Source: Prauserella halophila (GTDB lineage: Bacteria > Actinomycetota > Actinomycetes > Mycobacteriales > Pseudonocardiaceae). From it: 64,000 nucleotides of DNA. The position numbers and the translations under genes are program-made. Numbering within the stretch: the first letter of the stretch is position 1; every line of letters begins with the position of its first letter. The notes beneath the pieces were generated by a model. It had not been told where the DNA came from. It did no database searches and saw only the letters and a program-made list of their open reading frames with translations. Below, piece after piece: positions 1-64,000 of this stretch. The stretch is from the NCBI RefSeq assembly GCF_024171895.1, contig NZ_JAMTCQ010000009.1:37318-101317 (forward strand). The letters are read 5' to 3'.

Positions 1-56
1 GAACGCTGCGACGGGGAACGCTGCGACGGGGAACGCTGCGACGGGGAACGCTGCGA
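1..56. repeat. 15-bp tandem repeat, 3.7 copies
   Basis: The unit GAACGCTGCGACGGG is repeated three times without change, followed by an 11-base partial copy. It starts at the window edge, so the array may be longer. It lies upstream of the WhiB gene; in mycobacteria the neighbouring divergent gene is ponA2, so this is probably intergenic, but the left neighbour is not visible. It is one of many 15-bp-period arrays in the window. Confidence 0.9.
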
Positions 57-329
57 GCCGCGATCCGAAACATTGTAGCGACCCGCACTTGACCGCGCGG
101 TCATTCGCGAAAAGAAATCCGAAGTTCGTCGGTTGGATAGGGGAACCGCGCGTGTCTACAGTCCGTCAACATCTCACGAGGCAACGCTCACAAGGGGAGG
201 CGTTGCGGAGGGGCCGTGAGAAACACAGGGAGAGCAGCGACCCGTCGCAGCGGCGAGGCCGAGGCGCCAGCACCAGGCGGACCGAGGCATGGCAACTGCG
301 CAGGTCACAACAGGTAGGAGCTGGGGGTC

Positions 330-632
330 GTGATGAACACCAACCAGTCGAGCTGGCGAATCCAGGCGTACTGCCGGGACACGGACCCGGACGGACTCTT
401 CGTCCGTGGTGCGGAGCAGAATCGTGCAAAGGTCATCTGCATGGGCTGCCCCGTGCGGACCGAATGCCTTGCCGAGGCGCTCGACAACCGGATCGATTTC
501 GGTGTCTGGGGCGGCATGACCGAACGGGAACGGCGTGCCCTCTTGCGCAAGCGCCCCGAGGTGCACAGCTGGTGGGACCTCCTCGAATCGGCCAAGGCCG
601 AATACGAGCCCGCGGGCGCGGGTTCGCGCTGA
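330..632 (+). CDS. whiB4: WhiB-family iron-sulfur regulator (WhiB4/WblA position)
   Basis: Small Wbl protein of 100 residues. Four cysteines in the family pattern (C15, C37, C40, C46, with CMGC giving the CxxC) should hold a [4Fe-4S] cluster. The turn motif GVWGG lies at residues 58-62 and a basic C-terminal segment (RERRALLRKR) follows for DNA or sigma-factor contact. The reading begins GTG-ATG; either codon (330 or 333) may be used, with GGAG about 12-15 bases upstream. It is convergent with two ArsA-like ATPase genes, as whiB4 is in M. tuberculosis, where it acts as a redox-responsive regulator; in Streptomyces the related WblA affects development. The family is certain; the orthology call rests on gene order. 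Confidence 0.9.
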   Translation: MMNTNQSSWRIQAYCRDTDPDGLFVRGAEQNRAKVICMGCPVRTECLAEALDNRIDFGVWGGMTERERRALLRKRPEVHSWWDLLESAKAEYEPAGAGSR

Positions 633-642
633 CACCTCCGAC

Positions 643-673
643 GGGTGGACGCCGGTCCGGCCGGTGTCCACCC
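643..673. terminator. Hairpin between convergent whiB4 and ATPase genes
   Basis: GGGTGGAC at 643-650 pairs exactly with GTCCACCC at 666-673 around a GC-rich 15-base loop that can itself pair. It sits between the stop of the WhiB gene and the end of the minus-strand ATPase gene and could end transcription from both sides. There is no clear U-tract. Confidence 0.5.
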
Positions 674-725
674 CACGGACCGGGGGAGTGCTCCGGGGTT
701 GAGCTCCGGGCTCCGGGCTCCGGGA

Positions 726-1877
726 CTACGCGCCCGCCAGCCGGTCGCCGATGTCGCGCAGACCGCCGACGTCGTGCACGTCGCCCGCCAGCGCGGGCAC
801 GCGCCGCACGGGCACGCTCGGATGCGCCCGCGTGAACCGTTCCAGCAGCCGGGATTCGCGTTCGGCCAGCTGCACCCGGTCGGCGTGCAACCGCAGGACC
901 GCTTCCGCGAGCGGTGCACCGGTTCCACCGCGTTCCAGCGTCTCGGCCGCAGCCAGTGCGTCGATCGCGGTCAGCTCGGCCAGCACGGGATGCGTTCGGT
1001 TCGCCACCAGCCCGGCCAGGGGCATCGACTCCTCCGACAGCCGTTCCACGAAGTAGCTCGCCTCGCGCAGCGCGTCCGGTTCGGGAGCGGCCACGACCAG
1101 GAACGACGTGCCCTCGGAACGCAGCAGCTCCTGCGTCTTCGCCGCCCGCTCGCGGAACCCGCCGAACGTCGAGTCGAACGCCTGCATGAACGCCGAGGCG
1201 TCCGCCAGCAGCTGGCCGCCCAGGATCGTCGACACGGCCTTGGCGAACATCGAGAAGCCCGCGCTCATGACCTTGCGGATGCCCCAGCCGCCCGCACGCG
1301 CCGGGCTGGTGAGCAGGCGGATCATCCGCCCGTCCAGCGCCGCCGACAACCGGCTCGGGGCGTCGAGGAAGTCCAGGGCCGACCGGCTCGGCGGGGTGTC
1401 GACGACGATCAGGTCCCAGTCGCCCGTCGCCGCGAGCTGCCCGAGCTTCTCCATCGCCATGTACTCCTGCGTGCCGGAGAACGACGTGGAAATGGTCTGG
1501 TAGAAGGGGTTGCTCAGCAGCTGTTCGGACCGCTCCGGACCCGCGTGGCGCCGCACCATGTCGTCGAACGTGCGGCGCATGTCCAGCATCATCGCCCACA
1601 GCTGACCGTCCGGCGCGAACCCGTCGACGGCCACCTGCCGGGGGTGATTGCCCAGCTCACCGAGTCCCAGCGCCTGGGCGAGCCGTCGCGCCGGATCGAT
1701 GGTCAGCACCACCGTCTGCCTGCCGCGTTCGGCAGCCCGCAGTGCGAGCGAGGCGGCCGTCGTCGTCTTGCCGACCCCGCCCGAACCGCAGCACACGATC
1801 ACGCGCGCGTCCGGATCGTCGATGAGCGCGTCGACGTCGAGGTCGACGCCGTCCGGGGTTTCCTGGGTGCCGTTCAT
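726..1877 (-). CDS. ArsA/Get3-like ATPase, second of pair (Rv3680/BagB-like)
   Basis: ATPase of 383 residues in the ArsA/Get3 anion-pump family. The P-loop GSGGVGKTT starts at residue 31; note that the signature lysine of the deviant Walker A (KGGxGKT) is replaced by Ser, so the intersubunit lysine is absent. [16 protein letters not shown] segment carries the switch II aspartate. The ATG start lies two bases after the stop of the partner ATPase gene, so the two are almost certainly co-translated. In M. tuberculosis the equivalent pair Rv3679/Rv3680 forms a Get3-like complex. No ArsB pump gene is nearby, so arsenite export is unlikely. Confidence 0.88.
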
Positions 1878-1879
1878 CG

Positions 1880-2902
1880 TCACCGCACCCCCTGGCCGCG
1901 GAGCGATTCCGCCAGTTCGTACAGCGCGGCGACGTCGACCCCGCCGGACAGGTCGGGCAGTTCGAGCGTCGGCAGGTCGCTCTCCGACAACTGCCGGCTC
2001 GCGGCCGTCTCCGCTTCGACGCGACCCGCGTGCTCGACGGTCTCGGTCACGAGCGCGTCGAGCGTTTCGTCCGGCAGGTCGAGGCCCGCCGCGGTCAGCC
2101 CGGCGCGCACGCGGCCTGCGTCGACGCGGCCGTCGGCGGCGGGTGAGACCGACCGGGCGGGCAGCCGCGGCGGGCGGACCCGGTTGATCAGCACGGCCCC
2201 GGGGCGCAGATCGGCACCGTCGAGCTCGGCGACCGCCTCCAGCGTCTCGCGCACCGGCATCTCCTCGAGCAGCGTCACCAGGTGCACGGCCGTCTGGCCC
2301 GAATGCAGCAGATCCACGACGCCGTCGGCCTGTGAGCGGATCGGGCCCGTCTTGGCCAGATCCGTCAGCGCGCGGGTGACGTCGAGGAACTTCACCACCC
2401 GGCCCGTCGGCGGAGCGTCCACGACGACGGCGTCGTAGAAGTGGCGCCCGTCGGAGTCGGTCCGCCCGACGCACTCCTTGATCTTGCCCGTGAGCAGCAC
2501 GTCCCGCAGTCCCGGCGCGAGCGTGGTGGCGAACTCGATCGCGCCCATCCTGCGCAGCGTGCGGCCCGCGAAGCCGAGGTTGTAGAACATGTCGAAGTAC
2601 TCGAGCAGCGCCGCCTCGACGTCGATGTGCAGCGCACGCACTTCGCCGCCGTTCGGCGCGGAGGCGATGCGCTGCTCGGCGTACGGCAGCGGCTCGGTGT
2701 CGAACAGCTGGGCGAAGCCCTGCCTGCCCTCGACCTCGACGAGCAGTACGCGCCTGCCGTGGCCCGCGAGTGCGAGCCCGAGCGACGCGGCGAGTGTCGT
2801 CTTGCCGGTGCCGCCCTTGCCGGTCACGAAATGCAGCCGGGTGCGGGTCAGCTCGTCGGTCCAGCCGGCCAGCGTGGTGGTCACCGGAGCAGCGTAGGAC
2901 AT
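1880..2902 (-). CDS. ArsA/Get3-like ATPase, first of pair (Rv3679/BagA-like)
   Basis: ATPase of 340 residues. It has an intact signature P-loop, GKGGTGKTT near residues 28-36, with both lysines, and a switch region [17 protein letters not shown]. Together with the downstream gene it should form a heteromeric Get3-like ATPase. The start ATG overlaps the stop of an upstream 82-residue membrane-protein gene by one base (TGATG), so that gene, this one and the second ATPase look like one coupled operon. The substrate is unknown; targeting or handling of membrane proteins is an inference from the Get3 relationship. Confidence 0.88.
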
Positions 2903-3150
2903 CAACCCGCCAGGGCGAGCACGGCGACGATCACTGCGGTGCCGCCGGCCAGCCACCAGGCCACGGCGGGTGCCAGCACCGTGAGCGTGAGTATGCCGGT
3001 CAGGGCCAGTGCGGTGACGCCGACGAGTCCCGTCACGGCGACCGCCTGCCACCGTCCGGTCCGTTCGCGCACGCGCGCCATGATCATCAGTACGGCCAGG
3101 ATGCCGGCCACGCCCAGCAGCGAGGCCGCGAAGATCCGCCACGTTTCCAC
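2902..3150 (-). CDS. Small two-helix membrane protein upstream of ArsA-like ATPases
   Basis: Protein of 82 residues starting at GTG. Residues about 5-25 and 37-80 are strongly hydrophobic, giving two or three membrane helices with a short basic loop (RVRERTGRW) between. I do not recognise a family. The stop codon overlaps the start of the first ATPase gene by one base, which argues that it is real and works with the ATPase pair, for example as a membrane anchor or client. That role is inference from position only. Confidence 0.6.
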
Positions 3151-3192
3151 GGGATCTCACGCTACTGGCCGTGGTTGTCTAGGGTGACGGCC

Positions 3193-3354
3193 ATGAGTGC
3201 CACGAAGTGGGAGTACGCCACCGTTCCGCTGTTGATCCACGCCACCAAGCAGATCCTCGACCAGTGGGGAGAGGACGGCTGGGAGTTGGTGACGGTTCTG
3301 CCGAACCCGAGCGGCGAGCAGCACGTCGCGTACCTGAAGCGTCCGAAGGACTGA
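3193..3354 (+). CDS. DUF4177 family protein (Rv3678A-like)
   Basis: Very short protein of 53 residues with the DUF4177 pattern: KWEYATVPLL at the N-terminus and DQWGEDGWELVTVLP in the middle. Function unknown. It sits between the divergent ATPase operon and ridA, as in M. tuberculosis. A TAGGGT -10-like box about ten bases before the ATG suggests a leaderless or nearly leaderless transcript. The next gene starts seven bases after the stop. Confidence 0.85.
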   Translation: MSATKWEYATVPLLIHATKQILDQWGEDGWELVTVLPNPSGEQHVAYLKRPKD

Positions 3355-3361
3355 GGCCCCG

Positions 3362-3829
3362 ATGAGTGCCGGCTCCGTCTCGGCGAGGCTCGCCGAGCTC
3401 GGTATCGAACTGCCCGGCGTCGCGGCTCCGGTCGCGGCGTACCTGCCCGCGATCCGCACGGGTTCGCACGTCTACACGGCCGGTCAGTTGCCGTTCGTCG
3501 AGGGAGCACTGCCCGCCACCGGCAAGGTCGGCGGTGAGGTCGGCCCCGACGAAGCCAAGCAGTACGCCCGGACGGCGACGCTGAACGCGCTGGCCGCGGT
3601 GCACGACCTGGTGGGCATCGACTCGGTCGCCCGCGTGGTCAAGGTGACGGGTTTCGTCGCCTCGGCCGAGGGCTTCAACGCCCAGCCCGCGGTGCTCAAC
3701 GGTGCCTCCGAGCTGCTGGGCGAGGTCTTCGGTGACGCGGGCGTGCACGCCCGGTCGGCCGTCGGTGTCGCCGAACTGCCGTTGGGTGCCCCGGTGGAGG
3801 TCGAGCTGATCGTGGAGGTGGCCTCCTGA
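3362..3829 (+). CDS. RidA/YjgF/YER057c/UK114 family enamine/imine deaminase
   Basis: Protein of 155 residues covering the whole RidA fold. These proteins form trimers and hydrolyse reactive enamines and imines made by PLP enzymes, or have related roles. The C-terminal stretch HARSAVGVAELPLGAPVEVE carries the Arg and Glu positions expected at the active site between subunits. The family assignment is firm, the precise substrate unknown. The stop overlaps the start of the next gene (TGATG), so the two are coupled. Confidence 0.85.
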   Translation: MSAGSVSARLAELGIELPGVAAPVAAYLPAIRTGSHVYTAGQLPFVEGALPATGKVGGEVGPDEAKQYARTATLNALAAVHDLVGIDSVARVVKVTGFVASAEGFNAQPAVLNGASELLGEVFGDAGVHARSAVGVAELPLGAPVEVELIVEVAS

Positions 3830-4458
3830 TGGACCGGGAGGCCGAACAGGCGTGTCACGAGCTGCTGCTGCGCCTGTCCGGCCGACTGCCCGACAACCTG
3901 ATCTGGCGGTTCCGTGACTGGTCGGGCGAGGGTGCGATGAGCACCCTCGCCCGCGTGCTGCCGAAGACTTTGCTCAAGCACAGGGTCGACCTCGATCAGG
4001 AGGAGCACGGCCTGCTGGTTGCCGGTCTCGTCCCGCACGGTGCGGATCGTCATCAGGTCAGTTCCACCCTCGGGGTAGACGCACCGTTGGAGAGCGGGTA
4101 CACATTCACCGCGAGTACGCCTAACTGGGTGAACTCTGTCGACTCGGTAGCCGCCGTGATCGACGCAACGTTGCGACGGCGTCCCGATGTGGGTGAAGTA
4201 CGGGAGGCTTGGCGGCAGGAACGTGGGTCCGGCCCGGAGGGGGCGAAGCGTGTCCTGCTCGTCACGGCGACCGCCGGCCTTCCCCGGCTGACGGGCGAAC
4301 TGCAGCGGGTGCTGCGCGTGCTCGGCGAGGAAACGCCGTGCGTGGAGGTGCTGCCCGTGCGGTTCGAGCTGCCCGCCTATCACCGGGAGGCGCTCGCGAA
4401 CTCGCGGTTCGTGTGCGCCGGGGCAGCAGACGCCGGACGGCAACTCGTATCCGCATAG
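3829..4458 (+). CDS. Unknown protein, paralogue A of a tandem pair
   Basis: Protein of 209 residues that I cannot assign to a named family. The N-terminal 60 residues are helical. A C-terminal alpha/beta-looking segment runs from RVLLVTATAGLPRLTGELQRVLRVLG to LPAYHREALANSRFVCAG. Both halves can be aligned with the next gene product by eye (GRLPDN with GRLDDS; RRRPDVGEVREAWRQ with RVLPDLRSVHAVWRN; AYHREAL with AYHEAAL), so the two genes probably arose by duplication. It overlaps the ridA stop by one base. Codon use changes to less GC-rich codons around 4050-4150. Confidence 0.7.
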   Translation: MDREAEQACHELLLRLSGRLPDNLIWRFRDWSGEGAMSTLARVLPKTLLKHRVDLDQEEHGLLVAGLVPHGADRHQVSSTLGVDAPLESGYTFTASTPNWVNSVDSVAAVIDATLRRRPDVGEVREAWRQERGSGPEGAKRVLLVTATAGLPRLTGELQRVLRVLGEETPCVEVLPVRFELPAYHREALANSRFVCAGAADAGRQLVSA

Positions 4459-4494
4459 CGTCCGCGGCCGGCGGGCGGGAGGGAGAGCGGCGAC

Positions 4495-5952
4495 ATGGTG
4501 GATGTGCCCCGGTCCGGCGGTGACCCGGACGGCTTCGGCGTTCCGCTGCGGTTGTACAACGTGCTGCTCGCGCTCGCAGGCCGGCTCGACGACAGCGCCC
4601 TGTCCGAGGCGCGCGAGCTCGTGGCCCGGTCGCACCTCGACGACGCCGTCGAACTGACCGTCGGTTCCCTCGTCGCGGGCCGGCTCCCCGTACACCCGGC
4701 CGAGCAGCGGGAGCTGGCCTCCCTGCTGGAACTCACTCGCTCCGAGGTGATGCTCGCCGACCAGCTCAGCGTCGTCGACGACGTCGCGGCGATCGAACAC
4801 CGATTCAGCCGTGAGGACGATCCGGACGCCGGTGTCGGTGACGCGCTCGACCGGGTGCTGCGCGTGCTGCCCGACCTGCGTTCGGTGCATGCCGTGTGGC
4901 GCAACACCGCAGCGGGCGGCGTGCCCGGCCCGTTGCCGCAGCGCGTCGTGCTCGTCGACATCGGCCCCGATGCGAACCCGGCTGCCGTTGCCTTCCGTGT
5001 CGGCGATGCGCTGCGGAAGGCAGGCATCCGTGCGGTCGTCGAAGTCACCGGCCCCGGTTGCGAGCGCACTGCCTACCACGAGGCTGCGCTGTCCTCCGGC
5101 GTTCCCGTGTGGCTCGCAGGTCCGGATGCCCTCCGGTACGACTCGGCGAGGGCCGAGCCGGTGAGACCGGAACCGGTGAGAGCGGAACCGCCTCGCACTG
5201 AGCAGGTAGCCGCGCCGACCGGCCCGGCGAGCGTTCCCCGGCCGCCGGAACCACAGGCCCTCGAACCACAGGCCCTCGAACCACACGCTCCGGAACCGCA
5301 GGCCGCGGAAGCGCCGCGCGCTGCCTCCGCGGCGCCCGAGCAGTCGCAGACGGTGGCGGCGGTCTCCGAATTGCCCGCCCCCGACCGGCTCTCGAACGCT
5401 TCGATCCCGGACGACCGGCCGGTGCACGATCCGGCGACCGAGGCCGGGCCCGGGGACGCCCCGTCGTCGGGCGGCTGGACGGCAGCGCCGCTGCGTCCGG
5501 CGAGGTCCTCCGGTGAGGCGGCCCGCGGCCGCCGATCGCGCCACGCAGTCCGTGGACAGGCCGAACCGCCCCAGTCCACCGACGGCGAACTGCCCCGCGC
5601 CGCTGAGAGCGAGGGTGGACAGGTCGTGGAGTTTCCGCAGCCGTCGCAGGGGGCCGACGAGGACAATCGGTCGGCGCAGACCACCGAGATGCCCCGCGAC
5701 GAGGTCGCCCAACTGCGCGCGGCGATCACCGAGGACCGGGACCAGGGGCAGGCGTTCGAATCGGCCGACCTCGACTCCGACCAGCTCGCCCGGATTCCCG
5801 ATCTGAACCTCGACGACCCGCAGCTGACCGACCGCGACCGTGAACTGCTGCGGGAACTGCACGCCGAACTGGCCCAGCGGGAGCAGGCCGAGGCGCAGCG
5901 GCAGCGCAACAACGGCATGCCGGGTGCCGCCAACGGCACCGACGTCCGGTAG
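4495..5952 (+). CDS. Unknown protein, paralogue B with long disordered tail
   Basis: Protein of 485 residues. Residues 1-205 match the upstream paralogue: a helical N-terminal part, a linker, then VVLVDIGPDANPAAVAFRVGDALRKAG to TAYHEAALSSGVPVWLAG. Residues about 215-440 are low complexity, rich in Pro, Glu and Ala, and contain pentapeptide repeats of the type EPQAL and PVRPE encoded by 15-bp DNA repeats. A charged helix closes the protein (RDRELLRELHAELAQREQAEAQ). Function unknown. An AGGGAGAG-like ribosome binding site precedes GTG/ATG at 4495. Its place inside a conserved redox-related gene block is the only functional clue. Confidence 0.7.
   Translation: MVDVPRSGGDPDGFGVPLRLYNVLLALAGRLDDSALSEARELVARSHLDDAVELTVGSLVAGRLPVHPAEQRELASLLELTRSEVMLADQLSVVDDVAAIEHRFSREDDPDAGVGDALDRVLRVLPDLRSVHAVWRNTAAGGVPGPLPQRVVLVDIGPDANPAAVAFRVGDALRKAGIRAVVEVTGPGCERTAYHEAALSSGVPVWLAGPDALRYDSARAEPVRPEPVRAEPPRTEQVAAPTGPASVPRPPEPQALEPQALEPHAPEPQAAEAPRAASAAPEQSQTVAAVSELPAPDRLSNASIPDDRPVHDPATEAGPGDAPSSGGWTAAPLRPARSSGEAARGRRSRHAVRGQAEPPQSTDGELPRAAESEGGQVVEFPQPSQGADEDNRSAQTTEMPRDEVAQLRAAITEDRDQGQAFESADLDSDQLARIPDLNLDDPQLTDRDRELLRELHAELAQREQAEAQRQRNNGMPGAANGTDVR
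5251..5310 (+). repeat. 15-bp repeat coding for EPQAL-type pentapeptides
   Basis: Four adjacent 15-base units beginning CCACAGGCCCTCGAA, the first two identical and the last two diverged. Two further 15-base units (GTGAGACCGGAACCG type) lie at 5161-5190. They encode the low-complexity linker of paralogue B. Confidence 0.85.
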
Positions 5953-5980
5953 CCCTTGGTGTCAGGGGCGTGGGCGCCGC

Positions 5981-6025
5981 CCCGGTTGCCAACGTCCCGG
6001 TTACCAACGCCCCGGTTACTGCGGT
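5981..6025. repeat. 15-bp intergenic repeat, three copies
   Basis: Units CCCGGTTGCCAACGT, CCCGGTTACCAACGC and CCCGGTTACTGCGGT follow one another in the short gap between paralogue B and the Nudix gene. The same 15-base period occurs elsewhere in the window. Confidence 0.8.
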
Positions 6026-6085
6026 CACTCCGGAAACACGCGTCGGCAGGAACCGCGCGTGCGGCGGTGGCGGTATGTTGCGGAC

Positions 6086-6970
6086 GTGGCTGCGAACTTT
6101 CACGTGCCGAGGAGCGCGGTGCCGGGTTTGAGGGACGGCGCAGGGTCGGCCGACTCCGGGAATCCGGACGAGGCCGGAACCCCGGGAGACGGAACCCCGG
6201 AATGTGCCGGGAAGCCGCCCGAGGAGCCCGTGCCCGCCCGTGAGGCGGCGACGGTGATGCTGTTGCGGGACGCCCCCGGTGGCATCGAGGTGTTCCTGCA
6301 GCGGCGGGTCACGGCCATGAAGTTCGCCGCCGGGATGACGGTGTTCCCCGGCGGCGGAGTCGACGAACGCGACGCCGAGGCGTCGATCGCGTGGGCCGGT
6401 CCGGCCGCCGCGCAGTGGGCCGAATGGTTCGGCTGTGACGAACGCCTCGCGAGGGCACTCGTGTGTGCGGCCGTACGGGAGACGTTCGAGGAGTCCGGGG
6501 TGCTGCTCGCCGGTCCCGGCCCGGATTCGACGGTCGGCGACACGTCCGGCTACGCCGACGCCCGCGCGGCGCTCGTGGCCAGGCAGCTGTCGCTCGCCGC
6601 CTTCCTCGCCGACACGGGACTGACCCTGCGCGCCGACCTGCTGCGGCCGTGGGCGAACTGGGTCACGCCGGAACAGGAGCGGCGCCGGTACGACACGAAG
6701 TTCTTCGTTGCGGCGCTGCCCGCAGGGCAGGATGCCGACGGGGAGACCACCGAGGCGTCCGAATCGGGCTGGCGCACGCCGTCCGATGCGCTGGCCGCGG
6801 GCGAAGCCGGCCGCAGCATGCTGATGCCGCCGACGTGGGTGATGCTGTCCGATCTCGCGGAGTGCGGCGACGTGGCCGAGGTGCTGGCGACCGACAGGAC
6901 ACCCGTCCCGAAAGTGATGCCCACACTGCGCGCCGACGGCGAGTCGGTGCTGGTCGAACTGGAACCGTGA
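6086..6970 (+). CDS. Nudix hydrolase
   Basis: Nudix-domain protein of about 294 residues. A VMLLRDAPGGIEVFLQRR strand-turn-strand opens the domain, followed by FPGGGVDERD and, after a roughly 45-residue insertion, AAVRETFEESGVLL, which carries the REx2EE metal-binding part of the Nudix box. The insertion between the Gly-rich and Glu-rich halves is typical of the larger NUDT19/NUDT7-like group, some of which act on CoA derivatives. The start is uncertain: GTG codons at 6086, 6104 and 6119 are in frame and none has a strong ribosome binding site. It is followed closely by the MBL gene. Confidence 0.8.
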   Translation: MAANFHVPRSAVPGLRDGAGSADSGNPDEAGTPGDGTPECAGKPPEEPVPAREAATVMLLRDAPGGIEVFLQRRVTAMKFAAGMTVFPGGGVDERDAEASIAWAGPAAAQWAEWFGCDERLARALVCAAVRETFEESGVLLAGPGPDSTVGDTSGYADARAALVARQLSLAAFLADTGLTLRADLLRPWANWVTPEQERRRYDTKFFVAALPAGQDADGETTEASESGWRTPSDALAAGEAGRSMLMPPTWVMLSDLAECGDVAEVLATDRTPVPKVMPTLRADGESVLVELEP

Positions 6971-6981
6971 CTGGAGGTGCG

Positions 6982-7767
6982 ATGACCGGCGCGAGCGTGC
7001 ACCCGGCGTACGAGACGCCGCGGGAGGTGACGTCGGCGGCGACGGTGGTGCTCGAGGACAACCCGTCGAACATGACGCTCGAGGGCACCAATACGTGGAT
7101 CCTGCGGGCGCCGGGTTCGCCGGCGTCGGTGGTCGTCGACCCCGGGCACGTCGACACGGCGCACCTCGAGCAGGTCATGGCGGTGGCCGGCCCGGTCGAG
7201 CTGATCGTGCTCACCCACCACCATCCCGACCACGCCGACGGTGCGCCGTGGCTGGCGGAACGGACGGGCGCGCCGGTGCGGGCGTTCGACCCGGGGCTGT
7301 GCCTCGACGGGGATCCGCTGGGCGACGGTGACGTCGTCCGGGCGGCCGGGCTGGCGCTGACGGTTCTGCACACGCCGGGGCACTGCGGCGACTCCGTGTC
7401 GCTGCGGTTCGACCACGACGGCGTGGTGCATGTGCTGACGGGCGACACCGTGCTCGGGCGGGGGACGACGATCGTCGAGCACATCGGCGACTACCTGCGC
7501 TCGCTCGACCGGCTGGCGACGTTGCCTGCCGGGTCGTTCGGTCTCACCGGGCACGGCCCGGAGCGGGAGGACCTGCTCGCGACTGTCGACGAGTACCGCA
7601 GGCACCGGCAGCAGCGCCTCGACGAGATCCGGGGTGCACTCGACGTGCTTGGCTCGGAGGCGACGCCGCGGCGGATCGTCGAACACGTCTACGCCGACGT
7701 CGACCGCGCCCTGTGGCCGGCCGCGGAAGCCTCCGTCACCGCCCAGCTGGAATACCTGCAGAGCTGA
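6982..7767 (+). CDS. Metallo-beta-lactamase-fold hydrolase (Rv3677c/LACTB2-like)
   Basis: Protein of 261 residues. The zinc site is visible: THHHPDHADG (HxHxDH), the GHCGDS histidine, and the TGDTVLG aspartate, with a later GHG histidine. The size and the C-terminal helical extension (RRIVEHVYADVDRALWPAAEASV) match the LACTB2 group, which includes endoribonucleases. The ATG has a good site (GGAGG) seven bases upstream and follows the Nudix gene by 11 bases. The family is firm, the substrate unknown. Confidence 0.85.
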   Translation: MTGASVHPAYETPREVTSAATVVLEDNPSNMTLEGTNTWILRAPGSPASVVVDPGHVDTAHLEQVMAVAGPVELIVLTHHHPDHADGAPWLAERTGAPVRAFDPGLCLDGDPLGDGDVVRAAGLALTVLHTPGHCGDSVSLRFDHDGVVHVLTGDTVLGRGTTIVEHIGDYLRSLDRLATLPAGSFGLTGHGPEREDLLATVDEYRRHRQQRLDEIRGALDVLGSEATPRRIVEHVYADVDRALWPAAEASVTAQLEYLQS

Positions 7768-7786
7768 CGCCGAAGTCCGGTTAGAT

Positions 7787-7839
7787 GCCCCGAAGGGCAC
7801 CTTGGGGGCGCTCAACGCCCCGAAGGTGCCCTTCGGGGC
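7787..7839. repeat. Double palindromic module between convergent genes (terminator-like)
   Basis: Two 23-base palindromes, 7787-7809 and 7817-7839, are separated by the 7-base spacer GCTCAAC. Each has arms of the type GCCCCGAAGG and CCTTCGGGGC around a 3-base centre; the second is perfect. They lie exactly between the convergent MBL and MFS genes. The same design, in the opposite orientation, occurs at 63221-63273, and partial forms near 55.1 and 55.2 kb. Confidence 0.85.
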
Positions 7840-7853
7840 ACGACCGGCAGGGG

Positions 7854-9113
7854 TCAGGCGGCGAGCGCAGGGGCCGGTTCGGTGGTGGGTGCGTGGGGGC
7901 GGACCGTGCCGCGGAGGAGCGCCACGACGGCGGCGAGCGTCATCGCGACGGCACCGGCCGTCAGGAACGCCGCCGATGGGCTCGCATGCTCCACGATGTA
8001 GCCGCTCACGGACTGGCCGCACGCGATGCCGAGCGTCACGGACGTGAGGACCCACGAGAACGCCTCGGCGGCCGTGTCCCGCGGTGCGGTCAGCTCGATC
8101 GTCGTCGAGTGCGTCGTCGACTGCGGCGTGATCATGGCGCCCGCCGCGAACATGGCCAGTCCCAGGCCCCACAGCGTCGACGGCCATGCCATGACCGCCA
8201 CCAGCGCACCGAACAGTCCGAGCAGCGCCGGCAGTCGCGTGGGAAGCGTCCTCGGCCACGGTCGGAGGCTGTAGGCCACGCCGAACGCCACCGAGCTCAC
8301 CGACCACAGCGACAGCAGCACCCCGCCGAGTGAGACGTTACCCGCCTCCTCGGCAGCCGCGGGCACGGCGACCTCGACGAACCCGATCACGATGCCGAAG
8401 CCCAGCGCCGCGAGCGCGAGCGTGCGCATGCCCGGGCTCGCCAGTGCGCCCAGCAGCGACGCCCCCGCCCGCGGATTCGGCCCCCACTCGCGTACCGCGG
8501 GGCTCAGCGCGAACATGGCCGCGCCCGTGGCCATGCTCGCACCGCCGAGGACAAGGCCGGTGCCGGGCCACGGCAGGGCGATCAGCACGCCCGCCAGCCC
8601 GGGCCCGAGGATGAAGAACACCTCCATGCTGATCGCTTCGTACGAGAACGCCGCGTCCCGCGTCGGCCCTTCGGGGAGGAGCCGACCCCACAGTGCCCGG
8701 GACGCCGAGCCGGTCGCAGGTTCGGACAGTCCGATCGCGGCGGAGCAGGCGATGAGCACCGCCACGGGTGCACCCGCCTCGATCACGACGATCAGTGCCG
8801 TCAACGCGGTGACGAACAGTCCGGTGACCACCAGAAGGGGGCGTGTCGGCCCGAACCGGTCGATGATCCGGCCCTGCACGACCGATCCGACGGCCACGCC
8901 GACGAGCGCTGCGGCCGAGACCAGGCCCGCCGCGGCGAACGATCCGGTCTCGTGCTGGACGTACAGCAGTGCGGAGATCCCGATCATGGCGATGGGCAAC
9001 CGTGCGAACGCGGAGGCCACGAGCGGCCTGCGGGAACGCGGCGTCCGCAGTACCGCGCGGTAGTCGGCGAGCGAGGTGCGGCCGTGGGAATCGGGGAGGT
9101 CTGACCGGGACAT
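7854..9113 (-). CDS. MFS transporter (drug/metabolite efflux type)
   Basis: Integral membrane protein of about 419 residues with some 12 hydrophobic helices in two halves. The cytoplasmic loop after helix 2 has QGRIIDRFGPTRPLL, a form of the MFS motif A. The substrate cannot be read from the sequence; the shape fits small-molecule efflux. The ATG at 9113 follows a CATAAT -10-like box within a few bases, suggesting a nearly leaderless mRNA; an upstream in-frame ATG at 9164 would include the palindrome at 9153-9168 and is less likely. Confidence 0.8.
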   Translation of the reverse strand: MSRSDLPDSHGRTSLADYRAVLRTPRSRRPLVASAFARLPIAMIGISALLYVQHETGSFAAAGLVSAAALVGVAVGSVVQGRIIDRFGPTRPLLVVTGLFVTALTALIVVIEAGAPVAVLIACSAAIGLSEPATGSASRALWGRLLPEGPTRDAAFSYEAISMEVFFILGPGLAGVLIALPWPGTGLVLGGASMATGAAMFALSPAVREWGPNPRAGASLLGALASPGMRTLALAALGFGIVIGFVEVAVPAAAEEAGNVSLGGVLLSLWSVSSVAFGVAYSLRPWPRTLPTRLPALLGLFGALVAVMAWPSTLWGLGLAMFAAGAMITPQSTTHSTTIELTAPRDTAAEAFSWVLTSVTLGIACGQSVSGYIVEHASPSAAFLTAGAVAMTLAAVVALLRGTVRPHAPTTEPAPALAA

Positions 9114-9152
9114 GCCTGCTATTATGGCACGTCCGTACCATTCCGTTTTCTG

Positions 9153-9168
9153 GACGGTGTACACCGTC
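9153..9168. promoter_or_regulatory. Perfect 16-bp palindrome upstream of MFS gene (operator candidate)
   Basis: GACGGTGTACACCGTC is identical to its reverse complement. It lies 40 bases upstream of the MFS start codon, just beyond the expected -35 region. The shape fits a TetR or similar dimeric regulator site; no regulator gene is adjacent. Confidence 0.55.
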
Positions 9169-10102
9169 GACCGCGAGCATCGAGGTGCATACTCACCCCT
9201 CTTTCGGGTACTCGTGTCTCAGTTCGATAACAGAACAGCGTTTTCGGGCATCTTCTGGCCCGCTCGAGCGTCCTTGAGGGTGAAGACCCTTGAAGAGCAG
9301 GGTGGGTTTCGTGCGATTCTGAAGGAGTCGGCGAGTCTCGCGTCATGAGACTCCGGAACACGAGTCCCGCTCACGAACAGCTGAAGACGAGTTTCGTGCC
9401 CCGGCACTAAGTGCAGTGCTTGACACGTGCGGTGCCGCGACCCGCAGGGCGCGGGGCTCGTCGGACGCGAGCATTCAACTACATAGTCGGTTTCCTCGCT
9501 TCGTAGCGGGTACTCGGTAACCGAGAGGTGCGGCATCGAGCGGTGTGATCATCGCCGGGTTCGGTGACCAGGTCTCGGTGGCACGAGCACCAGCGCTGCT
9601 GGAGGCGAACACAATCTCCCTCCGGGATTCGGGTCGGGGCCTTTCAACCGGAGGGCGGGGAGCGTGGGCTGTCGGGGGATGGTCCACGCACAGGCAAAGG
9701 GCCGGTGCGCCACGTCGGGGGTGGCGCCCGGCCCTTTGTCATGTCTTGATTTTCTGTTGTGCCTCGAGTCGTTGCCGTGCTCCGACTCGGACTCGCGGTC
9801 CGGCTCGCGGCGTCCTGCCGATCGCGGCGCTGAACGGGATCGCGGTTCGGACGGCCACGGTGTCGGGCAGCCGCGATATCGGACAGCCGCAGCGTCGACC
9901 AGTTGCGGTGTCGGACAGCTGCAGCGTGCCGGAAACGGCATCCGCATGTCCTGCACGTCCTGCGGTGCGGCCTCGGTGGGGCCGCACCCGCCCGGGAGAT
10001 CGGATCCCGGATGTCGCCTGTCTCCGGAAGCGTCGCCGGAGCCGTCGACCGGTCATGCGGGAATTGTGGGACGGCGCCCGGACTCGGACGCCGAATTCCC
10101 GG
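9169..10102. other. 934-bp gene-free stretch between MFS and crp genes
   Basis: No credible coding sequence is seen on either strand; open frames here have shadow-like composition. The first 330 bases are clearly less GC-rich than the surrounding genes. A -10-like TACATA near 9489 and the very strong hairpin ending at 9737 could bound a transcript of about 250 bases on the plus strand. From 9860 to 9930 short words of the type GTGTCGGACAGC recur. Otherwise I see nothing. Confidence 0.5.
9696..9737 (+). terminator. 17-bp stem hairpin in gene-free region (sRNA terminator candidate)
   Basis: AAAGGGCCGG at 9696-9705 pairs with CCGGCCCTTT at 9728-9737, and after a one-base bulge GCGCCAC pairs with GTGGCGC around a 7-base loop. 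It is followed on the plus strand by a T-rich stretch (TTTGTCATGTCTTGATTTTC). A second weaker stem just upstream (GCGTGG with CCACGC, 9663-9689) has a loop with the same GTCGGGG word. No gene ends here, so a small RNA is the simplest explanation. Confidence 0.5.
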
Positions 10103-10777
10103 TCAGCGGGCGCGTCGCGCGAGCCGTTCCGGATCGAGGATCAGCACGCTCTTGCCTTCGAGTCGCAGCCAGCCGCGGTGTGCGAAGTCGGCGAGTGCCT
10201 TGTTCACCGTCTCCCGCGAGGCGCCGACGAACTGGGCGATCTCCTCCTGCGTCAGGTCGTGCGTGACCCGCAGCAGGCCGGCTTCCTGGCTGCCGAACCG
10301 CTGGGCGAGCTGCAGCAGCGCGCGGGCGACACGGCCGGGAACGTCCGTGAAGATGAGTTCGGCGACCATGTTGTTCGTGCGTCGCAGCCGGCGCGCGACC
10401 ACGCGGAGCAGCTGCTCGGCGATCTCGGGACGCGTGGAGATCCACTGCCGTAGCGCGGCGCGGTCCATCGTCACGGTGCTGACCTCGGTCACGGTCGTCG
10501 CCGTCGAGGTACGCGGTCCCGGGTCGAAGATCGACAGCTCGCCGAACATGTCCGACGGGCCCATGATCTGGAAGAGGTTCTCCCGGCCGTCGGCCGACTT
10601 GCGGCCGATCTTCACCTTGCCCGACTTGATGATGTAGAGCTTGTCGCCGGGCTCGCCCTCGTTGAAGATCACGTGGCCACGCGGAAGGTCCACGGTCTCC
10701 AGGGTCTGCGCGAGCGCTTCGGCCGCAGCCGGCTCCACGCCCTGGAAAATGCCCGCCCTGGCCAGGGTCTCGTCCAC
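10103..10777 (-). CDS. glxR: Crp/GlxR-type cAMP-responsive global regulator
   Basis: Regulator of 224 residues. An N-terminal cyclic-nucleotide-binding barrel has FGELSIFD at 78-85 and R89/T90 in the phosphate-binding cassette. A C-terminal winged helix ([21 protein letters not shown], 175-195) binds DNA. Length and sequence match GlxR of corynebacteria and Crp (Rv3676) of mycobacteria. GTG at 10777 is chosen because AAGGAGG lies eight bases upstream; the open frame continues further but without a comparable site. It lies next to the Rv3675-like and nth genes as in M. tuberculosis. Confidence 0.93.
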
Positions 10778-11147
10778 CTCGTGCCTCCTTTGAGAAGCGA
10801 CCATCGCACCCAAGACGGGTACGTGGCGCCGGTCACTACGTGCAGTGTAGGGCGTGCCCTCGAGATCGCTTCCCGGCTCGCCGATCCGCCGTAGCGACAC
10901 CCCGTCCTGGGTGACGTACACGGCAATCACCCGGCGCTGGGCGCTGCCTGACACAGCTCGTCGAGACCGTACGCGGACGATCTCCGACCCGAAAGTTTAA
11001 CCCCGGCGTAACGGCGGTGAACGACCACCTCCGGCCGGGCGGACCGTCATCACCCCGGGTGTCGCGGTGATTACCGGCAGGTCACGGCGCTTGCGCAGCG
11101 TGTCTCACCCGTATGGGCGGTATGTGGAGGATGCGCGGCAGCGAATC
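10778..11147. other. 370-bp region upstream of crp
   Basis: Holds the crp leader with its AAGGAGG ribosome binding site (about 10785-10791) and presumably its promoter. An AT-rich AGTTTAAC patch near 10992-11000 is the best -10 candidate on the minus strand. I do not see a convincing TGTGA-N6-TCACA Crp site. No gene is supported here. Confidence 0.4.
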
Positions 11148-11450
11148 TCAGTCCGTCCGGTGATCGCCGGGCTCGCCGGAGGCGGGCGGCGGATCGGACG
11201 CCGGCCTGCGGGTCCTGCCGAACCGGCCGCCGGGGCGACCGCCGAACCGCCTGCGGCGGAACAGCTCGAGAGCCCTGCCGATGCCGTGTCCGTACAGTGC
11301 CCTGACCTCTTCGGGTTTGGCCTGCTCGAGGAACTCCTCGACGTCCTCGCCGCGCACGGACACGTGGCGCAGTCGCGTCTCGACACGTTCCATGCCGAGA
11401 GCGAACAGCATGACCGCCAGTGGGACCGCGATGACGAACCAGACGGTCAT
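11148..11450 (-). CDS. Small membrane protein (Rv3675-like)
   Basis: Protein of 100 residues with one N-terminal helix (TVWFVIAVPLAVMLFALGM) and a charged cytoplasmic tail. The tail carries an acidic helix (EDVEEFLEQAKPEEV) and a basic Arg/Gly-rich end. GGAGAG lies just before the ATG at 11450. It is divergent from nth and stands between crp and nth, the same place as Rv3675 in M. tuberculosis. Function unknown. Confidence 0.7.
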   Translation of the reverse strand: MTVWFVIAVPLAVMLFALGMERVETRLRHVSVRGEDVEEFLEQAKPEEVRALYGHGIGRALELFRRRRFGGRPGGRFGRTRRPASDPPPASGEPGDHRTD

Positions 11451-11543
11451 GTCTCTCCAAATCCGGCGATCTGGGGCATCGCCGTGTTCGAGGGTGGCCA
11501 AGTGCGTGCCCGTCCTGTCGGAGGTCGCACGTAGGCTAACGAT

Positions 11544-12341
11544 GTGTCGTCAGCGGTTCCTGAGCACCCCCGGGCGGGGACTCCCCGAAAGAGTGTTGTC
11601 CGGTCCCGGCCGCTCACCGAGGAGAGTCGGCTCGCCTTGGTCCGGCGGGCGCGGCGGATCAAGCGCCGCCTGGACGAGGCGTATCCGAACGCCGAGTGCG
11701 AGCTGGACTTCTCGACGCCGCTCGAGCTGCTCGTGGCCGTCATCCTGTCGGCCCAGTGCACCGATGTGCGCGTCAACCGGACCACGCCGGCACTCTTCGC
11801 GCGCTACCGCACGGCCGCCGACTACGCGGGTGCCGACCGGGCCGAGCTCGAGGAGTACCTCCGGCCCACCGGCTTCTACCGGAACAAGGCGTCCTCGCTG
11901 CTGAAGCTCGGTGCCGCGCTGCTCGAGCGGCACGACGGCGAGGTTCCGGACACGCTCGACGAGCTGGTGAAGCTGCCGGGCGTCGGACGGAAAACGGCCA
12001 ACGTGATCCTGGGCGAGGCGTTCGGGCTGCCGGGCATCACCGTCGACACGCACTTCGGCAGGCTCGTGCGCCGCTGGGGCTGGACGACCGAGCAGGACCC
12101 GGTCAAGGTCGAGTTCGCGGTCGGTGACCTGTTCCCGCGAAAGGACTGGACGATGCTCTCGCAGCGGGTGATCTGGCACGGGAGGCGGATCTGCCACGCC
12201 CGCAAGCCCGCGTGCGGCGCGTGCCCCCTGGCGCGCGACTGTCCGGCGTTCGGCGAGGGCCCGACGGATTTCGACGAGGCTGCGGCCCTGGTCAAGGGGG
12301 ATGAGCGCGACCACCTGCTGGCGATGGTGTCGGAGCGGTGA
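11544..12341 (+). CDS. nth: Endonuclease III, DNA glycosylase/AP lyase
   Basis: Base-excision repair enzyme of 265 residues that removes oxidised pyrimidines and cleaves the abasic site. The helix-hairpin-helix [11 protein letters not shown] places the catalytic lysine at K150, and VDTHFGRL gives the catalytic aspartate D168. The [4Fe-4S] cluster ligands C217, C224, C227 and C233 have the canonical 6-2-5 spacing. The start is GTG 11544 with a TAGGCT -10-like box just ahead, suggesting a leaderless transcript. It heads a run of four genes joined by GTGA overlaps. Confidence 0.95.
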
Positions 12342-12949
12342 CCCGCGCGACGCGTTGGGCGCTGGTGGCCGGTGCGCTGGTGATCGCCGCGCTGGTGGCG
12401 ATCGTGCCGATGGTGAACTCGCCGGACGAGCCGGCATCGGACGAGGGGCTCGCACCCGCACGTGCGGGTGCGCAGCTCCAGGCGTGCGGGTCCGGGGCCG
12501 GCACCCCCGCCCGCGAACTGCGCGGTGTCGAGGCGGTGTGTCTTGCGGACGGCTCGCGGGTCGACGTGGGCGAGGTCGCCGCCGCCGGTGACCGGCCCAC
12601 GCTGATCAACGTCTGGGCGACGTGGTGCCAGCCGTGCCGGGAGGAGCTGCCGTTGCTCGACGACTACGCGGCCGAGCCGGGTGCCGCCCGGGTGGTCACC
12701 GTGCAGGTCGAGAGCGGCCAGCGGGAGGGTCTCGAACTGCTGACAGAACTGGACGTCGAGCTGCCAGGGGTGTTCGACGGCGACGGTCCGTCGGGTCCGG
12801 TCCGCGAGGCGCTGTCGGTGCCGCGCGCGCTGCCGGCGTCGTACCTGGTCACCCCCGGCGGCGAGGTCGAACTCGTCCGCGAACCGCGGCTGTTCACTTC
12901 CGCGCAGCAGATCCGCGAGGTCGTGCGATCCGGAGGAGGTGGCGGGTGA
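12338..12949 (+). CDS. TlpA/ResA-like membrane-anchored thioredoxin (Rv3673c-like)
   Basis: Extracytoplasmic thiol-disulfide protein of 203 residues. One N-terminal signal-anchor helix is followed by a linker and a thioredoxin fold with the redox motif WCQPC (C97, C100) in [20 protein letters not shown]. Extra cysteines at about 50 and 68 may form a second disulfide. The start GTG overlaps the nth stop by four bases. The placement between DNA repair, a Nudix and the MarP protease matches M. tuberculosis. Confidence 0.88.
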
Positions 12950-13653
12950 CGTGTGAGACGACCGGCCCGCTCGTCGACCCCGCGGACGTGCCGGACTGGC
13001 TGGCGGGTCTCGTCCGGGCGAGCGCCGGGACCGACGCCGGGGCGTTCACCCGCCTGGCCGTGCCCGACGGGGAGGACCCGCGGGCGGCGTCGGTGCTGGT
13101 GCTGTTCGGCGAGCAGCCGATCCATGGTCCGGACGTGCTGCTGCTGCGCCGCGCCGACACACTCGGTTCGCACGCCGGGCAGGTGGCGTTCCCCGGCGGC
13201 GGTGCCGAGGACGGCGACGACGGGCCGATCGGCACCGCACTGCGCGAGGCGGAGGAGGAGACGGGTGTCGAGGTGTCCGGCATCCGCCCGGTGGCGATGC
13301 TGCCGCGGTTGTACATCCCGGTGTCGCGGTTCGCGGTGACGCCGGTGCTGGCCCACTGGGAGGAACCGTCGCCCGTGCACGCCGTCGATCCCGGTGAGAC
13401 GGCTGCGGTCGCGCGCGTACCGCTGTCCGGACTGGCCGATCCCGCGAACCGGCTCATGGTTCGCGTGCCCCGTTCCGACTGGAAAGGGCCGGCGTTCACC
13501 GTCGGCGAGCTGTTCGTCTGGGGATTCACGGCCGGCGTGCTGGCCGCCCTGTTGCAGCTCGGCGGCTGGGAGCGCCCATGGGATCACACCGACGTGCAAG
13601 ACCTTGACGTAGCGTGGGCGCGGCACATGGAGCGTGGAACGGGCCGGGAGTGA
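12946..13653 (+). CDS. CoA-pyrophosphatase-type Nudix hydrolase (Rv3672c-like)
   Basis: Nudix protein of 235 residues. The box is complete: GGGAEDGDDG followed by ALREAEEETGVEV, with LGSHAGQVAFPGG just before it, the UPF0035 signature of CoA-cleaving Nudix enzymes. It is therefore expected to cut CoA or acyl-CoA to 4'-phosphopantetheine and 3',5'-ADP. The start GTG overlaps the previous stop (GTGA) and a strong GGAGGAGG lies seven bases upstream. The next gene is coupled in the same way. Confidence 0.88.
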   Translation: MTCETTGPLVDPADVPDWLAGLVRASAGTDAGAFTRLAVPDGEDPRAASVLVLFGEQPIHGPDVLLLRRADTLGSHAGQVAFPGGGAEDGDDGPIGTALREAEEETGVEVSGIRPVAMLPRLYIPVSRFAVTPVLAHWEEPSPVHAVDPGETAAVARVPLSGLADPANRLMVRVPRSDWKGPAFTVGELFVWGFTAGVLAALLQLGGWERPWDHTDVQDLDVAWARHMERGTGRE

Positions 13654-14840
13654 CGGTGAACTGGGTCGACCTGCTGGTGATCGCACTGGCGCTGCTCGCA
13701 GCCGTGTCCGGTGCGCGCCAGGGCATGCTCGTGGCGCTGCCCGCGTTCATCGGCGTCATGGCGGGCGCGCTGCTGGGCATCGAGCTCGCGCCGTGGCTCG
13801 TGGACTCGTTCGACGAGCCGGCCGCGCGCGTGGCGATCGCCGTCGGCACTGTCGTGTTCCTCGTCGCGCTCGGCGAGACCCTCGGGGTGCTCGCCGGCAG
13901 TCAGCTGAAATACCGCATCCGCTCGCCGAAGCTGTCTAGTGTGGACAGCACGCTCGGTGCGATCGTGCAGGGTCTCGTGGTGTTCGTCGTGGCGTGGCTG
14001 ATCGCGCTGCCGCTCACGAGCGTGGCCGCGATGCCCGGCCTCGCGCGGGCGCTCAACCAGTCGTCGGTGCTGGGCGGCGTGAACGACGTGATGCCGGACG
14101 CCGCGCAGGGGCTGCCCGCCGACCTGCGGGACCTGCTCGACGCTTCGGGGTTTCCGTCCATCATGGACCCGTTCCAGCAGGCGCCGGTGCGGGAGATCTC
14201 GCCGCCGGACGACGAGTTGCCCGCCGACTCCGTCGTGCGCGAGGTGCAGCCGAGCGTGCTGAAGATCCGCGGTGTCGCGTCGTCGTGCGCCCGTTCGCTG
14301 GAGGGCAGCGGCTTCGTCGTCGCTCCACAGCGCGTGATGACGAATGCTCATGTCGTCGCGGGCACCGACCAGGTGGCCGTCGAGACGCCGCAGGGCCGCG
14401 AGCCCGCGACCGTGGTGCACTTCGACCCGGATACGGACCTCGCGGTGCTGGCCGTGCCCGGGCTCACGACACGTTCGCTGGACCTGCGGGAGGAGCCGGC
14501 GGTGACGGGCGATCCCGCGATCGCGCTCGGTTACCCGCTCGACGGGCCGTACACGGCCTCCTCGCTGCGGGTGCGGGAGCGGATCAACCTGCGCGGCCCG
14601 GACATCTACGACGCCGACACCGTTCAGCGTGACGTCTTCACCGTCCGCGGGCAGGTGCGCAGTGGCAACTCCGGCGGCCCGATGATCGACCCGGCCGGTG
14701 ACGTCGTCGGGGTGGTGTTCGGCGCGTCGGTCGAGGATCCCGACACCGGGTTCGTGCTCACCGCGGACGAAGTGCGCGACGAGTACGAGCAGGCACCCGC
14801 TTACGGAGCCGAGGTCGGCACGGGCCCCTGCACGTCCTGA
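13650..14840 (+). CDS. marP: MarP-like membrane serine protease
   Basis: Protein of 396 residues. The first 130 residues hold four hydrophobic helices of the CvpA/colicin V type. After a linker comes a chymotrypsin-fold protease with triad H234 (TNAHVVAG), D263 (DTDLAVL) and S341 (GNSGGP). C213 and the cysteine near the C-terminus (GPCTS) match the disulfide that activates MarP (Rv3671c), which in M. tuberculosis protects against acid and oxidative stress in the periplasm. The start GTG overlaps the Nudix stop by four bases. Confidence 0.9.
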   Translation: MTVNWVDLLVIALALLAAVSGARQGMLVALPAFIGVMAGALLGIELAPWLVDSFDEPAARVAIAVGTVVFLVALGETLGVLAGSQLKYRIRSPKLSSVDSTLGAIVQGLVVFVVAWLIALPLTSVAAMPGLARALNQSSVLGGVNDVMPDAAQGLPADLRDLLDASGFPSIMDPFQQAPVREISPPDDELPADSVVREVQPSVLKIRGVASSCARSLEGSGFVVAPQRVMTNAHVVAGTDQVAVETPQGREPATVVHFDPDTDLAVLAVPGLTTRSLDLREEPAVTGDPAIALGYPLDGPYTASSLRVRERINLRGPDIYDADTVQRDVFTVRGQVRSGNSGGPMIDPAGDVVGVVFGASVEDPDTGFVLTADEVRDEYEQAPAYGAEVGTGPCTS

Positions 14841-14848
14841 TGCCGGTC

Positions 14849-15784
14849 TCAGACCCCGCGGAGGAACGTCGCCAGGACGGCGGAGGTCTCGGCGGGTGCT
14901 TCGAGGTGCGGGAAGTGGCCGACGCCCGGCAGAGTGACGAACTCCGAATGCGGACCGCGCCACGGCGTCGAATCGCGCGCCGTGGACTGCAGGATGCACG
15001 GGTCGTCCTCGCCGTGCAGCTGCAGGACGGGCACCGTCACGCGGGTGTCGACGTCGCGGCGGAACCGCCTGCCGTCGCCGCGCAGTTGTGAGCGCAGCGC
15101 CCAGCGGTAGTACTCGAGTGCGCTGTGTGCCACCCCGGGGACACACATGGCGTGCCGGAGCGTGGCGGCGGTATCGATGAAGTCGTCCGTGCCGCGCCAC
15201 GCCTCGCCCGCCCACGAGGAGAGCAGCTCGCCGACATGGGCGGCGCCGTCGGAGGTGAGGCGCTTCTCCGGCGCCATCGGAACCTGGAACCGGAGCACGT
15301 GCCGCGACGCACGAGTCTGGGCACCCCGGCGTCCGACGGGCAGGCGGCTCGCCGCGTGCCGCAGCGCCAGCGGGTGCGCGCCGCCCAGCACGCCGACCGA
15401 CCGCACGACGCGCGGCCGCATCGCCGCAACCGACCAGGCGAGCAGCCCGCCCCCGGCGTGGCCGACGACGTGTGCCGAGCGGAGGCCGAGCGCGCGGATC
15501 AGGCCCGCGACGTCGCCCGCGGCCGTCCACGCGTCGTACCCGCGCGGCGGCTTGTCCGAGTCCCCGTATCCGCGCAGGTCGACGGCCACCACGCGGAATC
15601 CGGAGTCGGCGAGGTCGCGCAGCTGGTGATGCCACGTCCACCACAGCCCCGCGAACCCGTGCAGCAGCAACACGGGTTCGCCGGCGCCCGCTTCCGCCAC
15701 GTGCAGCAGAATGCCGTTGGCGGACACGTCACGATGCGTCCAGGGACCGGGGTGCCGGACGGTCGACGGATCGGGCGGGAGCAC
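14849..15784 (-). CDS. Alpha/beta-hydrolase-fold protein (EphE position) with no nucleophile
   Basis: Protein of about 311 residues with the epoxide-hydrolase-like fold: LLLHGFAGLWWTW (oxyanion HG), RGYGDSDKP, the nucleophile elbow, an acid near D260 (HGEDDP) and H290 (GVGHFPHLE). The elbow reads VVGHAGGG, so the residue that should be Asp or Ser is Ala110, encoded GCC. The DNA around it is intact. By position it is the counterpart of EphE (Rv3670), but hydrolysis by the usual route looks impossible. Start GTG 15784 is the best available codon, with only a weak site. Confidence 0.75.
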   Translation of the reverse strand: MLPPDPSTVRHPGPWTHRDVSANGILLHVAEAGAGEPVLLLHGFAGLWWTWHHQLRDLADSGFRVVAVDLRGYGDSDKPPRGYDAWTAAGDVAGLIRALGLRSAHVVGHAGGGLLAWSVAAMRPRVVRSVGVLGGAHPLALRHAASRLPVGRRGAQTRASRHVLRFQVPMAPEKRLTSDGAAHVGELLSSWAGEAWRGTDDFIDTAATLRHAMCVPGVAHSALEYYRWALRSQLRGDGRRFRRDVDTRVTVPVLQLHGEDDPCILQSTARDSTPWRGPHSEFVTLPGVGHFPHLEAPAETSAVLATFLRGV

Positions 15785-15816
15785 TTCCGGGATGTGGTGG
15801 CGCGAGGCGGGAAGTG

Positions 15817-16350
15817 TCAGGACCGCGACTGCGGTTCGCCGGGGACCCGGGGCATCCCGTCGGCGGTGCCGGCCGGCTTCTGCTGCGGCTTCAGCGTCGC
15901 CGCCGACTCCTTGATGCTGTCGATCGATCGCTGTGGCGCGCGGACCTTCTTGAACTTCCGATAGCCCACGAAGCCGCAGATCCCGGCGAACACCAGCATC
16001 AGCAGGAACACGATGCCGAACGCGGCCCAGCGCTGGAGCCACTCCGACAGCAGTTCACCGAGGAAGAAAAAGAAGAAGAACGAGCTGTAGAGCGCGACCA
16101 CCGCGGCGATGATGAAGAAGATGCTGCCCTTGGTGGCCTTCTTGACCTCGCCGACCGTCTCGGTCTTCGCCAGTTCCAGTTCGGCTCGGAACAGCGTCGA
16201 CATGTGCTGCGTCGCGTCCTTGACCAGCGATCCGATCGACGCGCCTTCGGCGGAGTCGGCCGCGGGATCCTCCGACAACGGGAGGTAGGGCACCCAGCCC
16301 CCGGCGTCCCGGTTGTCGCCGTCGTTGAATTCATGCTTCGGGCTGCTCAC
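15817..16350 (-). CDS. Phage-holin-like/DUF1469 membrane protein (Rv3669-like)
   Basis: Protein of 177 residues. An N-terminal cytoplasmic part has an amphipathic helix (SLVKDATQHMSTLFRAELELAKTETVGEVKKA). Two membrane helices follow (FFIIAAVVALYSSFFFFFFLG and AAFGIVFLLMLVFAGICGFVGY) and a basic tail rich in Gln/Pro. This is the actinobacterial phage-holin III superfamily layout; the role is unknown and not lytic as far as known. The GTG start has a weak site. It ends 32 bases before the start of the EphE-like gene, on the same strand, so the two are probably co-transcribed. Confidence 0.8.
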   Translation of the reverse strand: MSSPKHEFNDGDNRDAGGWVPYLPLSEDPAADSAEGASIGSLVKDATQHMSTLFRAELELAKTETVGEVKKATKGSIFFIIAAVVALYSSFFFFFFLGELLSEWLQRWAAFGIVFLLMLVFAGICGFVGYRKFKKVRAPQRSIDSIKESAATLKPQQKPAGTADGMPRVPGEPQSRS

Positions 16351-16489
16351 GCGCTCATCGTGCCATGTGGACGGCGTTGCGGTCGCGAAGGGCGCACGCG
16401 CGGTGTCGATGTCGTGTGAAGTCGTTGTCGGAACGTGTCGTCCGGCGGCCGGATCCGGGGTGGTCCGAACAGGTGAGTGTGTGCTTCGG

Positions 16490-16509
16490 CTACCGATCAC
16501 GATCGGTAG
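16490..16509. promoter_or_regulatory. 9-bp inverted repeat, operator candidate
   Basis: CTACCGATC and GATCGGTAG flank a 2-base centre. It is located in the divergent gap between the DUF1469-like gene and the POT transporter gene, 16 bases ahead of the proposed -35 box of the latter. It looks like a dimeric regulator site; the regulator is not identifiable. Confidence 0.55.
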
Positions 16510-16525
16510 CGCGTGGGGAGTACTG

Positions 16526-16556
16526 TTGATTACCGGCCGAAACTAACGGGTAAAAT
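16526..16556 (+). promoter_or_regulatory. Promoter candidate for POT transporter gene
   Basis: TTGATT at 16526-16531 and TAAAAT at 16551-16556 are separated by 19 bases. This is the only AT-rich patch in the gap and lies about 50 bases before the start codon. Confidence 0.5.
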
Positions 16557-16590
16557 CCGTCAAAGTACGCAAGATCGGACAATAATCAAC

Positions 16591-16617
16591 ATGTCGGGTA
16601 ACGTCCATGTCGGGTAA
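16591..16617 (+). repeat. 16-bp duplication over the POT start codon, making a 8-codon uORF
   Basis: ATGTCGGGTAACG occurs at 16591 and again at 16607, a 16-base direct duplication. The first copy opens a frame of eight codons (MSGNVHVG) that stops at 16615-16617, inside the real gene and in another frame. The second copy is the true start. No Shine-Dalgarno is visible before either. Confidence 0.75.
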
Positions 16618-18091
16618 CGCCACTGAATCCGCCGGCGCGGGATCCGCGGGCGGCGGTAACGAGAAGACGTTCTTCGGGCACCCCCGAGGGCTCGCCAATC
16701 TCTTCGGCGTCGAGATGTGGGAGCGGTTCTCGTTCTACGGGATGCTCGGCATCTTGCCGCTGTACCTCTACTTCTCCGCCGCCGAGGGCGGCCTGGAGAT
16801 GGACAGAGGCACCGCGCTCGGCATCGTCGGTGCGTACGGCGGTCTTGTCTATTTGTCGACGATCATCGCCGCCTGGATCGCCGACCGGCTCCTCGCTCCC
16901 GAGCGGACCCTGTTCCACAGCGCCGTCCTCATCATGATCGGCCACCTCGGGCTCGCGGTGCTGCCCGGTTACCTCGGTGTCGGCGTCGGCCTCCTCTGCG
17001 TCGCGCTCGGCAGCGGCGGCGTCAAGGCCAACGCCACTGCGGTGCTGGGCACGCTCTACGGCGAAGGCGACGAACGCCGCGACGCCGGTTTCACGATCTT
17101 CTACATGGGTGTCAACCTCGGCGCCTTGGTCGGCACCGCGCTCACCGGCTTCTTCCAGCACACCGTCGGATTCCACGTCGGCTTCGGCCTCGCGGCCGCG
17201 GGTATGGCGATCGGTCTGATCCAGTACTCGATCGGCCGCTCCAACCTCGGCGAGGCCTCGCGGATCGTGCCGAATCCGCTGCCGGCCTCGCGTCGCCCGC
17301 TGGTCGCGCTGGCGTTCGCGGCGATCGCCGTCGTGTGCGTGGTGCTCGTGCTGACCGGCCTGATCACCGCCCAGAACCTCGGTGACGTGGCGGTGGGGGT
17401 CGCGGGCACCGCTGCCGTCGTGCTGTTCGTGATCCTGCTGACCAGCACCAGGGTCAGCAGCGTCGAGCGCAGGCGCGTGCTGTCGTTCATGCCGATGTTC
17501 GTGGCCAGCGCCGCGTTCTTCGCACTGTTCCAGCAGCAGTTCACCGTGCTCGAGGTGTACTCGGACGAACGTCTCGACCGCGACCTGTTCGGCTGGGAGA
17601 TGCCGATCTCGTGGGTGAACCTGATCAACCCGGTGTTCATCCTGATCCTGGCGCCGATCTTCGCGACGGTGTGGACCAAGCTCGCCGACCGGCAGCCGTC
17701 GACGCCGATGAAGTTCGCGCTGGGAACCGGCGTGATGGGCGTGGCGTTCCTGCTGTTCCTGCCGATGGCGGGCGGCGAGGGCAACACGAGCCCGCTGCTG
17801 GCGGTCGTCGGCATCTTGGCGGTGTTCACGATGGCGGAGATGTTCCTGTCGCCCGTCGGTCTGTCGCTGTCGACCAAGCTCGCACCGACGGCGTTCCGCG
17901 CCCAGATGGTGGCGCTGAACTACCTGTCGGTTTCGCTGGGCACGGCGCTGTCGGGGTCGCTCGCGAAGTACTACTCGCCGGAGGGCGAGGCGTCGTACTT
18001 CGGGACGGTCGGCGCCGTTGCCGTCGTCATCGGCGTGATGATCGCGGTGCTCTCGCCGTTCATCCGCAAGCTGATGTCCGGGGTGCGGTGA
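16607..18091 (+). CDS. POT/PTR2-family proton-coupled oligopeptide transporter
   Basis: Integral membrane protein of 494 residues with about 14 helices. The signature ExxER lies at residues 36-40 (EMWERFSFYG) and a second POT motif is seen in GFTIFYMGVNLGALVG. Such carriers import di- and tripeptides with protons. The reading starts at the second copy of a 16-base duplication; the N-terminal 20 residues are Gly/Ser-rich. A palindrome and a promoter candidate lie upstream. The following OsmC gene is 90 bases away and has its own ribosome binding site. Confidence 0.9.
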   Translation: MSGNATESAGAGSAGGGNEKTFFGHPRGLANLFGVEMWERFSFYGMLGILPLYLYFSAAEGGLEMDRGTALGIVGAYGGLVYLSTIIAAWIADRLLAPERTLFHSAVLIMIGHLGLAVLPGYLGVGVGLLCVALGSGGVKANATAVLGTLYGEGDERRDAGFTIFYMGVNLGALVGTALTGFFQHTVGFHVGFGLAAAGMAIGLIQYSIGRSNLGEASRIVPNPLPASRRPLVALAFAAIAVVCVVLVLTGLITAQNLGDVAVGVAGTAAVVLFVILLTSTRVSSVERRRVLSFMPMFVASAAFFALFQQQFTVLEVYSDERLDRDLFGWEMPISWVNLINPVFILILAPIFATVWTKLADRQPSTPMKFALGTGVMGVAFLLFLPMAGGEGNTSPLLAVVGILAVFTMAEMFLSPVGLSLSTKLAPTAFRAQMVALNYLSVSLGTALSGSLAKYYSPEGEASYFGTVGAVAVVIGVMIAVLSPFIRKLMSGVR

Positions 18092-18180
18092 GCCGACGCC
18101 GTTGTGGTTAGCCGTCGCCGCCGCGGTGAGCCGGTCGACAGGTTCGCCCCGATCTCACCGGAAGCCGGTATCAAGGAGTC

Positions 18181-18687
18181 ATGCGACGGCGCGAGCACAC
18201 GTACACGTTGACTCTGCGGTGGACGGGCGACCGGGGGACGGGCACGTCGGGTTATCGCGACTTCGGGCGCGACCACGACGTGACCGCCGATAGGAAGCCG
18301 CCACTCGCCGGATCGGCCGACCCCTTCTTCCGCGGCGACGCCGACCGCTGGAACCCCGAGGAGTTGCTGCTCGCGGCGCTCGCCCAGTGCCACATGCTGT
18401 CGTACCTCGCACAGTGCGCGCGGTCGGGCGTGGTCGTTACCGGTTACGCCGACGAGCCCGCCGGCACGATGGCCGAAACGCTCGGGGTCGGCGAGTTCAC
18501 GTCCGTGTCGCTGCGCCCGGTGGTCACCGTCGCCGATGCCGGCATGGTCGAGCAGGCTCGGGAACTCCACGAACCCGCCCACGAGGCGTGTTTCATCGCG
18601 CGGTCGGTGAACTTCCCGGTGCGGCACGAGGCCCGCATCGAGGTCGCCGACGATGCGGACCGTGCCCGCCCCGGCCGGCAGGACTGA
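18181..18687 (+). CDS. OsmC/Ohr-family thiol peroxidase-like protein
   Basis: Protein of 168 residues. The two redox cysteines of the family are in AALAQCHML (C70) and EACFIARSVNFPV (C137), and W57-N58-P59-E60 lies before the first, as in OsmC. These proteins reduce organic hydroperoxides. AAGGAG lies five bases before the ATG. It is convergent with the AT-hook-like gene. Confidence 0.88.
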   Translation: MRRREHTYTLTLRWTGDRGTGTSGYRDFGRDHDVTADRKPPLAGSADPFFRGDADRWNPEELLLAALAQCHMLSYLAQCARSGVVVTGYADEPAGTMAETLGVGEFTSVSLRPVVTVADAGMVEQARELHEPAHEACFIARSVNFPVRHEARIEVADDADRARPGRQD

Positions 18688-18714
18688 CCGCCGGCAGGGA
18701 ACACGGCGCGCGGC

Positions 18715-19215
18715 TCACGACTCCAGATCGGCCAGCTGCTTCCTCGCTTCTTCGAGCTGGGCTTCGAGCTCGGCCACGCGGGCCTGCTGCTGCTCCTTCG
18801 CCGCATCGATGACCTCGTCGATCGGCGTCGACAGCTCTTCGTGCAGCTCCTTCGCCGCGCGCGAGACGGCCGAGGCGGTCACGGCCAGTCCGCGGGTCAC
18901 CCACTTACTCCCGTGTTTGAGTTCGGCCTGCCATTCACCGTCGGCGGTTCCGGTGACGGTGAGGGTCAGCTCGACCGTGCGGGTCTTGCGCGCGTTCGCT
19001 CCCTTGGGTCGGCCGCGCTTGGGTTTGGCGTCGTCGGCGGGGCTGGCCGTGGCCGTGGTGGATGCGTCCGAGTCCGTGGGGGCGGCGGTGCCGGCAGTGT
19101 CGGTGTCGGCAGTGTCGGTGTCGGCAGTGTCGACGTCGGTCGTGTCGGCGTCGGACTCGGTAGTGGTTTCAGTGGCGGGTTCAGTGGTGGGTTCGGCGGT
19201 GGGTTCGGCATTCAT
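18715..19215 (-). CDS. AT-hook-like protein with acidic N-terminus and coiled coil
   Basis: Protein of 166 residues. Residues 1-62 are a Thr/Asp/Glu/Pro tract partly built of 15-bp DNA repeats. Residues 64-72 read KPKRGRPKG, an AT-hook-like minor-groove motif. The middle (TVELTLTVTGTADGEWQAELKHGSKWV) looks like a small beta domain, and residues 128-166 form a coiled coil (VAELEAQLEEARKQLADLE). A chromatin or DNA-binding role is suggested by the hook; I do not know the family with certainty (it resembles actinobacterial DUF6319-type proteins). Confidence 0.65.
   Translation of the reverse strand: MNAEPTAEPTTEPATETTTESDADTTDVDTADTDTADTDTAGTAAPTDSDASTTATASPADDAKPKRGRPKGANARKTRTVELTLTVTGTADGEWQAELKHGSKWVTRGLAVTASAVSRAAKELHEELSTPIDEVIDAAKEQQQARVAELEAQLEEARKQLADLES
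19096..19155 (-). repeat. 15-bp repeat in acidic tract of AT-hook-like gene
   Basis: Four units of the type AGTGTCGGTGTCGGC, the first two identical. They encode the Asp/Thr pentapeptides of the N-terminal tract. Confidence 0.85.
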
Positions 19216-19871
19216 CGCGGGCAGATCCCCTCGAAACGTCCGGCAGTGACCCCGACATTCTAGAACACCCGTTCGAGCTTTTGTCCACCCGGGTGATGAA
19301 TGCTTCCGGAGTGGCGTTAACAGGATTGGACAAAATGTGTCCGACGTCTCAGACTCGTCGGCGAGGGATCACCCGGCCGTCGCATCCGGGATGCGGTAGC
19401 AGCTCCGACATCGCCGTCCGGGCGTCCTGAGTGTCCGAACATATCGGGCGTCTGGATGTGGAGTTTTTTCGGCAGCCCACCACGCATCGACCGTCCGGCT
19501 TCGGGACGAACCGGTGCAGACCACCCACGTGTAACTCGATGGGGTGATCCCTGGAATGGGCTGTGCCCTGCGGAAACGTCGCATCTTCGCAGCTCGGCAC
19601 GGTGCTGAAAATCAGCAACGCATTTGATCGGAACTTGCAGCCCCGGCAACAATGCGAACCGTCGCGTACGCGAACAGTTACCCCCGTGTACGTAGCGAGA
19701 GCCGTACTGGGGATACTCCTAAGAGTCTGGTTTGTTCGGATGTTCGAGCACAAGGAACGCCCGTGCAACCGGTTCGCGCAGGTGATCGCACATCACGTGA
19801 TCGCGTGGGCGACATACCACTGAACGCTCCACACCTCGCACCTTCGTGTGCCTAGTTGCAGGACGTGATCG
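19216..19871. other. 656-bp gene-free region upstream of L,D-transpeptidase gene
   Basis: No supported gene. The composition is less GC-rich than neighbours. Just before the transpeptidase gene there are interlocking symmetrical words: GTGATCGCACATCAC (19782-19796, arms GTGAT/ATCAC) overlapping the perfect palindrome ATCACGTGAT (19792-19801) and a second GTGATCGC. These could be a regulator site. GTAC-containing words cluster at 19665-19715. I see no known riboswitch. Confidence 0.4.
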
Positions 19872-20762
19872 ATGGAAAGGCGTAGTGACGCCGACCGCTC
19901 CGGTTTCGCCGGCGGCAACGCCGGTGCGTCCGCCGAGACGAGGGCCGCGTACCGGAAACGGTCGCGCTCATTGGCGGCAGTCGCGAGCGCAGCAGTGTTC
20001 GCACTCGTCGTCACCGGGTGCGGCGGCGGGGACACCGCAGCCGACGGCGGGCAGAATCCCGAGCCGGTCGCGGTGACCGAGGAACAGCTCGCGAAGCTCC
20101 CCGAGGCCACGACTTACGACGATCTCGAGCAGGCTCCCATCGACCCCGAGATGGGAGACACGTCGGCCAGTGAGAACGGCACCGGCACGGTGTTGCACCC
20201 CGAGCAGGAACTGGCGGTGTACAAGAAACCGGGCGGTGAACCGTTCGCGAAGCTGCCCGTCGAGCAGATCTCGTCGCCGACGTGGGTTCCCGTCATCGGC
20301 GAAAAGGGCGACTGGGCGCAGATCCTGCTGCCCGCGCGTCCGAACGGTGCCAGTGGCTGGATCCACGCCACCGACAAGACGGTCGAGGAGGGTAACAACG
20401 ACTTCGCCGTCACGGTGCACCGCGACGACTTCACCCTCGAGATCACCGAGAAGGGTGAGCAAATCGGGGAATGGACCATCGGGGTCGGGAAGGACGAGCA
20501 CCCGACGCCGAAGGGGCGTGCGTACATCATCGCTTCCATCGAGGAGCAGGTGAACGACTACAGCCCCATCGTGCTGCCCATGAGTTCTCACTCGGAGTCG
20601 CACGAAACGTTCGGCGGTGGCCCCGGCACCGTCGGCATCCACACGTGGCCGGACAACAGCTTCGTTGGCGAAGCCAACAGCGACGGCTGCATCAGGGTCA
20701 CGCAAGAGGCCCTGGACGAGCTCGTCAAGCTGCCGCTGGGAACGATCGTCGAGGTCGTCTGA
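19872..20762 (+). CDS. Lipoprotein L,D-transpeptidase (YkuD domain)
   Basis: Cell-wall enzyme of 296 residues. After a 34-residue basic N-terminus comes a signal helix with lipobox VVTGC (C50), so it should be a lipoprotein. The YkuD catalytic domain is C-terminal (about 175-296), with H257 in VGIHTWPD and the catalytic cysteine C273 in NSDGCIRV; the usual SHGC is SDGC here. It would make 3-3 crosslinks or attach proteins to peptidoglycan. The region 100-170 is SH3-like (VYKKPGGEPFAKL, WAQILLP, GWIHATD). Confidence 0.87.
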   Translation: MERRSDADRSGFAGGNAGASAETRAAYRKRSRSLAAVASAAVFALVVTGCGGGDTAADGGQNPEPVAVTEEQLAKLPEATTYDDLEQAPIDPEMGDTSASENGTGTVLHPEQELAVYKKPGGEPFAKLPVEQISSPTWVPVIGEKGDWAQILLPARPNGASGWIHATDKTVEEGNNDFAVTVHRDDFTLEITEKGEQIGEWTIGVGKDEHPTPKGRAYIIASIEEQVNDYSPIVLPMSSHSESHETFGGGPGTVGIHTWPDNSFVGEANSDGCIRVTQEALDELVKLPLGTIVEVV

Positions 20763-20850
20763 CGCCCCTCCCACGGCAGTGCGCCACCGGTAACGGGCCC
20801 CCGCCCGGAAACCCGACCCGAATGCACCACCGGAATCGAAAGGTACTTCC

Positions 20851-21696
20851 TTGTCGAAGAAGAAGACCGCCGCGCTCGGCGCAGGCGTCCTGTCCGCCGC
20901 CCTCGTCGGCGGCGCCCTGCTCGCCCCGGCTGCGGGCGCCCAGACCGAGGACTCGGCTTTCGGCATCGCCGCCGACGGCCTGATCGACATCGCTCCCACG
21001 CCGTACGTCGAGGGTGAGGGCTCCGAGGAGGTCGTCGGCACCAACGTGGCGGGCCTGGCGGGCGCGACGGTGCTCAGCGCCGAGGCGTCCTCGAACTACG
21101 CCTACGCCGACGTGGCCAACCTCAGCGTCCTCCCCGGCGACATCGGCGGTATCCCGGGGATCGGCGAGCCGCTGGTTGCAGCAGAAGGCACGCTCAGCGC
21201 CACCTGTGACAACGGTGACCTCAGCTCGCAGATCACCGAACTGAGTGTCCTGGGCAACACGATCCCGATCGACAACCTCGCGCCGAACACGACGGCTGTG
21301 CCCGAGGCGCTCGAGGGCGTCGCCCAGATCACCCTGAACAAGCAGAGCGAGAACACCGTCACCGCGGTCAGCATCGAGCTGCTGCAAGGCGTGCCGGGCC
21401 TGTCGGACATCGCCGGGCAGACGATCGACATCGCGTCGGCCACCTGCACCGAGGGTGACGACGACGGCGACAACGGCGACGGCGACAACGGCGACGGCGA
21501 CAACGGCGACGGCGACAACGGCAACGGCGACAACGGCAACGGCGACGGCGACAACGGCAACGGCGACGGCGACAACGGCAACGGCGACGGCGACAACGGC
21601 GACGGTGACGGTGACGGCGACGGCGACCAGGCCGACGACAACGGTGACGCCCCGGCTCCGACCCCGCAGCCCGGCCACCTGGACGTGACCGGCTGA
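20851..21696 (+). CDS. Secreted choice-of-anchor-like protein with Gly-Asp-Asn repeat tail
   Basis: Protein of 281 residues with a Sec signal (KKKTAALGAGVLSAALVGGALLAPAAGA, cut near AGA-QT). The body (about 30-200) is beta-rich, with a probable disulfide (ATCDNGD and ATCTEGD), and resembles actinobacterial choice-of-anchor proteins. Residues about 205-265 are Asp/Gly/Asn repeats (GDGDNG type), calcium-binding in appearance but not RTX nonapeptides. No sorting motif or membrane anchor is seen. The start is TTG 20851 with GAAAGG upstream. It follows the transpeptidase gene by 88 bases. Confidence 0.7.
   Translation: MSKKKTAALGAGVLSAALVGGALLAPAAGAQTEDSAFGIAADGLIDIAPTPYVEGEGSEEVVGTNVAGLAGATVLSAEASSNYAYADVANLSVLPGDIGGIPGIGEPLVAAEGTLSATCDNGDLSSQITELSVLGNTIPIDNLAPNTTAVPEALEGVAQITLNKQSENTVTAVSIELLQGVPGLSDIAGQTIDIASATCTEGDDDGDNGDGDNGDGDNGDGDNGNGDNGNGDGDNGNGDGDNGNGDGDNGDGDGDGDGDQADDNGDAPAPTPQPGHLDVTG
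21465..21640 (+). repeat. 15-bp-based repeat coding for Gly/Asp/Asn tail
   Basis: Units of the type GGCGACAACGGCGAC recur about ten times, first with a 15-base period and then interrupted by 3- to 9-base shifts. Confidence 0.85.
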
Positions 21697-21712
21697 CGCA
21701 TTCCCCAGGGAT

Positions 21713-21745
21713 GCATTGAACAGATGCATTGAACAGATGCACTGA
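21713..21745. repeat. 13-bp tandem repeat, three copies
   Basis: GATGCATTGAACA is present twice and GATGCACTGAACA once, directly ahead of the 56-bp palindrome. Confidence 0.85.
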
Positions 21746-21801
21746 ACATACGAAAGCGGCCTCCACAGTGGATATCCACTGTGGAGGCCGCTTTCGTATG
21801 T
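21746..21801. terminator. Perfect 56-bp palindrome, bidirectional terminator between convergent genes
   Basis: Every base from 21746 to 21773 pairs with 21774 to 21801, a 28-bp inverted repeat with no unpaired centre (GATATC in the middle, arms containing CGAAAGCGGCCTCCACAGTG). It lies between the secreted-protein gene (plus) and acsA (minus). The stem ends in A/T pairs, so each transcript would have short U runs after a GC-rich stem. Confidence 0.85.
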
Positions 21802-21815
21802 GCGCGGGCTGTGTT

Positions 21816-23798
21816 TCAGTCGTCCGAACCGGACGAGAGGCCCTGGGAGATCCGGTCCATCACGGTGCTGTCGGCGAGCGTGGTGACGTCGCCGACCTCA
21901 CGGTCCTCGGCGACGTCGCGCAGCAGGCGGCGCATGATCTTGCCCGACCGGGTCTTCGGCAGCTCCGGTACGACCATGATCTGCCGCGGCTTGGCGATCG
22001 GCCCGATCTCCTTCGTCACGTGGACCCGCAGCTCCTGGATCGTCTCGTCGCCGGCCTGTGCGGCGTCGCCCCGCAGGATCACGAACGCCACAATGCCCTG
22101 CCCCGTGGTCGCGTCGCTCGCACCGACCACCGCGGCCTCGGCCACCACCGGGTGCGACACGAGCGCCGATTCGACCTCCGTGGTGGAGATGCGGTGGCCG
22201 GAGACGTTCATGACGTCGTCGACCCGGCCGAGCAACCAGACGTCGCCGTCGTTGTCGTACTTGGCGCCGTCGCCTGCGAAGTAGTAACCCCGTTCTGCGA
22301 ACCGCGACCAGTACGTGTCCTTGAACCGCTCGTCGTCGCCCCAGATCCCCCGCAGCATTGCCGGCCAGGGTTTGTCCAGCACCAGGTAGCCGCCGCCACC
22401 CTTGCCGACCGGTTCGCCCGCGTCGTCGACGACCTTCGCCGAGATGCCCGGCAGCGGCTGCTGCGCCGAACCAGGCTTCGCGTGCGTCACGCCGGGCAGC
22501 GGCGAGATCATGATCGCGCCCGTCTCGGTCTGCCACCACGTGTCGACGATCGGGCAGTGGCCGCCGCCGATGTTCTCGCGGAACCACATCCACGCTTCGG
22601 GGTTGATCGGCTCACCCACCGAACCGAGCAGTCGCAGCGACGACAGGTCGTAGCCCGCCGGAATGTCGGCGCCCCACTTCATGAACGTGCGGATCAGCGT
22701 CGGTGCCGTGTAGTAGATCGACACCTTGTACTTCTGGACGATCTCCCAGTGCCGGCCCTCGTGCGGGGTGTTCGGCGTGCCCTCGTAGACGACCTGGGTG
22801 GCGCGGTTGGCCAGCGGGCCGTACACGATGTACGAGTGACCGGTGACCCAGCCGATGTCGGCGGTGCACCAGTAGACGTCCTCACCCGGTTTGTGGTCGA
22901 ACACGGCGTTGTGGGTGTAGGCCGCCTGTGTCAGGTACCCGCCCGAGGTGTGCAGGATGCCCTTCGGCTTACCCGTCGTGCCAGAGGTGTACAGGATGTA
23001 CAGGGGGTGCTCCGAGTCGAACGCCTCCGGCTCGTGCTCCGCGGGCTGGGAGCCGACCAGCTCGTCCCACCAGACGTCGCGGCCCTCGGTCCACGGGACG
23101 TCGTCGTCGAGGTCGCTGCCGGTCCTTCGGACGACGACGACCTTCTCGATGCTCTCCGCGCCCTCGAGCGCTTCGTCGACGTTCACCTTCATCGGCGCGG
23201 CCTTGCCCCGGCGGTACTGCCCGTCCGAGGTGATGACCACCTTGGCCGCGGCGTCGTCGACCCGCTGGCGCAGCGCGGTCGGCGAGAATCCGCCGAAGAC
23301 CACGCTGTGGAGCGCACCGATCCGGGCGCACGCCAGCATCGCGACGATCGCCTCCGGAATCATCTGTAGCTGGATCGCGACCCGGTCGCCCGCGGTGACG
23401 CCGAGCGACGTCAGCGCGTTCGCCGCCTTCGACACCTCGTCCTTGAGCTGGGTGTAGGTGATGTCCCGGGTGTCGCCCGGTTCGCCGACCCAGTGGATGG
23501 CCGTCTGGTCTCCGTGTCCGGCTTCGACGTGCCGGTCGACGCAGTTGTAGGCCACGTTCAGCTTGCCGCCGACGAACCACTTCGCGAACGGCGCGTCCGA
23601 CCAGTCCACGACCTGTGTCCACTTCGTGTCCCAGTGCAGGCGTTCGGCCTGCTTCGCCCAGAACGCCTCACGATCGGCGTCGGCCTCCGAGTACCAGTCC
23701 GCCGTCGCGTTGGCGGCCGCCGCGAAGTCCGGGCTCGGAGGGAAGCTCCGGCTCTCGGTCAACAGGTTGTCGAGTGCCGGCGACTGCTCTGTCGTCAT
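21816..23798 (-). CDS. acsA: Acetyl-coenzyme A synthetase (acetate--CoA ligase)
   Basis: ANL-superfamily enzyme of 660 residues. It shows the adenylation motifs [11 protein letters not shown] and DTWWQTETG, the hinge/A8 region [16 protein letters not shown], and the C-terminal lysine K620 in [10 protein letters not shown], the site of regulatory acetylation. It converts acetate, ATP and CoA to acetyl-CoA. AGGAGG lies nine bases before ATG 23798. It is divergent from the phosphoribosyltransferase gene and matches acs (Rv3667) in gene order. Confidence 0.96.
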
Positions 23799-24008
23799 CT
23801 GCAAGGCCTCCTGGTCGTTGCTCAGGCGCACGTAATGGTTGTTGTCCGCGCCTGCCTGTGAAGTTAGTACCGCACGAGACAGGTTGCAGCCACGTTCGTC
23901 CGCCCACAAGGCCCCGCGCTCGTTACGGACGACCCGGGCGACGAGCGGCTGACGAACGGTCGCCGCATATGCTCGCCGGGGCGTGCAAGCGAAGCGGGAG
24001 GTTGGCCA

Positions 24009-24515
24009 GTGGCCGAGAGTGAGCCGGAGCGTGAGGTGCTCACATGGGAGCTGTTCGGGACGGCGAGCCGTGAGCTCGCCACGGCGGTGGCCGACAGCGG
24101 GTTCCGGCCCGATCTGATCCTGTCGATCGCACGCGGAGGCCTGTTCGTGGCGGGTGCGCTCGGGTATGCGCTCGACGTGAAGAACCTGCACGTGATGAAC
24201 GTCGAGTTCTACACGGGCGTCGACGAACGGTTGGACCTGCCGGTGATGTTGCCGCCGGTGCCGAACGCCGTCGACCTGGCAGGCGCGAGAGTGCTGGTGG
24301 CCGACGACGTCGCCGACACCGGTGCGACGCTGAAACTGGTGCGCGACTTCTGCGCCGACGAGGTGGCCGAGGTGCGCTGCGCCGTCGTGTACGAGAAGCC
24401 CGACTCGACGGTGGCATGCGATTACGTGTGGCGGCGGACCGACCGGTGGATCAACTTTCCGTGGTCGACCGAACCGCCCGTGGTGACGAGGGAAGGTCAG
24501 GTGCTGGACGCATGA
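24009..24515 (+). CDS. Type I phosphoribosyltransferase
   Basis: Protein of 168 residues. The PRPP loop [13 protein letters not shown] spans residues 95-107, and [16 protein letters not shown] holds the early phosphate-binding turn. It resembles xanthine/hypoxanthine-type phosphoribosyltransferases, but the hood that fixes base specificity is short and I cannot name the base. The start is GTG 24009. Its stop overlaps the start of the next gene (ATGA), so the two products are made together. Confidence 0.8.
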
Positions 24516-25255
24516 GTCAGGGTGCTGCTGAGAGTGATCCGCTCGCGCCACTCGTCGGGATCGACGGTGTCGCAGAGGCGGCGAAATCGGCTCAGGACGC
24601 GGTGTTCGCCGTGCACCGGTACGGCGTGAACCTGCGCGAGGGCTCGGCGACCGCCGCCGAGGCGTCGGTGCGGGCCGCGCGCGCGTCGGCAGGCGTCGAG
24701 GGCGTCGACCCGGAGATTCCCGACGAGGGCGAGGTGCGCGACCCGGTACTGGCGGGCGCGTTGCGGGTGGCGAAGGCCGGTGAATCGCTCCTGCCGACGT
24801 GGCGCCGCGCTCCGATGCAGGCGCTCGCCCGGGTGCACGTTCTCGCCGCGGCGGATCTGACGTCGGATTCCGACGCGCTGGGAAGGCCCGATCCGGCGGC
24901 GTCGCCACGGCTGGAGCTGCTCGGCCGGCTCGTGACGGGTGGGACGAAGGCGCCGGCGCCGGTGCTCACCGCCGTCGTCCACGGCGAACTGCTGGCGTTG
25001 CAGGCGTTCGGCACCGCCGACGGTGTCGTCGCGCGCGCGGCCGCGCGGTTGACGATGGTGGCGACCGGCCTCGATCCGAAATCGCTCACGGTGCCCGAGG
25101 TCGCCTGTTTCCGCAGGCAGGAACGGTATGCGGCGGCGGCCGAGGCGTTCGCCACCAGTGATCCGGACGGCGTGCGTGAGTGGTTGCTGTTCTGCTGCGC
25201 GGCGTTCGAGGCCGGGGCCACCGAAGCGCAGAGCATCGCCGACGCGGCGGCCTGA
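24512..25255 (+). CDS. Degenerate Fic-fold-like protein (often annotated oxidoreductase)
   Basis: Protein of 247 residues. The C-terminal half (about 150-245) follows the Fic-domain pattern: a helix ([18 protein letters not shown]), a loop, a helix ([12 protein letters not shown]), then [36 protein letters not shown], as in HRDEYYDAL...WLRFF of Fic enzymes. The HPFxDGNGR catalytic loop is replaced by [13 protein letters not shown] (163-175), so the catalytic His is Gln164. AMP transfer is therefore not expected. Coupled by ATGA to a phosphoribosyltransferase. The Fic link is my reading by eye. Confidence 0.6.
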
Positions 25256-25291
25256 TCGCCGGCGGTCACCGGCGGCCGACCCAGCCGGCGG

Positions 25292-26287
25292 TTACCGGCC
25301 GACCTCGCCGAGTGCGTCCCGTACGTGCCCGCCCGCGTGCTCGAGTGCGGTGGCTGCGGTCGTGACGTCGACGCCGCTGAGCAGGTGCACGAGCGCCACC
25401 CTGAGGTCGCCGCCGGCGCGGGTCAGCGCCTCGTCGCACTCGCGTTCCTCCGCACCGGTCGCCTCGCGGAGGATGCGCAGCGTGCGGCCGCGTAGCTTCG
25501 CGTTGGTGGCGAGCATGCCGACCATCAGGTTCGAATAGGTACGGCCGAGTTTCACCATCGTGGCCGTGGAGAAGGCGGTCAGCACCATCTTTTGCGCGGT
25601 GCCCGCCTTCATCCGGGTCGACCCGGCAACGGCCTCGGGGCCCGTGTCCACGACGATCGACACGTCGACGACCTCGGGCACGGGTGCGGCCGGGTTGTCC
25701 GACACGAGTCCGGTACGGGCGCCGAGCCGCTTCGCCTCCTCGAGCGCACCGAGCACGTACGGCGTCCGGCCGGACGCGGTCAGGCCCAGCACGAAGTCGT
25801 CCGCCGTGACGGACTCGGCGATCTCCGCGGCGCCCGCCGACTCGTCGTCCTCGGCGTTCTCCACCGGGAGCCGCAGCGCATGCTCGCCTCCGGCATGGTG
25901 TGCGACGAACCAGTCGGCCGGAACGTTGTAGGTCGGCACCAACTCGGCGGCGTCGAGCACCGCGAGCCTGCCCGAGGTACCGGCACCCACGTAGTGCACG
26001 CGTCCGCCGCCGCGCAGCGCCGCTGTCGCGTGGTCGACCGCTTCGGCGACCTTGCCCAGCACCGCGCGCACGGCACCGGCCACGCCGGCGTCCTCGGCGT
26101 TGATCGCCGACAGGATGTCGTGTGTCGACATGCGGTCGAGGTCGGTCGTGCGCGGATTGCGTTGTTCGGTCGGCGATTCGACGTGCACGACCGCCGAGAC
26201 CTGCTCCGGGCCCGCGTTCGCCGTGCCGGATGCCATGTTCCTCACCGTCTCAGTACTCCCCTGGCCGCTCGCCGGCCGTGTTGTCAT
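25292..26287 (-). CDS. murQ: N-acetylmuramic acid 6-phosphate etherase
   Basis: SIS-domain enzyme of 331 residues (or 314 from the inner ATG at 26236). It cleaves the D-lactyl ether of MurNAc-6-phosphate to give GlcNAc-6-phosphate. Family marks: TEQRNPRTTDLD, VGAGTSGRLAVLDAAELVPTY, LTASGRTPYVLGALEEAK and SNLMVGMLATNAKLRGR. The outer ATG overlaps the stop of the regulator gene (ATGA), favouring 26287. It lies at the end of a peptidoglycan salvage cluster. Confidence 0.93.
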   Translation of the reverse strand: MTTRPASGQGSTETVRNMASGTANAGPEQVSAVVHVESPTEQRNPRTTDLDRMSTHDILSAINAEDAGVAGAVRAVLGKVAEAVDHATAALRGGGRVHYVGAGTSGRLAVLDAAELVPTYNVPADWFVAHHAGGEHALRLPVENAEDDESAGAAEIAESVTADDFVLGLTASGRTPYVLGALEEAKRLGARTGLVSDNPAAPVPEVVDVSIVVDTGPEAVAGSTRMKAGTAQKMVLTAFSTATMVKLGRTYSNLMVGMLATNAKLRGRTLRILREATGAEERECDEALTRAGGDLRVALVHLLSGVDVTTAATALEHAGGHVRDALGEVGR

Positions 26288-27243
26288 TGGGTGCGCCGCC
26301 GGCCGTCGGGACGGCTCCCGAGCCGGTGGGGTCCGACCGCGTCGCGGGTGGCGTCGAGCGCCTGCACGGCGCCGTCCATGTGCTGCTGGGCGACGCCGAT
26401 GAACAGGCAGTCGATCACCGTGAGCTGTGCGATCCGGCTGGCGGTGGCGCCCGACCGGAACGTCGTCTCCCTCGCCGCGGTGGTGAGTACGTGGTCGGCG
26501 GTCTCGGCCAGCGGTGAACGCGGGAAGTTCGTCAGCGCGATCGTCGTCGCGCCGTGTTCTTTGGCGGCCTGCAGCGCCTCGACGGTGTCGGTGGTCGCGC
26601 CGGAGTGCGAGATGGCGAAAGCGACGTCGCCGGTGCCGAGTACGGCGGCAGACGTGAGCATGATGTGTGTGTCGGACCAGGAGAAGCTCACGCGGCCGAT
26701 GCGGTGCAGCTTCTGCTGCAGGTCGGCGGCCACGAAGGCGCTCGCGCCCACACCGTAGACGTCGACGCGGCCCGCGCTCGCCATCACGTCGACGACCTGC
26801 TGCAGCCGGTCGACGTCGAGCTGTTCGGCGGTCTCCTCGACGGCCCTGGCATCGGTGAATCCGACCTTGCCGACGATCGAGGCGAGGTCGTCGTCGTAGG
26901 AGATGTCGCCGCCGTGCACCTGCGGGGTGCGTGCCGCCGAGCGGGCCGTGTCCGCGGCGAGTGCGATGCGCAGCTGCGGGTATCCGCCGACACCGATCGC
27001 TTTGCAGAATCGGGTGACGGTCGTTTCGCTGGTGTTCGCCGCCAGTGCGACTTCGGTGATACTGCGGCGGGACACCGTCGTCGGGTCGTCGAGGACGACC
27101 TTGGCGACGCGTTGCTCGGCCTTCGCGAGGCCCGGCAGCAGGGACCGGATGCGGACCAGAGGGCTGCCGTCCGGGTCGGCCGACTGCGGAGCCGTTGCGG
27201 TCGCCGACTCATCGACGCTCTCAGGCAAGGATTCATCACCCAT
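26284..27243 (-). CDS. RpiR-family regulator (MurR-like)
   Basis: Regulator of 319 residues: an N-terminal RpiR helix-turn-helix (ITEVALAANTSETTVTRFCKAIGVGGYPQLRIAL, about residues 62-95) and a C-terminal SIS sugar-phosphate domain (VDVYGVGASAFVAADLQQKL, FAISHSGATTDTVEAL). It is translationally coupled to murQ, so MurNAc-6-phosphate or a related sugar phosphate is the likely effector, as with MurR. The start ATG 27243 has a weak site; an in-frame ATG 54 bases upstream is possible. Confidence 0.88.
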   Translation of the reverse strand: MGDESLPESVDESATATAPQSADPDGSPLVRIRSLLPGLAKAEQRVAKVVLDDPTTVSRRSITEVALAANTSETTVTRFCKAIGVGGYPQLRIALAADTARSAARTPQVHGGDISYDDDLASIVGKVGFTDARAVEETAEQLDVDRLQQVVDVMASAGRVDVYGVGASAFVAADLQQKLHRIGRVSFSWSDTHIMLTSAAVLGTGDVAFAISHSGATTDTVEALQAAKEHGATTIALTNFPRSPLAETADHVLTTAARETTFRSGATASRIAQLTVIDCLFIGVAQQHMDGAVQALDATRDAVGPHRLGSRPDGRRRTQ

Positions 27244-27872
27244 AAGGTCCGTTGGAAAATTCCTTACTGCTCGCGTAGGCGACAAGGCTACCCGCACCTT
27301 TCGATCGGTTGCAGTCCACGGTGTGCGCTCCGTCGAACCCGGTCGCTCGCACCATCGTTGCTCAGAAGGTCGCCGACCGACTAGGGAGCGTCAGGCATTG
27401 GCGCTTAACGACTTGGCAACGTCACCTGCAGCTATATGCCGGTAGCGGAGAGCGATTTCATCCCGTTTGCACGTTTCGGTTCGTTGGGTCGAGGCGTACG
27501 TCCGCGCCGGTGAATTCTTCTCGGCCTGCGCGGGGGACAGGTCCGGTCGGCCTACGACGATCGTGGTGAACAGGCTGGTGAATGGCCAACAGTCGTTCGT
27601 CATCGCCGCCTCCCGAAGGTGCACCGGGTTCCTCCGCCACGGTGTCGATCCGCGCCGTGACCGCCTCGACGTTCCGGATTCCCACATCGGAGGTGCGATA
27701 CGCGTGGGGGCACGGTGCCGTGCCGGCAGGTCGGCGGGGGACGGGGCGAAGATGCGGGTCGTCGGCACCGGCGCTCCGTACACGACACGGCGGCCCCGTG
27801 GTCGGCGTGGGACGCCGCCTGCAGGGCCGCCGTGTGGCGAGTGTCCGTGTGAAAGAGGTTGTGGCGAGAGGG
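27244..27872. other. 629-bp gap upstream of the RpiR-murQ operon
   Basis: Should contain the promoter of the regulator operon. A 70-codon minus-strand frame at 27391-27603 begins MTNDCWPFTSLF and has GGGAGG five bases before its ATG, but only the first half looks coding by third-position GC, so I do not call it. The part next to the serine-hydrolase gene holds the hairpin at 27785-27835. Confidence 0.4.
27785..27835 (-). terminator. 12-bp stem hairpin downstream of serine hydrolase
   Basis: ACACGGCGGCCC at 27785-27796 pairs perfectly with GGGCCGCCGTGT at 27824-27835; the 27-base loop contains a further GGCGT/ACGCC stem. It lies 38 bases past the stop of the serine hydrolase gene and would end the nagZ-namZ-hydrolase transcript. 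There is no U-tract. Confidence 0.55.
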
Positions 27873-29312
27873 TTACGAGCCGGGCCGGTGGAAGACCGGC
27901 TTCGGTCGCAGGCCGCCGGTGCCGCCCGACGTCCGGCCCTCACCGGCTCCTGCCGATTCACCGCCACCGCCGGAACCGCTGTTGTCAGGCTTGTCGTCCT
28001 GCCCGGGAGTGCGGAACCACGAGCCGCCGCCGGCGTTCGGCTTGGCCTCGAGCGCCCGCGACATGGCGCTGGCCCATGCCTCGCGGGCGTCGTTGATCGA
28101 GCCCCACTCGCGGGTCGGGTGCACCCGGTTGGTCAACAGGATCGCCATCGACTGCGAGTTCGGGTCGATCACGAACGAGGTGCCCGTGTAGCCCGTGTGC
28201 CCAGCTGTGACGGGTGAGGACAACTCACCCATGTACCACTCCTGGTCGAGCTCGAAGCCGAGGCCGTGTGCGTGGTCGGGGAACTCCTGGTTCCGGTTCG
28301 TGAGCATGTCACGGACGCTGCGTTCCTTCAGGATCCGCTCACCGCCGTAGGCGCCGCCGTTCAGGAGTGTCTGACCGAGCACGCCCATGTCGCGGACCGT
28401 CGAGAAGATGCCCGCGTGGCCGGCGACGCCGTCGAGCGACCAGGCGTTCTCGTCGTGTACGACACCTCTGACCATGCCGCGGTCCGGCTCGGACTGGTAC
28501 TCGGTCGCCGCGATGCGGTCACGTTTCGATGCCGGCGGATTGAACCCGGTGTCGGTCATTCCGAGTGGGCCGGTGACGTTGTCGCGGACGTAGTGATCGA
28601 GCCGCTTGCCGGTGAGCTTGCCGACGAGTTCGCCGAGCGTGATCAGGTTCAGATCGGAGTACTGGTACTCGGTTCCCGGCTCGCTCACCGGCTCGGCGGC
28701 GAGTACCGCACCGATGCGCGAGGTGCGGTCCGGGTAGTCCTTCCACAACGGCATCGTCGCTTTCAGCCCTGACGTGTGGGTCAGCAGCTGTTCGACGGTG
28801 ATCGAGTCCTTGCCGTGCGACCCGAACGCGGGCAGGTACCGGGCCACGGGTGCCGACAGCTCGACGTCGCCGCGCTCGGCCAGCTGCATCACCGTGATCG
28901 AGGTGAACAGTTTGGTCACCGATGCCATGTCGAAGATGGTGTTCTCGCGTACGGGAACCCGCTTGTTCGGCGGCAGCTCGTTGCCGTTGCGGTCGAAGCG
29001 AAGTGCTCCGCCCGCCGAGAATTTGCCGACGACCTTGCCGTCGTGGGCGAGCAGTCCGGTGGCACCCGAGTACATCGGATGGCCGTCGACGGCATCGGAC
29101 GCCGTCAACTCGGTCAGGGTCCGCTCCGCGTCGCGGATCGGACGAGGGTCCACGCCCGCGTTCTTGGGCTTGGCGTGGGCCAGTGCATCCGCTGTGGGCG
29201 ACAGCGGGGTCCGCGGGCCGTCGAACCGGCCGTCGTGCGGTGTCGACGCCGCCGCGGTGGTCGTGCCTGTCAAGACGAAGACAGCAGTCATCGCCACGAT
29301 TCTGCCTCGCAC
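27873..29312 (-). CDS. Secreted beta-lactamase-family serine hydrolase (YbbE-like)
   Basis: Class C beta-lactamase/penicillin-binding fold of 479 residues with an N-terminal signal (MRGRIVAMTAVFVLTGTTTAAAS). Catalytic marks: S131-V-T-K134, Y218-S-D, and HTG in GHTGYTG. A Gly/Ser/Pro-rich tail of about 50 residues follows the domain. The neighbours NamZ and NagZ make it the counterpart of B. subtilis YbbE, which sits in the same cell-wall salvage operon; an esterase, D-amino-acid peptidase or amidase role is possible. The start is GTG 29312, 14 bases after the namZ stop. Confidence 0.85.
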   Translation of the reverse strand: MRGRIVAMTAVFVLTGTTTAAASTPHDGRFDGPRTPLSPTADALAHAKPKNAGVDPRPIRDAERTLTELTASDAVDGHPMYSGATGLLAHDGKVVGKFSAGGALRFDRNGNELPPNKRVPVRENTIFDMASVTKLFTSITVMQLAERGDVELSAPVARYLPAFGSHGKDSITVEQLLTHTSGLKATMPLWKDYPDRTSRIGAVLAAEPVSEPGTEYQYSDLNLITLGELVGKLTGKRLDHYVRDNVTGPLGMTDTGFNPPASKRDRIAATEYQSEPDRGMVRGVVHDENAWSLDGVAGHAGIFSTVRDMGVLGQTLLNGGAYGGERILKERSVRDMLTNRNQEFPDHAHGLGFELDQEWYMGELSSPVTAGHTGYTGTSFVIDPNSQSMAILLTNRVHPTREWGSINDAREAWASAMSRALEAKPNAGGGSWFRTPGQDDKPDNSGSGGGGESAGAGEGRTSGGTGGLRPKPVFHRPGS

Positions 29313-29325
29313 GCGAGTAATCCCC

Positions 29326-30645
29326 CTACCGGTAGATCAAATACTGGTCGCGGTTCCGGCGGAATCCGGCGAGCTCATCGGACCACGAACCGATGATCTC
29401 GCCGGTGCCTGCGCCGGCGTTCACCATCGTGCGGAGGCGATCGGAACCGAAGAGTTTGTCGATGAAGTTGTCCTCGCGCCACCCGAACAGCTCGGGGTGC
29501 ACCTGTTTCGCCGTAACGATCATGGCGATGCCCGTGCGAATGGGCTCGAACGCGTGCGGATCGGTGATGTTCAACTGAACGCCACCACACTGTTCGCCGG
29601 TGAATTTGCCGAACGTCGGCACGAAGTACGTTTCCCGGAACGATACACCGGGCAGGTTCTGTTCCTGGAGTGCTTCTCGCCACCTCCAGTCGACACCGGG
29701 CGCGCCCATGATCTCGAACGGACTCGTCGTGCCCCGGCCCTCGGAGAACGCCGTGCCCTCGAACAGGCAAGTTCCAGGGTAGGCGAGTGCGGTCGTCGGC
29801 GTCGGCATGTTCGGGCTCGGCGGTGTCCACACAAGATCGGTTTGCGCGAACAACCGATCACGTTTCCAGCCGTGAATCTCGACGACGTCCAGATTATCGA
29901 GTTTCCCGCCGTCGTCCGGAAGGAATTCGCCGTTGAAGAACCGTGCCAGTTCGCCCGCCGTCATCCCGTGCTGCTGCACGATGGGCTTCAGCCCCACGCC
30001 GGAGCTGAATTTCGGGTCGAGCATGGGGCCGAACGCCGAACCGCCGACGGGATTGGGCCGGTCGAGTACGACGAATTCGACTCCGACGCGGCCTGCCGCG
30101 ACCATGCCCTCGTACATCGCCCAGATGTAGGTGTAGAAGCGAGATCCCACGTCGGCGATGTCGAAGACGACCGTGTCGACCCCCGACTTGCGGTACATGC
30201 GGGCGAGCTCGTCGATCGTGGCGCCGTAGGCGTCGTAGACGGGGATCCCGGTGCGCGGGTCCTCGTAGTCGCCCTCGGAGCCGCCTGCCTGTGCGCTGCC
30301 CCGGAAACCGTGTTCGGGCCCGAATGCGGCGACCGGGCGAACCCCTGCGGCGATCAGGGAGTCGACGATGTGGTCGCCGCTGACCAGCACGCCGGTGGGG
30401 TTGGAAAGGACGCCCACCTTGCGGCCAGCCAGGCGCTTCCAGCCGTCGTCGGCGAGGACGTCGGCGCCCGGGCGGACGTCGCGCCCCGGCACGGGGCCGG
30501 AGCCGGGCGGTCCGGTGCTGTCGGCGGCGGTGCTGTCGGCGGCGGTGCCCGGGCGCGGAGCCGCGGAGGCGAGCTGGGATCCCGAGGTCAGCAGTGGTGT
30601 CGCGAGGGCGCTCGCGCTCAGGAACGTGCGTCGGTTCAAAGGCAT
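29326..30645 (-). CDS. namZ: Exo-beta-N-acetylmuramidase NamZ-like (DUF1343, GH171)
   Basis: Protein of 439 residues. A Tat-like signal (MPLNRRTFLSASALATPLL, with RRTFL) implies folded export. The body matches the DUF1343/YbbC family: GVLSNPTGV, FGPEHGFRG, VFDIADVGSRFYTYIWAM, VLDRPNPVGG, PSPNMPT and TCLFEGT. The B. subtilis member NamZ removes terminal MurNAc from peptidoglycan chains. It starts four bases after the nagZ stop, so both glycosidases should be made together. The function follows from family and neighbours. Confidence 0.88.
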   Translation of the reverse strand: MPLNRRTFLSASALATPLLTSGSQLASAAPRPGTAADSTAADSTGPPGSGPVPGRDVRPGADVLADDGWKRLAGRKVGVLSNPTGVLVSGDHIVDSLIAAGVRPVAAFGPEHGFRGSAQAGGSEGDYEDPRTGIPVYDAYGATIDELARMYRKSGVDTVVFDIADVGSRFYTYIWAMYEGMVAAGRVGVEFVVLDRPNPVGGSAFGPMLDPKFSSGVGLKPIVQQHGMTAGELARFFNGEFLPDDGGKLDNLDVVEIHGWKRDRLFAQTDLVWTPPSPNMPTPTTALAYPGTCLFEGTAFSEGRGTTSPFEIMGAPGVDWRWREALQEQNLPGVSFRETYFVPTFGKFTGEQCGGVQLNITDPHAFEPIRTGIAMIVTAKQVHPELFGWREDNFIDKLFGSDRLRTMVNAGAGTGEIIGSWSDELAGFRRNRDQYLIYR

Positions 30646-30649
30646 GTCA

Positions 30650-32491
30650 TCACCAGGTCAGACCGTGGCCGAAGGGGTACAGGGTCGTGTCGGGGTCGTC
30701 GCCTGCCGGAATCGTCACCGGCAACGTCCCCTGCGGGGCCTGCTGGCCGAGCAGCACCTTCGCGAGTGAGGTCATGGAAACGTCTCGCCAGTCGTACGTG
30801 GCGAGCCAGGTCGGGACGTCGACGTAGCCGGGGTCGTAGGGCTCCTGGACCGAGACTGCCACGACGTTCGCGTCCGTGGCCAACAACTCGTGCAGCAGGT
30901 CACGTTGTCCGGCATCGCCCGCGAGGCCGTTGGTGAGCACGACGACCGTGTCGGCATCACCCGCTGCGTTCACCGCGCGCCGGACCGTCGCCTCATCGGG
31001 GTCGGAGCCCGTCGGCAGGGCCGTGGCCGAATCGCCGAGCTCCGCGGCGAGCGAGGAGACCGGGCGGGCCGGGTATCCCGGGAAACCGAGGTTGTTCCAG
31101 CCGGTCACCAGCGTCTTGCCCCGGCCGTCCAGTGGCAGGATCTGCTCGTCGTTGCGTAGCAGTGTCGGGGCCTTGTCCGTGGCGGCCTGCACCGTCGCAC
31201 GGTTCTCCGGCGTACCGACCTTCTTGCCCACGGCCCCGATGTTGACCATCGGCGCCTCGGGAATCCCACGCTTGTGCTTCAACTGCAGAATGCGCAGCAC
31301 GCTTTCGTCGATGCGCTGTTCGGTGATGCGGCCGCTGTCCACCGCGTCGAGCACCCCGCCGATGGCGACGTCGAGGTCCGGCGGCATCAGCATCTGGTCG
31401 ACACCCGCTTCGAGGGCGAGCACCGGGATCTCACTGTCGGGGTACATCTCCCGCACGCCCTGCATCTGCAGCGAGTCGGTGACCACGACGCCGTCGTAGC
31501 CGAGTTCCTCGCGCAGCAGCCCGGTCATGATCGGCTTCGACAGCGTGGCCGGATCGCCCGACGGATCGAGGCTGGGTACCCGGATGTGCGCGGTCATGAT
31601 CGAGTCGATGCCTGCGTCGACGGCCGCCTGGAACGGCGGCAGATCGATCTCTCGCCATTCCTGTTCGGTCCGGTCGATCGTGGGCAGGCTCGTGTGGCTG
31701 TCGGTCGCCGCGTCGCCGTGGCCGGGGAAGTGCTTGGCCGAGCTCGAGACCGTCTCGGTGGACCTGCCCGAATCCTGGTACCCGCCGACCTGAGCGGCCA
31801 CGAAGTCACCGGCCAGCCCGGGATTCGCCGAGAACGACCGCGAGCCGATGATCGGGTTCGCGGGGTTGGAGTTGACGTCGGCGACCGGCGCGAAGTTCTG
31901 GGTGATTCCCAGGGAGCGTAGCTCGGAGCCGGTGACGGCGGCCGTCGCCTCCGCTGCCTCGGGGTCGCGGCCGGCGCCGAGGGCCATCGCGCTCGGCTGC
32001 TCGGTCGCGGGCTCACCCACGCGGGTCACCCGGCCGCCTTCCTGATCCACGGCGACGATCAGCGGCACACCCGTACCCGTGGAGAACGCTGCCCGCTGGA
32101 GACCGTTGGACAACCTCGCGACCTGTTTCGGGCGCTCGATGTTGTCGGTACCGCCGTGGTTGAAGTAGATGACTCCGCCCGGCTGATACTTGCGGACGAC
32201 GTCGGACGGTGTGTCCACGCCGTACTTGTCCTGGTTGCCCGCGTGTTTCTCGTTCGGCGCCTGTCCCCAGACGTCGGCGACGAACAGCTGCCCCACCTTC
32301 TGTTCGAGCGTCATGTCGTGCAGCGCGCGTTCGGCCCAGTTCGCGCCGTTGTCGGTACCGGCCGGTGCCGGAGAGTTCGGGGAGGGGTCGGCACCGGCGG
32401 TGGCGCCGATACCGCCGGTCACGACGAGTAGTCCCGTGAGCGTGGCAGCGGCATGGCTGTTCCTCCTGCGCCGGGAAGCAGGCTTTGTCAC
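30650..32491 (-). CDS. nagZ: Secreted beta-N-acetylglucosaminidase, GH3 (NagZ-like)
   Basis: GH3 enzyme of 613 residues with a signal peptide (TKPASRRRRNSHAAATLTGLLVVTGGIGATAGA). The N-terminal barrel carries KHFPGHGDAATDSH, the His-Asp acid/base loop characteristic of NagZ, and the nucleophile Asp in VVVTDSLQMQGV. A C-terminal GH3 alpha/beta domain follows (KTLVTGWNN to the end), as in the two-domain Gram-positive NagZ. GGAGGAATTTC directly precedes GTG 32491. It removes terminal GlcNAc outside the cell and heads the salvage operon. Confidence 0.92.
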   Translation of the reverse strand: MTKPASRRRRNSHAAATLTGLLVVTGGIGATAGADPSPNSPAPAGTDNGANWAERALHDMTLEQKVGQLFVADVWGQAPNEKHAGNQDKYGVDTPSDVVRKYQPGGVIYFNHGGTDNIERPKQVARLSNGLQRAAFSTGTGVPLIVAVDQEGGRVTRVGEPATEQPSAMALGAGRDPEAAEATAAVTGSELRSLGITQNFAPVADVNSNPANPIIGSRSFSANPGLAGDFVAAQVGGYQDSGRSTETVSSSAKHFPGHGDAATDSHTSLPTIDRTEQEWREIDLPPFQAAVDAGIDSIMTAHIRVPSLDPSGDPATLSKPIMTGLLREELGYDGVVVTDSLQMQGVREMYPDSEIPVLALEAGVDQMLMPPDLDVAIGGVLDAVDSGRITEQRIDESVLRILQLKHKRGIPEAPMVNIGAVGKKVGTPENRATVQAATDKAPTLLRNDEQILPLDGRGKTLVTGWNNLGFPGYPARPVSSLAAELGDSATALPTGSDPDEATVRRAVNAAGDADTVVVLTNGLAGDAGQRDLLHELLATDANVVAVSVQEPYDPGYVDVPTWLATYDWRDVSMTSLAKVLLGQQAPQGTLPVTIPAGDDPDTTLYPFGHGLTW

Positions 32492-32699
32492 GAAATTCCT
32501 CCAGTGAGCGTGTGGATGTGAGAAATCCACGAAGGCGTCAGGACCGGAAAGTTAGGCGAGCGCGGTAGGTCCGTCAATGGACGAACGTTGCATACCGCCA
32601 CGAGTGGACCCTTCGCCCCGAAAAGCGGCATGAAAGGCCCATTGGCAGGTGCTGATGAGCGAACGAAATCCGCCATTCGTGCGGCGGATTCGGGACGGC

Positions 32700-32750
32700 G
32701 CGAGTGTGCCGGAAGTGCGAGTGTGCCGGAAGTGCGAGTGTGCCGGAAGC
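32700..32750. repeat. 17-bp tandem repeat, three copies
   Basis: GCGAGTGTGCCGGAAGT is repeated three times with one change in the last base of the third copy. Non-coding. Confidence 0.9.
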
Positions 32751-32843
32751 GCGCGGGTCGGCTCGGGCATGTCCGCGATCGCACCCGGCGGGGCGGCATA
32801 TGGGCGGGGAAGCACACGGGCTGCGCACACGGGCCTCACACAC

Positions 32844-32880
32844 AGGTGGGGCCCGCCGACGATGTCGACGGGCCCCACCT
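32844..32880. terminator. 12-bp plus 4-bp stem hairpin
   Basis: AGGTGGGGCCCG (32844-32855) pairs perfectly with CGGGCCCCACCT (32869-32880); inside it CGAC pairs with GTCG around GAT. It lies 374 bases past the HAD gene (minus strand) and 350 bases upstream of nagZ, with no gene ending at it, so it either terminates a long 3' extension of the HAD transcript or belongs to a small RNA. Confidence 0.5.
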
Positions 32881-33253
32881 CGCGCGAGTGCCTGGGCGAC
32901 CAAGCTGCAACGTGTGTCGCATCTTTTGGGGAGCTAGGCGTCCGGCGTCCCGGTAACGCAGTCCCACGGCGACGAGCCTTACGCGGCGTGCCGAGCGTGG
33001 GTACCCGGAACTCGCGCACGGAGGTCGATCGGGGTGGATCGGGCTTATCTCCGCCGGATCCCTGGCCGGTTCGATGTCCGCACCTTCAGTTGTACGCAGT
33101 GATGCAGTTCACTTCAAGGGGTTGTCCGGGTGCACCGGTACAGATTGTGGCGGAATGTGCGCGTGACGTCGGTTTCCCGCCATGGCCAGGAAAATCAGCC
33201 GCCGGATGGGTGTTGACGGCGCCGCGGCGGGCGCTGTTGTGCCGGGCTCGTCG

Positions 33254-34072
33254 TCAGGTGGGCCGGCCGCCGATTCGCCGGACGAGTCCGTAGGCGGTGA
33301 CGCCGGCCAGGGCGGCGCCCAGCCCGATGCCGAGGCCTGCCAGCACGTTGCTGCGAGCCGTCATCCTGGACCGGATCGACACCGGCTTGTCGAAGGCGTG
33401 GAGTTCCCATGCCCGTTCCGTGGCGATCCGGCGCAGGGTTCGGTCCGGGTTCACCGCGTGCGCATGCCCGACGGTCTCCAGCAGGGGGACATCGGTACTG
33501 GAATCGCTGTAGGCGTGACAGCGGGCGAGGTCGTAGCCGCGTTCGGCGGCCAGCCGACTCGCTGCGGCGGCCTTCTGCTCGCCGTAGCAGTAGAAATCGA
33601 TCTCGCCGGAGTAGCGGCCGTCCACCACGCTCATGCGGGTGCCGACGCTGTCGTCGACACCGAGCATCGCGGCTATCGGCGTGACCACCTCCTCGCCTGC
33701 CGCCGACAGCACGATCACGTCGTGGCCCTGTGCTTTGTGGGCGGCGATGAGCGCCTCGGCTTCTGCGTAGACGAGTGGTGTCACGACGTCGTGCAGCGTT
33801 TCGGCCACGACCGTCCGCAGTTGTGCCACGTCCCAACCCCGGCAGAGTGCGGAGATCTCGGTCCGCAGGCGTTCGGTGCGGTCCTCGTCGGCACCCGACA
33901 GGGAGAACACGAGCTGGGCGTACGCGCTCTTGAGCGCGGTGCGGCGGCTGATCATGCCTTCGCGCATCAGCGGTCTGCCGAACGCCAGGGCACTCGAGGA
34001 CGCGATGATGGTCTTGTCGAGATCGAAGAACGCTGCGACGCCGCTGGTCGGATCGCTCCCGGAATCGGCCAC
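33254..34072 (-). CDS. HAD-IB phosphatase with C-terminal membrane segment (Rv3661-like)
   Basis: Protein of 272 residues. The HAD motif I DLDKT lies at residues 17-21 (FFDLDKTII), motif II in VIVLSAAGEE, and motif III/IV in YSDSSTDVPLLE, the SerB-like HAD-IB pattern. A C-terminal hydrophobic stretch (VLAGLGIGLGAALAGVTAYGLV) may anchor it in the membrane. The start is GTG 34072. It is divergent from the 6C RNA and ssd, as Rv3661 is in M. tuberculosis, which supports orthology. Confidence 0.88.
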   Translation of the reverse strand: MADSGSDPTSGVAAFFDLDKTIIASSSALAFGRPLMREGMISRRTALKSAYAQLVFSLSGADEDRTERLRTEISALCRGWDVAQLRTVVAETLHDVVTPLVYAEAEALIAAHKAQGHDVIVLSAAGEEVVTPIAAMLGVDDSVGTRMSVVDGRYSGEIDFYCYGEQKAAAASRLAAERGYDLARCHAYSDSSTDVPLLETVGHAHAVNPDRTLRRIATERAWELHAFDKPVSIRSRMTARSNVLAGLGIGLGAALAGVTAYGLVRRIGGRPT

Positions 34073-34227
34073 GGTGCCACGATAAGTGATCGACGGGGAC
34101 CGTCGTGAGGCCGCACGGCAGTGGTCGGCGACTTCCCTTCACGCTACCGGACGCCGCGACCCTTCTGTTATCGAATTGCCTGTTCAGAACGGGTTTCGGA
34201 CGGTTCGGCGGAGCTACCCTGAAAGTA

Positions 34228-34316
34228 GTCCGGTATCGCGCCCGGATACGGCTCGGCTCACCCCCGGCCGAGCCAGGGCGGTCCCCGTTTTCCTCCCCCT
34301 GGCGGGGGCCGCCTCC
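34228..34316 (+). ncRNA. 6C small RNA (B11-like)
   Basis: Two adjacent hairpins, each with a run of five C in the loop. The first pairs GGCTCGGC (34250-34257) with GCCGAGCC (34267-34274) around TCACCCCCG. The second pairs GGCGGTCCCCG (34277-34287) with CGGGGGCCGCC (34303-34313) around a loop containing CCTCCCCC. A TACCCT -10-like box at 34215-34220 places the start near 34228. Structure, strand and location (ahead of ssd, divergent from the HAD-IB gene) match the actinobacterial 6C RNA, known as B11 in M. tuberculosis. The ends are approximate. Confidence 0.75.
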
Positions 34317-34357
34317 TCAGAACCCTTGTCGGTTACTGCCGGTCGGTTACCGCGCAG

Positions 34358-34384
34358 TTATCCACAACGACCCGGTTGTCCACA
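34358..34384 (+). promoter_or_regulatory. Two direct DnaA boxes upstream of ssd
   Basis: TTATCCACA at 34358-34366 is a perfect DnaA box, and TTGTCCACA at 34376-34384 is the form preferred in actinobacterial origins. Both point the same way, 18 bp apart start to start, in the ssd leader about 75-100 bases before its ATG. No dnaA or dnaN is near, so this is not the origin; regulation of ssd (and perhaps the 6C RNA) by DnaA is the likely meaning. Confidence 0.65.
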
Positions 34385-34460
34385 GGTTCTCGAATTCCCT
34401 CTTCCCGTCGCCGTGGCCGCAGGTGAATGTGGATGGCAACCGAAGCTTTCTGGGGGAACG

Positions 34461-35648
34461 ATGGAACGGACCGTGGACCGGCGGGCGGAGCAGGGCCTGG
34501 TCGTCGGGAATGGCGTCACCGGGAATGCCGTCACCGGGAATGCCGTGGCAGGCGCGCAGGGCGATCAGCCGGCGACCCGGGCCGCTGCCGACCCGGGCAG
34601 GCGGCCACTCGTCGTGGCACGGGACGGCCGGGTGCTGGACGAGATCCGAAGACACGCCGCGGCGGTCGACTGCGATCTCGTTCTGGTCCCCGATCTCGAC
34701 GAGGCGGAGCCGTACTGGCGCGACGCGCCGCTCGTGCTCGTCGACGAGGAGGTCGCGCCGAGCGCGCAGGTACGGCCCCGGCGAAGCGATGTCGTCCTGG
34801 TGTGCGGCGGTAAACCACCGCAGAGCATGTGGCGCCGCGCCTTCCTGCTGGGCGCACGCGAAGTCGTGACGTTGCCGGACACCGACGGAGTGCTGCTCAC
34901 CTCGTTGGCCGATGTCGTCGAAGAGCCGAGCGCGGATCGGGGCCGCGTGGTCGCCGTACTCGGCGGGCGCGGAGGGGCCGGTGCGTCGGTGCTGGCTGCG
35001 GCAGTGTCCGTGTGCGCGGCCAGATCGGGCGGCAGGTCGGTGCTGATCGACTGCGACCCGCTCGGCGGCGGCATCGATCTCGTGCTGGGTGCGGAATTGC
35101 AGGACGGAGCGCGCTGGCCGGACGTGCGGGTGCAGGGCGGGCGGGTGGCGATGTCGGCGCTCGACGACGCGTTGCCGGTGACGGGGCCCTCCGACGGCCC
35201 GGTCTCACTGCTCTCGTGCGACCGCGACGGCCCCGGTCCGGCGCCGGACACGATCGAGGCGGTTCTCAGGGCGGGCGTGCGTGCGGGACGGACCGTTGTG
35301 TGTGACCTCCCGCGGGAACCGGGGCCGTGCGGACAGTCCGTTCTGACGATCGCGGATCTCGTCGTGATCGTGGTCCCGGCCGAACTGCGTGCGTGTGCCG
35401 CGGCCTCACGAGTGCTCGAGCGGATCGGTGACGCTCATTCCCGTACGCGGGTGCTCGTCCGTGGCCCGTCGCCGGACGGGCTGAGCGCACGTGACGTGGC
35501 AGGCGGGGTGGGCGTGCCGTTGTTGGGGTGGCTGCCCGCCGATCGGCGCGTCGCCAAGACAGTCGAACGCGGTTCGTTCAACCCGCGCCGCCGTGGCCCG
35601 CTCGACACCGCGGCGCGCGCCGTGCTCCGCCAGGTCGTCGCGACGTGA
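34461..35648 (+). CDS. ssd: Septum site-determining protein Ssd (MinD/CpaE-like, Rv3660c-like)
   Basis: Protein of 395 residues. The N-terminal 45 residues are variable and include three 15-bp-encoded repeats (GNAVT). A receiver-like or TadZ-like part is followed by a MinD-type ATPase domain from about residue 160. Its P-loop reads GGRGGAGAS (168-176): both lysines of the deviant Walker A are gone, as I recall is common in this family, so ATP use is doubtful. SVLIDCDPLGGGIDLVLG is the switch region. It precedes tadA by 70 bases and may act as TadZ for the pilus locus or in septum placement. Confidence 0.88.
   Translation: MERTVDRRAEQGLVVGNGVTGNAVTGNAVAGAQGDQPATRAAADPGRRPLVVARDGRVLDEIRRHAAAVDCDLVLVPDLDEAEPYWRDAPLVLVDEEVAPSAQVRPRRSDVVLVCGGKPPQSMWRRAFLLGAREVVTLPDTDGVLLTSLADVVEEPSADRGRVVAVLGGRGGAGASVLAAAVSVCAARSGGRSVLIDCDPLGGGIDLVLGAELQDGARWPDVRVQGGRVAMSALDDALPVTGPSDGPVSLLSCDRDGPGPAPDTIEAVLRAGVRAGRTVVCDLPREPGPCGQSVLTIADLVVIVVPAELRACAAASRVLERIGDAHSRTRVLVRGPSPDGLSARDVAGGVGVPLLGWLPADRRVAKTVERGSFNPRRRGPLDTAARAVLRQVVAT
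34506..34550 (+). repeat. 15-bp repeat at the ssd 5' end
   Basis: Units GGGAATGGCGTCACC, GGGAATGCCGTCACC and GGGAATGCCGTGGCA follow one another and encode the GNAVT-type N-terminus. Confidence 0.85.
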
Positions 35649-35718
35649 GTGTCCACAGTGCTGTTTCGGGTCGTGAACCTGGTCCGTCCGATCCGATTGT
35701 CGATTTCCAGGGGGAAAT

Positions 35719-36936
35719 ATGAAATCCGGAACTGTCTATTCAGGAGTTGACGGCGAAACGTCGTCTCCCGCCGATGCCCGACTGGTCGAACGGGTACGCA
35801 GGCGGCTCGCGAATGCCGGTTCGGCGGCCGATCCGCAATCGGTGGCCGAAGCCGTACGGGCCGAGAGTTCCGGGGTCGCCGGGCATCTGGATGTTCTCGA
35901 CGCCGTGCGGTTGCTCCGGCACGAGTTCGTCGGCGCGGGACCGTTGGAGCCGCTGCTCGACGATCCGGCGGTGACCGACGTGCTGGTGACGGCTCCCGCC
36001 GAGGTGTGGATCGACGGAGCGGGCGGACTGCGCCGCACGGATGTCACCTTTTCCGACGAGGAGGCCGTTCGCAGACTCGCCCAACGACTCGCTCTTGCCG
36101 CAGGACGGCGGCTCGACGATGCTCAGCCGTTCGTCGATGGCTGGCTGCCCGGGGCGGGACCGCACGGCCGGGTACGCATGCACGCGGTGCTGCCGCCGGT
36201 GGCGGCCGGTGGGACGTGCCTGTCCCTGCGTGTGCTCCGGCCCGCAGCACACGACCTGCGCGCGCTGCGCAGGTCCGGAACCGTCGACGATTCCGGTTTC
36301 CGGGTGCTGGAGGCGATCGTCGCCGCACGGCTGGCCTTTCTGATCGGCGGTGCGACCGGATCGGGAAAGACGACGCTGCTGGCGGCGATGCTCGGCGCGG
36401 TCTCCCCCAAGGAACGCATCGTCAGTGTGGAGGACGCGGCGGAGATCCAGCCGTCGCATCCGCAGGTGGTGCAGCTCGTGGCGCGACCGGCCAATGTGGA
36501 GGGCGCGGGTGAGGTGACGCTGCGGGATCTGGTGCGGGAGGCCCTCCGGATGCGGCCGGACCGACTGGTGGTGGGCGAGGTGCGCGACCGCGAGGTGTGC
36601 GAGCTGTTGAACGCACTCAACACGGGTCACGACGGCGGTGCCGGCACGTTGCACGCCAACTCGCCGAGCGAAGTGCCCGCCCGGCTCGAGGCACTGGCTG
36701 CACTCGGTGGACTGACCCGGTCGGCGTTGCACAGTCAGCTCGCGGCGGCGGTTCAGGTCGTGCTCCACATGGCTCGCGGAACCGACGGTACCCGGCGGCT
36801 CACCGAGATCGGTGTCGTTCACCGCAGTCGGGAGGGCGTGGAGGTGCGACCCGTCTGGACGGCCTCCGGGCCTGCGGCGGATCGCGAGCTGCTGGCATCC
36901 CTGTTGCGGGACCGGGGAGTGGAACCGCCGTGGTGA
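35719..36936 (+). CDS. tadA: TadA/CpaF-type secretion ATPase
   Basis: Hexameric ATPase of 405 residues for assembly of Tad/Flp pili. Walker A GATGSGKTT at residues 211-219, the Asp box near IVSVEDAAEIQ, Walker B in ALRMRPDRLVVGEVR, and the His box GHDGGAGTLHANS are all present. GGGGGAAAT precedes ATG 35719. The stop overlaps the tadB start (GTGA). Matches Rv3659c. Confidence 0.93.
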   Translation: MKSGTVYSGVDGETSSPADARLVERVRRRLANAGSAADPQSVAEAVRAESSGVAGHLDVLDAVRLLRHEFVGAGPLEPLLDDPAVTDVLVTAPAEVWIDGAGGLRRTDVTFSDEEAVRRLAQRLALAAGRRLDDAQPFVDGWLPGAGPHGRVRMHAVLPPVAAGGTCLSLRVLRPAAHDLRALRRSGTVDDSGFRVLEAIVAARLAFLIGGATGSGKTTLLAAMLGAVSPKERIVSVEDAAEIQPSHPQVVQLVARPANVEGAGEVTLRDLVREALRMRPDRLVVGEVRDREVCELLNALNTGHDGGAGTLHANSPSEVPARLEALAALGGLTRSALHSQLAAAVQVVLHMARGTDGTRRLTEIGVVHRSREGVEVRPVWTASGPAADRELLASLLRDRGVEPPW

Positions 36937-37787
36937 CGTCCGTTCAGCTGGCTGCGGTGGCCCCGGCCCTGCCGGTCTGCGGCGTGGCGCTGCTGATCTG
37001 GCCGGAGTGCCGAGGCAGGCGGAGGCTGCACGGCTCGGTCGGCCACCCGTCCGGCCGGGACCGGGTCGGCCGCCGATGGGGGCGGCCGTGGTCGTGGCGC
37101 GTCGCCGCGACGGTGGGGCCGGTCCCGGTGCTGTTGTTGGCCGTGTGGGCGGGTGTCGGCGTCGTGCTGGCCGTCGGATGCGGGGCGGCGGCGGTGCTCG
37201 TGCATGTCCGTGCTCGCAGGCGCGTCCGGCGGGGTGTTTCCGCTCTGGCAGGCCTGGCAGAGGCATTGCGTGCAATGGCGGGAGACCTGCGGTCGGGCGC
37301 ACATCCGGCAACGGCAGCCGAGTCTGCTGCACAGGATGCCGATTCCGACATCACACCGGTGTTCAGGGCGATCGCGGAGTCGGTGCGGCTCGGTGGCGAA
37401 CCGGACGCGGGACTGGCCGCGTTGCCGGCCGGGTCGGTGTCGTTGCCAGGGGGTGTGCTGGAGCGGGTGACGACGGCGTGGTCACTCGCGCGCAGGCACG
37501 GGCTCGCACTGGCCGACATCGTCGATGCGGTCCACCGCGACGTGGCTACGCGAGCCCGGCTCGCGGGAACACTCGACGCGCGGATGGCAGGACCGCGGGC
37601 GAGCGCGCTGATTCTCGCGGGACTGCCCGTGCTGGGAGTGCTGCTGGGTGAGGCGATGGGTGCGGCACCGCTCGGCGTGCTGTTCACCACGGCACCCGGA
37701 CAGGCGCTCCTGACGGTGGGCGCCGCCCTGCTGCTCGGCGGCGTGGCGTGGACGTCGGCGATCACCGGAAGGGTTCTGCCCCGATGA
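36933..37787 (+). CDS. tadB: TadB-like pilus assembly membrane protein
   Basis: Type II secretion F-domain protein of 284 residues. A leading hydrophobic region with two or three helices is followed by a cytoplasmic helical domain (VSALAGLAEALRAMAGDLRSGAHPATAAESAA) and two C-terminal helices (ASALILAGLPVLGVLLGEAMG, ALLTVGAALLLGGVAWTSAI). It forms the inner-membrane platform with TadC. GTG 36933 overlaps the tadA stop by four bases; GTG 36930 is also in frame. Confidence 0.85.
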   Translation: MTSVQLAAVAPALPVCGVALLIWPECRGRRRLHGSVGHPSGRDRVGRRWGRPWSWRVAATVGPVPVLLLAVWAGVGVVLAVGCGAAAVLVHVRARRRVRRGVSALAGLAEALRAMAGDLRSGAHPATAAESAAQDADSDITPVFRAIAESVRLGGEPDAGLAALPAGSVSLPGGVLERVTTAWSLARRHGLALADIVDAVHRDVATRARLAGTLDARMAGPRASALILAGLPVLGVLLGEAMGAAPLGVLFTTAPGQALLTVGAALLLGGVAWTSAITGRVLPR

Positions 37788-38503
37788 ACCCGCTCGTGCC
37801 CGCGTTGCTCGCCGCAGCACTCTGGCTGCCGTCCGTGCCGTCGGCCGCCCGGTTGCGCATGGTCCTTCCCACCCGGCGGGGCCCGTCGAACCGGACGTGG
37901 CTGCAGCGGCCGCTGCAGTGTCCGGCACCGGGGTTTCCGGAGTTCGCGGGAATATCGGCGGTGCTGCTCGTTGCCGGCGTGGGAGCGTTCGTGACGGCGC
38001 CGGTCGTCGGGGCAGGGGTGTGGTGGGGTGTCCGGTGGGTGCGAGCGCGCCGTGCTCGTGAGGAACCGGACCCGTTGCGCACGGCTGCGACGGGCGATCT
38101 GCTCGCGGCGTGTCTGCGGTCGGGAATGCCCGTGTCCACCGGAGTGAACGCCGTGGCGCCGACCGCCCAGCCCGGCGCCGCTGCGGCGCTGCGTGCCACC
38201 GCGGGCCTGTTGGCGCTCGGTGCCGAACCACGGCAGGCCTGGCAGCCGGCCAGGCAGTGTCCGGCCACCGCCGAGCTCGCTCGCGCCGCCTGTCGTACGG
38301 CCCGCTCCGGTAGCGCGCTCGCGGGCGTCGCCGAGGAGATGGCCCACCGGGCACGCGATGCCGTCGTGGATACCGCCGAGTCGCGGGCTCAGCGTGCAGG
38401 CGTCCTTGTGACGGGGCCACTCGGATTGTGCTTCCTGCCCGCGTTTCTGTGCCTCGGCATCGCGCCGGTGGTGATCGGACTCGCGAGTGAACTACTGGTC
38501 TGA
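37784..38503 (+). CDS. tadC: TadC-like pilus assembly membrane protein
   Basis: Protein of 239 residues with a central F-domain (GDLLAACLRSGMPVSTGVNAVA ... GVAEEMAHRARDAVVDTAESRAQRAGVLVTGPLGLCFLPAFLCLG). Helices lie at the N-terminus, around residue 50-75, and at the C-terminus. It should pair with TadB as the platform that moves pilin subunits. ATG overlaps the tadB stop (ATGA). Matches Rv3657c. Confidence 0.85.
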   Translation: MNPLVPALLAAALWLPSVPSAARLRMVLPTRRGPSNRTWLQRPLQCPAPGFPEFAGISAVLLVAGVGAFVTAPVVGAGVWWGVRWVRARRAREEPDPLRTAATGDLLAACLRSGMPVSTGVNAVAPTAQPGAAAALRATAGLLALGAEPRQAWQPARQCPATAELARAACRTARSGSALAGVAEEMAHRARDAVVDTAESRAQRAGVLVTGPLGLCFLPAFLCLGIAPVVIGLASELLV

Positions 38504-38558
38504 ACCGGTTGGACGGAAAGCAGGCCGGCGACCGGAAACCGATGGAGAAGGGAATGTC

Positions 38559-39056
38559 ATGAATACCGTTACGAGGATGGTGCGCACGGTCGAGCCGGTC
38601 ACCGGCCCGGTGAACATGGTGCTGCCGATGGATTCGGAGACCGGCGTGCCCATGGCCGCCATGCCGGCGCGAGGAGGTGTGCCGCAGGCGACGGCCCGGT
38701 CGCGTGGTGTCGCACAGGGCGAGCCGGAGGTGGACCTGGCCGCGCTGCTGCCGAGACAGGCGGGGACGGAACGGGAACGGGTGCCGTGTACCGGAACGGC
38801 CGATGGCGAGTATCGGCGGAGACGGCACGGTGAAGGAGACCCCGGCGACCGTCCTGGCGTTGCTGCCGATCGTGGCGAGGCGGACGATACATTCACCGAT
38901 GTCGACGGTGACGCGGGCATGTCGACTGCTGAATATGCGATCGGAACTCTGGCCGCGGCAGCGCTCGCGGCGGTGCTGTACATGATCGTCACGGGGGACT
39001 CGGTCGCCTCCGCGCTGACGTCAGTCATCGAACAGGCGCTGTCGGTGGACTTCTGA
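38559..39056 (+). CDS. DUF4244 pilin-like protein with long N-terminal extension
   Basis: Protein of about 165 residues. The C-terminal 45 residues are the DUF4244/Flp-like part: GDAGMSTAEYAIGTLAAAALAAVLYMIVTG, a prepilin-type sequence with Glu five residues after the probable cleavage at G-M. The preceding 120 residues are Arg/Glu/Pro-rich and apparently disordered, far longer than a normal Flp leader. GAAGGGAA precedes ATG 38559, but the true start could be further inside. Matches Rv3656c in position. It should be the main subunit of the fibre. Confidence 0.75.
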   Translation: MNTVTRMVRTVEPVTGPVNMVLPMDSETGVPMAAMPARGGVPQATARSRGVAQGEPEVDLAALLPRQAGTERERVPCTGTADGEYRRRRHGEGDPGDRPGVAADRGEADDTFTDVDGDAGMSTAEYAIGTLAAAALAAVLYMIVTGDSVASALTSVIEQALSVDF

Positions 39057-39718
39057 TGCCCGGCGTCGAGTGTTGTGCCCGCGACGGCACCGGTGGCCGC
39101 GAGTGCGGCGGGCGGGACGGGACCGACCGAGGCTCGGTGACCGTCGAAGGTGCGATCACGGTGTGCTCACTGATCGTGGTGCTGGGGCTCGTCCTGAGTG
39201 TCGTCACGGCGATGCTGGCTCAGGTGCGCTGCGCCGACGCCGCGGGTGAAGCGGCGCGCCTGCTCGGCAGAGGCGACGATGCCCGTGCTCGGGAAGCCGT
39301 CCGGCGACTCGCTCCCGACGGCGCGACGTTCGCGGCAGCCGATGACGGCACCGGCGTCGAGGTCACCGTGCGCAGCCCGTTCCTCGGGGGACTGCTGCCG
39401 GGGGTCGAACTCTCGGCCGGGGCCTACGCGGTCCGGGAACCCGGAGCGGAAGGAGACCGCCCGGACGGCGGTGAACACGACGGCGGCGCCCACGAGGGTG
39501 AGAACCCTGATGGCGAGGACTCCGACACCGAGGACTCCGACACCGAGGACTCCGACACCGAGGACTCCGACACCGAGGACTCCGACGGCGAGGGTTCCGC
39601 GGGTGAGGTTCCCGAGGGTGGTGGCGGGTCCGGCACCGATCACGACGGTGGCCGGCCGGGTGGCGGCGGTGCCGTTGCCGGCGGGGATCGGACCGGGGAG
39701 GCGGAGGAGCGCCGATGA
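39056..39718 (+). CDS. TadE-like pseudopilin with acidic repeat tail
   Basis: Protein of 220 residues. A short N-terminal leader precedes GSVTVEGAITVCSLIVVLGLVLSVVTAMLAQVRCADAAGEAARLLGRGD, a TadE-like membrane helix with conserved Glu. The middle has a small beta-rich part. From residue about 140 the protein is acidic and contains five EDSDT repeats, then a Gly-rich tail. Its start overlaps the DUF4244 stop (TGATG). Matches Rv3655c in position; the tail is unusual. Confidence 0.78.
   Translation: MPGVECCARDGTGGRECGGRDGTDRGSVTVEGAITVCSLIVVLGLVLSVVTAMLAQVRCADAAGEAARLLGRGDDARAREAVRRLAPDGATFAAADDGTGVEVTVRSPFLGGLLPGVELSAGAYAVREPGAEGDRPDGGEHDGGAHEGENPDGEDSDTEDSDTEDSDTEDSDTEDSDGEGSAGEVPEGGGGSGTDHDGGRPGGGGAVAGGDRTGEAEERR
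39515..39589 (+). repeat. 15-bp repeat coding for EDSDT, five copies
   Basis: GAGGACTCCGACACC is repeated four times without change, and the fifth unit ends GGC. Confidence 0.92.
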
Positions 39719-40269
39719 CGTACGTGCAACCGGGACAGGACACCGACGAGGGAGTGGCGACGGTGTGGGGCGCACTCGCGATCGTGGGTCTACTGGTGGT
39801 TACGGGGACGGTGTGGTTGATCGGCCATGTGGCTGCGGTCCGGCAGCAGGCTTCGAACGCGGCGGACCTGGCGGCGCTGGCAACGGCGGGCCGGGTGGAC
39901 CGCAGCGCCGGTGATGCGTGCCGATCCGCTGCGACGGTCACCGACCGGATGCGGGTGGAGCTGATCGAATGCCGCGTGGAGCATCCGGACGCGCTGGTGG
40001 TGGTCGAAGCCGACGGCGGACCGTGGCTCGCGGCCTTCGGACCGGTGACCGCTCGTGCTCGTGCCGGTCCCGTGTCGCCTGCTGCGGCAGGGCAGAACGA
40101 CGAGCAGCGGTCGACTGCGCGCGGTGAACGGTATTCGCGGTCCGTGCGACGCACGACTTCTGCGCAGGAATCGGTGGTCGCCAGGGCTCCGCCGAGCCGT
40201 GACCTGGAGGCCGCGTCCCGGGACGCAGCCGCGACGAACGGTACGTCCATCGGCACCCGGGACCGATGA
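39715..40269 (+). CDS. TadG-N-like helix protein (Rv3654c-like)
   Basis: Protein of 184 residues. DEGVATVWGALAIVGLLVVTGTVWLIGHVAAVRQQASNAADLAALA is the TadE/TadG N-terminal helix pattern typical of Rv3654c-type proteins. The following 60 residues fit the family (CRSAATVTDRMRVELIECRVE, with two cysteines). The last 70 residues are polar, Arg/Ser/Ala-rich and probably disordered. ATG overlaps the previous stop (ATGA). Likely a minor pseudopilin. Confidence 0.78.
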   Translation: MTYVQPGQDTDEGVATVWGALAIVGLLVVTGTVWLIGHVAAVRQQASNAADLAALATAGRVDRSAGDACRSAATVTDRMRVELIECRVEHPDALVVVEADGGPWLAAFGPVTARARAGPVSPAAAGQNDEQRSTARGERYSRSVRRTTSAQESVVARAPPSRDLEAASRDAAATNGTSIGTRDR

Positions 40270-41053
40270 CCGGTGCCCGACCTTCGGCGCGACCGTTGTG
40301 CCGATGCTCACTCATCGTCTTCTGTCGTCCGGTTGTCGAGCGGCTCTGTCGCGAGGGGTGCAACTTGCCGTTAGGTGAGATCAGACACCGCGAACGCAAC
40401 GGTGCGAACGGTTTCAGGAGGCTTGAGCAAGACATGTTGGACATGGAGTGGCCCGACAGCTGGCGCGGCTCGTTCCGGATCGAGCTGCGCGCGGAGGCGA
40501 TCAGCCTCGTGGAGCGCGGCTGGCCGATCCTGCCGGGCACGGTCTCGGAGAGTGAGGGCGCGGACTGGCAGTACCCGACACCTGCACACGCGGATTGGCA
40601 GAGCCGTCTCGGCGCCCACTCGCGTCAGGTCGCGGCGTGGTTCACCGGCAAGCCGTGCAGCTTGCTCGTGGCAACCGGCACGATGGTCGATGCACTGGAG
40701 GTCAGCGGCGAACTCGGTCGCCGTGCAGCGTCGCTGCTGCGAGTGACGGGCCACCCGGCGCCGATCGTGGCGATGCCGAACGGCCGGTGGCTGTTCCTCA
40801 CCGCATCCGCCGACGCGGTGCATCCGGTACTCGCCGAACACGACGATGTGACCTGGCACGGCCGGGACGGTTATGTGCCGCTGCCCCCGACTCCGTACCG
40901 GCAGGGCGTGGTGCACTGGCGCGTCAAGCCGGAGATCTGGGGCTGGCGGCTGCCGGAGGCGGCGACCATCAACGAGGTGCTGGTCCGAGCTCTGCTCGGT
41001 GAGCACGACGACGGGACCGCCACGGCGTCGGCCGCCGTACTCCCGCCCGACGA

Positions 41054-43540
<2,487 letters not shown>

Positions 43541-43782
43541 CTGTTCGAGAATCGCACAGGGGTCTGTCGTGACCATCGTCACCCGGGAGTGACCGGTGAC
43601 ACATCGATGCGAGGGGTATCCGCCCCGATACAGGGCTCCCGAGATCGACTCCCTTACCAATACACTGCGCCGACAAACCGCAAAAAGTGGTGCACATCCC
43701 ATGTCAGCGTCGACACAGCGGAGTTCGCGGACCTCGCGGCCGCCCGGTCGCTGCTGGCGTAGGCGACGTTTCAGGAGGACGC

Positions 43783-46065
43783 ATGTCCCGGCACTTCCTC
43801 GCGGCCGGCTCTCCGGAGCTGGCTGGAGGTGACTACGGCATCGTTGCCGTGGTCGCCGTGATCGCCCTGGCTGCACTGGTACTCGGATACGTACTGCTCA
43901 AGGAGGTCCTGGCTGCCGACCAGGGCACCGAGCGGATGCGCGAGATCGCCACCGCCGTGCAGGAGGGTGCCGCTGCCTATCTCAACCGGCAACGCAAAAC
44001 ACTGGCCGTCTTCGGCGTGGTCGTGTTCCTGCTGTTGCTGTTCCTGCCCGCCGAGGACTGGAACGAACGCATCGGACGTTCGCTGTTCTTCCTGATCGGC
44101 GCGGTGTTCTCGTTCTCGATCGGCTACCTCGGCATGTGGCTGGCGACGCGAGCGAACGTCCGGGTGGCGGCGGCTGCCAGGGAGTCCGGTGGCCGGGAGA
44201 AGGCGATGCGCGTCGCGTTCCGCACCGGTGGCGTCGTCGGCATGATCACGGTCGGTCTCGGCCTGTTCGGTGCCGCCGTCGTCGTGCTGGTCTACGCCGG
44301 ACAGGCGCCGAAGGTGCTCGAAGGCTTCGGTTTCGGTGCCGCCCTGATCGCGATGTTCATGCGTGTCGGCGGCGGTATCTTCACCAAGGCCTCCGACGTC
44401 GGCGCCGATCTGGTCGGCAAGGTCGAGCAGAACATCCCCGAGGACGACCCGCGCAACGCGGCGACGATCGCCGACAACGTGGGCGACAACGTCGGTGACT
44501 GCGCCGGCATGGCCGCGGACCTGTTCGAGTCCTACGCCGTGACGCTCGTGGCGGCGTTGATCCTGGGCAGCGCGGCCTTCGGGTCGAGCGGCGACGGACT
44601 GGTGTTCCCGCTGATCATTCCTGCGATCGGCGTGATCACCGCGGTGATCGGCATCTACATCACCAAGGCGCGCGCCGGCGAGAGCGCGCTGACGACGATC
44701 AACCGCTCCTTCTACATCTCGGCGGCGATCTCGGCGGTGCTGTCGGCGATCGCGGCGTTCGTGTTCCTGCCGAGCTCGTTCGACGGCGCGCCAGGAAACC
44801 CGGCGGTGATCGCGACGTTCTCCGTGCTGATCGGTATCGCGCTGGCCGGGCTGATCCTGTGGCTGACGGGCTACTACACCGGCACCGAGAACAAGCCCGT
44901 GAAGGACGTCGGCAAGACGTCGGAGACCGGCGCGGCGACCGTGATCCTGGCCGGCATCTCGGTCGGGTTCGAATCGGCGGTGTACACGGCGTTGGTGATC
45001 GGTTCCGCCGTGTACGGCGCGTACCTGCTCGGCGGCGCGGTCGCGCTGTTCGCCGTGGCACTGGCGGGCACGGGGCTGCTGACGACCGTCGGCGTGATCG
45101 TCGCGATGGACACGTTCGGCCCGGTGGCGGACAACGCCCAGGGCATCGCCGAGATGTCCGGTGATCTCGAGGAAGGCGAGGGCGTGCAGGTCCTCACCGA
45201 GCTCGACGCGGTCGGCAACACCACGAAGGCGATCACCAAGGGCATCGCGATCTCGACGGCCGTGCTGGCGGCGACGGCGCTGTTCGGGTCGTACTCGTCG
45301 GCGATCCGCGAGGCGTTGACCAACGTCGGCAGGACGGTCGGCGACTCGGTTCCCGACTCGTTCGTCGACAGCATCATCTCGCCGAACACGCTGGTCGGCG
45401 TGATCATCGGTGCCGCGGTGGTGTTCCTGTTCTCGGGGCTGGCCATCAGTGCGGTCGAGCGCGCGGCGGGCGCCGTGGTCTACGAGGTACGGCGGCAGTT
45501 CCGCGACATCCCGGGGATCATGGAGGGCACGACCCGGCCCGAGTACGGCAGGGTCGTCGACATCGTCACCCGCGACTCACTGCGGGAGCTCGCGACGCCC
45601 GGTCTGCTGGCCGTTTTCGCACCGATCGCCGTCGGATTCGGTCTCGGTACGGGCGCACTCGCCGGGTATCTCGGCGGTGCGATCGCCTGCGGCACGCTCA
45701 TGGCCGTGTTCCTCGCCAACTCCGGTGGCGCGTGGGACAACGCCAAGAAGCTCGTCGAGGACGGCCACCACGGCGGGAAGAACTCCGAGGCCCATGCGGC
45801 GACGGTCATCGGCGACACGGTCGGCGACCCGTTCAAGGACACCGCGGGCCCGGCGATCAACCCGCTGCTGAAGGTGATGAACCTGGTGTCGCTGCTGATC
45901 GCGCCCGCGGTCGTGCAGCTCACGGTGGGCGCGGACGCCTCGCCCGCACTGCGGATCACGTTCGCGGTCGTGTCCGTGGCGATCATCGTCGCGGCCATCG
46001 TCGTGTCGAAGCGGCGCGGCTCGGCGATGACGGAAACGCCTGCCGAAACCCCGACGAACGCCTGA
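43783..46065 (+). CDS. hppA: K+-independent proton-pumping membrane pyrophosphatase
   Basis: Membrane protein of 760 residues with about 16 helices. It hydrolyses pyrophosphate and pumps protons outward or into a compartment. Substrate and gate motifs are clear: DVGADLVGKVEQNIPEDDPRNAATIADNVGDNVGDCAGMAADLFESYA, NAQGIAEMSGD, and SGGAWDNAKK with IGDTVGDPFKDTAGPAINPL. The residue that sets K+ dependence is Lys482 (AVGNTTKAI), the K+-independent type. AGGAGG precedes ATG 43783. A strong terminator follows. Confidence 0.96.
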   Translation: MSRHFLAAGSPELAGGDYGIVAVVAVIALAALVLGYVLLKEVLAADQGTERMREIATAVQEGAAAYLNRQRKTLAVFGVVVFLLLLFLPAEDWNERIGRSLFFLIGAVFSFSIGYLGMWLATRANVRVAAAARESGGREKAMRVAFRTGGVVGMITVGLGLFGAAVVVLVYAGQAPKVLEGFGFGAALIAMFMRVGGGIFTKASDVGADLVGKVEQNIPEDDPRNAATIADNVGDNVGDCAGMAADLFESYAVTLVAALILGSAAFGSSGDGLVFPLIIPAIGVITAVIGIYITKARAGESALTTINRSFYISAAISAVLSAIAAFVFLPSSFDGAPGNPAVIATFSVLIGIALAGLILWLTGYYTGTENKPVKDVGKTSETGAATVILAGISVGFESAVYTALVIGSAVYGAYLLGGAVALFAVALAGTGLLTTVGVIVAMDTFGPVADNAQGIAEMSGDLEEGEGVQVLTELDAVGNTTKAITKGIAISTAVLAATALFGSYSSAIREALTNVGRTVGDSVPDSFVDSIISPNTLVGVIIGAAVVFLFSGLAISAVERAAGAVVYEVRRQFRDIPGIMEGTTRPEYGRVVDIVTRDSLRELATPGLLAVFAPIAVGFGLGTGALAGYLGGAIACGTLMAVFLANSGGAWDNAKKLVEDGHHGGKNSEAHAATVIGDTVGDPFKDTAGPAINPLLKVMNLVSLLIAPAVVQLTVGADASPALRITFAVVSVAIIVAAIVVSKRRGSAMTETPAETPTNA

Positions 46066-46085
46066 CCCGCTCGGCCAGGTCGGGC

Positions 46086-46128
46086 CCGGGGATACGGCAA
46101 TGCTCTCGCGGGATTGCCGTATCCCCGG
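46086..46128 (+). terminator. 16-bp stem terminator after hppA
   Basis: CCGGGGATACGGCAAT (46086-46101) pairs perfectly with ATTGCCGTATCCCCGG (46113-46128) around an 11-base loop, 21 bases after the hppA stop. There is no U-tract, as is common in actinobacteria. Confidence 0.8.
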
Positions 46129-46225
46129 TCACGGCGGTGGCGGGGGCGGGTGCTCGCGCGGACGGGCGATGCGACGGTACGGTCCGCTGCGAGTGGAGTA
46201 CGAACCGTGACCGGAGGGGGCGGCG

Positions 46226-46843
46226 TTGGGGGTGCGGAGGTTCGCGACGATCGGCCTGGTCGGCGGGGTTCTCGGCTGCGCGCTGCTCGCCGGGTGCGGC
46301 CAGCCGTCCGAGTCGTCGGCACGGCCGGGGGACCGGCCGTCCGGCACCCCTGCGGCCTCGGGTGATCCCGCCACTCCCGAAGGTGACGACGAGCTCGTCG
46401 CCTGGGTGGAGGAATACTGCGGCGCCGCAGCCGATGTCGTCGACGCCGCGAGCCGCTTGCCCGAGATCGACGCCAGCACTCCGGAACGCACTTCTGCCAC
46501 TTCCGGCAGGCTGCTGACCGTGATGATCGGCGGGCTCGACACCGCACTCGAACGCCTGCGCGGGCTCGGCGAGACGGGCGTGGACGGGGCCGAGCGGGTG
46601 CGCCTGTCCACGGTCGAGGCCTACAGCCGGGTACGTGAGCGGGCCGTCAACGCCAAAGGTGCGCTCGATCGGAGTGGTGCCGACGCCCTCGGCGACGTGC
46701 GCACCACGCTCGACCGGGTCGGCGCACTCGAGCTGCTCGGTGACCTCGACGAGGTGCCCGAGCTCCGCGACGCAGGCACGCGCTCGCACACCTGCGGGCA
46801 ACTCTCCGCGGACGGCGACCCTCGCATCGCCGCCCCTCGGTGA
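46226..46843 (+). CDS. Putative lipoprotein of unknown function
   Basis: Protein of 205 residues. The N-terminal helix VRRFATIGLVGGVLGCALLAGC ends in a lipobox with C24. A Pro/Ser/Gly linker leads to an all-helical domain of about 140 residues with two cysteines (EEYCGAA near 65 and SHTCGQ near 190) that may pair. I do not recognise the family. The start is TTG 46226 (six bases after GGAGGGGG) or GTG 46232. It stands between hppA and topA. Confidence 0.65.
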   Translation: MGVRRFATIGLVGGVLGCALLAGCGQPSESSARPGDRPSGTPAASGDPATPEGDDELVAWVEEYCGAAADVVDAASRLPEIDASTPERTSATSGRLLTVMIGGLDTALERLRGLGETGVDGAERVRLSTVEAYSRVRERAVNAKGALDRSGADALGDVRTTLDRVGALELLGDLDEVPELRDAGTRSHTCGQLSADGDPRIAAPR

Positions 46844-47188
46844 CCGGTGCCGGCGGTCATCCGGCTGCGCCACCAGCCGTTCGTGGTTCACGGTCGTGAT
46901 TCGTGAGCCGAGCGCCCGGGAATATCTCGGCACGGGCCGGTGCCTCGATGGCACGTGGCCGTTCGGCCCGCCCGGGTGAGGTCGACGTCACCTGTGCAAC
47001 CCGTCGGTGGGTAGTCACCGTGGGGGTGGCGGGCGAGAGCCGGCGCGGCGGCATGGAAGCATCGGGGACGAATCGGCCGAACTACTTGACACGCCGCATG
47101 GGGCGTGTTGAGGAACCTAGGCAGACACGACGGACGTTCAGCGTGCACACTGGCGGGTCCGACAGGTGAGTTGAGGAAGCGGGACAGC
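46844..47188. other. 345-bp region upstream of topA
   Basis: No supported gene. It presumably holds the topA promoter; TTGACA occurs on the plus strand only as part of CTTGACACG near 47084, with AACCTAGG about 25 bases further on as a poor -10 candidate. Nothing else recognised. Confidence 0.35.
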
Positions 47189-50100
47189 GTGGCGGCAACG
47201 ACGCGGAAGAAGAACGGCGAGAGCTCCGGTGGCGGCAACCGGCGACTGGTGATCGTCGAATCGCCGACGAAGGCGCGCAAGATCGCGCCGTATCTCGGCA
47301 ACGGTTATGTCGTCGAGTCCTCGCGCGGCCACATCCGCGACCTGCCGCGCGGCGCCGCCGACGTGCCCGCCAAGTACAAGGGCCAGCCGTGGGCGCGCCT
47401 CGGTGTCGACGTCGACAACGACTTCGAGCCGCTCTACATCGTTCCCGCCGACAAGAAGTCCACGGTCACTGAGCTCAAAGGCCTGCTCAAGGACGTTGAC
47501 GAGCTCTATCTCGCGACGGACCCCGACCGTGAGGGCGAAGCCATCGCCTGGCATCTGCTCGAAGCGCTGAAGCCCAAGGTGCCCGTGCGTCGCATGGTGT
47601 TCCACGAGGTCACGCCGGAGGCGATCCGCGCTGCGGCCGAGAGTACCCGCGAGCTCGATCCGGACCTGGTGGATGCGCAGGAGACGCGCCGCATTCTCGA
47701 CCGGCTGTACGGCTACGAGGTCTCGCCGGTGCTGTGGAAGAAGGTCATGCCGAGGCTGTCGGCAGGCCGGGTGCAGTCGGTGGCGACGCGCGTGGTCGTC
47801 GAGCGTGAGCGTGAGCGCATGCGGTTCACGTCGGCCTCGTACTGGGACATCTCGGCGACGATGGACGCAGGCGCCGATGCCGCGCCGCAGAACTTCCCCG
47901 CACGACTGACGGCCGTGGACGGCGCCCGCGTCGCCACGGGCCGTGATTTCAGCTGGAACGGACAGCTCAAGGACTCTTCGTCCGAGGTCCGCGTGCTCGA
48001 CGAGGCCGAGGCGAACCGCCTCGCCACGGCGCTGGACGGCGCCGACTTCGCGGTCAGGAGCGTCGAGGAGAAGCCGTACACGCGCAAGCCGTACGCGCCG
48101 TTCATGACGTCGACGCTGCAGCAGGAGGCGGGCCGCAAGCTGCGGTTCTCGTCGGAGCGTTCGATGCGGATCGCGCAGCGGCTGTACGAGAACGGTTACA
48201 TCACCTATATGCGTACCGACTCGACGACGCTGTCGGAGGCGGCGCTGTCGGCCGCTCGCAGTCAGGCGACCGACCTGTACGGCTCGGAGTACGTGTCGAA
48301 CAGTCCGCGGCAATACAACCGCAAGGTCAAGAACGCGCAGGAGGCGCACGAGGCGATCCGCCCGGCCGGTGAGGTGTTCCGCACGCCCGGCCAGGCCGCA
48401 GGTGAGCTGGAGACCGACGAGTTCCGCCTGTACGAGCTGATCTGGCAGCGCACGATCGCCTCGCAGATGGCCGACGCCAAGGGCACGACGATGTCGGTGA
48501 AGATCGCCGGTACGGCCACCGGCACCGGGGAGGAGTGCGTGTTCTCGGCCTCCGGCCGCACGATCACGTTCCCCGGCTTCCTGAAGGCCTACGTCGAATC
48601 CGTCGACACCGAGGAGGGCGGCGAGGCCGACGACAAGCAGAAGCGGCTGCCGCAGCTCGCCGAGGGGAACAACCTCACCGCGGCCGAGCTCGACCCGGAC
48701 GGCCACGCGACGTCGCCGCCCGCGCGCTACAGCGAGCCCGCGCTGGTGAGCAAGCTCGAGGAGCTGGGCATCGGACGGCCCTCGACGTACGCGTCGATCA
48801 TCAAGACCATCCAGGATCGCGGCTACGTGTGGAAGAAGGGGTCCGCGCTGGTGCCGTCGTGGGTGGCGTTCTCGGTGGTCGGGCTGATGGAACGGCATTT
48901 CGAGCGGCTCGTCGACTACGACTTCACGGCCGCGATGGAGGACGAGCTCGACCGGATCGCCAGCGGCGACGACAAGCGCACGAGCTGGTTGTCGCGGTTC
49001 TACTTCGGCGGCGACATGGGAGTCGACGGATCGGTCGGCCGGATCGGCGGCCTGAAGAAGATGGTCGGTTCGGGTGTCGAGGACATCGACGCGCGGGAGA
49101 TCAATTCGATCCCGATGTTCACCGACTCCGAGGGCAGGGACGTCGTCGTGCGGGTCGGCCGGTACGGGCCGTATCTCGAGCGCGAGGTGGACGGCAAGTC
49201 GCAGCGGGCGAACCTGTCCGACGACCTGCCGCCGGACGAGCTGACGCTGGAAATCGCCGAGAAGCTGTTCGCGACGCCCCAGGAAGGGCGTGTGCTGGGC
49301 ACGGACCCGGTGAGCGGGCACGAGATCGTCGTGAAGGAAGGCCGCTTCGGCCCGTACGTCACGGAACTTCTGCCGGAGCCGGAGGAGGAGCAGGCCGAAC
49401 AACCCCGGGCCGAGGAGTCCGGGTCCGAGCAGGCCAAGGCCGAGGACGCATCCGGTGAGCAGAAGGCCGGCACCAAGACGGCGGCCAAGAAGACCACGGC
49501 GAAGAAGACGACGAAGAAGACGGACAAGCCGAAGCCGCGCACCGCGTCGCTGCTGAAGTCGATGGACGTCGCCGAGGTGACGCTCGACGATGCGCTGAAG
49601 CTGCTGTCGCTGCCGCGTGTGGTGGGCACGGATCCGGAGTCGGGTGAGGAGATCACCGCGCAGAACGGCCGGTACGGGCCGTATCTGAAAAAGGGCACCG
49701 ACTCCCGGTCGCTGGCCACCGAGGAGCAGATCTTCGACATCACGCTCGAGGAGGCGCTGAAGCTCTACGCCGAACCGAAGCGTCGCGGCAGGCAGGCGGC
49801 GAAGCCGCCGCTGATGGAGCTCAAGGCGGACTCGGTCTCCGGCAAACCGATCGTGGTCAAGGACGGCCGGTTCGGGCCGTACGTCACCGACGGCGAGTAC
49901 AACGCGTCGCTGCGCAAGTCCGACAGTGTCGAGGACCTGACGCAGGAACGCGCCGAGGAGCTGCTCGCCGAGAAGCGTGCCAAGGGGCCGGCGAAGAAGC
50001 CCGCCAAGAAGTCGACCACGACGAAGAGCGCGGCTTCGGACAGCGGCACGGCTTCGAAGAGCACCGCCGCCAAGAGCACGGCCACCAAGAGCACGGCCAC

Positions 50101-50338
50101 CAAGAGCACCGCCGCCAAGAGCACGGCCACCAAGAGCACGGCGAAGAAGGAAACCCCGGCCAAGTCCACGACGGCCAAATCCACAGCGGCCAAGTCCGGC
50201 TCATCGAAGTCGACCTCGGCCAAGTCCACTTCGTCGAAGTCCACGACGGCCAAATCCACGGCAGCCAAGTCCACTTCGTCGAAGTCCACAGCGGCCAAGT
50301 CCACGGCTTCGAAGAGCACGACGACCGCGAAGAAGTAG
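47189..50338 (+). CDS. topA: DNA topoisomerase I
   Basis: Type IA topoisomerase of 1049 residues that relaxes negative supercoils. The TOPRIM domain shows VIVESPTKARKI and DPDREGEAIAWHL; the catalytic tyrosine is Y340 (GYITYMRTDS). The C-terminal part has repeated topo C domains of the actinobacterial type (GRYGPYL, GRFGPYV in VKDGRFGPYVTDG). From about residue 930 the tail is Lys/Ser/Thr/Ala-rich (AKST repeats), expected to bind DNA and raise processivity. GTG 47189 follows GAGGAA. Matches Rv3646c. Confidence 0.96.
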   Translation: MAATTRKKNGESSGGGNRRLVIVESPTKARKIAPYLGNGYVVESSRGHIRDLPRGAADVPAKYKGQPWARLGVDVDNDFEPLYIVPADKKSTVTELKGLLKDVDELYLATDPDREGEAIAWHLLEALKPKVPVRRMVFHEVTPEAIRAAAESTRELDPDLVDAQETRRILDRLYGYEVSPVLWKKVMPRLSAGRVQSVATRVVVERERERMRFTSASYWDISATMDAGADAAPQNFPARLTAVDGARVATGRDFSWNGQLKDSSSEVRVLDEAEANRLATALDGADFAVRSVEEKPYTRKPYAPFMTSTLQQEAGRKLRFSSERSMRIAQRLYENGYITYMRTDSTTLSEAALSAARSQATDLYGSEYVSNSPRQYNRKVKNAQEAHEAIRPAGEVFRTPGQAAGELETDEFRLYELIWQRTIASQMADAKGTTMSVKIAGTATGTGEECVFSASGRTITFPGFLKAYVESVDTEEGGEADDKQKRLPQLAEGNNLTAAELDPDGHATSPPARYSEPALVSKLEELGIGRPSTYASIIKTIQDRGYVWKKGSALVPSWVAFSVVGLMERHFERLVDYDFTAAMEDELDRIASGDDKRTSWLSRFYFGGDMGVDGSVGRIGGLKKMVGSGVEDIDAREINSIPMFTDSEGRDVVVRVGRYGPYLEREVDGKSQRANLSDDLPPDELTLEIAEKLFATPQEGRVLGTDPVSGHEIVVKEGRFGPYVTELLPEPEEEQAEQPRAEESGSEQAKAEDASGEQKAGTKTAAKKTTAKKTTKKTDKPKPRTASLLKSMDVAEVTLDDALKLLSLPRVVGTDPESGEEITAQNGRYGPYLKKGTDSRSLATEEQIFDITLEEALKLYAEPKRRGRQAAKPPLMELKADSVSGKPIVVKDGRFGPYVTDGEYNASLRKSDSVEDLTQERAEELLAEKRAKGPAKKPAKKSTTTKSAASDSGTASKSTAAKSTATKSTATKSTAAKSTATKSTAKKETPAKSTTAKSTAAKSGSSKSTSAKSTSSKSTTAKSTAAKSTSSKSTAAKSTASKSTTTAKK
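50057..50335 (+). repeat. 15-bp-based repeat coding for the AKST tail of topoisomerase I
   Basis: Units such as AAGAGCACGGCCACC occur in series with a 15-base period, then decay into 9- and 12-base variants (AAGTCCACG). Confidence 0.85.
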
Positions 50339-50773
50339 GCGTTTCGCCGACACCGGAGCGGATTGCCACGGCTCCGGCGGGAGAGTTCCAGCCGGGAGCC
50401 GTTGTCTGCCGGAAGCCGTTGTCTGCCGGAAGCCGTTGTCGCCGGGTGCGCCCGAACCGGGCAGGCCGGCAGTCACGTCACCGGTCCGGTGGATGTCGCC
50501 GACCGGGAGGGCGTGGCCGGGTGCGCCCTGCCCGATGTCCGGGATTCCGGCAGTGGCGGCGAGCGTATGTGCAGCGTAAGCGGGTTCTGTCGGAGCGTGG
50601 AGCGGCGTCGGTGACGCCTGCGTCCTGACCACCCGCCGCGGTCGCCGTGGTGCGCCGGTGACCCGAGTCATCGTCCTGTTGGCGGATGCGCGGTGTGATG
50701 GGACCGCTACCCTGGCAGCGAACGCCATGTCAGTGCGGATACTCCGCATCGGAAGCAGGCACGAGGAGGAAGC
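50339..50773. other. 435-bp gap after topA with 17-bp repeats
   Basis: No supported gene. The unit GCCGTTGTCTGCCGGAA is present twice at 50398-50431 with a partial third copy to about 50445. A GAGGAGGAAG site at the right end belongs to the next gene. No clear terminator was found for topA. Confidence 0.5.
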
Positions 50774-51325
50774 GTGGGCAGCGGAGACGGCACCCAGGCT
50801 CCGGAGTCGGCGCACGGCTACAGCGATTCACTGACCGACGAGGAATCCGCCACGGGCGGATCCCGTTCGTCGACTCCTCCTGCGCAGTCGACGGTGCCGG
50901 ACCTCGAGGTCATTCGCAGCAAAGCCGCCGCGGCGCTGGCCGCGGAGGACGCGAAGCAGGCCGACGGGACGGGCGCCGGTGAGTCCACCGACGGCGCTGC
51001 GGACACCGACGCCCCGGAGACCGCCGAAACGGCGAATGGCGATTCGGAGGCGGCCAAGAGCAGGTTCGGCAAGATCCCGCGGCCGCGGATGCGGGGCCAG
51101 CTGCTGCCCGCGATGCTGCGGCAGGGGCAACGGCCGCAGAAGGCGCAGCAACCCGCCGCGACCAAGCCTGCCAAGCAGCCGTTGAGCCAGCGCGTCACGG
51201 TGCGGAAGCCGTCGAACACCTCGGCGGGCATGATCGCGGCCGGTGTGTTGCTGATCGTCTTCGTGCTCGTGGCGATCCGGTTCGTCGTCAGCTTCGCCGA
51301 GAGTGTCGGCAGCGTCTTTTCCTGA
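50774..51325 (+). CDS. C-terminally anchored membrane protein, unknown function
   Basis: Protein of 183 residues. The N-terminal 145 residues are acidic then basic and disordered-looking, with RFGKIPRPRMRGQLLPAMLRQGQRPQKAQQ in the middle. A single helix near the C-terminus (AGMIAAGVLLIVFVLVAIRFVVSF) makes it a tail-anchored-like protein. GAGGAGGAAG lies just before GTG 50774, which supports translation. Function unknown; it lies between topA and the MFS fusion gene. Confidence 0.7.
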   Translation: MGSGDGTQAPESAHGYSDSLTDEESATGGSRSSTPPAQSTVPDLEVIRSKAAAALAAEDAKQADGTGAGESTDGAADTDAPETAETANGDSEAAKSRFGKIPRPRMRGQLLPAMLRQGQRPQKAQQPAATKPAKQPLSQRVTVRKPSNTSAGMIAAGVLLIVFVLVAIRFVVSFAESVGSVFS

Positions 51326-51509
51326 CCCGCGGTTGCTTCGCGCCGGATCGCCCCTGACCCACGACAGCCCCTGACCCGAGACCCCCTGCGACCACGCTTC
51401 GTGTGACCTCACGGTCGGTGGGGTATTGCTGACCCGCGGTGTCTTCGCTGGTCCGCCCCGCGAGGGCAGTCAGGTCAGCGATACGCTGGCCGCACAGGCA
51501 GCGCCGGTC

Positions 51510-53894
51510 ATGTGGGGTGGGCACATCAGCGAGGCAGCTCGGGGGACACAGAACGCCGACACGCGCAGCGAACGCGCGTCGACGGAAACTCCGTCGGCGC
51601 AGCACGAGATGTCCACGACCCGGCGGGCGCGCAGCGTACTGGGGATCCGGCCGTTCCGGCGACTGTGGGCGGTGACGTACCTGTGCAGCGTGGCCGACTG
51701 GCTCGCGATGCTCGGCCTCACCGGCCTCGTCACGAAGTACACCGACGACTACCTGCTGCAGAACTTCGCGTTCGTCGGTGTCGTGCTCACCCAGCTGCTG
51801 CCCGGGTTGCTGTTCGCGCCGCTCGGCGGTCTGCTCGCCGACCGGTTCGACCGCCGCAAGGTGATGATCGGAGCCGACCTCGCCCGGTTCGCACTGCTGT
51901 TCTCGATCCCGATCGTCGGATCGCCGATCTGGCTGTTCGTCGCCAACTTCATGGCGGGGTCCGCCGCCATGATGTGGATCCCCTCGAAGGACGCGGCGGT
52001 GCCGAACCTGCTGCGCAGGCCCGACCAGGTGGAAACGGCCAATCAGCTCGGCCTGTTCATGACCTACGGGCTCGCGGTCGTCAGCGGTGCCGGGCTGTAC
52101 TCGGTGCTCACCGGTGTGCAGACGACGCTCGGCATCTCGCCCGACGCGTTCGGCGAGTTCGGCATCGCCAACGCCGTCGTGTTCATCAACGCGCTGCTGT
52201 ACCTGGCCAGTGCGGTCCTCATCGCGACCCGCATCCCGGAACTGTCGCTGCGCAACGTCCACCCCGTGCCGGAAAGCAGCGTCGCGCACTCGCCGGACGC
52301 CGCGACGAGTCGTTCGGGCGAGAGCGACGACGCCGATGCCGACGAGGACAAGGTCGGTTTCATCGCGATGGTGCGGCAGAGCTTCAGCTACATCCGGCGC
52401 ACGAAGCTGGTCCGCGGCCTGCTGATCGGCATGATGGGCGCGTTCGCCGCGGGCGGCGCCGTGATCGGCGCGGCCAAGCCGTACTCGTTGAGCCTGGGCG
52501 GCGGCGAAGCGTCGTTCGGACTGTTGTTCGTGGCGGTGTTCGTCGGTGCCGCGGCGGGGCTGGCGATGGTGCCGAAGCTGGCCCGCAGGCTGCCGCACGA
52601 CCGGCTGTTCGGCGTGGGCATCGTGCTGGCGGGCCTGGCGCTGATCGCCGTCGCGCTGTCGCCGCACCTGGCCGTGTCGCTCATCGCGGCGGCCGCCGTC
52701 GGTGCGTGCGCGGGTGCGGGCTTCCTCACCGGCGTCACGATCATCGGTTCGCAGATCGACGACTCGATGCGCGGGCGCATCAACGCGATCTACCAGTCGC
52801 TGCTGAAGATCATCATCTTTGGTGCGACCGCGACCGTGCCGGTGCTCATCGGCCTGGTGCAGCCGCACAAGATCACGGTGTGGGGCAACGAGCTGATCAT
52901 CGACGGCACGCGCCCGGTGCTGCTCGGCGGCGGGCTGCTGGCCGCGCTCGTCGGCGTTGTCGCGTACCGGCAGATGGACTCGCGCCGCACCGAACCGATC
53001 CTCGCCGACCTGCGCAACGTCATGCGCAGGCGGCCACGGCGCGTGAACGGCCTGCTCATCGCACTCGAAGGCACGACGGCGACCGACACCGGCAGGCAGG
53101 CGGCCCGCCTCGCCGACACGCTGCGCAGCGGTGAGCGGGACGTCGTACTCGCCACCGATCCGGCGCTCGACGACGAACGGCTGGAGGGCATCGTCTCCGG
53201 GGCCTCGCTGTCGAGCGCGCGGGCGCAAGCGCTTGCGGCCGCGGCCGTGCGCGCCGACATCGTGGAACGCGACATCCGGCCTGCGCTCGACTCCGGCGCG
53301 GTCGTCGTCATGGAGCGGTTCGTCGACTCGCCGCTCGCACACCTGTCCGCGGTCGCCGGGCTCGACGCGTCCGAGCTGGAAGGTCTCGCCGACTGGGCGA
53401 CGGCACGGTTGCGGCCCGACCTCGCGGTGCTGCTCGACACCGACCCGGCGGTCGGCACCGTCGAGGGCAGCGCCGACAGCACGTCCGCAGGCCCGCAGCA
53501 TTGGCGCGTGCAGCAGCTGCTCACCGAAATGGCGTCGGCGGACCCGCAGCACTACGTCGTCGTGGACGCGGAGGGCAGCCCCGACGAGGTCGCCGAACGC
53601 ATCCACACCGCGGTTCAGTGCGCCCTGGCCGGAAAGGTTCCCGGGTTGAGTAAGTTCGGGCGCCCGACGACCGGTCGCGCGCCCGACGGTGACGTTCCCG
53701 CCCACGACGCTGTATCCCACGACGCCGCATCCCACGACGCCGCATCCCGCGACGCCGCATCTCACGGCGCCGCATCCCACGGCGCCGCATCCCACGGCGC
53801 TGTATCCGACGGCGCTGTATCCCAGGAGGTCGCGTCCGACGAGGCCGCGTCCGGAGCCGCCGAGGAACGCGCGACACAGAGGACCGCATCGTGA
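51510..53894 (+). CDS. MFS-like membrane domain fused to a degenerate thymidylate kinase
   Basis: Fusion protein of about 794 residues. Residues about 40-490 form an MFS domain with some 12 helices (GGLLADRFDRRKVMIGADLARF is motif A). From about 512 it continues as a dTMP-kinase-like domain (NGLLIALEGTTATDTGRQAARLADTL, VVVMERFVDSPLAHLSAVAGLD, AVLLDTDPAVG). The P-loop at 521-528 is GTTATDTG, without the GKS/T, so kinase activity is unlikely. A tail of HDAAS repeats follows. The start is uncertain: TTG 51426, ATG 51510 or ATG 51609. It is coupled to holB by GTGA, like known MFS/Tmk fusions in actinobacteria. Confidence 0.82.
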   Translation: MWGGHISEAARGTQNADTRSERASTETPSAQHEMSTTRRARSVLGIRPFRRLWAVTYLCSVADWLAMLGLTGLVTKYTDDYLLQNFAFVGVVLTQLLPGLLFAPLGGLLADRFDRRKVMIGADLARFALLFSIPIVGSPIWLFVANFMAGSAAMMWIPSKDAAVPNLLRRPDQVETANQLGLFMTYGLAVVSGAGLYSVLTGVQTTLGISPDAFGEFGIANAVVFINALLYLASAVLIATRIPELSLRNVHPVPESSVAHSPDAATSRSGESDDADADEDKVGFIAMVRQSFSYIRRTKLVRGLLIGMMGAFAAGGAVIGAAKPYSLSLGGGEASFGLLFVAVFVGAAAGLAMVPKLARRLPHDRLFGVGIVLAGLALIAVALSPHLAVSLIAAAAVGACAGAGFLTGVTIIGSQIDDSMRGRINAIYQSLLKIIIFGATATVPVLIGLVQPHKITVWGNELIIDGTRPVLLGGGLLAALVGVVAYRQMDSRRTEPILADLRNVMRRRPRRVNGLLIALEGTTATDTGRQAARLADTLRSGERDVVLATDPALDDERLEGIVSGASLSSARAQALAAAAVRADIVERDIRPALDSGAVVVMERFVDSPLAHLSAVAGLDASELEGLADWATARLRPDLAVLLDTDPAVGTVEGSADSTSAGPQHWRVQQLLTEMASADPQHYVVVDAEGSPDEVAERIHTAVQCALAGKVPGLSKFGRPTTGRAPDGDVPAHDAVSHDAASHDAASRDAASHGAASHGAASHGAVSDGAVSQEVASDEAASGAAEERATQRTAS
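53703..53822 (+). repeat. 15-bp repeat coding for HDAAS/HGAAS, eight copies
   Basis: Eight consecutive 15-base units of the type CACGACGCCGCATCC, with few changes between copies, encode the C-terminal tail of the MFS/kinase fusion. Confidence 0.93.
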
Positions 53895-55081
53895 CGCCGG
53901 TCTGGTCGCAGGTGGTCGGTCAGGAACCGGCCGTCGAGACGTTGCAGACCGCCGCGTCGGCCGCCGCCGCACTCGTCGCGGGCGAGGCCGACACGAACGG
54001 CGGGATGACGCACGCGTGGCTGTTCACCGGCCCGCCGGGATCGGGCCGTTCCGTGGCGGCTCGGACGTTCGCCGCCGCGTTGCAGTGCTCGACGGGCACG
54101 GGCTGCGGCGGCTGCTCCGGCTGCCGCACCGCGGTCGCGGGCACCCACGCCGACGTGCGGCTCGTCGTTCCCGAGGGGCTGTCGATCGCGGTCGCGGAGA
54201 TGCGGTCGCTCGTACAGGCCGCCGCACGCAGGCCCACGACCGGCGAGTGGCAGGTCGTGATCATCGAGGACGCCGACCGGCTGACCGAGGGCGCCTCGAA
54301 CGCGCTGCTCAAGGCAGTGGAGGAACCGCCGGCCCGCACGGTGTTCCTGTTGTGTGCGCCGTCCGACCACCCCGAGGACGTGTCCGTGACGATCCGGTCG
54401 CGGTGCAGGCTCGTCACGCTGCGCACGCCGCCGCCGGACGCCATCGCACGGGTGCTGGGCGAGCGGGACGGTGTCGACGAGTCGACCGCGCGCTGGGCGG
54501 CGTCGGTGTGCGGCGGACACGTCGGCAGGGCACGCAGGCTCGCCACCGACGAGGCCGCCCGCGGACGCCGCGACGCGGTGCTGCGTATCCCGCTCGGGCT
54601 GCGCAGGCCCGGGGACATCTTCACGTGCGCGGACGAGCTGATCAAGACCGCCGAGTCCGACGCCGCCGACGAGAGCAAGGCGCGTGACGAGGCGGAGGCG
54701 GAGGAGCTGCGCACCGCGATGGGCTCCGGTGGCAGCGGCAAGGGTGTGGCCGCGGCGAAACGGTCCGCGGACGCCGCCGTGAAACAGCTGGAGAAGCGGC
54801 AGAAGTCGCGCGCCACCAGAACTCAGCGGGACACGCTCGACCTGGCGCTCATCGATCTGGCCGGGTTCTACCGCGACGTGCTGGTCACGTCCAGCGGAGC
54901 GGGCGCCACGCTGAACCACCCCGACTTCGCCGAGCACAGCCGCGAGGCCGCGCGCGAGTGGACCCCGGCGTCGACGTTGCGGCGCCTCGAAGCGGTCCTC
55001 GAATGCCGCGACGCGATCACCTGGAACGTCAAACCCCGCATCGCCGTCGAGGCCATGGTCACCACCCTCCGCGAGGGCTGA
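53891..55081 (+). CDS. holB: DNA polymerase III delta-prime subunit
   Basis: Clamp-loader subunit of 396 residues. An AAA+ domain carries the P-loop position GPPGSGRS (47-54), with Arg for Lys as in a subunit that does not hydrolyse ATP. The zinc module has C66, C72, C75 and C78. VVIIEDADRLTEGASNALLKAVEEPP contains Walker B and the sensor region, with SRC at the SRC motif. A charged insertion (about 255-305) precedes the C-terminal collar domain. GTG overlaps the previous stop by four bases. Matches Rv3644c. Confidence 0.93.
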   Translation: MTPVWSQVVGQEPAVETLQTAASAAAALVAGEADTNGGMTHAWLFTGPPGSGRSVAARTFAAALQCSTGTGCGGCSGCRTAVAGTHADVRLVVPEGLSIAVAEMRSLVQAAARRPTTGEWQVVIIEDADRLTEGASNALLKAVEEPPARTVFLLCAPSDHPEDVSVTIRSRCRLVTLRTPPPDAIARVLGERDGVDESTARWAASVCGGHVGRARRLATDEAARGRRDAVLRIPLGLRRPGDIFTCADELIKTAESDAADESKARDEAEAEELRTAMGSGGSGKGVAAAKRSADAAVKQLEKRQKSRATRTQRDTLDLALIDLAGFYRDVLVTSSGAGATLNHPDFAEHSREAAREWTPASTLRRLEAVLECRDAITWNVKPRIAVEAMVTTLREG

Positions 55082-55096
55082 CGCCGCTGCTTTTGT

Positions 55097-55119
55097 GCCC
55101 CCAAGGGCACCTTAGTGGC
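55097..55119. repeat. Degenerate single copy of the dispersed palindrome
   Basis: A 23-base module beginning GCCCCCAAGGGCACCTTAG, followed by the spacer-like ATTGAGG but with no second module. It lies 15 bases after the holB stop. Confidence 0.65.
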
Positions 55120-55227
55120 ATTGAGGGGTGGTGGCCGGGCCGGCGGGCCGGAGCCCCTGATCTTCCCCTTGCTCCCACTGCCCGGACGGACACGCTCCGC
55201 GCGGCTGTGCCGTGCCGAAACGACGAC

Positions 55228-55259
55228 GCCCCCATGGTGCCCTTGGGCGCCATGGGGGC
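55228..55259. terminator. Palindromic hairpin between convergent genes
   Basis: GCCCCCATGG (55228-55237) pairs perfectly with CCATGGGGGC (55250-55259), with GCCC/GGGC inside the loop. It lies just downstream of the minus-strand secreted-protein gene and faces holB; it is related to the dispersed GCCCCGAAGG modules. Confidence 0.7.
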
Positions 55260-55275
55260 GGTCGATCGCCTGCTC

Positions 55276-56943
55276 CTACTCGCGCGGACGCGGTGACGGC
55301 CGCGGTGGTGCCGTTGCCGCTGCTGCCGGTCCGCCTCGGCGGAGTGGGGAGACGGCCACCAGGACCGCACCGATCAGCAGCATCGCCGTACCCGTCCAGA
55401 AGATCGGCACCGACGCGTACGCACCGCTGGTCTGCGCCAGCTCGTCCGGAGCAGCGGGCGGGGCGGCGCCGCCACCCTCCGGCGGTGCCGCAGGCTCGGG
55501 CTTGCTGCAGTCGACGCCGCCGGTCGGCGCGTACGCACGCGCGATCTGCTCACCCAGCGACACCTGCGCCAGCGACGACGGAAGCTTGTCCGCCGCATCG
55601 CCCGGCAGCAGCTCCTTCAACTTCTCCGTCGGCAGGATCTGCAGGTCCAGCAGCCGCGCCGACGCTCCCTGCTGGTAGCCCTTGAACGGCTCGGCCTTCT
55701 CGTTGCCACGCTTGGTCAGCTCGGCGATGCTCAGCCGCAGCACGCCCAGATCGAGGACCTTCCCGGTCGCGGCGTCGCCCAGCGTCTTCACGCCGTCGTT
55801 GACCGTCTGGGCGAGATCGCCCACCACCGGTGCTTCCTTGACCTGGTCGTAGCCGGGCATGTCCTTCAGCTCCGGCGTCGGCATCCCGACCGGGATGTCG
55901 GCGGTGGGGTTCGCCGCGTCGAGAGTGAACAGCTCCTCGCCGTTGCGCTCGATCGTCAGCACCGGCGCCTCGTACTCGACCTTCGAGGTCTCCGCCTTAC
56001 CCGTCGACAGCACCCGCAGCGTCGGCTGGCTCGCGACCTTCACCGTCAGGCCGAGCGGCGTGCCCTTGAGGAGGTTGAGGTCGGCGACCTGCATGGTCGA
56101 GGTCGACTCGACGGCCTTGCGTTCGGTGCCCGGCATGTCGACCAGGCGCACCCGCGAGCGCGTGGACAGCGTGTTCGGGGCGCTGATCAGCGAGCCTTCG
56201 CCGTCGGCCGCGGGCTTGGCGTCCCGGGTGCGCTGGCCGGACAGCAGACCGCCGAGGTCGGCGAGCGAGCCGAGCGCGTTCAGCGCTTCCTCGTCGCCCG
56301 TGTCGGCGGCGCCGAGCTGCCCGAGGCCAGGCATCGTCGGGACCGTGTTCAGCAGCGATACGCTGGCCGCCGATGTCGAGGCGTCCGCGATCGTGCCGAC
56401 ACACGGACCCAGCTCCTCACTCCACCGCGCATGCGCCGTGCCGTTGAGCCCGCTGAGGTTGACCAGCGGGTTCTCCGGCGCGTTGAAGCCTGTCGACACG
56501 GGCTTCTCGTTGTCGGGCAGCGCCGTCTGGGTGGCCGTACCCGGTGTCGCCGGCGCGTTGCCCTTGACCGCAACACCTGCGGGCGACGCCGACGCGATCG
56601 AGTGCTCGTACGTCAGATACGACTCCGAATTGGCACGGGCGTTGGACAGCCCGAACCCACCTTCGAGGGCGGACTGTTTCGGTAGGTCCTCCTCGGCCCC
56701 GGGAAGGATGGCGTCCGTCGGCACGGCCTGCGGCAACAGCCGCACCATGCCGAGCGCGGTGCCCGCCTCGCCGACGGCCTTGCCCTTCGTCTCCGTCGGA
56801 TCCGAAGCGGGAGGGGCGTCCGGATCGGCCGGAGCCGGGACCGGGGTGGTAGGGATCGTCTGCCCGGCGGCGGGTGCGGCCGCCAGGACGACCATGGCGG
56901 CCGCAAGCGGCAGCGCTGCCGAGCGGGCCAGTCGTCGGCGCAT
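55276..56943 (-). CDS. Secreted, C-terminally membrane-anchored protein of unknown function
   Basis: Protein of 555 residues. A Sec signal (RRRLARSAALPLAAAMVVLAAAPAAG) leads to a Pro/Asp-rich segment, then a beta-rich domain of about 400 residues with repeated TV-type strands. Two cysteines (GPCVGT and DCSKPE) may pair. A Pro/Ala/Gly linker, one hydrophobic helix (VPIFWTGTAMLLIGAVLVAVS) and an Arg-rich end (PLRRGG...PRPRE) would keep it on the outer face of the membrane. I do not recognise the family. No sortase motif is present. Confidence 0.7.
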   Translation of the reverse strand: MRRRLARSAALPLAAAMVVLAAAPAAGQTIPTTPVPAPADPDAPPASDPTETKGKAVGEAGTALGMVRLLPQAVPTDAILPGAEEDLPKQSALEGGFGLSNARANSESYLTYEHSIASASPAGVAVKGNAPATPGTATQTALPDNEKPVSTGFNAPENPLVNLSGLNGTAHARWSEELGPCVGTIADASTSAASVSLLNTVPTMPGLGQLGAADTGDEEALNALGSLADLGGLLSGQRTRDAKPAADGEGSLISAPNTLSTRSRVRLVDMPGTERKAVESTSTMQVADLNLLKGTPLGLTVKVASQPTLRVLSTGKAETSKVEYEAPVLTIERNGEELFTLDAANPTADIPVGMPTPELKDMPGYDQVKEAPVVGDLAQTVNDGVKTLGDAATGKVLDLGVLRLSIAELTKRGNEKAEPFKGYQQGASARLLDLQILPTEKLKELLPGDAADKLPSSLAQVSLGEQIARAYAPTGGVDCSKPEPAAPPEGGGAAPPAAPDELAQTSGAYASVPIFWTGTAMLLIGAVLVAVSPLRRGGPAAAATAPPRPSPRPRE

Positions 56944-57076
56944 AGTGGTTGGTCCTCCAGTGCAGGTGGAGCCGGTCGGGGTTGGCTATGCCTGTTTGAT
57001 CCTGTAACGAGCGAGGGGGGCGTCGGTGACGCACGAGCGTCCGGTATAGTTTGCTGCGCACGGACAAAGATTCCGC

Positions 57077-57150
57077 GCCGCCTTAGCTCAGACGGCCAGA
57101 GCAACGCACTCGTAATGCGTAGGTCACCGGTTCGAATCCGGTAGGCGGCT
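57077..57150 (+). tRNA. tRNA-Thr (anticodon CGT)
   Basis: Acceptor GCCGCCT (57077-57083) pairs with AGGCGGC (57143-57149). The D arm has AGCTCAGACGGCCAGAGC, the anticodon loop CTCGTAA gives anticodon CGT (reads ACG, Thr), and the T arm is CCGGTTCGAATCCGG. No CCA is encoded. The length is 74 bases. It is transcribed opposite to both flanking protein genes. Confidence 0.96.
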
Positions 57151-57155
57151 CGCCC

Positions 57156-57190
57156 GAAGGCGCCCCATGCTCGTCGCGTGGGGCGCCTTC
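57156..57190 (+). terminator. Terminator of tRNA-Thr
   Basis: GAAGGCGCCCCA (57156-57167) pairs perfectly with TGGGGCGCCTTC (57179-57190), six bases after the tRNA end. Confidence 0.8.
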
Positions 57191-57564
57191 GCTGTGTTCG
57201 GGCATCGCAGATGTCTTCTGGGGGCGTGGCCCCCAGACCCCCGCCCGGGGAGTCCCCCGGACCCCCATCGCTGTGGTCACCTTGGTCCGGTCCGACTCCG
57301 GGGCGTTGTTCGGCGCGGGTTGGGTTGCTCGCTTCGCATCGCCGGTTGCGTTGGGTGGTCGCCGGGTTTCGGGGTGACGGTTCGCGGAGTGGGGTGCTGG
57401 AGCCGGGGGTGTGGTTGCGTTGGGTTTGCTCGCTTCGCATCGCCTGTGCGGTGTTGAGTGGGTCGTTGTTGTGACGTGGGGGTGGTCAGTCCTCACTCGG
57501 TGGCAGCCGCGGCCGGCTCAGTTGGTGAAGAACGACCCCAGCTCGCCGGGGCGCACGAACGAAC
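57191..57564. other. 374-bp gene-free region after tRNA-Thr
   Basis: Starts with a G/C-rich palindromic element (TGGGGGCGTGGCCCCCAGA, about 57219-57237, then ACCCCCGCCCGGGGAGT), a kind often found in actinobacterial intergenic DNA. Two imperfect direct repeats follow around TTGCTCGCTTCGCATCGCC at about 57329 and 57427, 98 bases apart. No gene, integrase remnant or attachment-site duplication of the tRNA 3' end was found. Confidence 0.5.
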
Positions 57565-57597
57565 GCGGGGGCCTTCCGCCGAACGGAAAGCCCCCGC
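57565..57597 (-). terminator. Terminator of polyester hydrolase gene
   Basis: GCGGGGGC pairs with (G)CCCCCGC and, after one mismatch, TTCCG with CGGAA around a 5-base loop. It lies 14 bases past the stop codon of the minus-strand hydrolase gene. Confidence 0.75.
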
Positions 57598-57610
57598 GCC
57601 TCGTCAGCGG

Positions 57611-58477
57611 TCAGTACTGGCAGGTGTCGCGGTACTCGGCGATGTCCCGGTCGTCCGGCGCCGGGCACAGGAACTGTGCATAGCGTTCGTCGTCGTCGAG
57701 GAACAGCTTGAACCACGACAGCGTGTACTTCGCCGTCGTCGTGTCCGGCGAGTTGGGGAAGAAGTGGTTGGCGTTCTCCAACTCCATGTACGCCTTGTCA
57801 GTGCTGTCGGGGATCGACTCGTAGAACGGCTCCGAGTGGCGCCGCACCGATGCGACCGAATCGGACTCGCCGCCGATGATGAACGTCGGCGTCGTCAGCC
57901 CCGAGAAGTCCTTCCTCGTGTGCCACGGCGCGAACGGCACCGCCGCGTCGATGTCCGGGTTCTCCAGCGCGGCCTCGAGCGTTCCGCCACCACCCATCGA
58001 ATGCCCGGCGACGCCGAGCCGGTCCGGGTCGATGCGGTCGGCCACGTCGCTGTCCTGCGTGAGGTAGTCCAGCGCGGCGTTCAGCTGCTCGGCCCGGCTG
58101 CCGGGCTGGTCGTAACGGCTGTCGGTGTCGATCGTCAACACGACGAAACCCTGCGAAGCCAGCCGCGGCCCGAACCACGCGATGCTCGACTCGCTCGCCG
58201 TGTAACCGGGGGAGATCGCGATCGCTGCGAACGTGCCCTCGTCGGTCGCCGTCGGGGAGTAGATCGTCCCACCGCCGAACCCGCGCACCAGGCTCGACAC
58301 ACGATCCTCCTCGACGTCGAACGGCCCCCGTGGAGCCTCGATGCTGTCCTCCGTCGGATCCGGGCCGTGCTGATCCGTGCCCGCCGCGTGGGCGGCCTGC
58401 CCGGCAGGGCCGATGAAGGCGGTCGTGAGCGCAAGCGCGGCCGCCGACAGGAGCGTCGTCGCTCTCGTTCGTCGCAC
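57611..58477 (-). CDS. Secreted polyester hydrolase/cutinase, Cut190-like (PETase-type)
   Basis: Alpha/beta hydrolase of 288 residues with a signal peptide (RRTRATTLLSAAALALTTAFIGPAGQAAHA). The mature part begins GPDPTEDSIEAPRGPF and closely resembles Cut190 of Saccharomonospora viridis and other actinobacterial PET hydrolases as I remember them. Triad: S160 (GHSMGGG), D206 (GGESDS), H238 (NANHFFPN). Substrate-cleft residues Y92 (PGYTAS), M161 and W185 are in place, and C271/C286 give the C-terminal disulfide. GAGGAGGAAC precedes GTG 58477. Divergent from a large LuxR regulator. Confidence 0.92.
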   Translation of the reverse strand: MRRTRATTLLSAAALALTTAFIGPAGQAAHAAGTDQHGPDPTEDSIEAPRGPFDVEEDRVSSLVRGFGGGTIYSPTATDEGTFAAIAISPGYTASESSIAWFGPRLASQGFVVLTIDTDSRYDQPGSRAEQLNAALDYLTQDSDVADRIDPDRLGVAGHSMGGGGTLEAALENPDIDAAVPFAPWHTRKDFSGLTTPTFIIGGESDSVASVRRHSEPFYESIPDSTDKAYMELENANHFFPNSPDTTTAKYTLSWFKLFLDDDERYAQFLCPAPDDRDIAEYRDTCQY

Positions 58478-58643
58478 TGTTCCTCCTCGAATTCCGGTGA
58501 GTCCGGCTTCTGGCCCGATCACTCTCACCCGGCACCGCGGCGCTGCGCATCGGTGTAATCACCAGGGGTGTGTGAGAAGGTTACCGGCGGGTTCCTTGAT
58601 CTTCCGTACGCCGGGACGACGGCCTTTCCAAGGGCGGAGGGCT

Positions 58644-61256
58644 ATGGCTGCAGCCATCATGGGCAGGGACGACGTCGAAGTTCGCCTCGCGGCGCTCGGC
58701 GACGACGTCGGCTCGGGACGCGGGGGCGCGCTCGTGCTCACCGGCGCCCGCGGCATGGGCAGGACCACCCTGCTGCAGTCCGTGCCGACGGGCGGGCCGG
58801 TGCGGATCGCAACGGTCACCGGCATCGCGGCCGAGTCCGAGCTCCCGTGGGCGGGTCTGCACCGGCTGTGCGCGTCCGCGGGGATCGCGACCTGCACCGC
58901 GGGCGACGTCGCGCAGCGCGCCACGGAGTTGTACGAGCACCTGGCGGCCTGCGGGCCCGTGCTGTGCCTCGTCGACGATGCCCACCTGCTCGACGCCGGA
59001 TCCCTCGACGTGCTGGCGTTCGTGGCGCGCAGATGCGTGCGGGGTTCGGTCGGGGTGGTGTTCACGGTCCCGCTCGCGGCGCCCGAGGAGGACCGGCTGG
59101 CCGGCCTCGACGTCGAACCACTCCCGCCGCTGACCGACGACGAAGCCCTGCGCCTCGTGCCGGGGCGGATCGCCGAATCCGTCGCCGCCGAGCTGGTCGA
59201 GACCGCCGGCGGGAACCCGTCCGACCTGCTGGAACTCGTCGACTCCCTCACCGCGGCGCAGGCCGCAGGCAGGCAGCCGCCGCCACGCGAGCTGCCGGCG
59301 GGAGGACGTGGCCGGGACGCCGTGGTGCGCACCTTCCGGGGCTTGTCCGAGGCTGCGCGTGCACTCGTGCTGCGGGCCGCGTGTGCCGAGCCGCCCGATC
59401 CGTCCGAGCCGTTCGAGGGGGTCGGGGCCGCCGACGGCCCCGTGCTCGCCGAGGTGCAGCGCTGCGGGCTGGTGCGGATGACGGCCGAGGGGGTCCGCGC
59501 GGTCAGCCCGGTCGTCGGTGCCACCGTGTACGCCGCGGCGTCCCACACCGAACGCAGAGCGGCGCACGCCTCGCTCACCGCGTCCCTGGATCCGCAGCGC
59601 CACCGCGCCGCATGGGAGTGGCACCGGGCCCGCGCCGAGGGCCGCACCGACGTGGCCGACCGGCTCGCCGCGGTGGCCGGTGACAACCCGGACACGTCCG
59701 CGCTTGCCTGGTACCGGGCCGCGCGGCTTACCCCTCCCGGCCCCGCGAAGGCCGAACGGCTGTGGCGCGCCGCCTGCCGGTACTGGGCGGAGGGACGCGC
59801 CGGAGCGGCGCGCAGGCTGCTGTGGCACGCCCGTGAGCACGCACCGTCCGGTGCGGTGGCGGGCCGGGTCCTCGCCGCCACCGGCGAGATCGAACTCAGG
59901 GACGGAGCTCCCGAGGTCGCTGCGCACCAGCTCGTGCTCGCCGCGCAGAGCCTGCCCGTCGACGAGGCGGCCGATGCGTACCTGCTCGCGGCCGAAGCGC
60001 GCCGCACCGCCGCCGACGGCTGCGGCTACGCCGAGACGGCCACCAGGGCCGCGACGACGGAAACGCTGGTGGCGACGCATCTCGCTGGCATGGCCGCGAT
60101 GTGGTCCCGGGACTACGCGGATGCCGCCGCGGCCTTGCGGTGGGTGCTGGACGAGGCGGGCGACGACGTCCGCGGAGCTCTGTGCGCGGCGGAGGCCGCG
60201 GTGACCCTCGGCCGTCCAGGGGCGGCGCACGACCGGGCGGCCGCCGCGGTCGCCCGGGCCCGCGGCGGTGACCGCCCGACCCTGCTGCCCACGGCGCTGT
60301 TCCAGTTCTCGCTCACGTCGGCGCTGCTCGACCGTCCGCACGCCGCGGTCGAGGCGAGCGGGGAAGGCGTCGCGCTGGCCGTGGCGAGTGGGCAGCGCAA
60401 CACGGCGGCCGAGCACGAGGTGCTCGCGGGCCTGGGACACGTCTCGCTCGGCGACCGCGACGCGGCACTGGCGCGGGTGGCATCGGCGCAGGACCGGATC
60501 GACCGCGTCGGGCTCCGACGCGCGGCCGCGCTCGCCGAGTGGGTACGCGGGTGCGCCGACCTGCTCGACGACCGGCCCGCCGACGCGTTCCGGCGGTTGA
60601 ACGCACTGTTCGTCCCCGGAACGGGCCGGTCGACGGTGCAGGTCGCCGCGATTCCGCAGCTCGTCGAATCCGCGATCCGGTGCGGCGAGTCCGACGGCGC
60701 ACGACGGGCGCTCGAACGGTACGAGACGTGGGCGGAGTCGACGGGGACCGGCGTGTGGCTCGCGCTCGCGCACCGGTGCCGGGCGTTGCTTGAGGCCGAT
60801 CCGGCGACGGCGGAGGCGCAGTTCCGCAACGCCATCGAGCTCCAGCGGTCCGGTGGTATGACGCTGGAACTCGCCCGCACGGAGCTGGCGTACGCCAGGG
60901 CGCTGCGGCGACAGCGCCGCAACCGTGAGGCACGTTCGGTGCTGCGCGACGCCTTCCGCCTCGCCGACGACGCGGGAGCCGGCTACTGGGCGGCGCAGAT
61001 CCGCGACGAGCTGCGCGCCGCGGGTGACCGTGCCGAGGAAGCTGTGCCGTCGTCGGCCGAAGGTCTGACGCCGCAACAGGAACGCATCGCCCGGTTGGTC
61101 GCGGACGGACGGACGAACCGGGAGGTCGCGGAACGGCTCGCGATCTCCCGGCGCACCGTCGAACACCATCTGCGCAACATCTTCGTCCGGCTCGGCGTGC
61201 GCTCGCGGGTGGAACTCGTCGCGGCCGTGTCCGGGTCCTCGCCCCGGAACGCGTGA
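58644..61256 (+). CDS. Large ATP-binding LuxR-family (LAL) regulator
   Basis: Regulator of 870 residues. The N-terminal AAA/STAND ATPase has GARGMGRTT at residues 34-42 (Arg in place of the P-loop Lys) and Walker B LCLVDDAHLLD. A long helical TPR-like middle follows. The C-terminal LuxR helix-turn-helix is LTPQQERIARLVADGRTNREVAERLAISRRTVEHHLRNIFVRLGV. It is divergent from the polyester hydrolase gene with 166 bases between, so it may regulate it. The start codon lies in a 14-bp perfect palindrome (ATGGCTGCAGCCAT), preceded by GGAGG. Confidence 0.88.
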   Translation: MAAAIMGRDDVEVRLAALGDDVGSGRGGALVLTGARGMGRTTLLQSVPTGGPVRIATVTGIAAESELPWAGLHRLCASAGIATCTAGDVAQRATELYEHLAACGPVLCLVDDAHLLDAGSLDVLAFVARRCVRGSVGVVFTVPLAAPEEDRLAGLDVEPLPPLTDDEALRLVPGRIAESVAAELVETAGGNPSDLLELVDSLTAAQAAGRQPPPRELPAGGRGRDAVVRTFRGLSEAARALVLRAACAEPPDPSEPFEGVGAADGPVLAEVQRCGLVRMTAEGVRAVSPVVGATVYAAASHTERRAAHASLTASLDPQRHRAAWEWHRARAEGRTDVADRLAAVAGDNPDTSALAWYRAARLTPPGPAKAERLWRAACRYWAEGRAGAARRLLWHAREHAPSGAVAGRVLAATGEIELRDGAPEVAAHQLVLAAQSLPVDEAADAYLLAAEARRTAADGCGYAETATRAATTETLVATHLAGMAAMWSRDYADAAAALRWVLDEAGDDVRGALCAAEAAVTLGRPGAAHDRAAAAVARARGGDRPTLLPTALFQFSLTSALLDRPHAAVEASGEGVALAVASGQRNTAAEHEVLAGLGHVSLGDRDAALARVASAQDRIDRVGLRRAAALAEWVRGCADLLDDRPADAFRRLNALFVPGTGRSTVQVAAIPQLVESAIRCGESDGARRALERYETWAESTGTGVWLALAHRCRALLEADPATAEAQFRNAIELQRSGGMTLELARTELAYARALRRQRRNREARSVLRDAFRLADDAGAGYWAAQIRDELRAAGDRAEEAVPSSAEGLTPQQERIARLVADGRTNREVAERLAISRRTVEHHLRNIFVRLGVRSRVELVAAVSGSSPRNA

Positions 61257-61399
61257 CGACGGAGCTGACGGGTATCGGCTCGTGCAGGTTCGTGCGGGCT
61301 CGTGCCGGCGGCTCTGCGTGCCCTGCGGCCGGGAACCGGACGTCCGGTGTGACGCACGTCCGGTCACCCGGACGGGAGGCCGCATCTACGCTGTCGCCC

Positions 61400-61939
61400 A
61401 TGCCGATGTTCGAGTTCGAAGGTAAGCGTCCCTCCGTCCACCCCGAGGCGTGGATCGCCCCGACGGCCACGCTGGTGGGCGACGTCGTCGTCGAGCAGGG
61501 CGCGTCGGTCTGGTACGGCGTCGTCGTGCGTGCCGATTTCGGGCGCATCGTCATCCGTGAGGGTGCCAATGTGCAGGACAACTCGGTACTGCACGTCAAC
61601 GACGGGGTGTGTGAGGTCGGGGCGAACGCCACCGTGGGACATTCGTGCATCGTCCACGACTGCACCGTCGGGGAGCAGGCGCTCATCGGCAACGCCGCCA
61701 CGGTCCTCGACAAGGCGACCGTCGGTGCGCGCACACTCGTCGCCGCGGGCGCCACCGTCACGCCCGGCACCGAGGTGCCGTCCGAGGTCATCGCGATGGG
61801 CAGCCCCGCGAAGAAGTTCGTGCCACTGACGGACTCGGCCCGGGGCTGGGTCGACCACAACGCCGCGGTCTACCAGGAGCTCGCCCGCCGTCACGCCGTC
61901 GGTGTCGAAGAACTCGCCGAGCCCGACCGGCCCGCGTAG
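61400..61939 (+). CDS. Gamma-class carbonic anhydrase-like protein
   Basis: Left-handed beta-helix protein of 179 residues with hexapeptide repeats. Metal-ligand histidines are present: one in VQDNSVLHVN and two in VGHSCIVHDC, as in CamH/YrdA-type proteins. The start is ATG 61400; a TACGCT -10-like box 14 bases before it suggests a leaderless message. Carbonic anhydrase activity is possible but not certain for this subgroup. The next gene, a BenE-like carrier, follows after 89 bases. Confidence 0.87.
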   Translation: MPMFEFEGKRPSVHPEAWIAPTATLVGDVVVEQGASVWYGVVVRADFGRIVIREGANVQDNSVLHVNDGVCEVGANATVGHSCIVHDCTVGEQALIGNAATVLDKATVGARTLVAAGATVTPGTEVPSEVIAMGSPAKKFVPLTDSARGWVDHNAAVYQELARRHAVGVEELAEPDRPA

Positions 61940-62028
61940 ACAACCGGTGACCGTCCGCCGCGACCGGCCCGCCGACCGCGGGCCGGTCGCACGAGCGAAG
62001 TGAGCGACAACAGCATGAGCACCACCGC

Positions 62029-63213
62029 ATGACGGTCCCGAAGACACTCGTGCACCGGGCGTTTCCGCCGACCGCCGTGGCTGCGGGCCTGATCTCGGTG
62101 CTCGTCGCCGTCACCAGCACGGCCGCGATCGTCTTCTCCGCCGCACGGGCAGCAGGAGCGTCGCCGGCCGAGGTGACGTCGTGGATGCTCGCCGTGTGCG
62201 TGGGCATGGGCGTCACCTCCATCGGCCTGTCGCTGCGCTACCGCGCGCCGATCGTCACCGCCTGGTCCACTCCGGGCGCCGCGTTGCTGGCCGCGAGCCT
62301 GCACGGGGTGTCCATGCCGCAGGCGATCGGCGCGTTCGTCGTGTCGGCCGCGCTGATCACGTTGACCGGGCTCACCGGCTGGTTCGAACGAGTCATGAAC
62401 CGCATCCCGGTGGCGCTCGCCTCCGGACTGCTGGCCGGGGTTCTCGTGCAGTTCGGCATCGACCTGTTCGGCGAACTGGAGACGAGTTTCGCCGTCGTGT
62501 TCCCGATGCTGCTGGCGTACCTGCTGGCGCGGCGGTGGGTGCCCCGCTACGCCGTGCTGGTGGCGCTCGCCGTCGGCGTCGCGGCGACGGCCGTCACCGG
62601 GACGCTGCAGCTCGACCGGGTCGACCTCGCGTTCGGGGCTCCCGTGTTCACGATGCCGGAGTTCGACTGGCAGGTGATCATCAGTGTCGGACTGCCGCTG
62701 TACATCGTGACGATGGCGTCGCAGAACCTGCCCGGAGTCGCGGTGCTGCGCGGTGACGGCTACACCGACGTGCCGTTGTCGCCGGTCATCGGCACCACGG
62801 GCGTGGCGAATCTGCTGCTCGCGCCGTTCGGCTGCTTCGGGCTGAACCTCGCCGCCATCACCGCGGCGATCTGCACCGGACCGCAGGCGCTCGAGGACCG
62901 CAGCCGCCGCTACCTCGCCGCGGTGTGGGCCGGCCTCTTCTACCTGGGCATCGGCGTGTTCGCGGGCACGGTCGGCTCGCTGCTCGGCGCCCTCCCCGAA
63001 GCGTTGATCATCGGCATCAGCGGCCTCGGCCTGCTCGCCACGATCACGGGCTCGCTCACCGCGGCGCTCGGCGACGACCGGTGGCGCGAACCGGCCGTCG
63101 TGACGTTCCTGGCCACGGCGTCCGGCGTGACCCTGCTTGGCATCGGTTCGGCGTTCTGGGGACTGCTCGCGGGCGTGCTCACGGCGTTGATCACCCAACG
63201 GCGCCGGTCCTGA
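62029..63213 (+). CDS. benE: BenE-family transporter
   Basis: Membrane protein of 394 residues with about 12 helices and the BenE pattern: VTAWSTPGAALLA, NRIPVALASGLLAGVLV, QNLPGVAVLRGDGYTDVPLSPVIGTTG, and LLAPFGCFGLNLAAITAAICTG. The family is named for benzoate uptake, but no aromatic degradation genes are near, so the substrate is open. It ends eight bases before the paired palindromic element that separates it from ppa. Confidence 0.88.
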   Translation: MTVPKTLVHRAFPPTAVAAGLISVLVAVTSTAAIVFSAARAAGASPAEVTSWMLAVCVGMGVTSIGLSLRYRAPIVTAWSTPGAALLAASLHGVSMPQAIGAFVVSAALITLTGLTGWFERVMNRIPVALASGLLAGVLVQFGIDLFGELETSFAVVFPMLLAYLLARRWVPRYAVLVALAVGVAATAVTGTLQLDRVDLAFGAPVFTMPEFDWQVIISVGLPLYIVTMASQNLPGVAVLRGDGYTDVPLSPVIGTTGVANLLLAPFGCFGLNLAAITAAICTGPQALEDRSRRYLAAVWAGLFYLGIGVFAGTVGSLLGALPEALIIGISGLGLLATITGSLTAALGDDRWREPAVVTFLATASGVTLLGIGSAFWGLLAGVLTALITQRRRS

Positions 63214-63220
63214 GGAAAGC

Positions 63221-63273
63221 GCCCCGAAGGGACCCTTCGGGGCGTTGAGTGCCCCCAAGGTGCCCTTCGGGGC
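63221..63273. repeat. Double palindromic module between convergent genes
   Basis: Two 23-base palindromes (63221-63243 and 63251-63273) with arms such as GCCCCGAAGG/CCTTCGGGGC, separated by GTTGAGT, which is nearly the reverse complement of the spacer in the element at 7787-7839. It follows benE and faces ppa. Confidence 0.88.
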
Positions 63274-63290
63274 AACGGACCGGGCACGAA

Positions 63291-63323
63291 AAAGGGGATC
63301 CGGCCCGGGTGGTCGGATCCCCT
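63291..63323 (-). terminator. Rho-independent terminator of ppa
   Basis: On the minus strand AAGGGGATCCG pairs with CGGATCCCCTT around an 11-base loop and is followed by TTT CGTG, a short U-tract. It begins 22 bases after the ppa stop. Confidence 0.9.
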
Positions 63324-63345
63324 TGAACGATCTTGCGGGTGCGGC

Positions 63346-63861
63346 TCAGTGCTTGCCGGCGTCGGCAGCTTCCTTCTCGAGGCGCTCACGCTCGCGCTCC
63401 AGCGAACGCTCGATCTCGGCCTCGGCCTCCATCCGGCCGACCCAGGAGGAACCCTCGACGCTCTTGGCGGGCTCGAGGTCCTTGTACACCTGGAAGAAGT
63501 GCTCGATCTCGAGCTTGTGGAACTCGTTCAGGTGGTGGATGTCCCGCAGGTGGTCGTTCCGCGGGTCGCCGGTCGGCACGGCCAGCACCTTGTCGTCCGG
63601 GCCCTTCTCGTCGCGCATGCGGAACATGCCCACGGCGCGGCACTTGACCAGGCAGCCGGGGAAGGTCGGCTGCTGCACGAGGACGAGCACGTCGAGCGGG
63701 TCGCCGTCCTGGCCGAGCGTGTTGTCGATGAAGCCGTAGTCGGCCGGGTACTGGGTGGCCGTGAAGAGCGTCCGGTCCAACTTGATCCGGCCCGTCTCGT
63801 GGTCCACCTCGTACTTGTTGCGCTCCCCGCGGGGGATCTCGATCGTGACGTCGAAGTCCAC
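63346..63861 (-). CDS. ppa: Inorganic pyrophosphatase (family I)
   Basis: Soluble pyrophosphatase of 171 residues that hydrolyses PPi to phosphate. Active-site segments include [42 protein letters not shown] and the metal-binding aspartates in [11 protein letters not shown], with KDLEPAK near the end. The His in KYEVDH is the one noted in the M. tuberculosis enzyme Rv3628. The C-terminal helix is strongly charged ([18 protein letters not shown]). The start is GTG 63861. Confidence 0.96.
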
Positions 63862-64000
63862 GGCGTCCTCGCTTGATCTCGTCGGCGCCGCGTCGCCCGC
63901 GGCTGAAAATGTCAGGTCCTTACCCGATCAGTGTGGCCCACCACTCGGTCATGTAGCACTAAGGATGGCACTAGTGTGATGTCTGCCCCGTTCGAGTGGC
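63862..64000. other. ppa upstream region at window edge
   Basis: Contains the ppa promoter on the minus strand; TAGTGC and CATCCTTAGTGCTACATG near 63950-63970 offer AT-richer -10 candidates. The next gene is not in view. Confidence 0.4.

Follow-up and report, generated by a model that had tools for sequence, protein, structure and literature searches.

Most work on Fic proteins has concerned accessory toxins, effectors or AMP transferases, and in canonical class II Fic proteins the Glu of an inhibitory helix pairs with the last Arg of the catalytic loop. Class II-type Fic proteins, including SoFic (3eqx, 3zcn, 3zec) and a Mycobacterium marinum protein (7cb8), are the closest known systems to the protein considered here, which is encoded in a 64,000-nucleotide stretch of DNA from Prauserella halophila (the window, analysed as a whole). 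By position alone, its gene is likely the counterpart of Rv3662c in M. tuberculosis and of SCO3559 in Streptomyces coelicolor. In M. tuberculosis, Rv3661 has the small RNA Ms1 on its Rv3662c side and 6C on its Rv3660c side (PMC8628891), while SCO3559 flanks scr3559/Ms1 and is tabulated as a 'putative oxidoreductase' (PMC8539372), in keeping with the remark in the first-pass annotation that homologues often carry the oxidoreductase label without visible basis. A survey that located Ms1 across Actinobacteria used for this purpose the neighbour's label 'oxidoreductase' and its synonym 'Fic', and states that Fic 'also has oxidoreductase activity', a claim whose basis we do not see; the label 'Fic/Doc' for the Ms1 neighbour is already present in some annotations (PMC9130861). 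Rv3662c might be under HigA1 regulation (PMC3968373), has a reported fold change of 5.8 on whiB1 underexpression (PMC5741622), and has been counted in a peptide permease operon, Rv3665c-Rv3662c (PMC2923189). Reports on the Rv3662c transcript could, in our view, be confounded by the adjacent Ms1.

The two open frames proposed in the first-pass annotation are present, with an ATGA overlap at 24512-24515 (Table 1). The divergent gene upstream is one that we take, from its protein sequence and from the gene order around Rv3667, to be acs. Farther out, positions 20851-21696 encode a protein that looks secreted and contains a long repeat of GDGDNG type; frames overlapping it on the opposite strand are also open over large lengths. 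The Ms1 candidate, the HAD-IB gene and the 6C RNA lie about 8 kb downstream of the Fic-like gene, so that in the window 8 kb and intervening genes separate the latter from the HAD-IB gene; beyond the 6C RNA are genes that we presume to be ssd-like and tadA-like. The HAD-IB gene is flanked by the Ms1 candidate and the 6C RNA and, although the Ms1 score is weak, its location is the expected one. Two Mycobacterium loci (L142, L150) have the order Fic-like gene, Ms1, HAD, 6C, and it is on this shared order that we equate the window gene with Rv3662c. The curated score was reached for Ms1 in two of seven loci (L142 and L150) and for 6C in five of the seven, L238 and L243 being short. In L150 the Fic-like gene (9932-10753, +) ends about 40 bases from the convergent Ms1 (10794-11093, -).

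Table 1. Positions of the features discussed, in window coordinates.
Feature	Position	Strand	Basis or remark
Phosphoribosyltransferase (PRT) gene, purine-type	24009..24515	+	GTG start, 168 aa; ORF call and PF00156
Fic-fold protein gene, catalytic residues lost	24512..25255	+	ATG start, 247 aa; likely positional counterpart of Rv3662c, SCO3559
Dismantled catalytic loop of the Fic-like protein	25001..25036	+	Residues 164-175
Class II inhibitory-helix motif SAGVEG, retained	24686..24703	+	Residues 59-64, (S/T)xxxE(G/N)
Acetyl-CoA synthetase (acs), divergent from the PRT/Fic-like pair	21816..23798	-	Name presumed from protein sequence and gene order
Candidate Ms1 small RNA, RF02566	32836..33082	-	52.1 bits, E 1.1e-10; curated threshold of 162 not reached
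HAD-IB family hydrolase, TIGR01490	33254..34072	-	197.7 bits against a cut-off of 98.3
6C RNA, RF01066	34247..34317	+	47.0 bits, equal to the curated threshold

That the Fic-like frame is a real gene follows from its homologues, present in 59 of 60 genomes of relatives (a single match in 57 of those 59), together with dN/dS values that indicate purifying selection: comparison with three Prauserella orthologues gave about 0.07, 0.20 and 0.24 at dS near 0.8; the nearest named record, from P. rugosa, is 90% identical. Searched alone by sequence, the window protein matched nothing in Pfam, NCBIfam or the PDB, and family profiles were required for Fic matches. Alignment A1 comprised 51 of 53 sequences selected from the available loci (L052, which has no start, and L063, which is trimmed, were left out), and A2 comprised 77 of the 80 named loci (less the partial matches L104, L132 and L158). 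The canonical set A3, chosen for an intact motif, comprised 16 of 30 Fic loci, eleven being excluded for want of the motif by pattern and three (L168, L169, L172) as shorter. Individually, 19 of 51 family members matched PF02661, at best with E 1.5e-6. Against solved Fic proteins, the family profile reached 7cb8 at E 1.5e-9, and 12 of the 14 entries listed to E 10 were Fic proteins or adenylyltransferases. The HMM-HMM comparison suggested in the first-pass annotation bears out Fic homology, with hhalign aligning the family to the 16 canonical Fics at E 4.4e-10 and the motif in register. The fold prediction that it had also proposed came out as Fic, of full class II type, with the six-helix core and the loop between its two central helices, so that the unrelated structure named there as a refutation of the pseudo-Fic reading did not appear; the proposed Fic likeness thus stands, but its restriction to the C-terminal half does not, the predicted fold being Fic-like across nearly the full length. 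Since individual matches, profile match, register and predicted fold all agree, the likeness is not a chance one. The DSSP string of the predicted model has no strand and hence no flap beta-hairpin; the flap segment is longer in several other lineages of the class.

The gene is near-universal in relatives and common in the class. A profile search matched 113 of 148 class genomes at E 0.001, 102 of them below 1e-40, the remaining 11 matches being fragments or other Fic proteins; 46 of the 148, about one third, gave no match below 1e-40 and so lack a clear member. At phylum level a single-protein query matched 47 of 296 genomes, a count that includes canonical and outer relatives. Of 31 genomes of the order, 20 have canonical PF02661 matches; at E 0.001 the window's own genome has none. 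The gene is apparently vertically inherited and usually single-copy. Among 13 pattern matches in a scan of viral contigs there was no relative. From 540 confirmed relatives, the best 80 make up the named loci used below, which are thus the nearest ones, and some of which end at contig edges. One of them, L143, lies on a contig titled Bifidobacterium breve (MAG), encodes a Fic-like protein 54% identical to that of the window, has ssd and tadA nearby, and looks mis-binned.

The first-pass annotation was right that the loop does not read HPFxDGNGR. Aligned with HxFx[DE]GNGRxxR, the loop covers residues 164-175 (the first-pass register had begun at L163), in which H1, D5 and R9 are replaced by Q164, T168 and V172, respectively, and F3, G8 and R12 are kept as F166, G171 and R175. 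The reported absence of the catalytic His extends to every class member examined: it is found in none of 80 loops of the named homologues (best 80 of 540) and in none of 49 class-level homologues, and the metal-binding acidic residue and first loop Arg are lost from the class members examined as well. Among the 49, loop position 1 is Arg in 36, Ala in six, Lys, Gly and Gln in two each, and Glu in one; positions 4-6 also vary freely; Arg occurs at position 9 in none and at position 12 in 48. N-terminal to the Fic core, SAGVEG fits the inhibitory motif (S/T)xxxE(G/N), and the family profile aligns SSEIEN of SoFic there. Ser59 is conserved in 45 and Gly64 in 46 of the 49 class-level homologues, and position 63 is acidic in 35 (Glu 22, Asp 13). 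Nine residues are invariant in all 49: P101, H109, R125, P126, H157, F166, R179, D188 and Y206.

Our reading of these results is that the gene product is probably a pseudo-Fic protein, incapable of Fic chemistry and acting by binding a partner or a ligand. We infer its inactivity as a Fic enzyme strongly, and the identity of its partner weakly. With both residues there, the Glu-Arg clamp of class II proteins may be retained, in which case the inhibitory helix would still clamp the loop through the last Arg, and the protein, thereby kept closed, could serve as a scaffold or regulator. Against a clamp, the motif Glu is not strict, position 63 being Ser or Ala (six each) in 12 and Gln or Met (one each) in two of the 49.

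The invariant residues could, as far as conservation tells, form a new active site instead of a binding surface. A loop that is unable to AMPylate would then perform other chemistry through residues such as R125, H157, E159, R175, R179 and D188, and it is in this sense that the many invariant or near-invariant polar positions of the class set may be read. There is some precedent, in that Campylobacter fetus Fic2 is toxic with a degenerate motif, though with its His kept (PMC5651007), and in that other functions have been suggested as possible for a Doc clade in which His is replaced by Gln (PMC4454073). We nevertheless consider altered chemistry distinctly unlikely for the window family, because loop positions 1 and 4-6 vary as those of an active site would not be expected to, the flap is missing from the model, and H109, H157, F166 and Y206 match, by eye, ordinary positions of canonical Fics.

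Rv3662c has also been listed among toxins, a matter on which Rv3641c, which we take to be a Fic protein, has some bearing. TASmania gives Rv3662c as a putative toxin, by InterPro signature only; yet of 11 genes expressed in M. smegmatis in that study, Rv3662c is not listed among the six with an effect on growth, a result that is itself weak, given that Rv3641c is likewise absent from the toxic set (PMC6504116). As the gene is single-copy in nearly all relatives, its product has lost the catalytic residues, and no constant antitoxin-like neighbour was seen in the loci compared, membership of a toxin-antitoxin pair is extremely improbable; the published growth test, together with the distribution, led us to reject the toxin reading.

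The neighbouring PRT is of type I (PF00156, E 7.3e-20), matches the purine PRT 1vdm (E 7.4e-25), and carries DDVADTGAT, presumably the PRPP-binding motif. The first-pass annotation had proposed that PRT and pseudo-Fic protein form a functional module, and had suggested a survey of how often the two are adjacent. The PRT adjoins the Fic-like gene in only 12 of the 80 named loci (best 80 of 540), all of them Prauserella or Amycolatopsis, and in 12 of the 30 nearest loci (L014 being too short upstream to tell). A related PRT (E below 1e-49) is present in 22 genomes, beside the Fic-like gene in 12 and elsewhere in 10, the latter PRTs being 52 to 85% identical with varied neighbours. In two such loci, L210 and L211, a PRT 52-53% identical lies beside what we presume to be an allantoinase-like gene, which fits a purine salvage role. 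In the 12 loci with an adjacent PRT the start codon nearest to the PRT stop, as picked by script, lies three bases before its end in seven, seven before in three, and 14 or 35 after in the other two; these overlapping or near starts make co-translation likely in that clade, and are what a functional pairing could appeal to. In Lentzea the Fic-like gene is divergent from acs with no PRT between, and in two Mycobacterium loci the upstream genes, which we assume to be a dpp transporter-like operon, leave a gap of 0 or 11 bases to the called Fic-like frame. In other classes it is instead a HAD gene that lies beside the Fic-like relative. We therefore do not uphold the module: a functional PRT pair is very improbable, synteny rules out the PRT as a conserved partner, and the window PRT is probably co-transcribed with the Fic-like gene while standing outside the conserved system.

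A link to acs is more widespread. In 79 of the 80 named loci (best 80 of 540) the gene is found upstream in the opposite orientation, the exception, L143, having 126 bases of upstream sequence; 15 of 20 class-level loci have it within 8 kb, and an acs-type cluster is present in 18 of 21 stretches, the window included. Regulation of the synthetase by the Fic-like protein would resemble that of B. subtilis Acs by its bound partner AcuA (PMC11910552, PMC11255334). However, synteny extends over everything from acs to tad, so that the neighbourhood may be passive; in the loci inspected from Mycobacterium and Tsukamurella, transporter-like genes intervene between acs and the Fic-like gene; and acs was undetected in the outer-class loci described below, which makes the link look younger than the protein. 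We consider such regulation unlikely, and acetyl-CoA synthetase accordingly an improbable, younger second candidate for the partner of the pseudo-Fic protein.

Relatives outside the class were taken from 20 of the 25 same-phylum genomes matched by single-protein search. They are longer, at about 360-480 aa as cut, and have a C-terminal extension that in our reading resembles a winged helix; all seven of the 20 that were scanned passed the curated Pfam cut-off for Fic (PF02661). Their loops, e.g. QPFEAANGRLAR or HPFDAANGRLAR, have His at position 1 in six, Gln in 12, and Arg and Met in one each; none of the 20 is acidic at position 5, and each retains the first as well as the last Arg. In the tree, the family and its outer relatives split from the 16 canonical Fics with branch support 100/97, and the Actinomycetes family forms a single branch (100/99); canonical rows are long-branched, with their inner order unsure, nine rows are of odd composition, and 26 of 84 inner branches are open. 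The window family thus stands at the far end of a graded loss of catalytic residues and, as the acidic residue is absent from outer relatives even where His remains, its loss probably preceded that of His.

A HAD gene adjoins the Fic-like gene in 19 of the 20 outer loci (18 by tblastn, L278 by clustering), whereas acs, ssd, tadA and PRT were detected by tblastn in none of them. HAD is consequently the only one of the five neighbours tested that is common to the outer classes and Actinomycetes, which makes it our first candidate for the partner, and the HAD link is probably older than that to acs. Near the HAD and Fic-like genes of the outer loci (L270-L289) there are also genes that we take to encode a thioredoxin-domain protein (14 of 20), a UvrD-type helicase (12 of 20) and a nicotinate phosphoribosyltransferase-like protein (10 of 20). 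At class level, 14 of 20 loci have HAD within 8 kb; it is downstream and convergent in 51 of the 80 named loci (best 80 of 540), within 1.3 kb in only 29, and not seen in 23 of these best 80 in which at least 9.5 kb of downstream sequence was available. Such loose placement in Actinomycetes, the distance in the window, and the other neighbours shared by outer loci, with the counts just given, argue against a partnership, and that the HAD-IB phosphatase was the original partner of the Fic-like protein is a tentative proposal that we would not call probable. Still more speculative, and as a whole rather unlikely, is a fuller account in which phosphatase and Fic-fold protein would be an ancient, hitherto unrecognised regulatory pair of several actinobacterial classes, placed in Actinomycetes beside the RNA polymerase-binding Ms1; the transferase activity would have been lost stepwise (the acidic residue first, His next, and the first Arg and flap last), and what remains would now control the phosphatase, as a ligand sensor or partner subunit belonging to the core genome.

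In the literature covered, which consisted of papers available without subscription, we did not find an account of the family's inactive loop, of its graded loss or of the old HAD link; degenerate Fic/Doc groups and the Fic label of the locus were known. The family is present in almost every relative and in about two thirds of the class sample, with the fold kept and the active site removed in traceable steps, and so offers a natural test case for what a Fic fold does in the absence of catalysis. Our results suggest that 'oxidoreductase' or 'toxin', as a label for this widely shared gene, is misleading and should be corrected, and offer the HAD-IB phosphatase and acetyl-CoA synthetase as partner candidates.

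Comparison with described proteins brings out the particular combination of features in the window family. The Doc clade D2 is likewise a Fido group in which the catalytic His is replaced, by Gln, but keeps the acidic residue and Arg (consensus Qx[FY]x[DE][GV]NKR) in usually single-domain Doc proteins, whereas the window family, which is class II-like, has no acidic residue even where His remains (PMC4454073). C. fetus Fic2 is also a bacterial protein with a degenerate Fic loop, although its pattern is nearly the reverse: it retains the His, exchange of which abolished toxicity, and has neither the last Arg nor the inhibitory motif (PMC5651007). AvrB similarly has a Fido fold without the Fic motif but differs from the window protein in being a type III effector and in having retained the hairpin (PMC4454073); AvrB-type proteins were absent among the 50 matches listed, which excludes nothing. 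With respect to the class II Fic proteins, the family has lost the catalytic His, the acidic residue and the first Arg, and the window protein is without the C-terminal domain and, in the model, the flap hairpin; in contrast to their sporadic occurrence, it is present in nearly all relatives.
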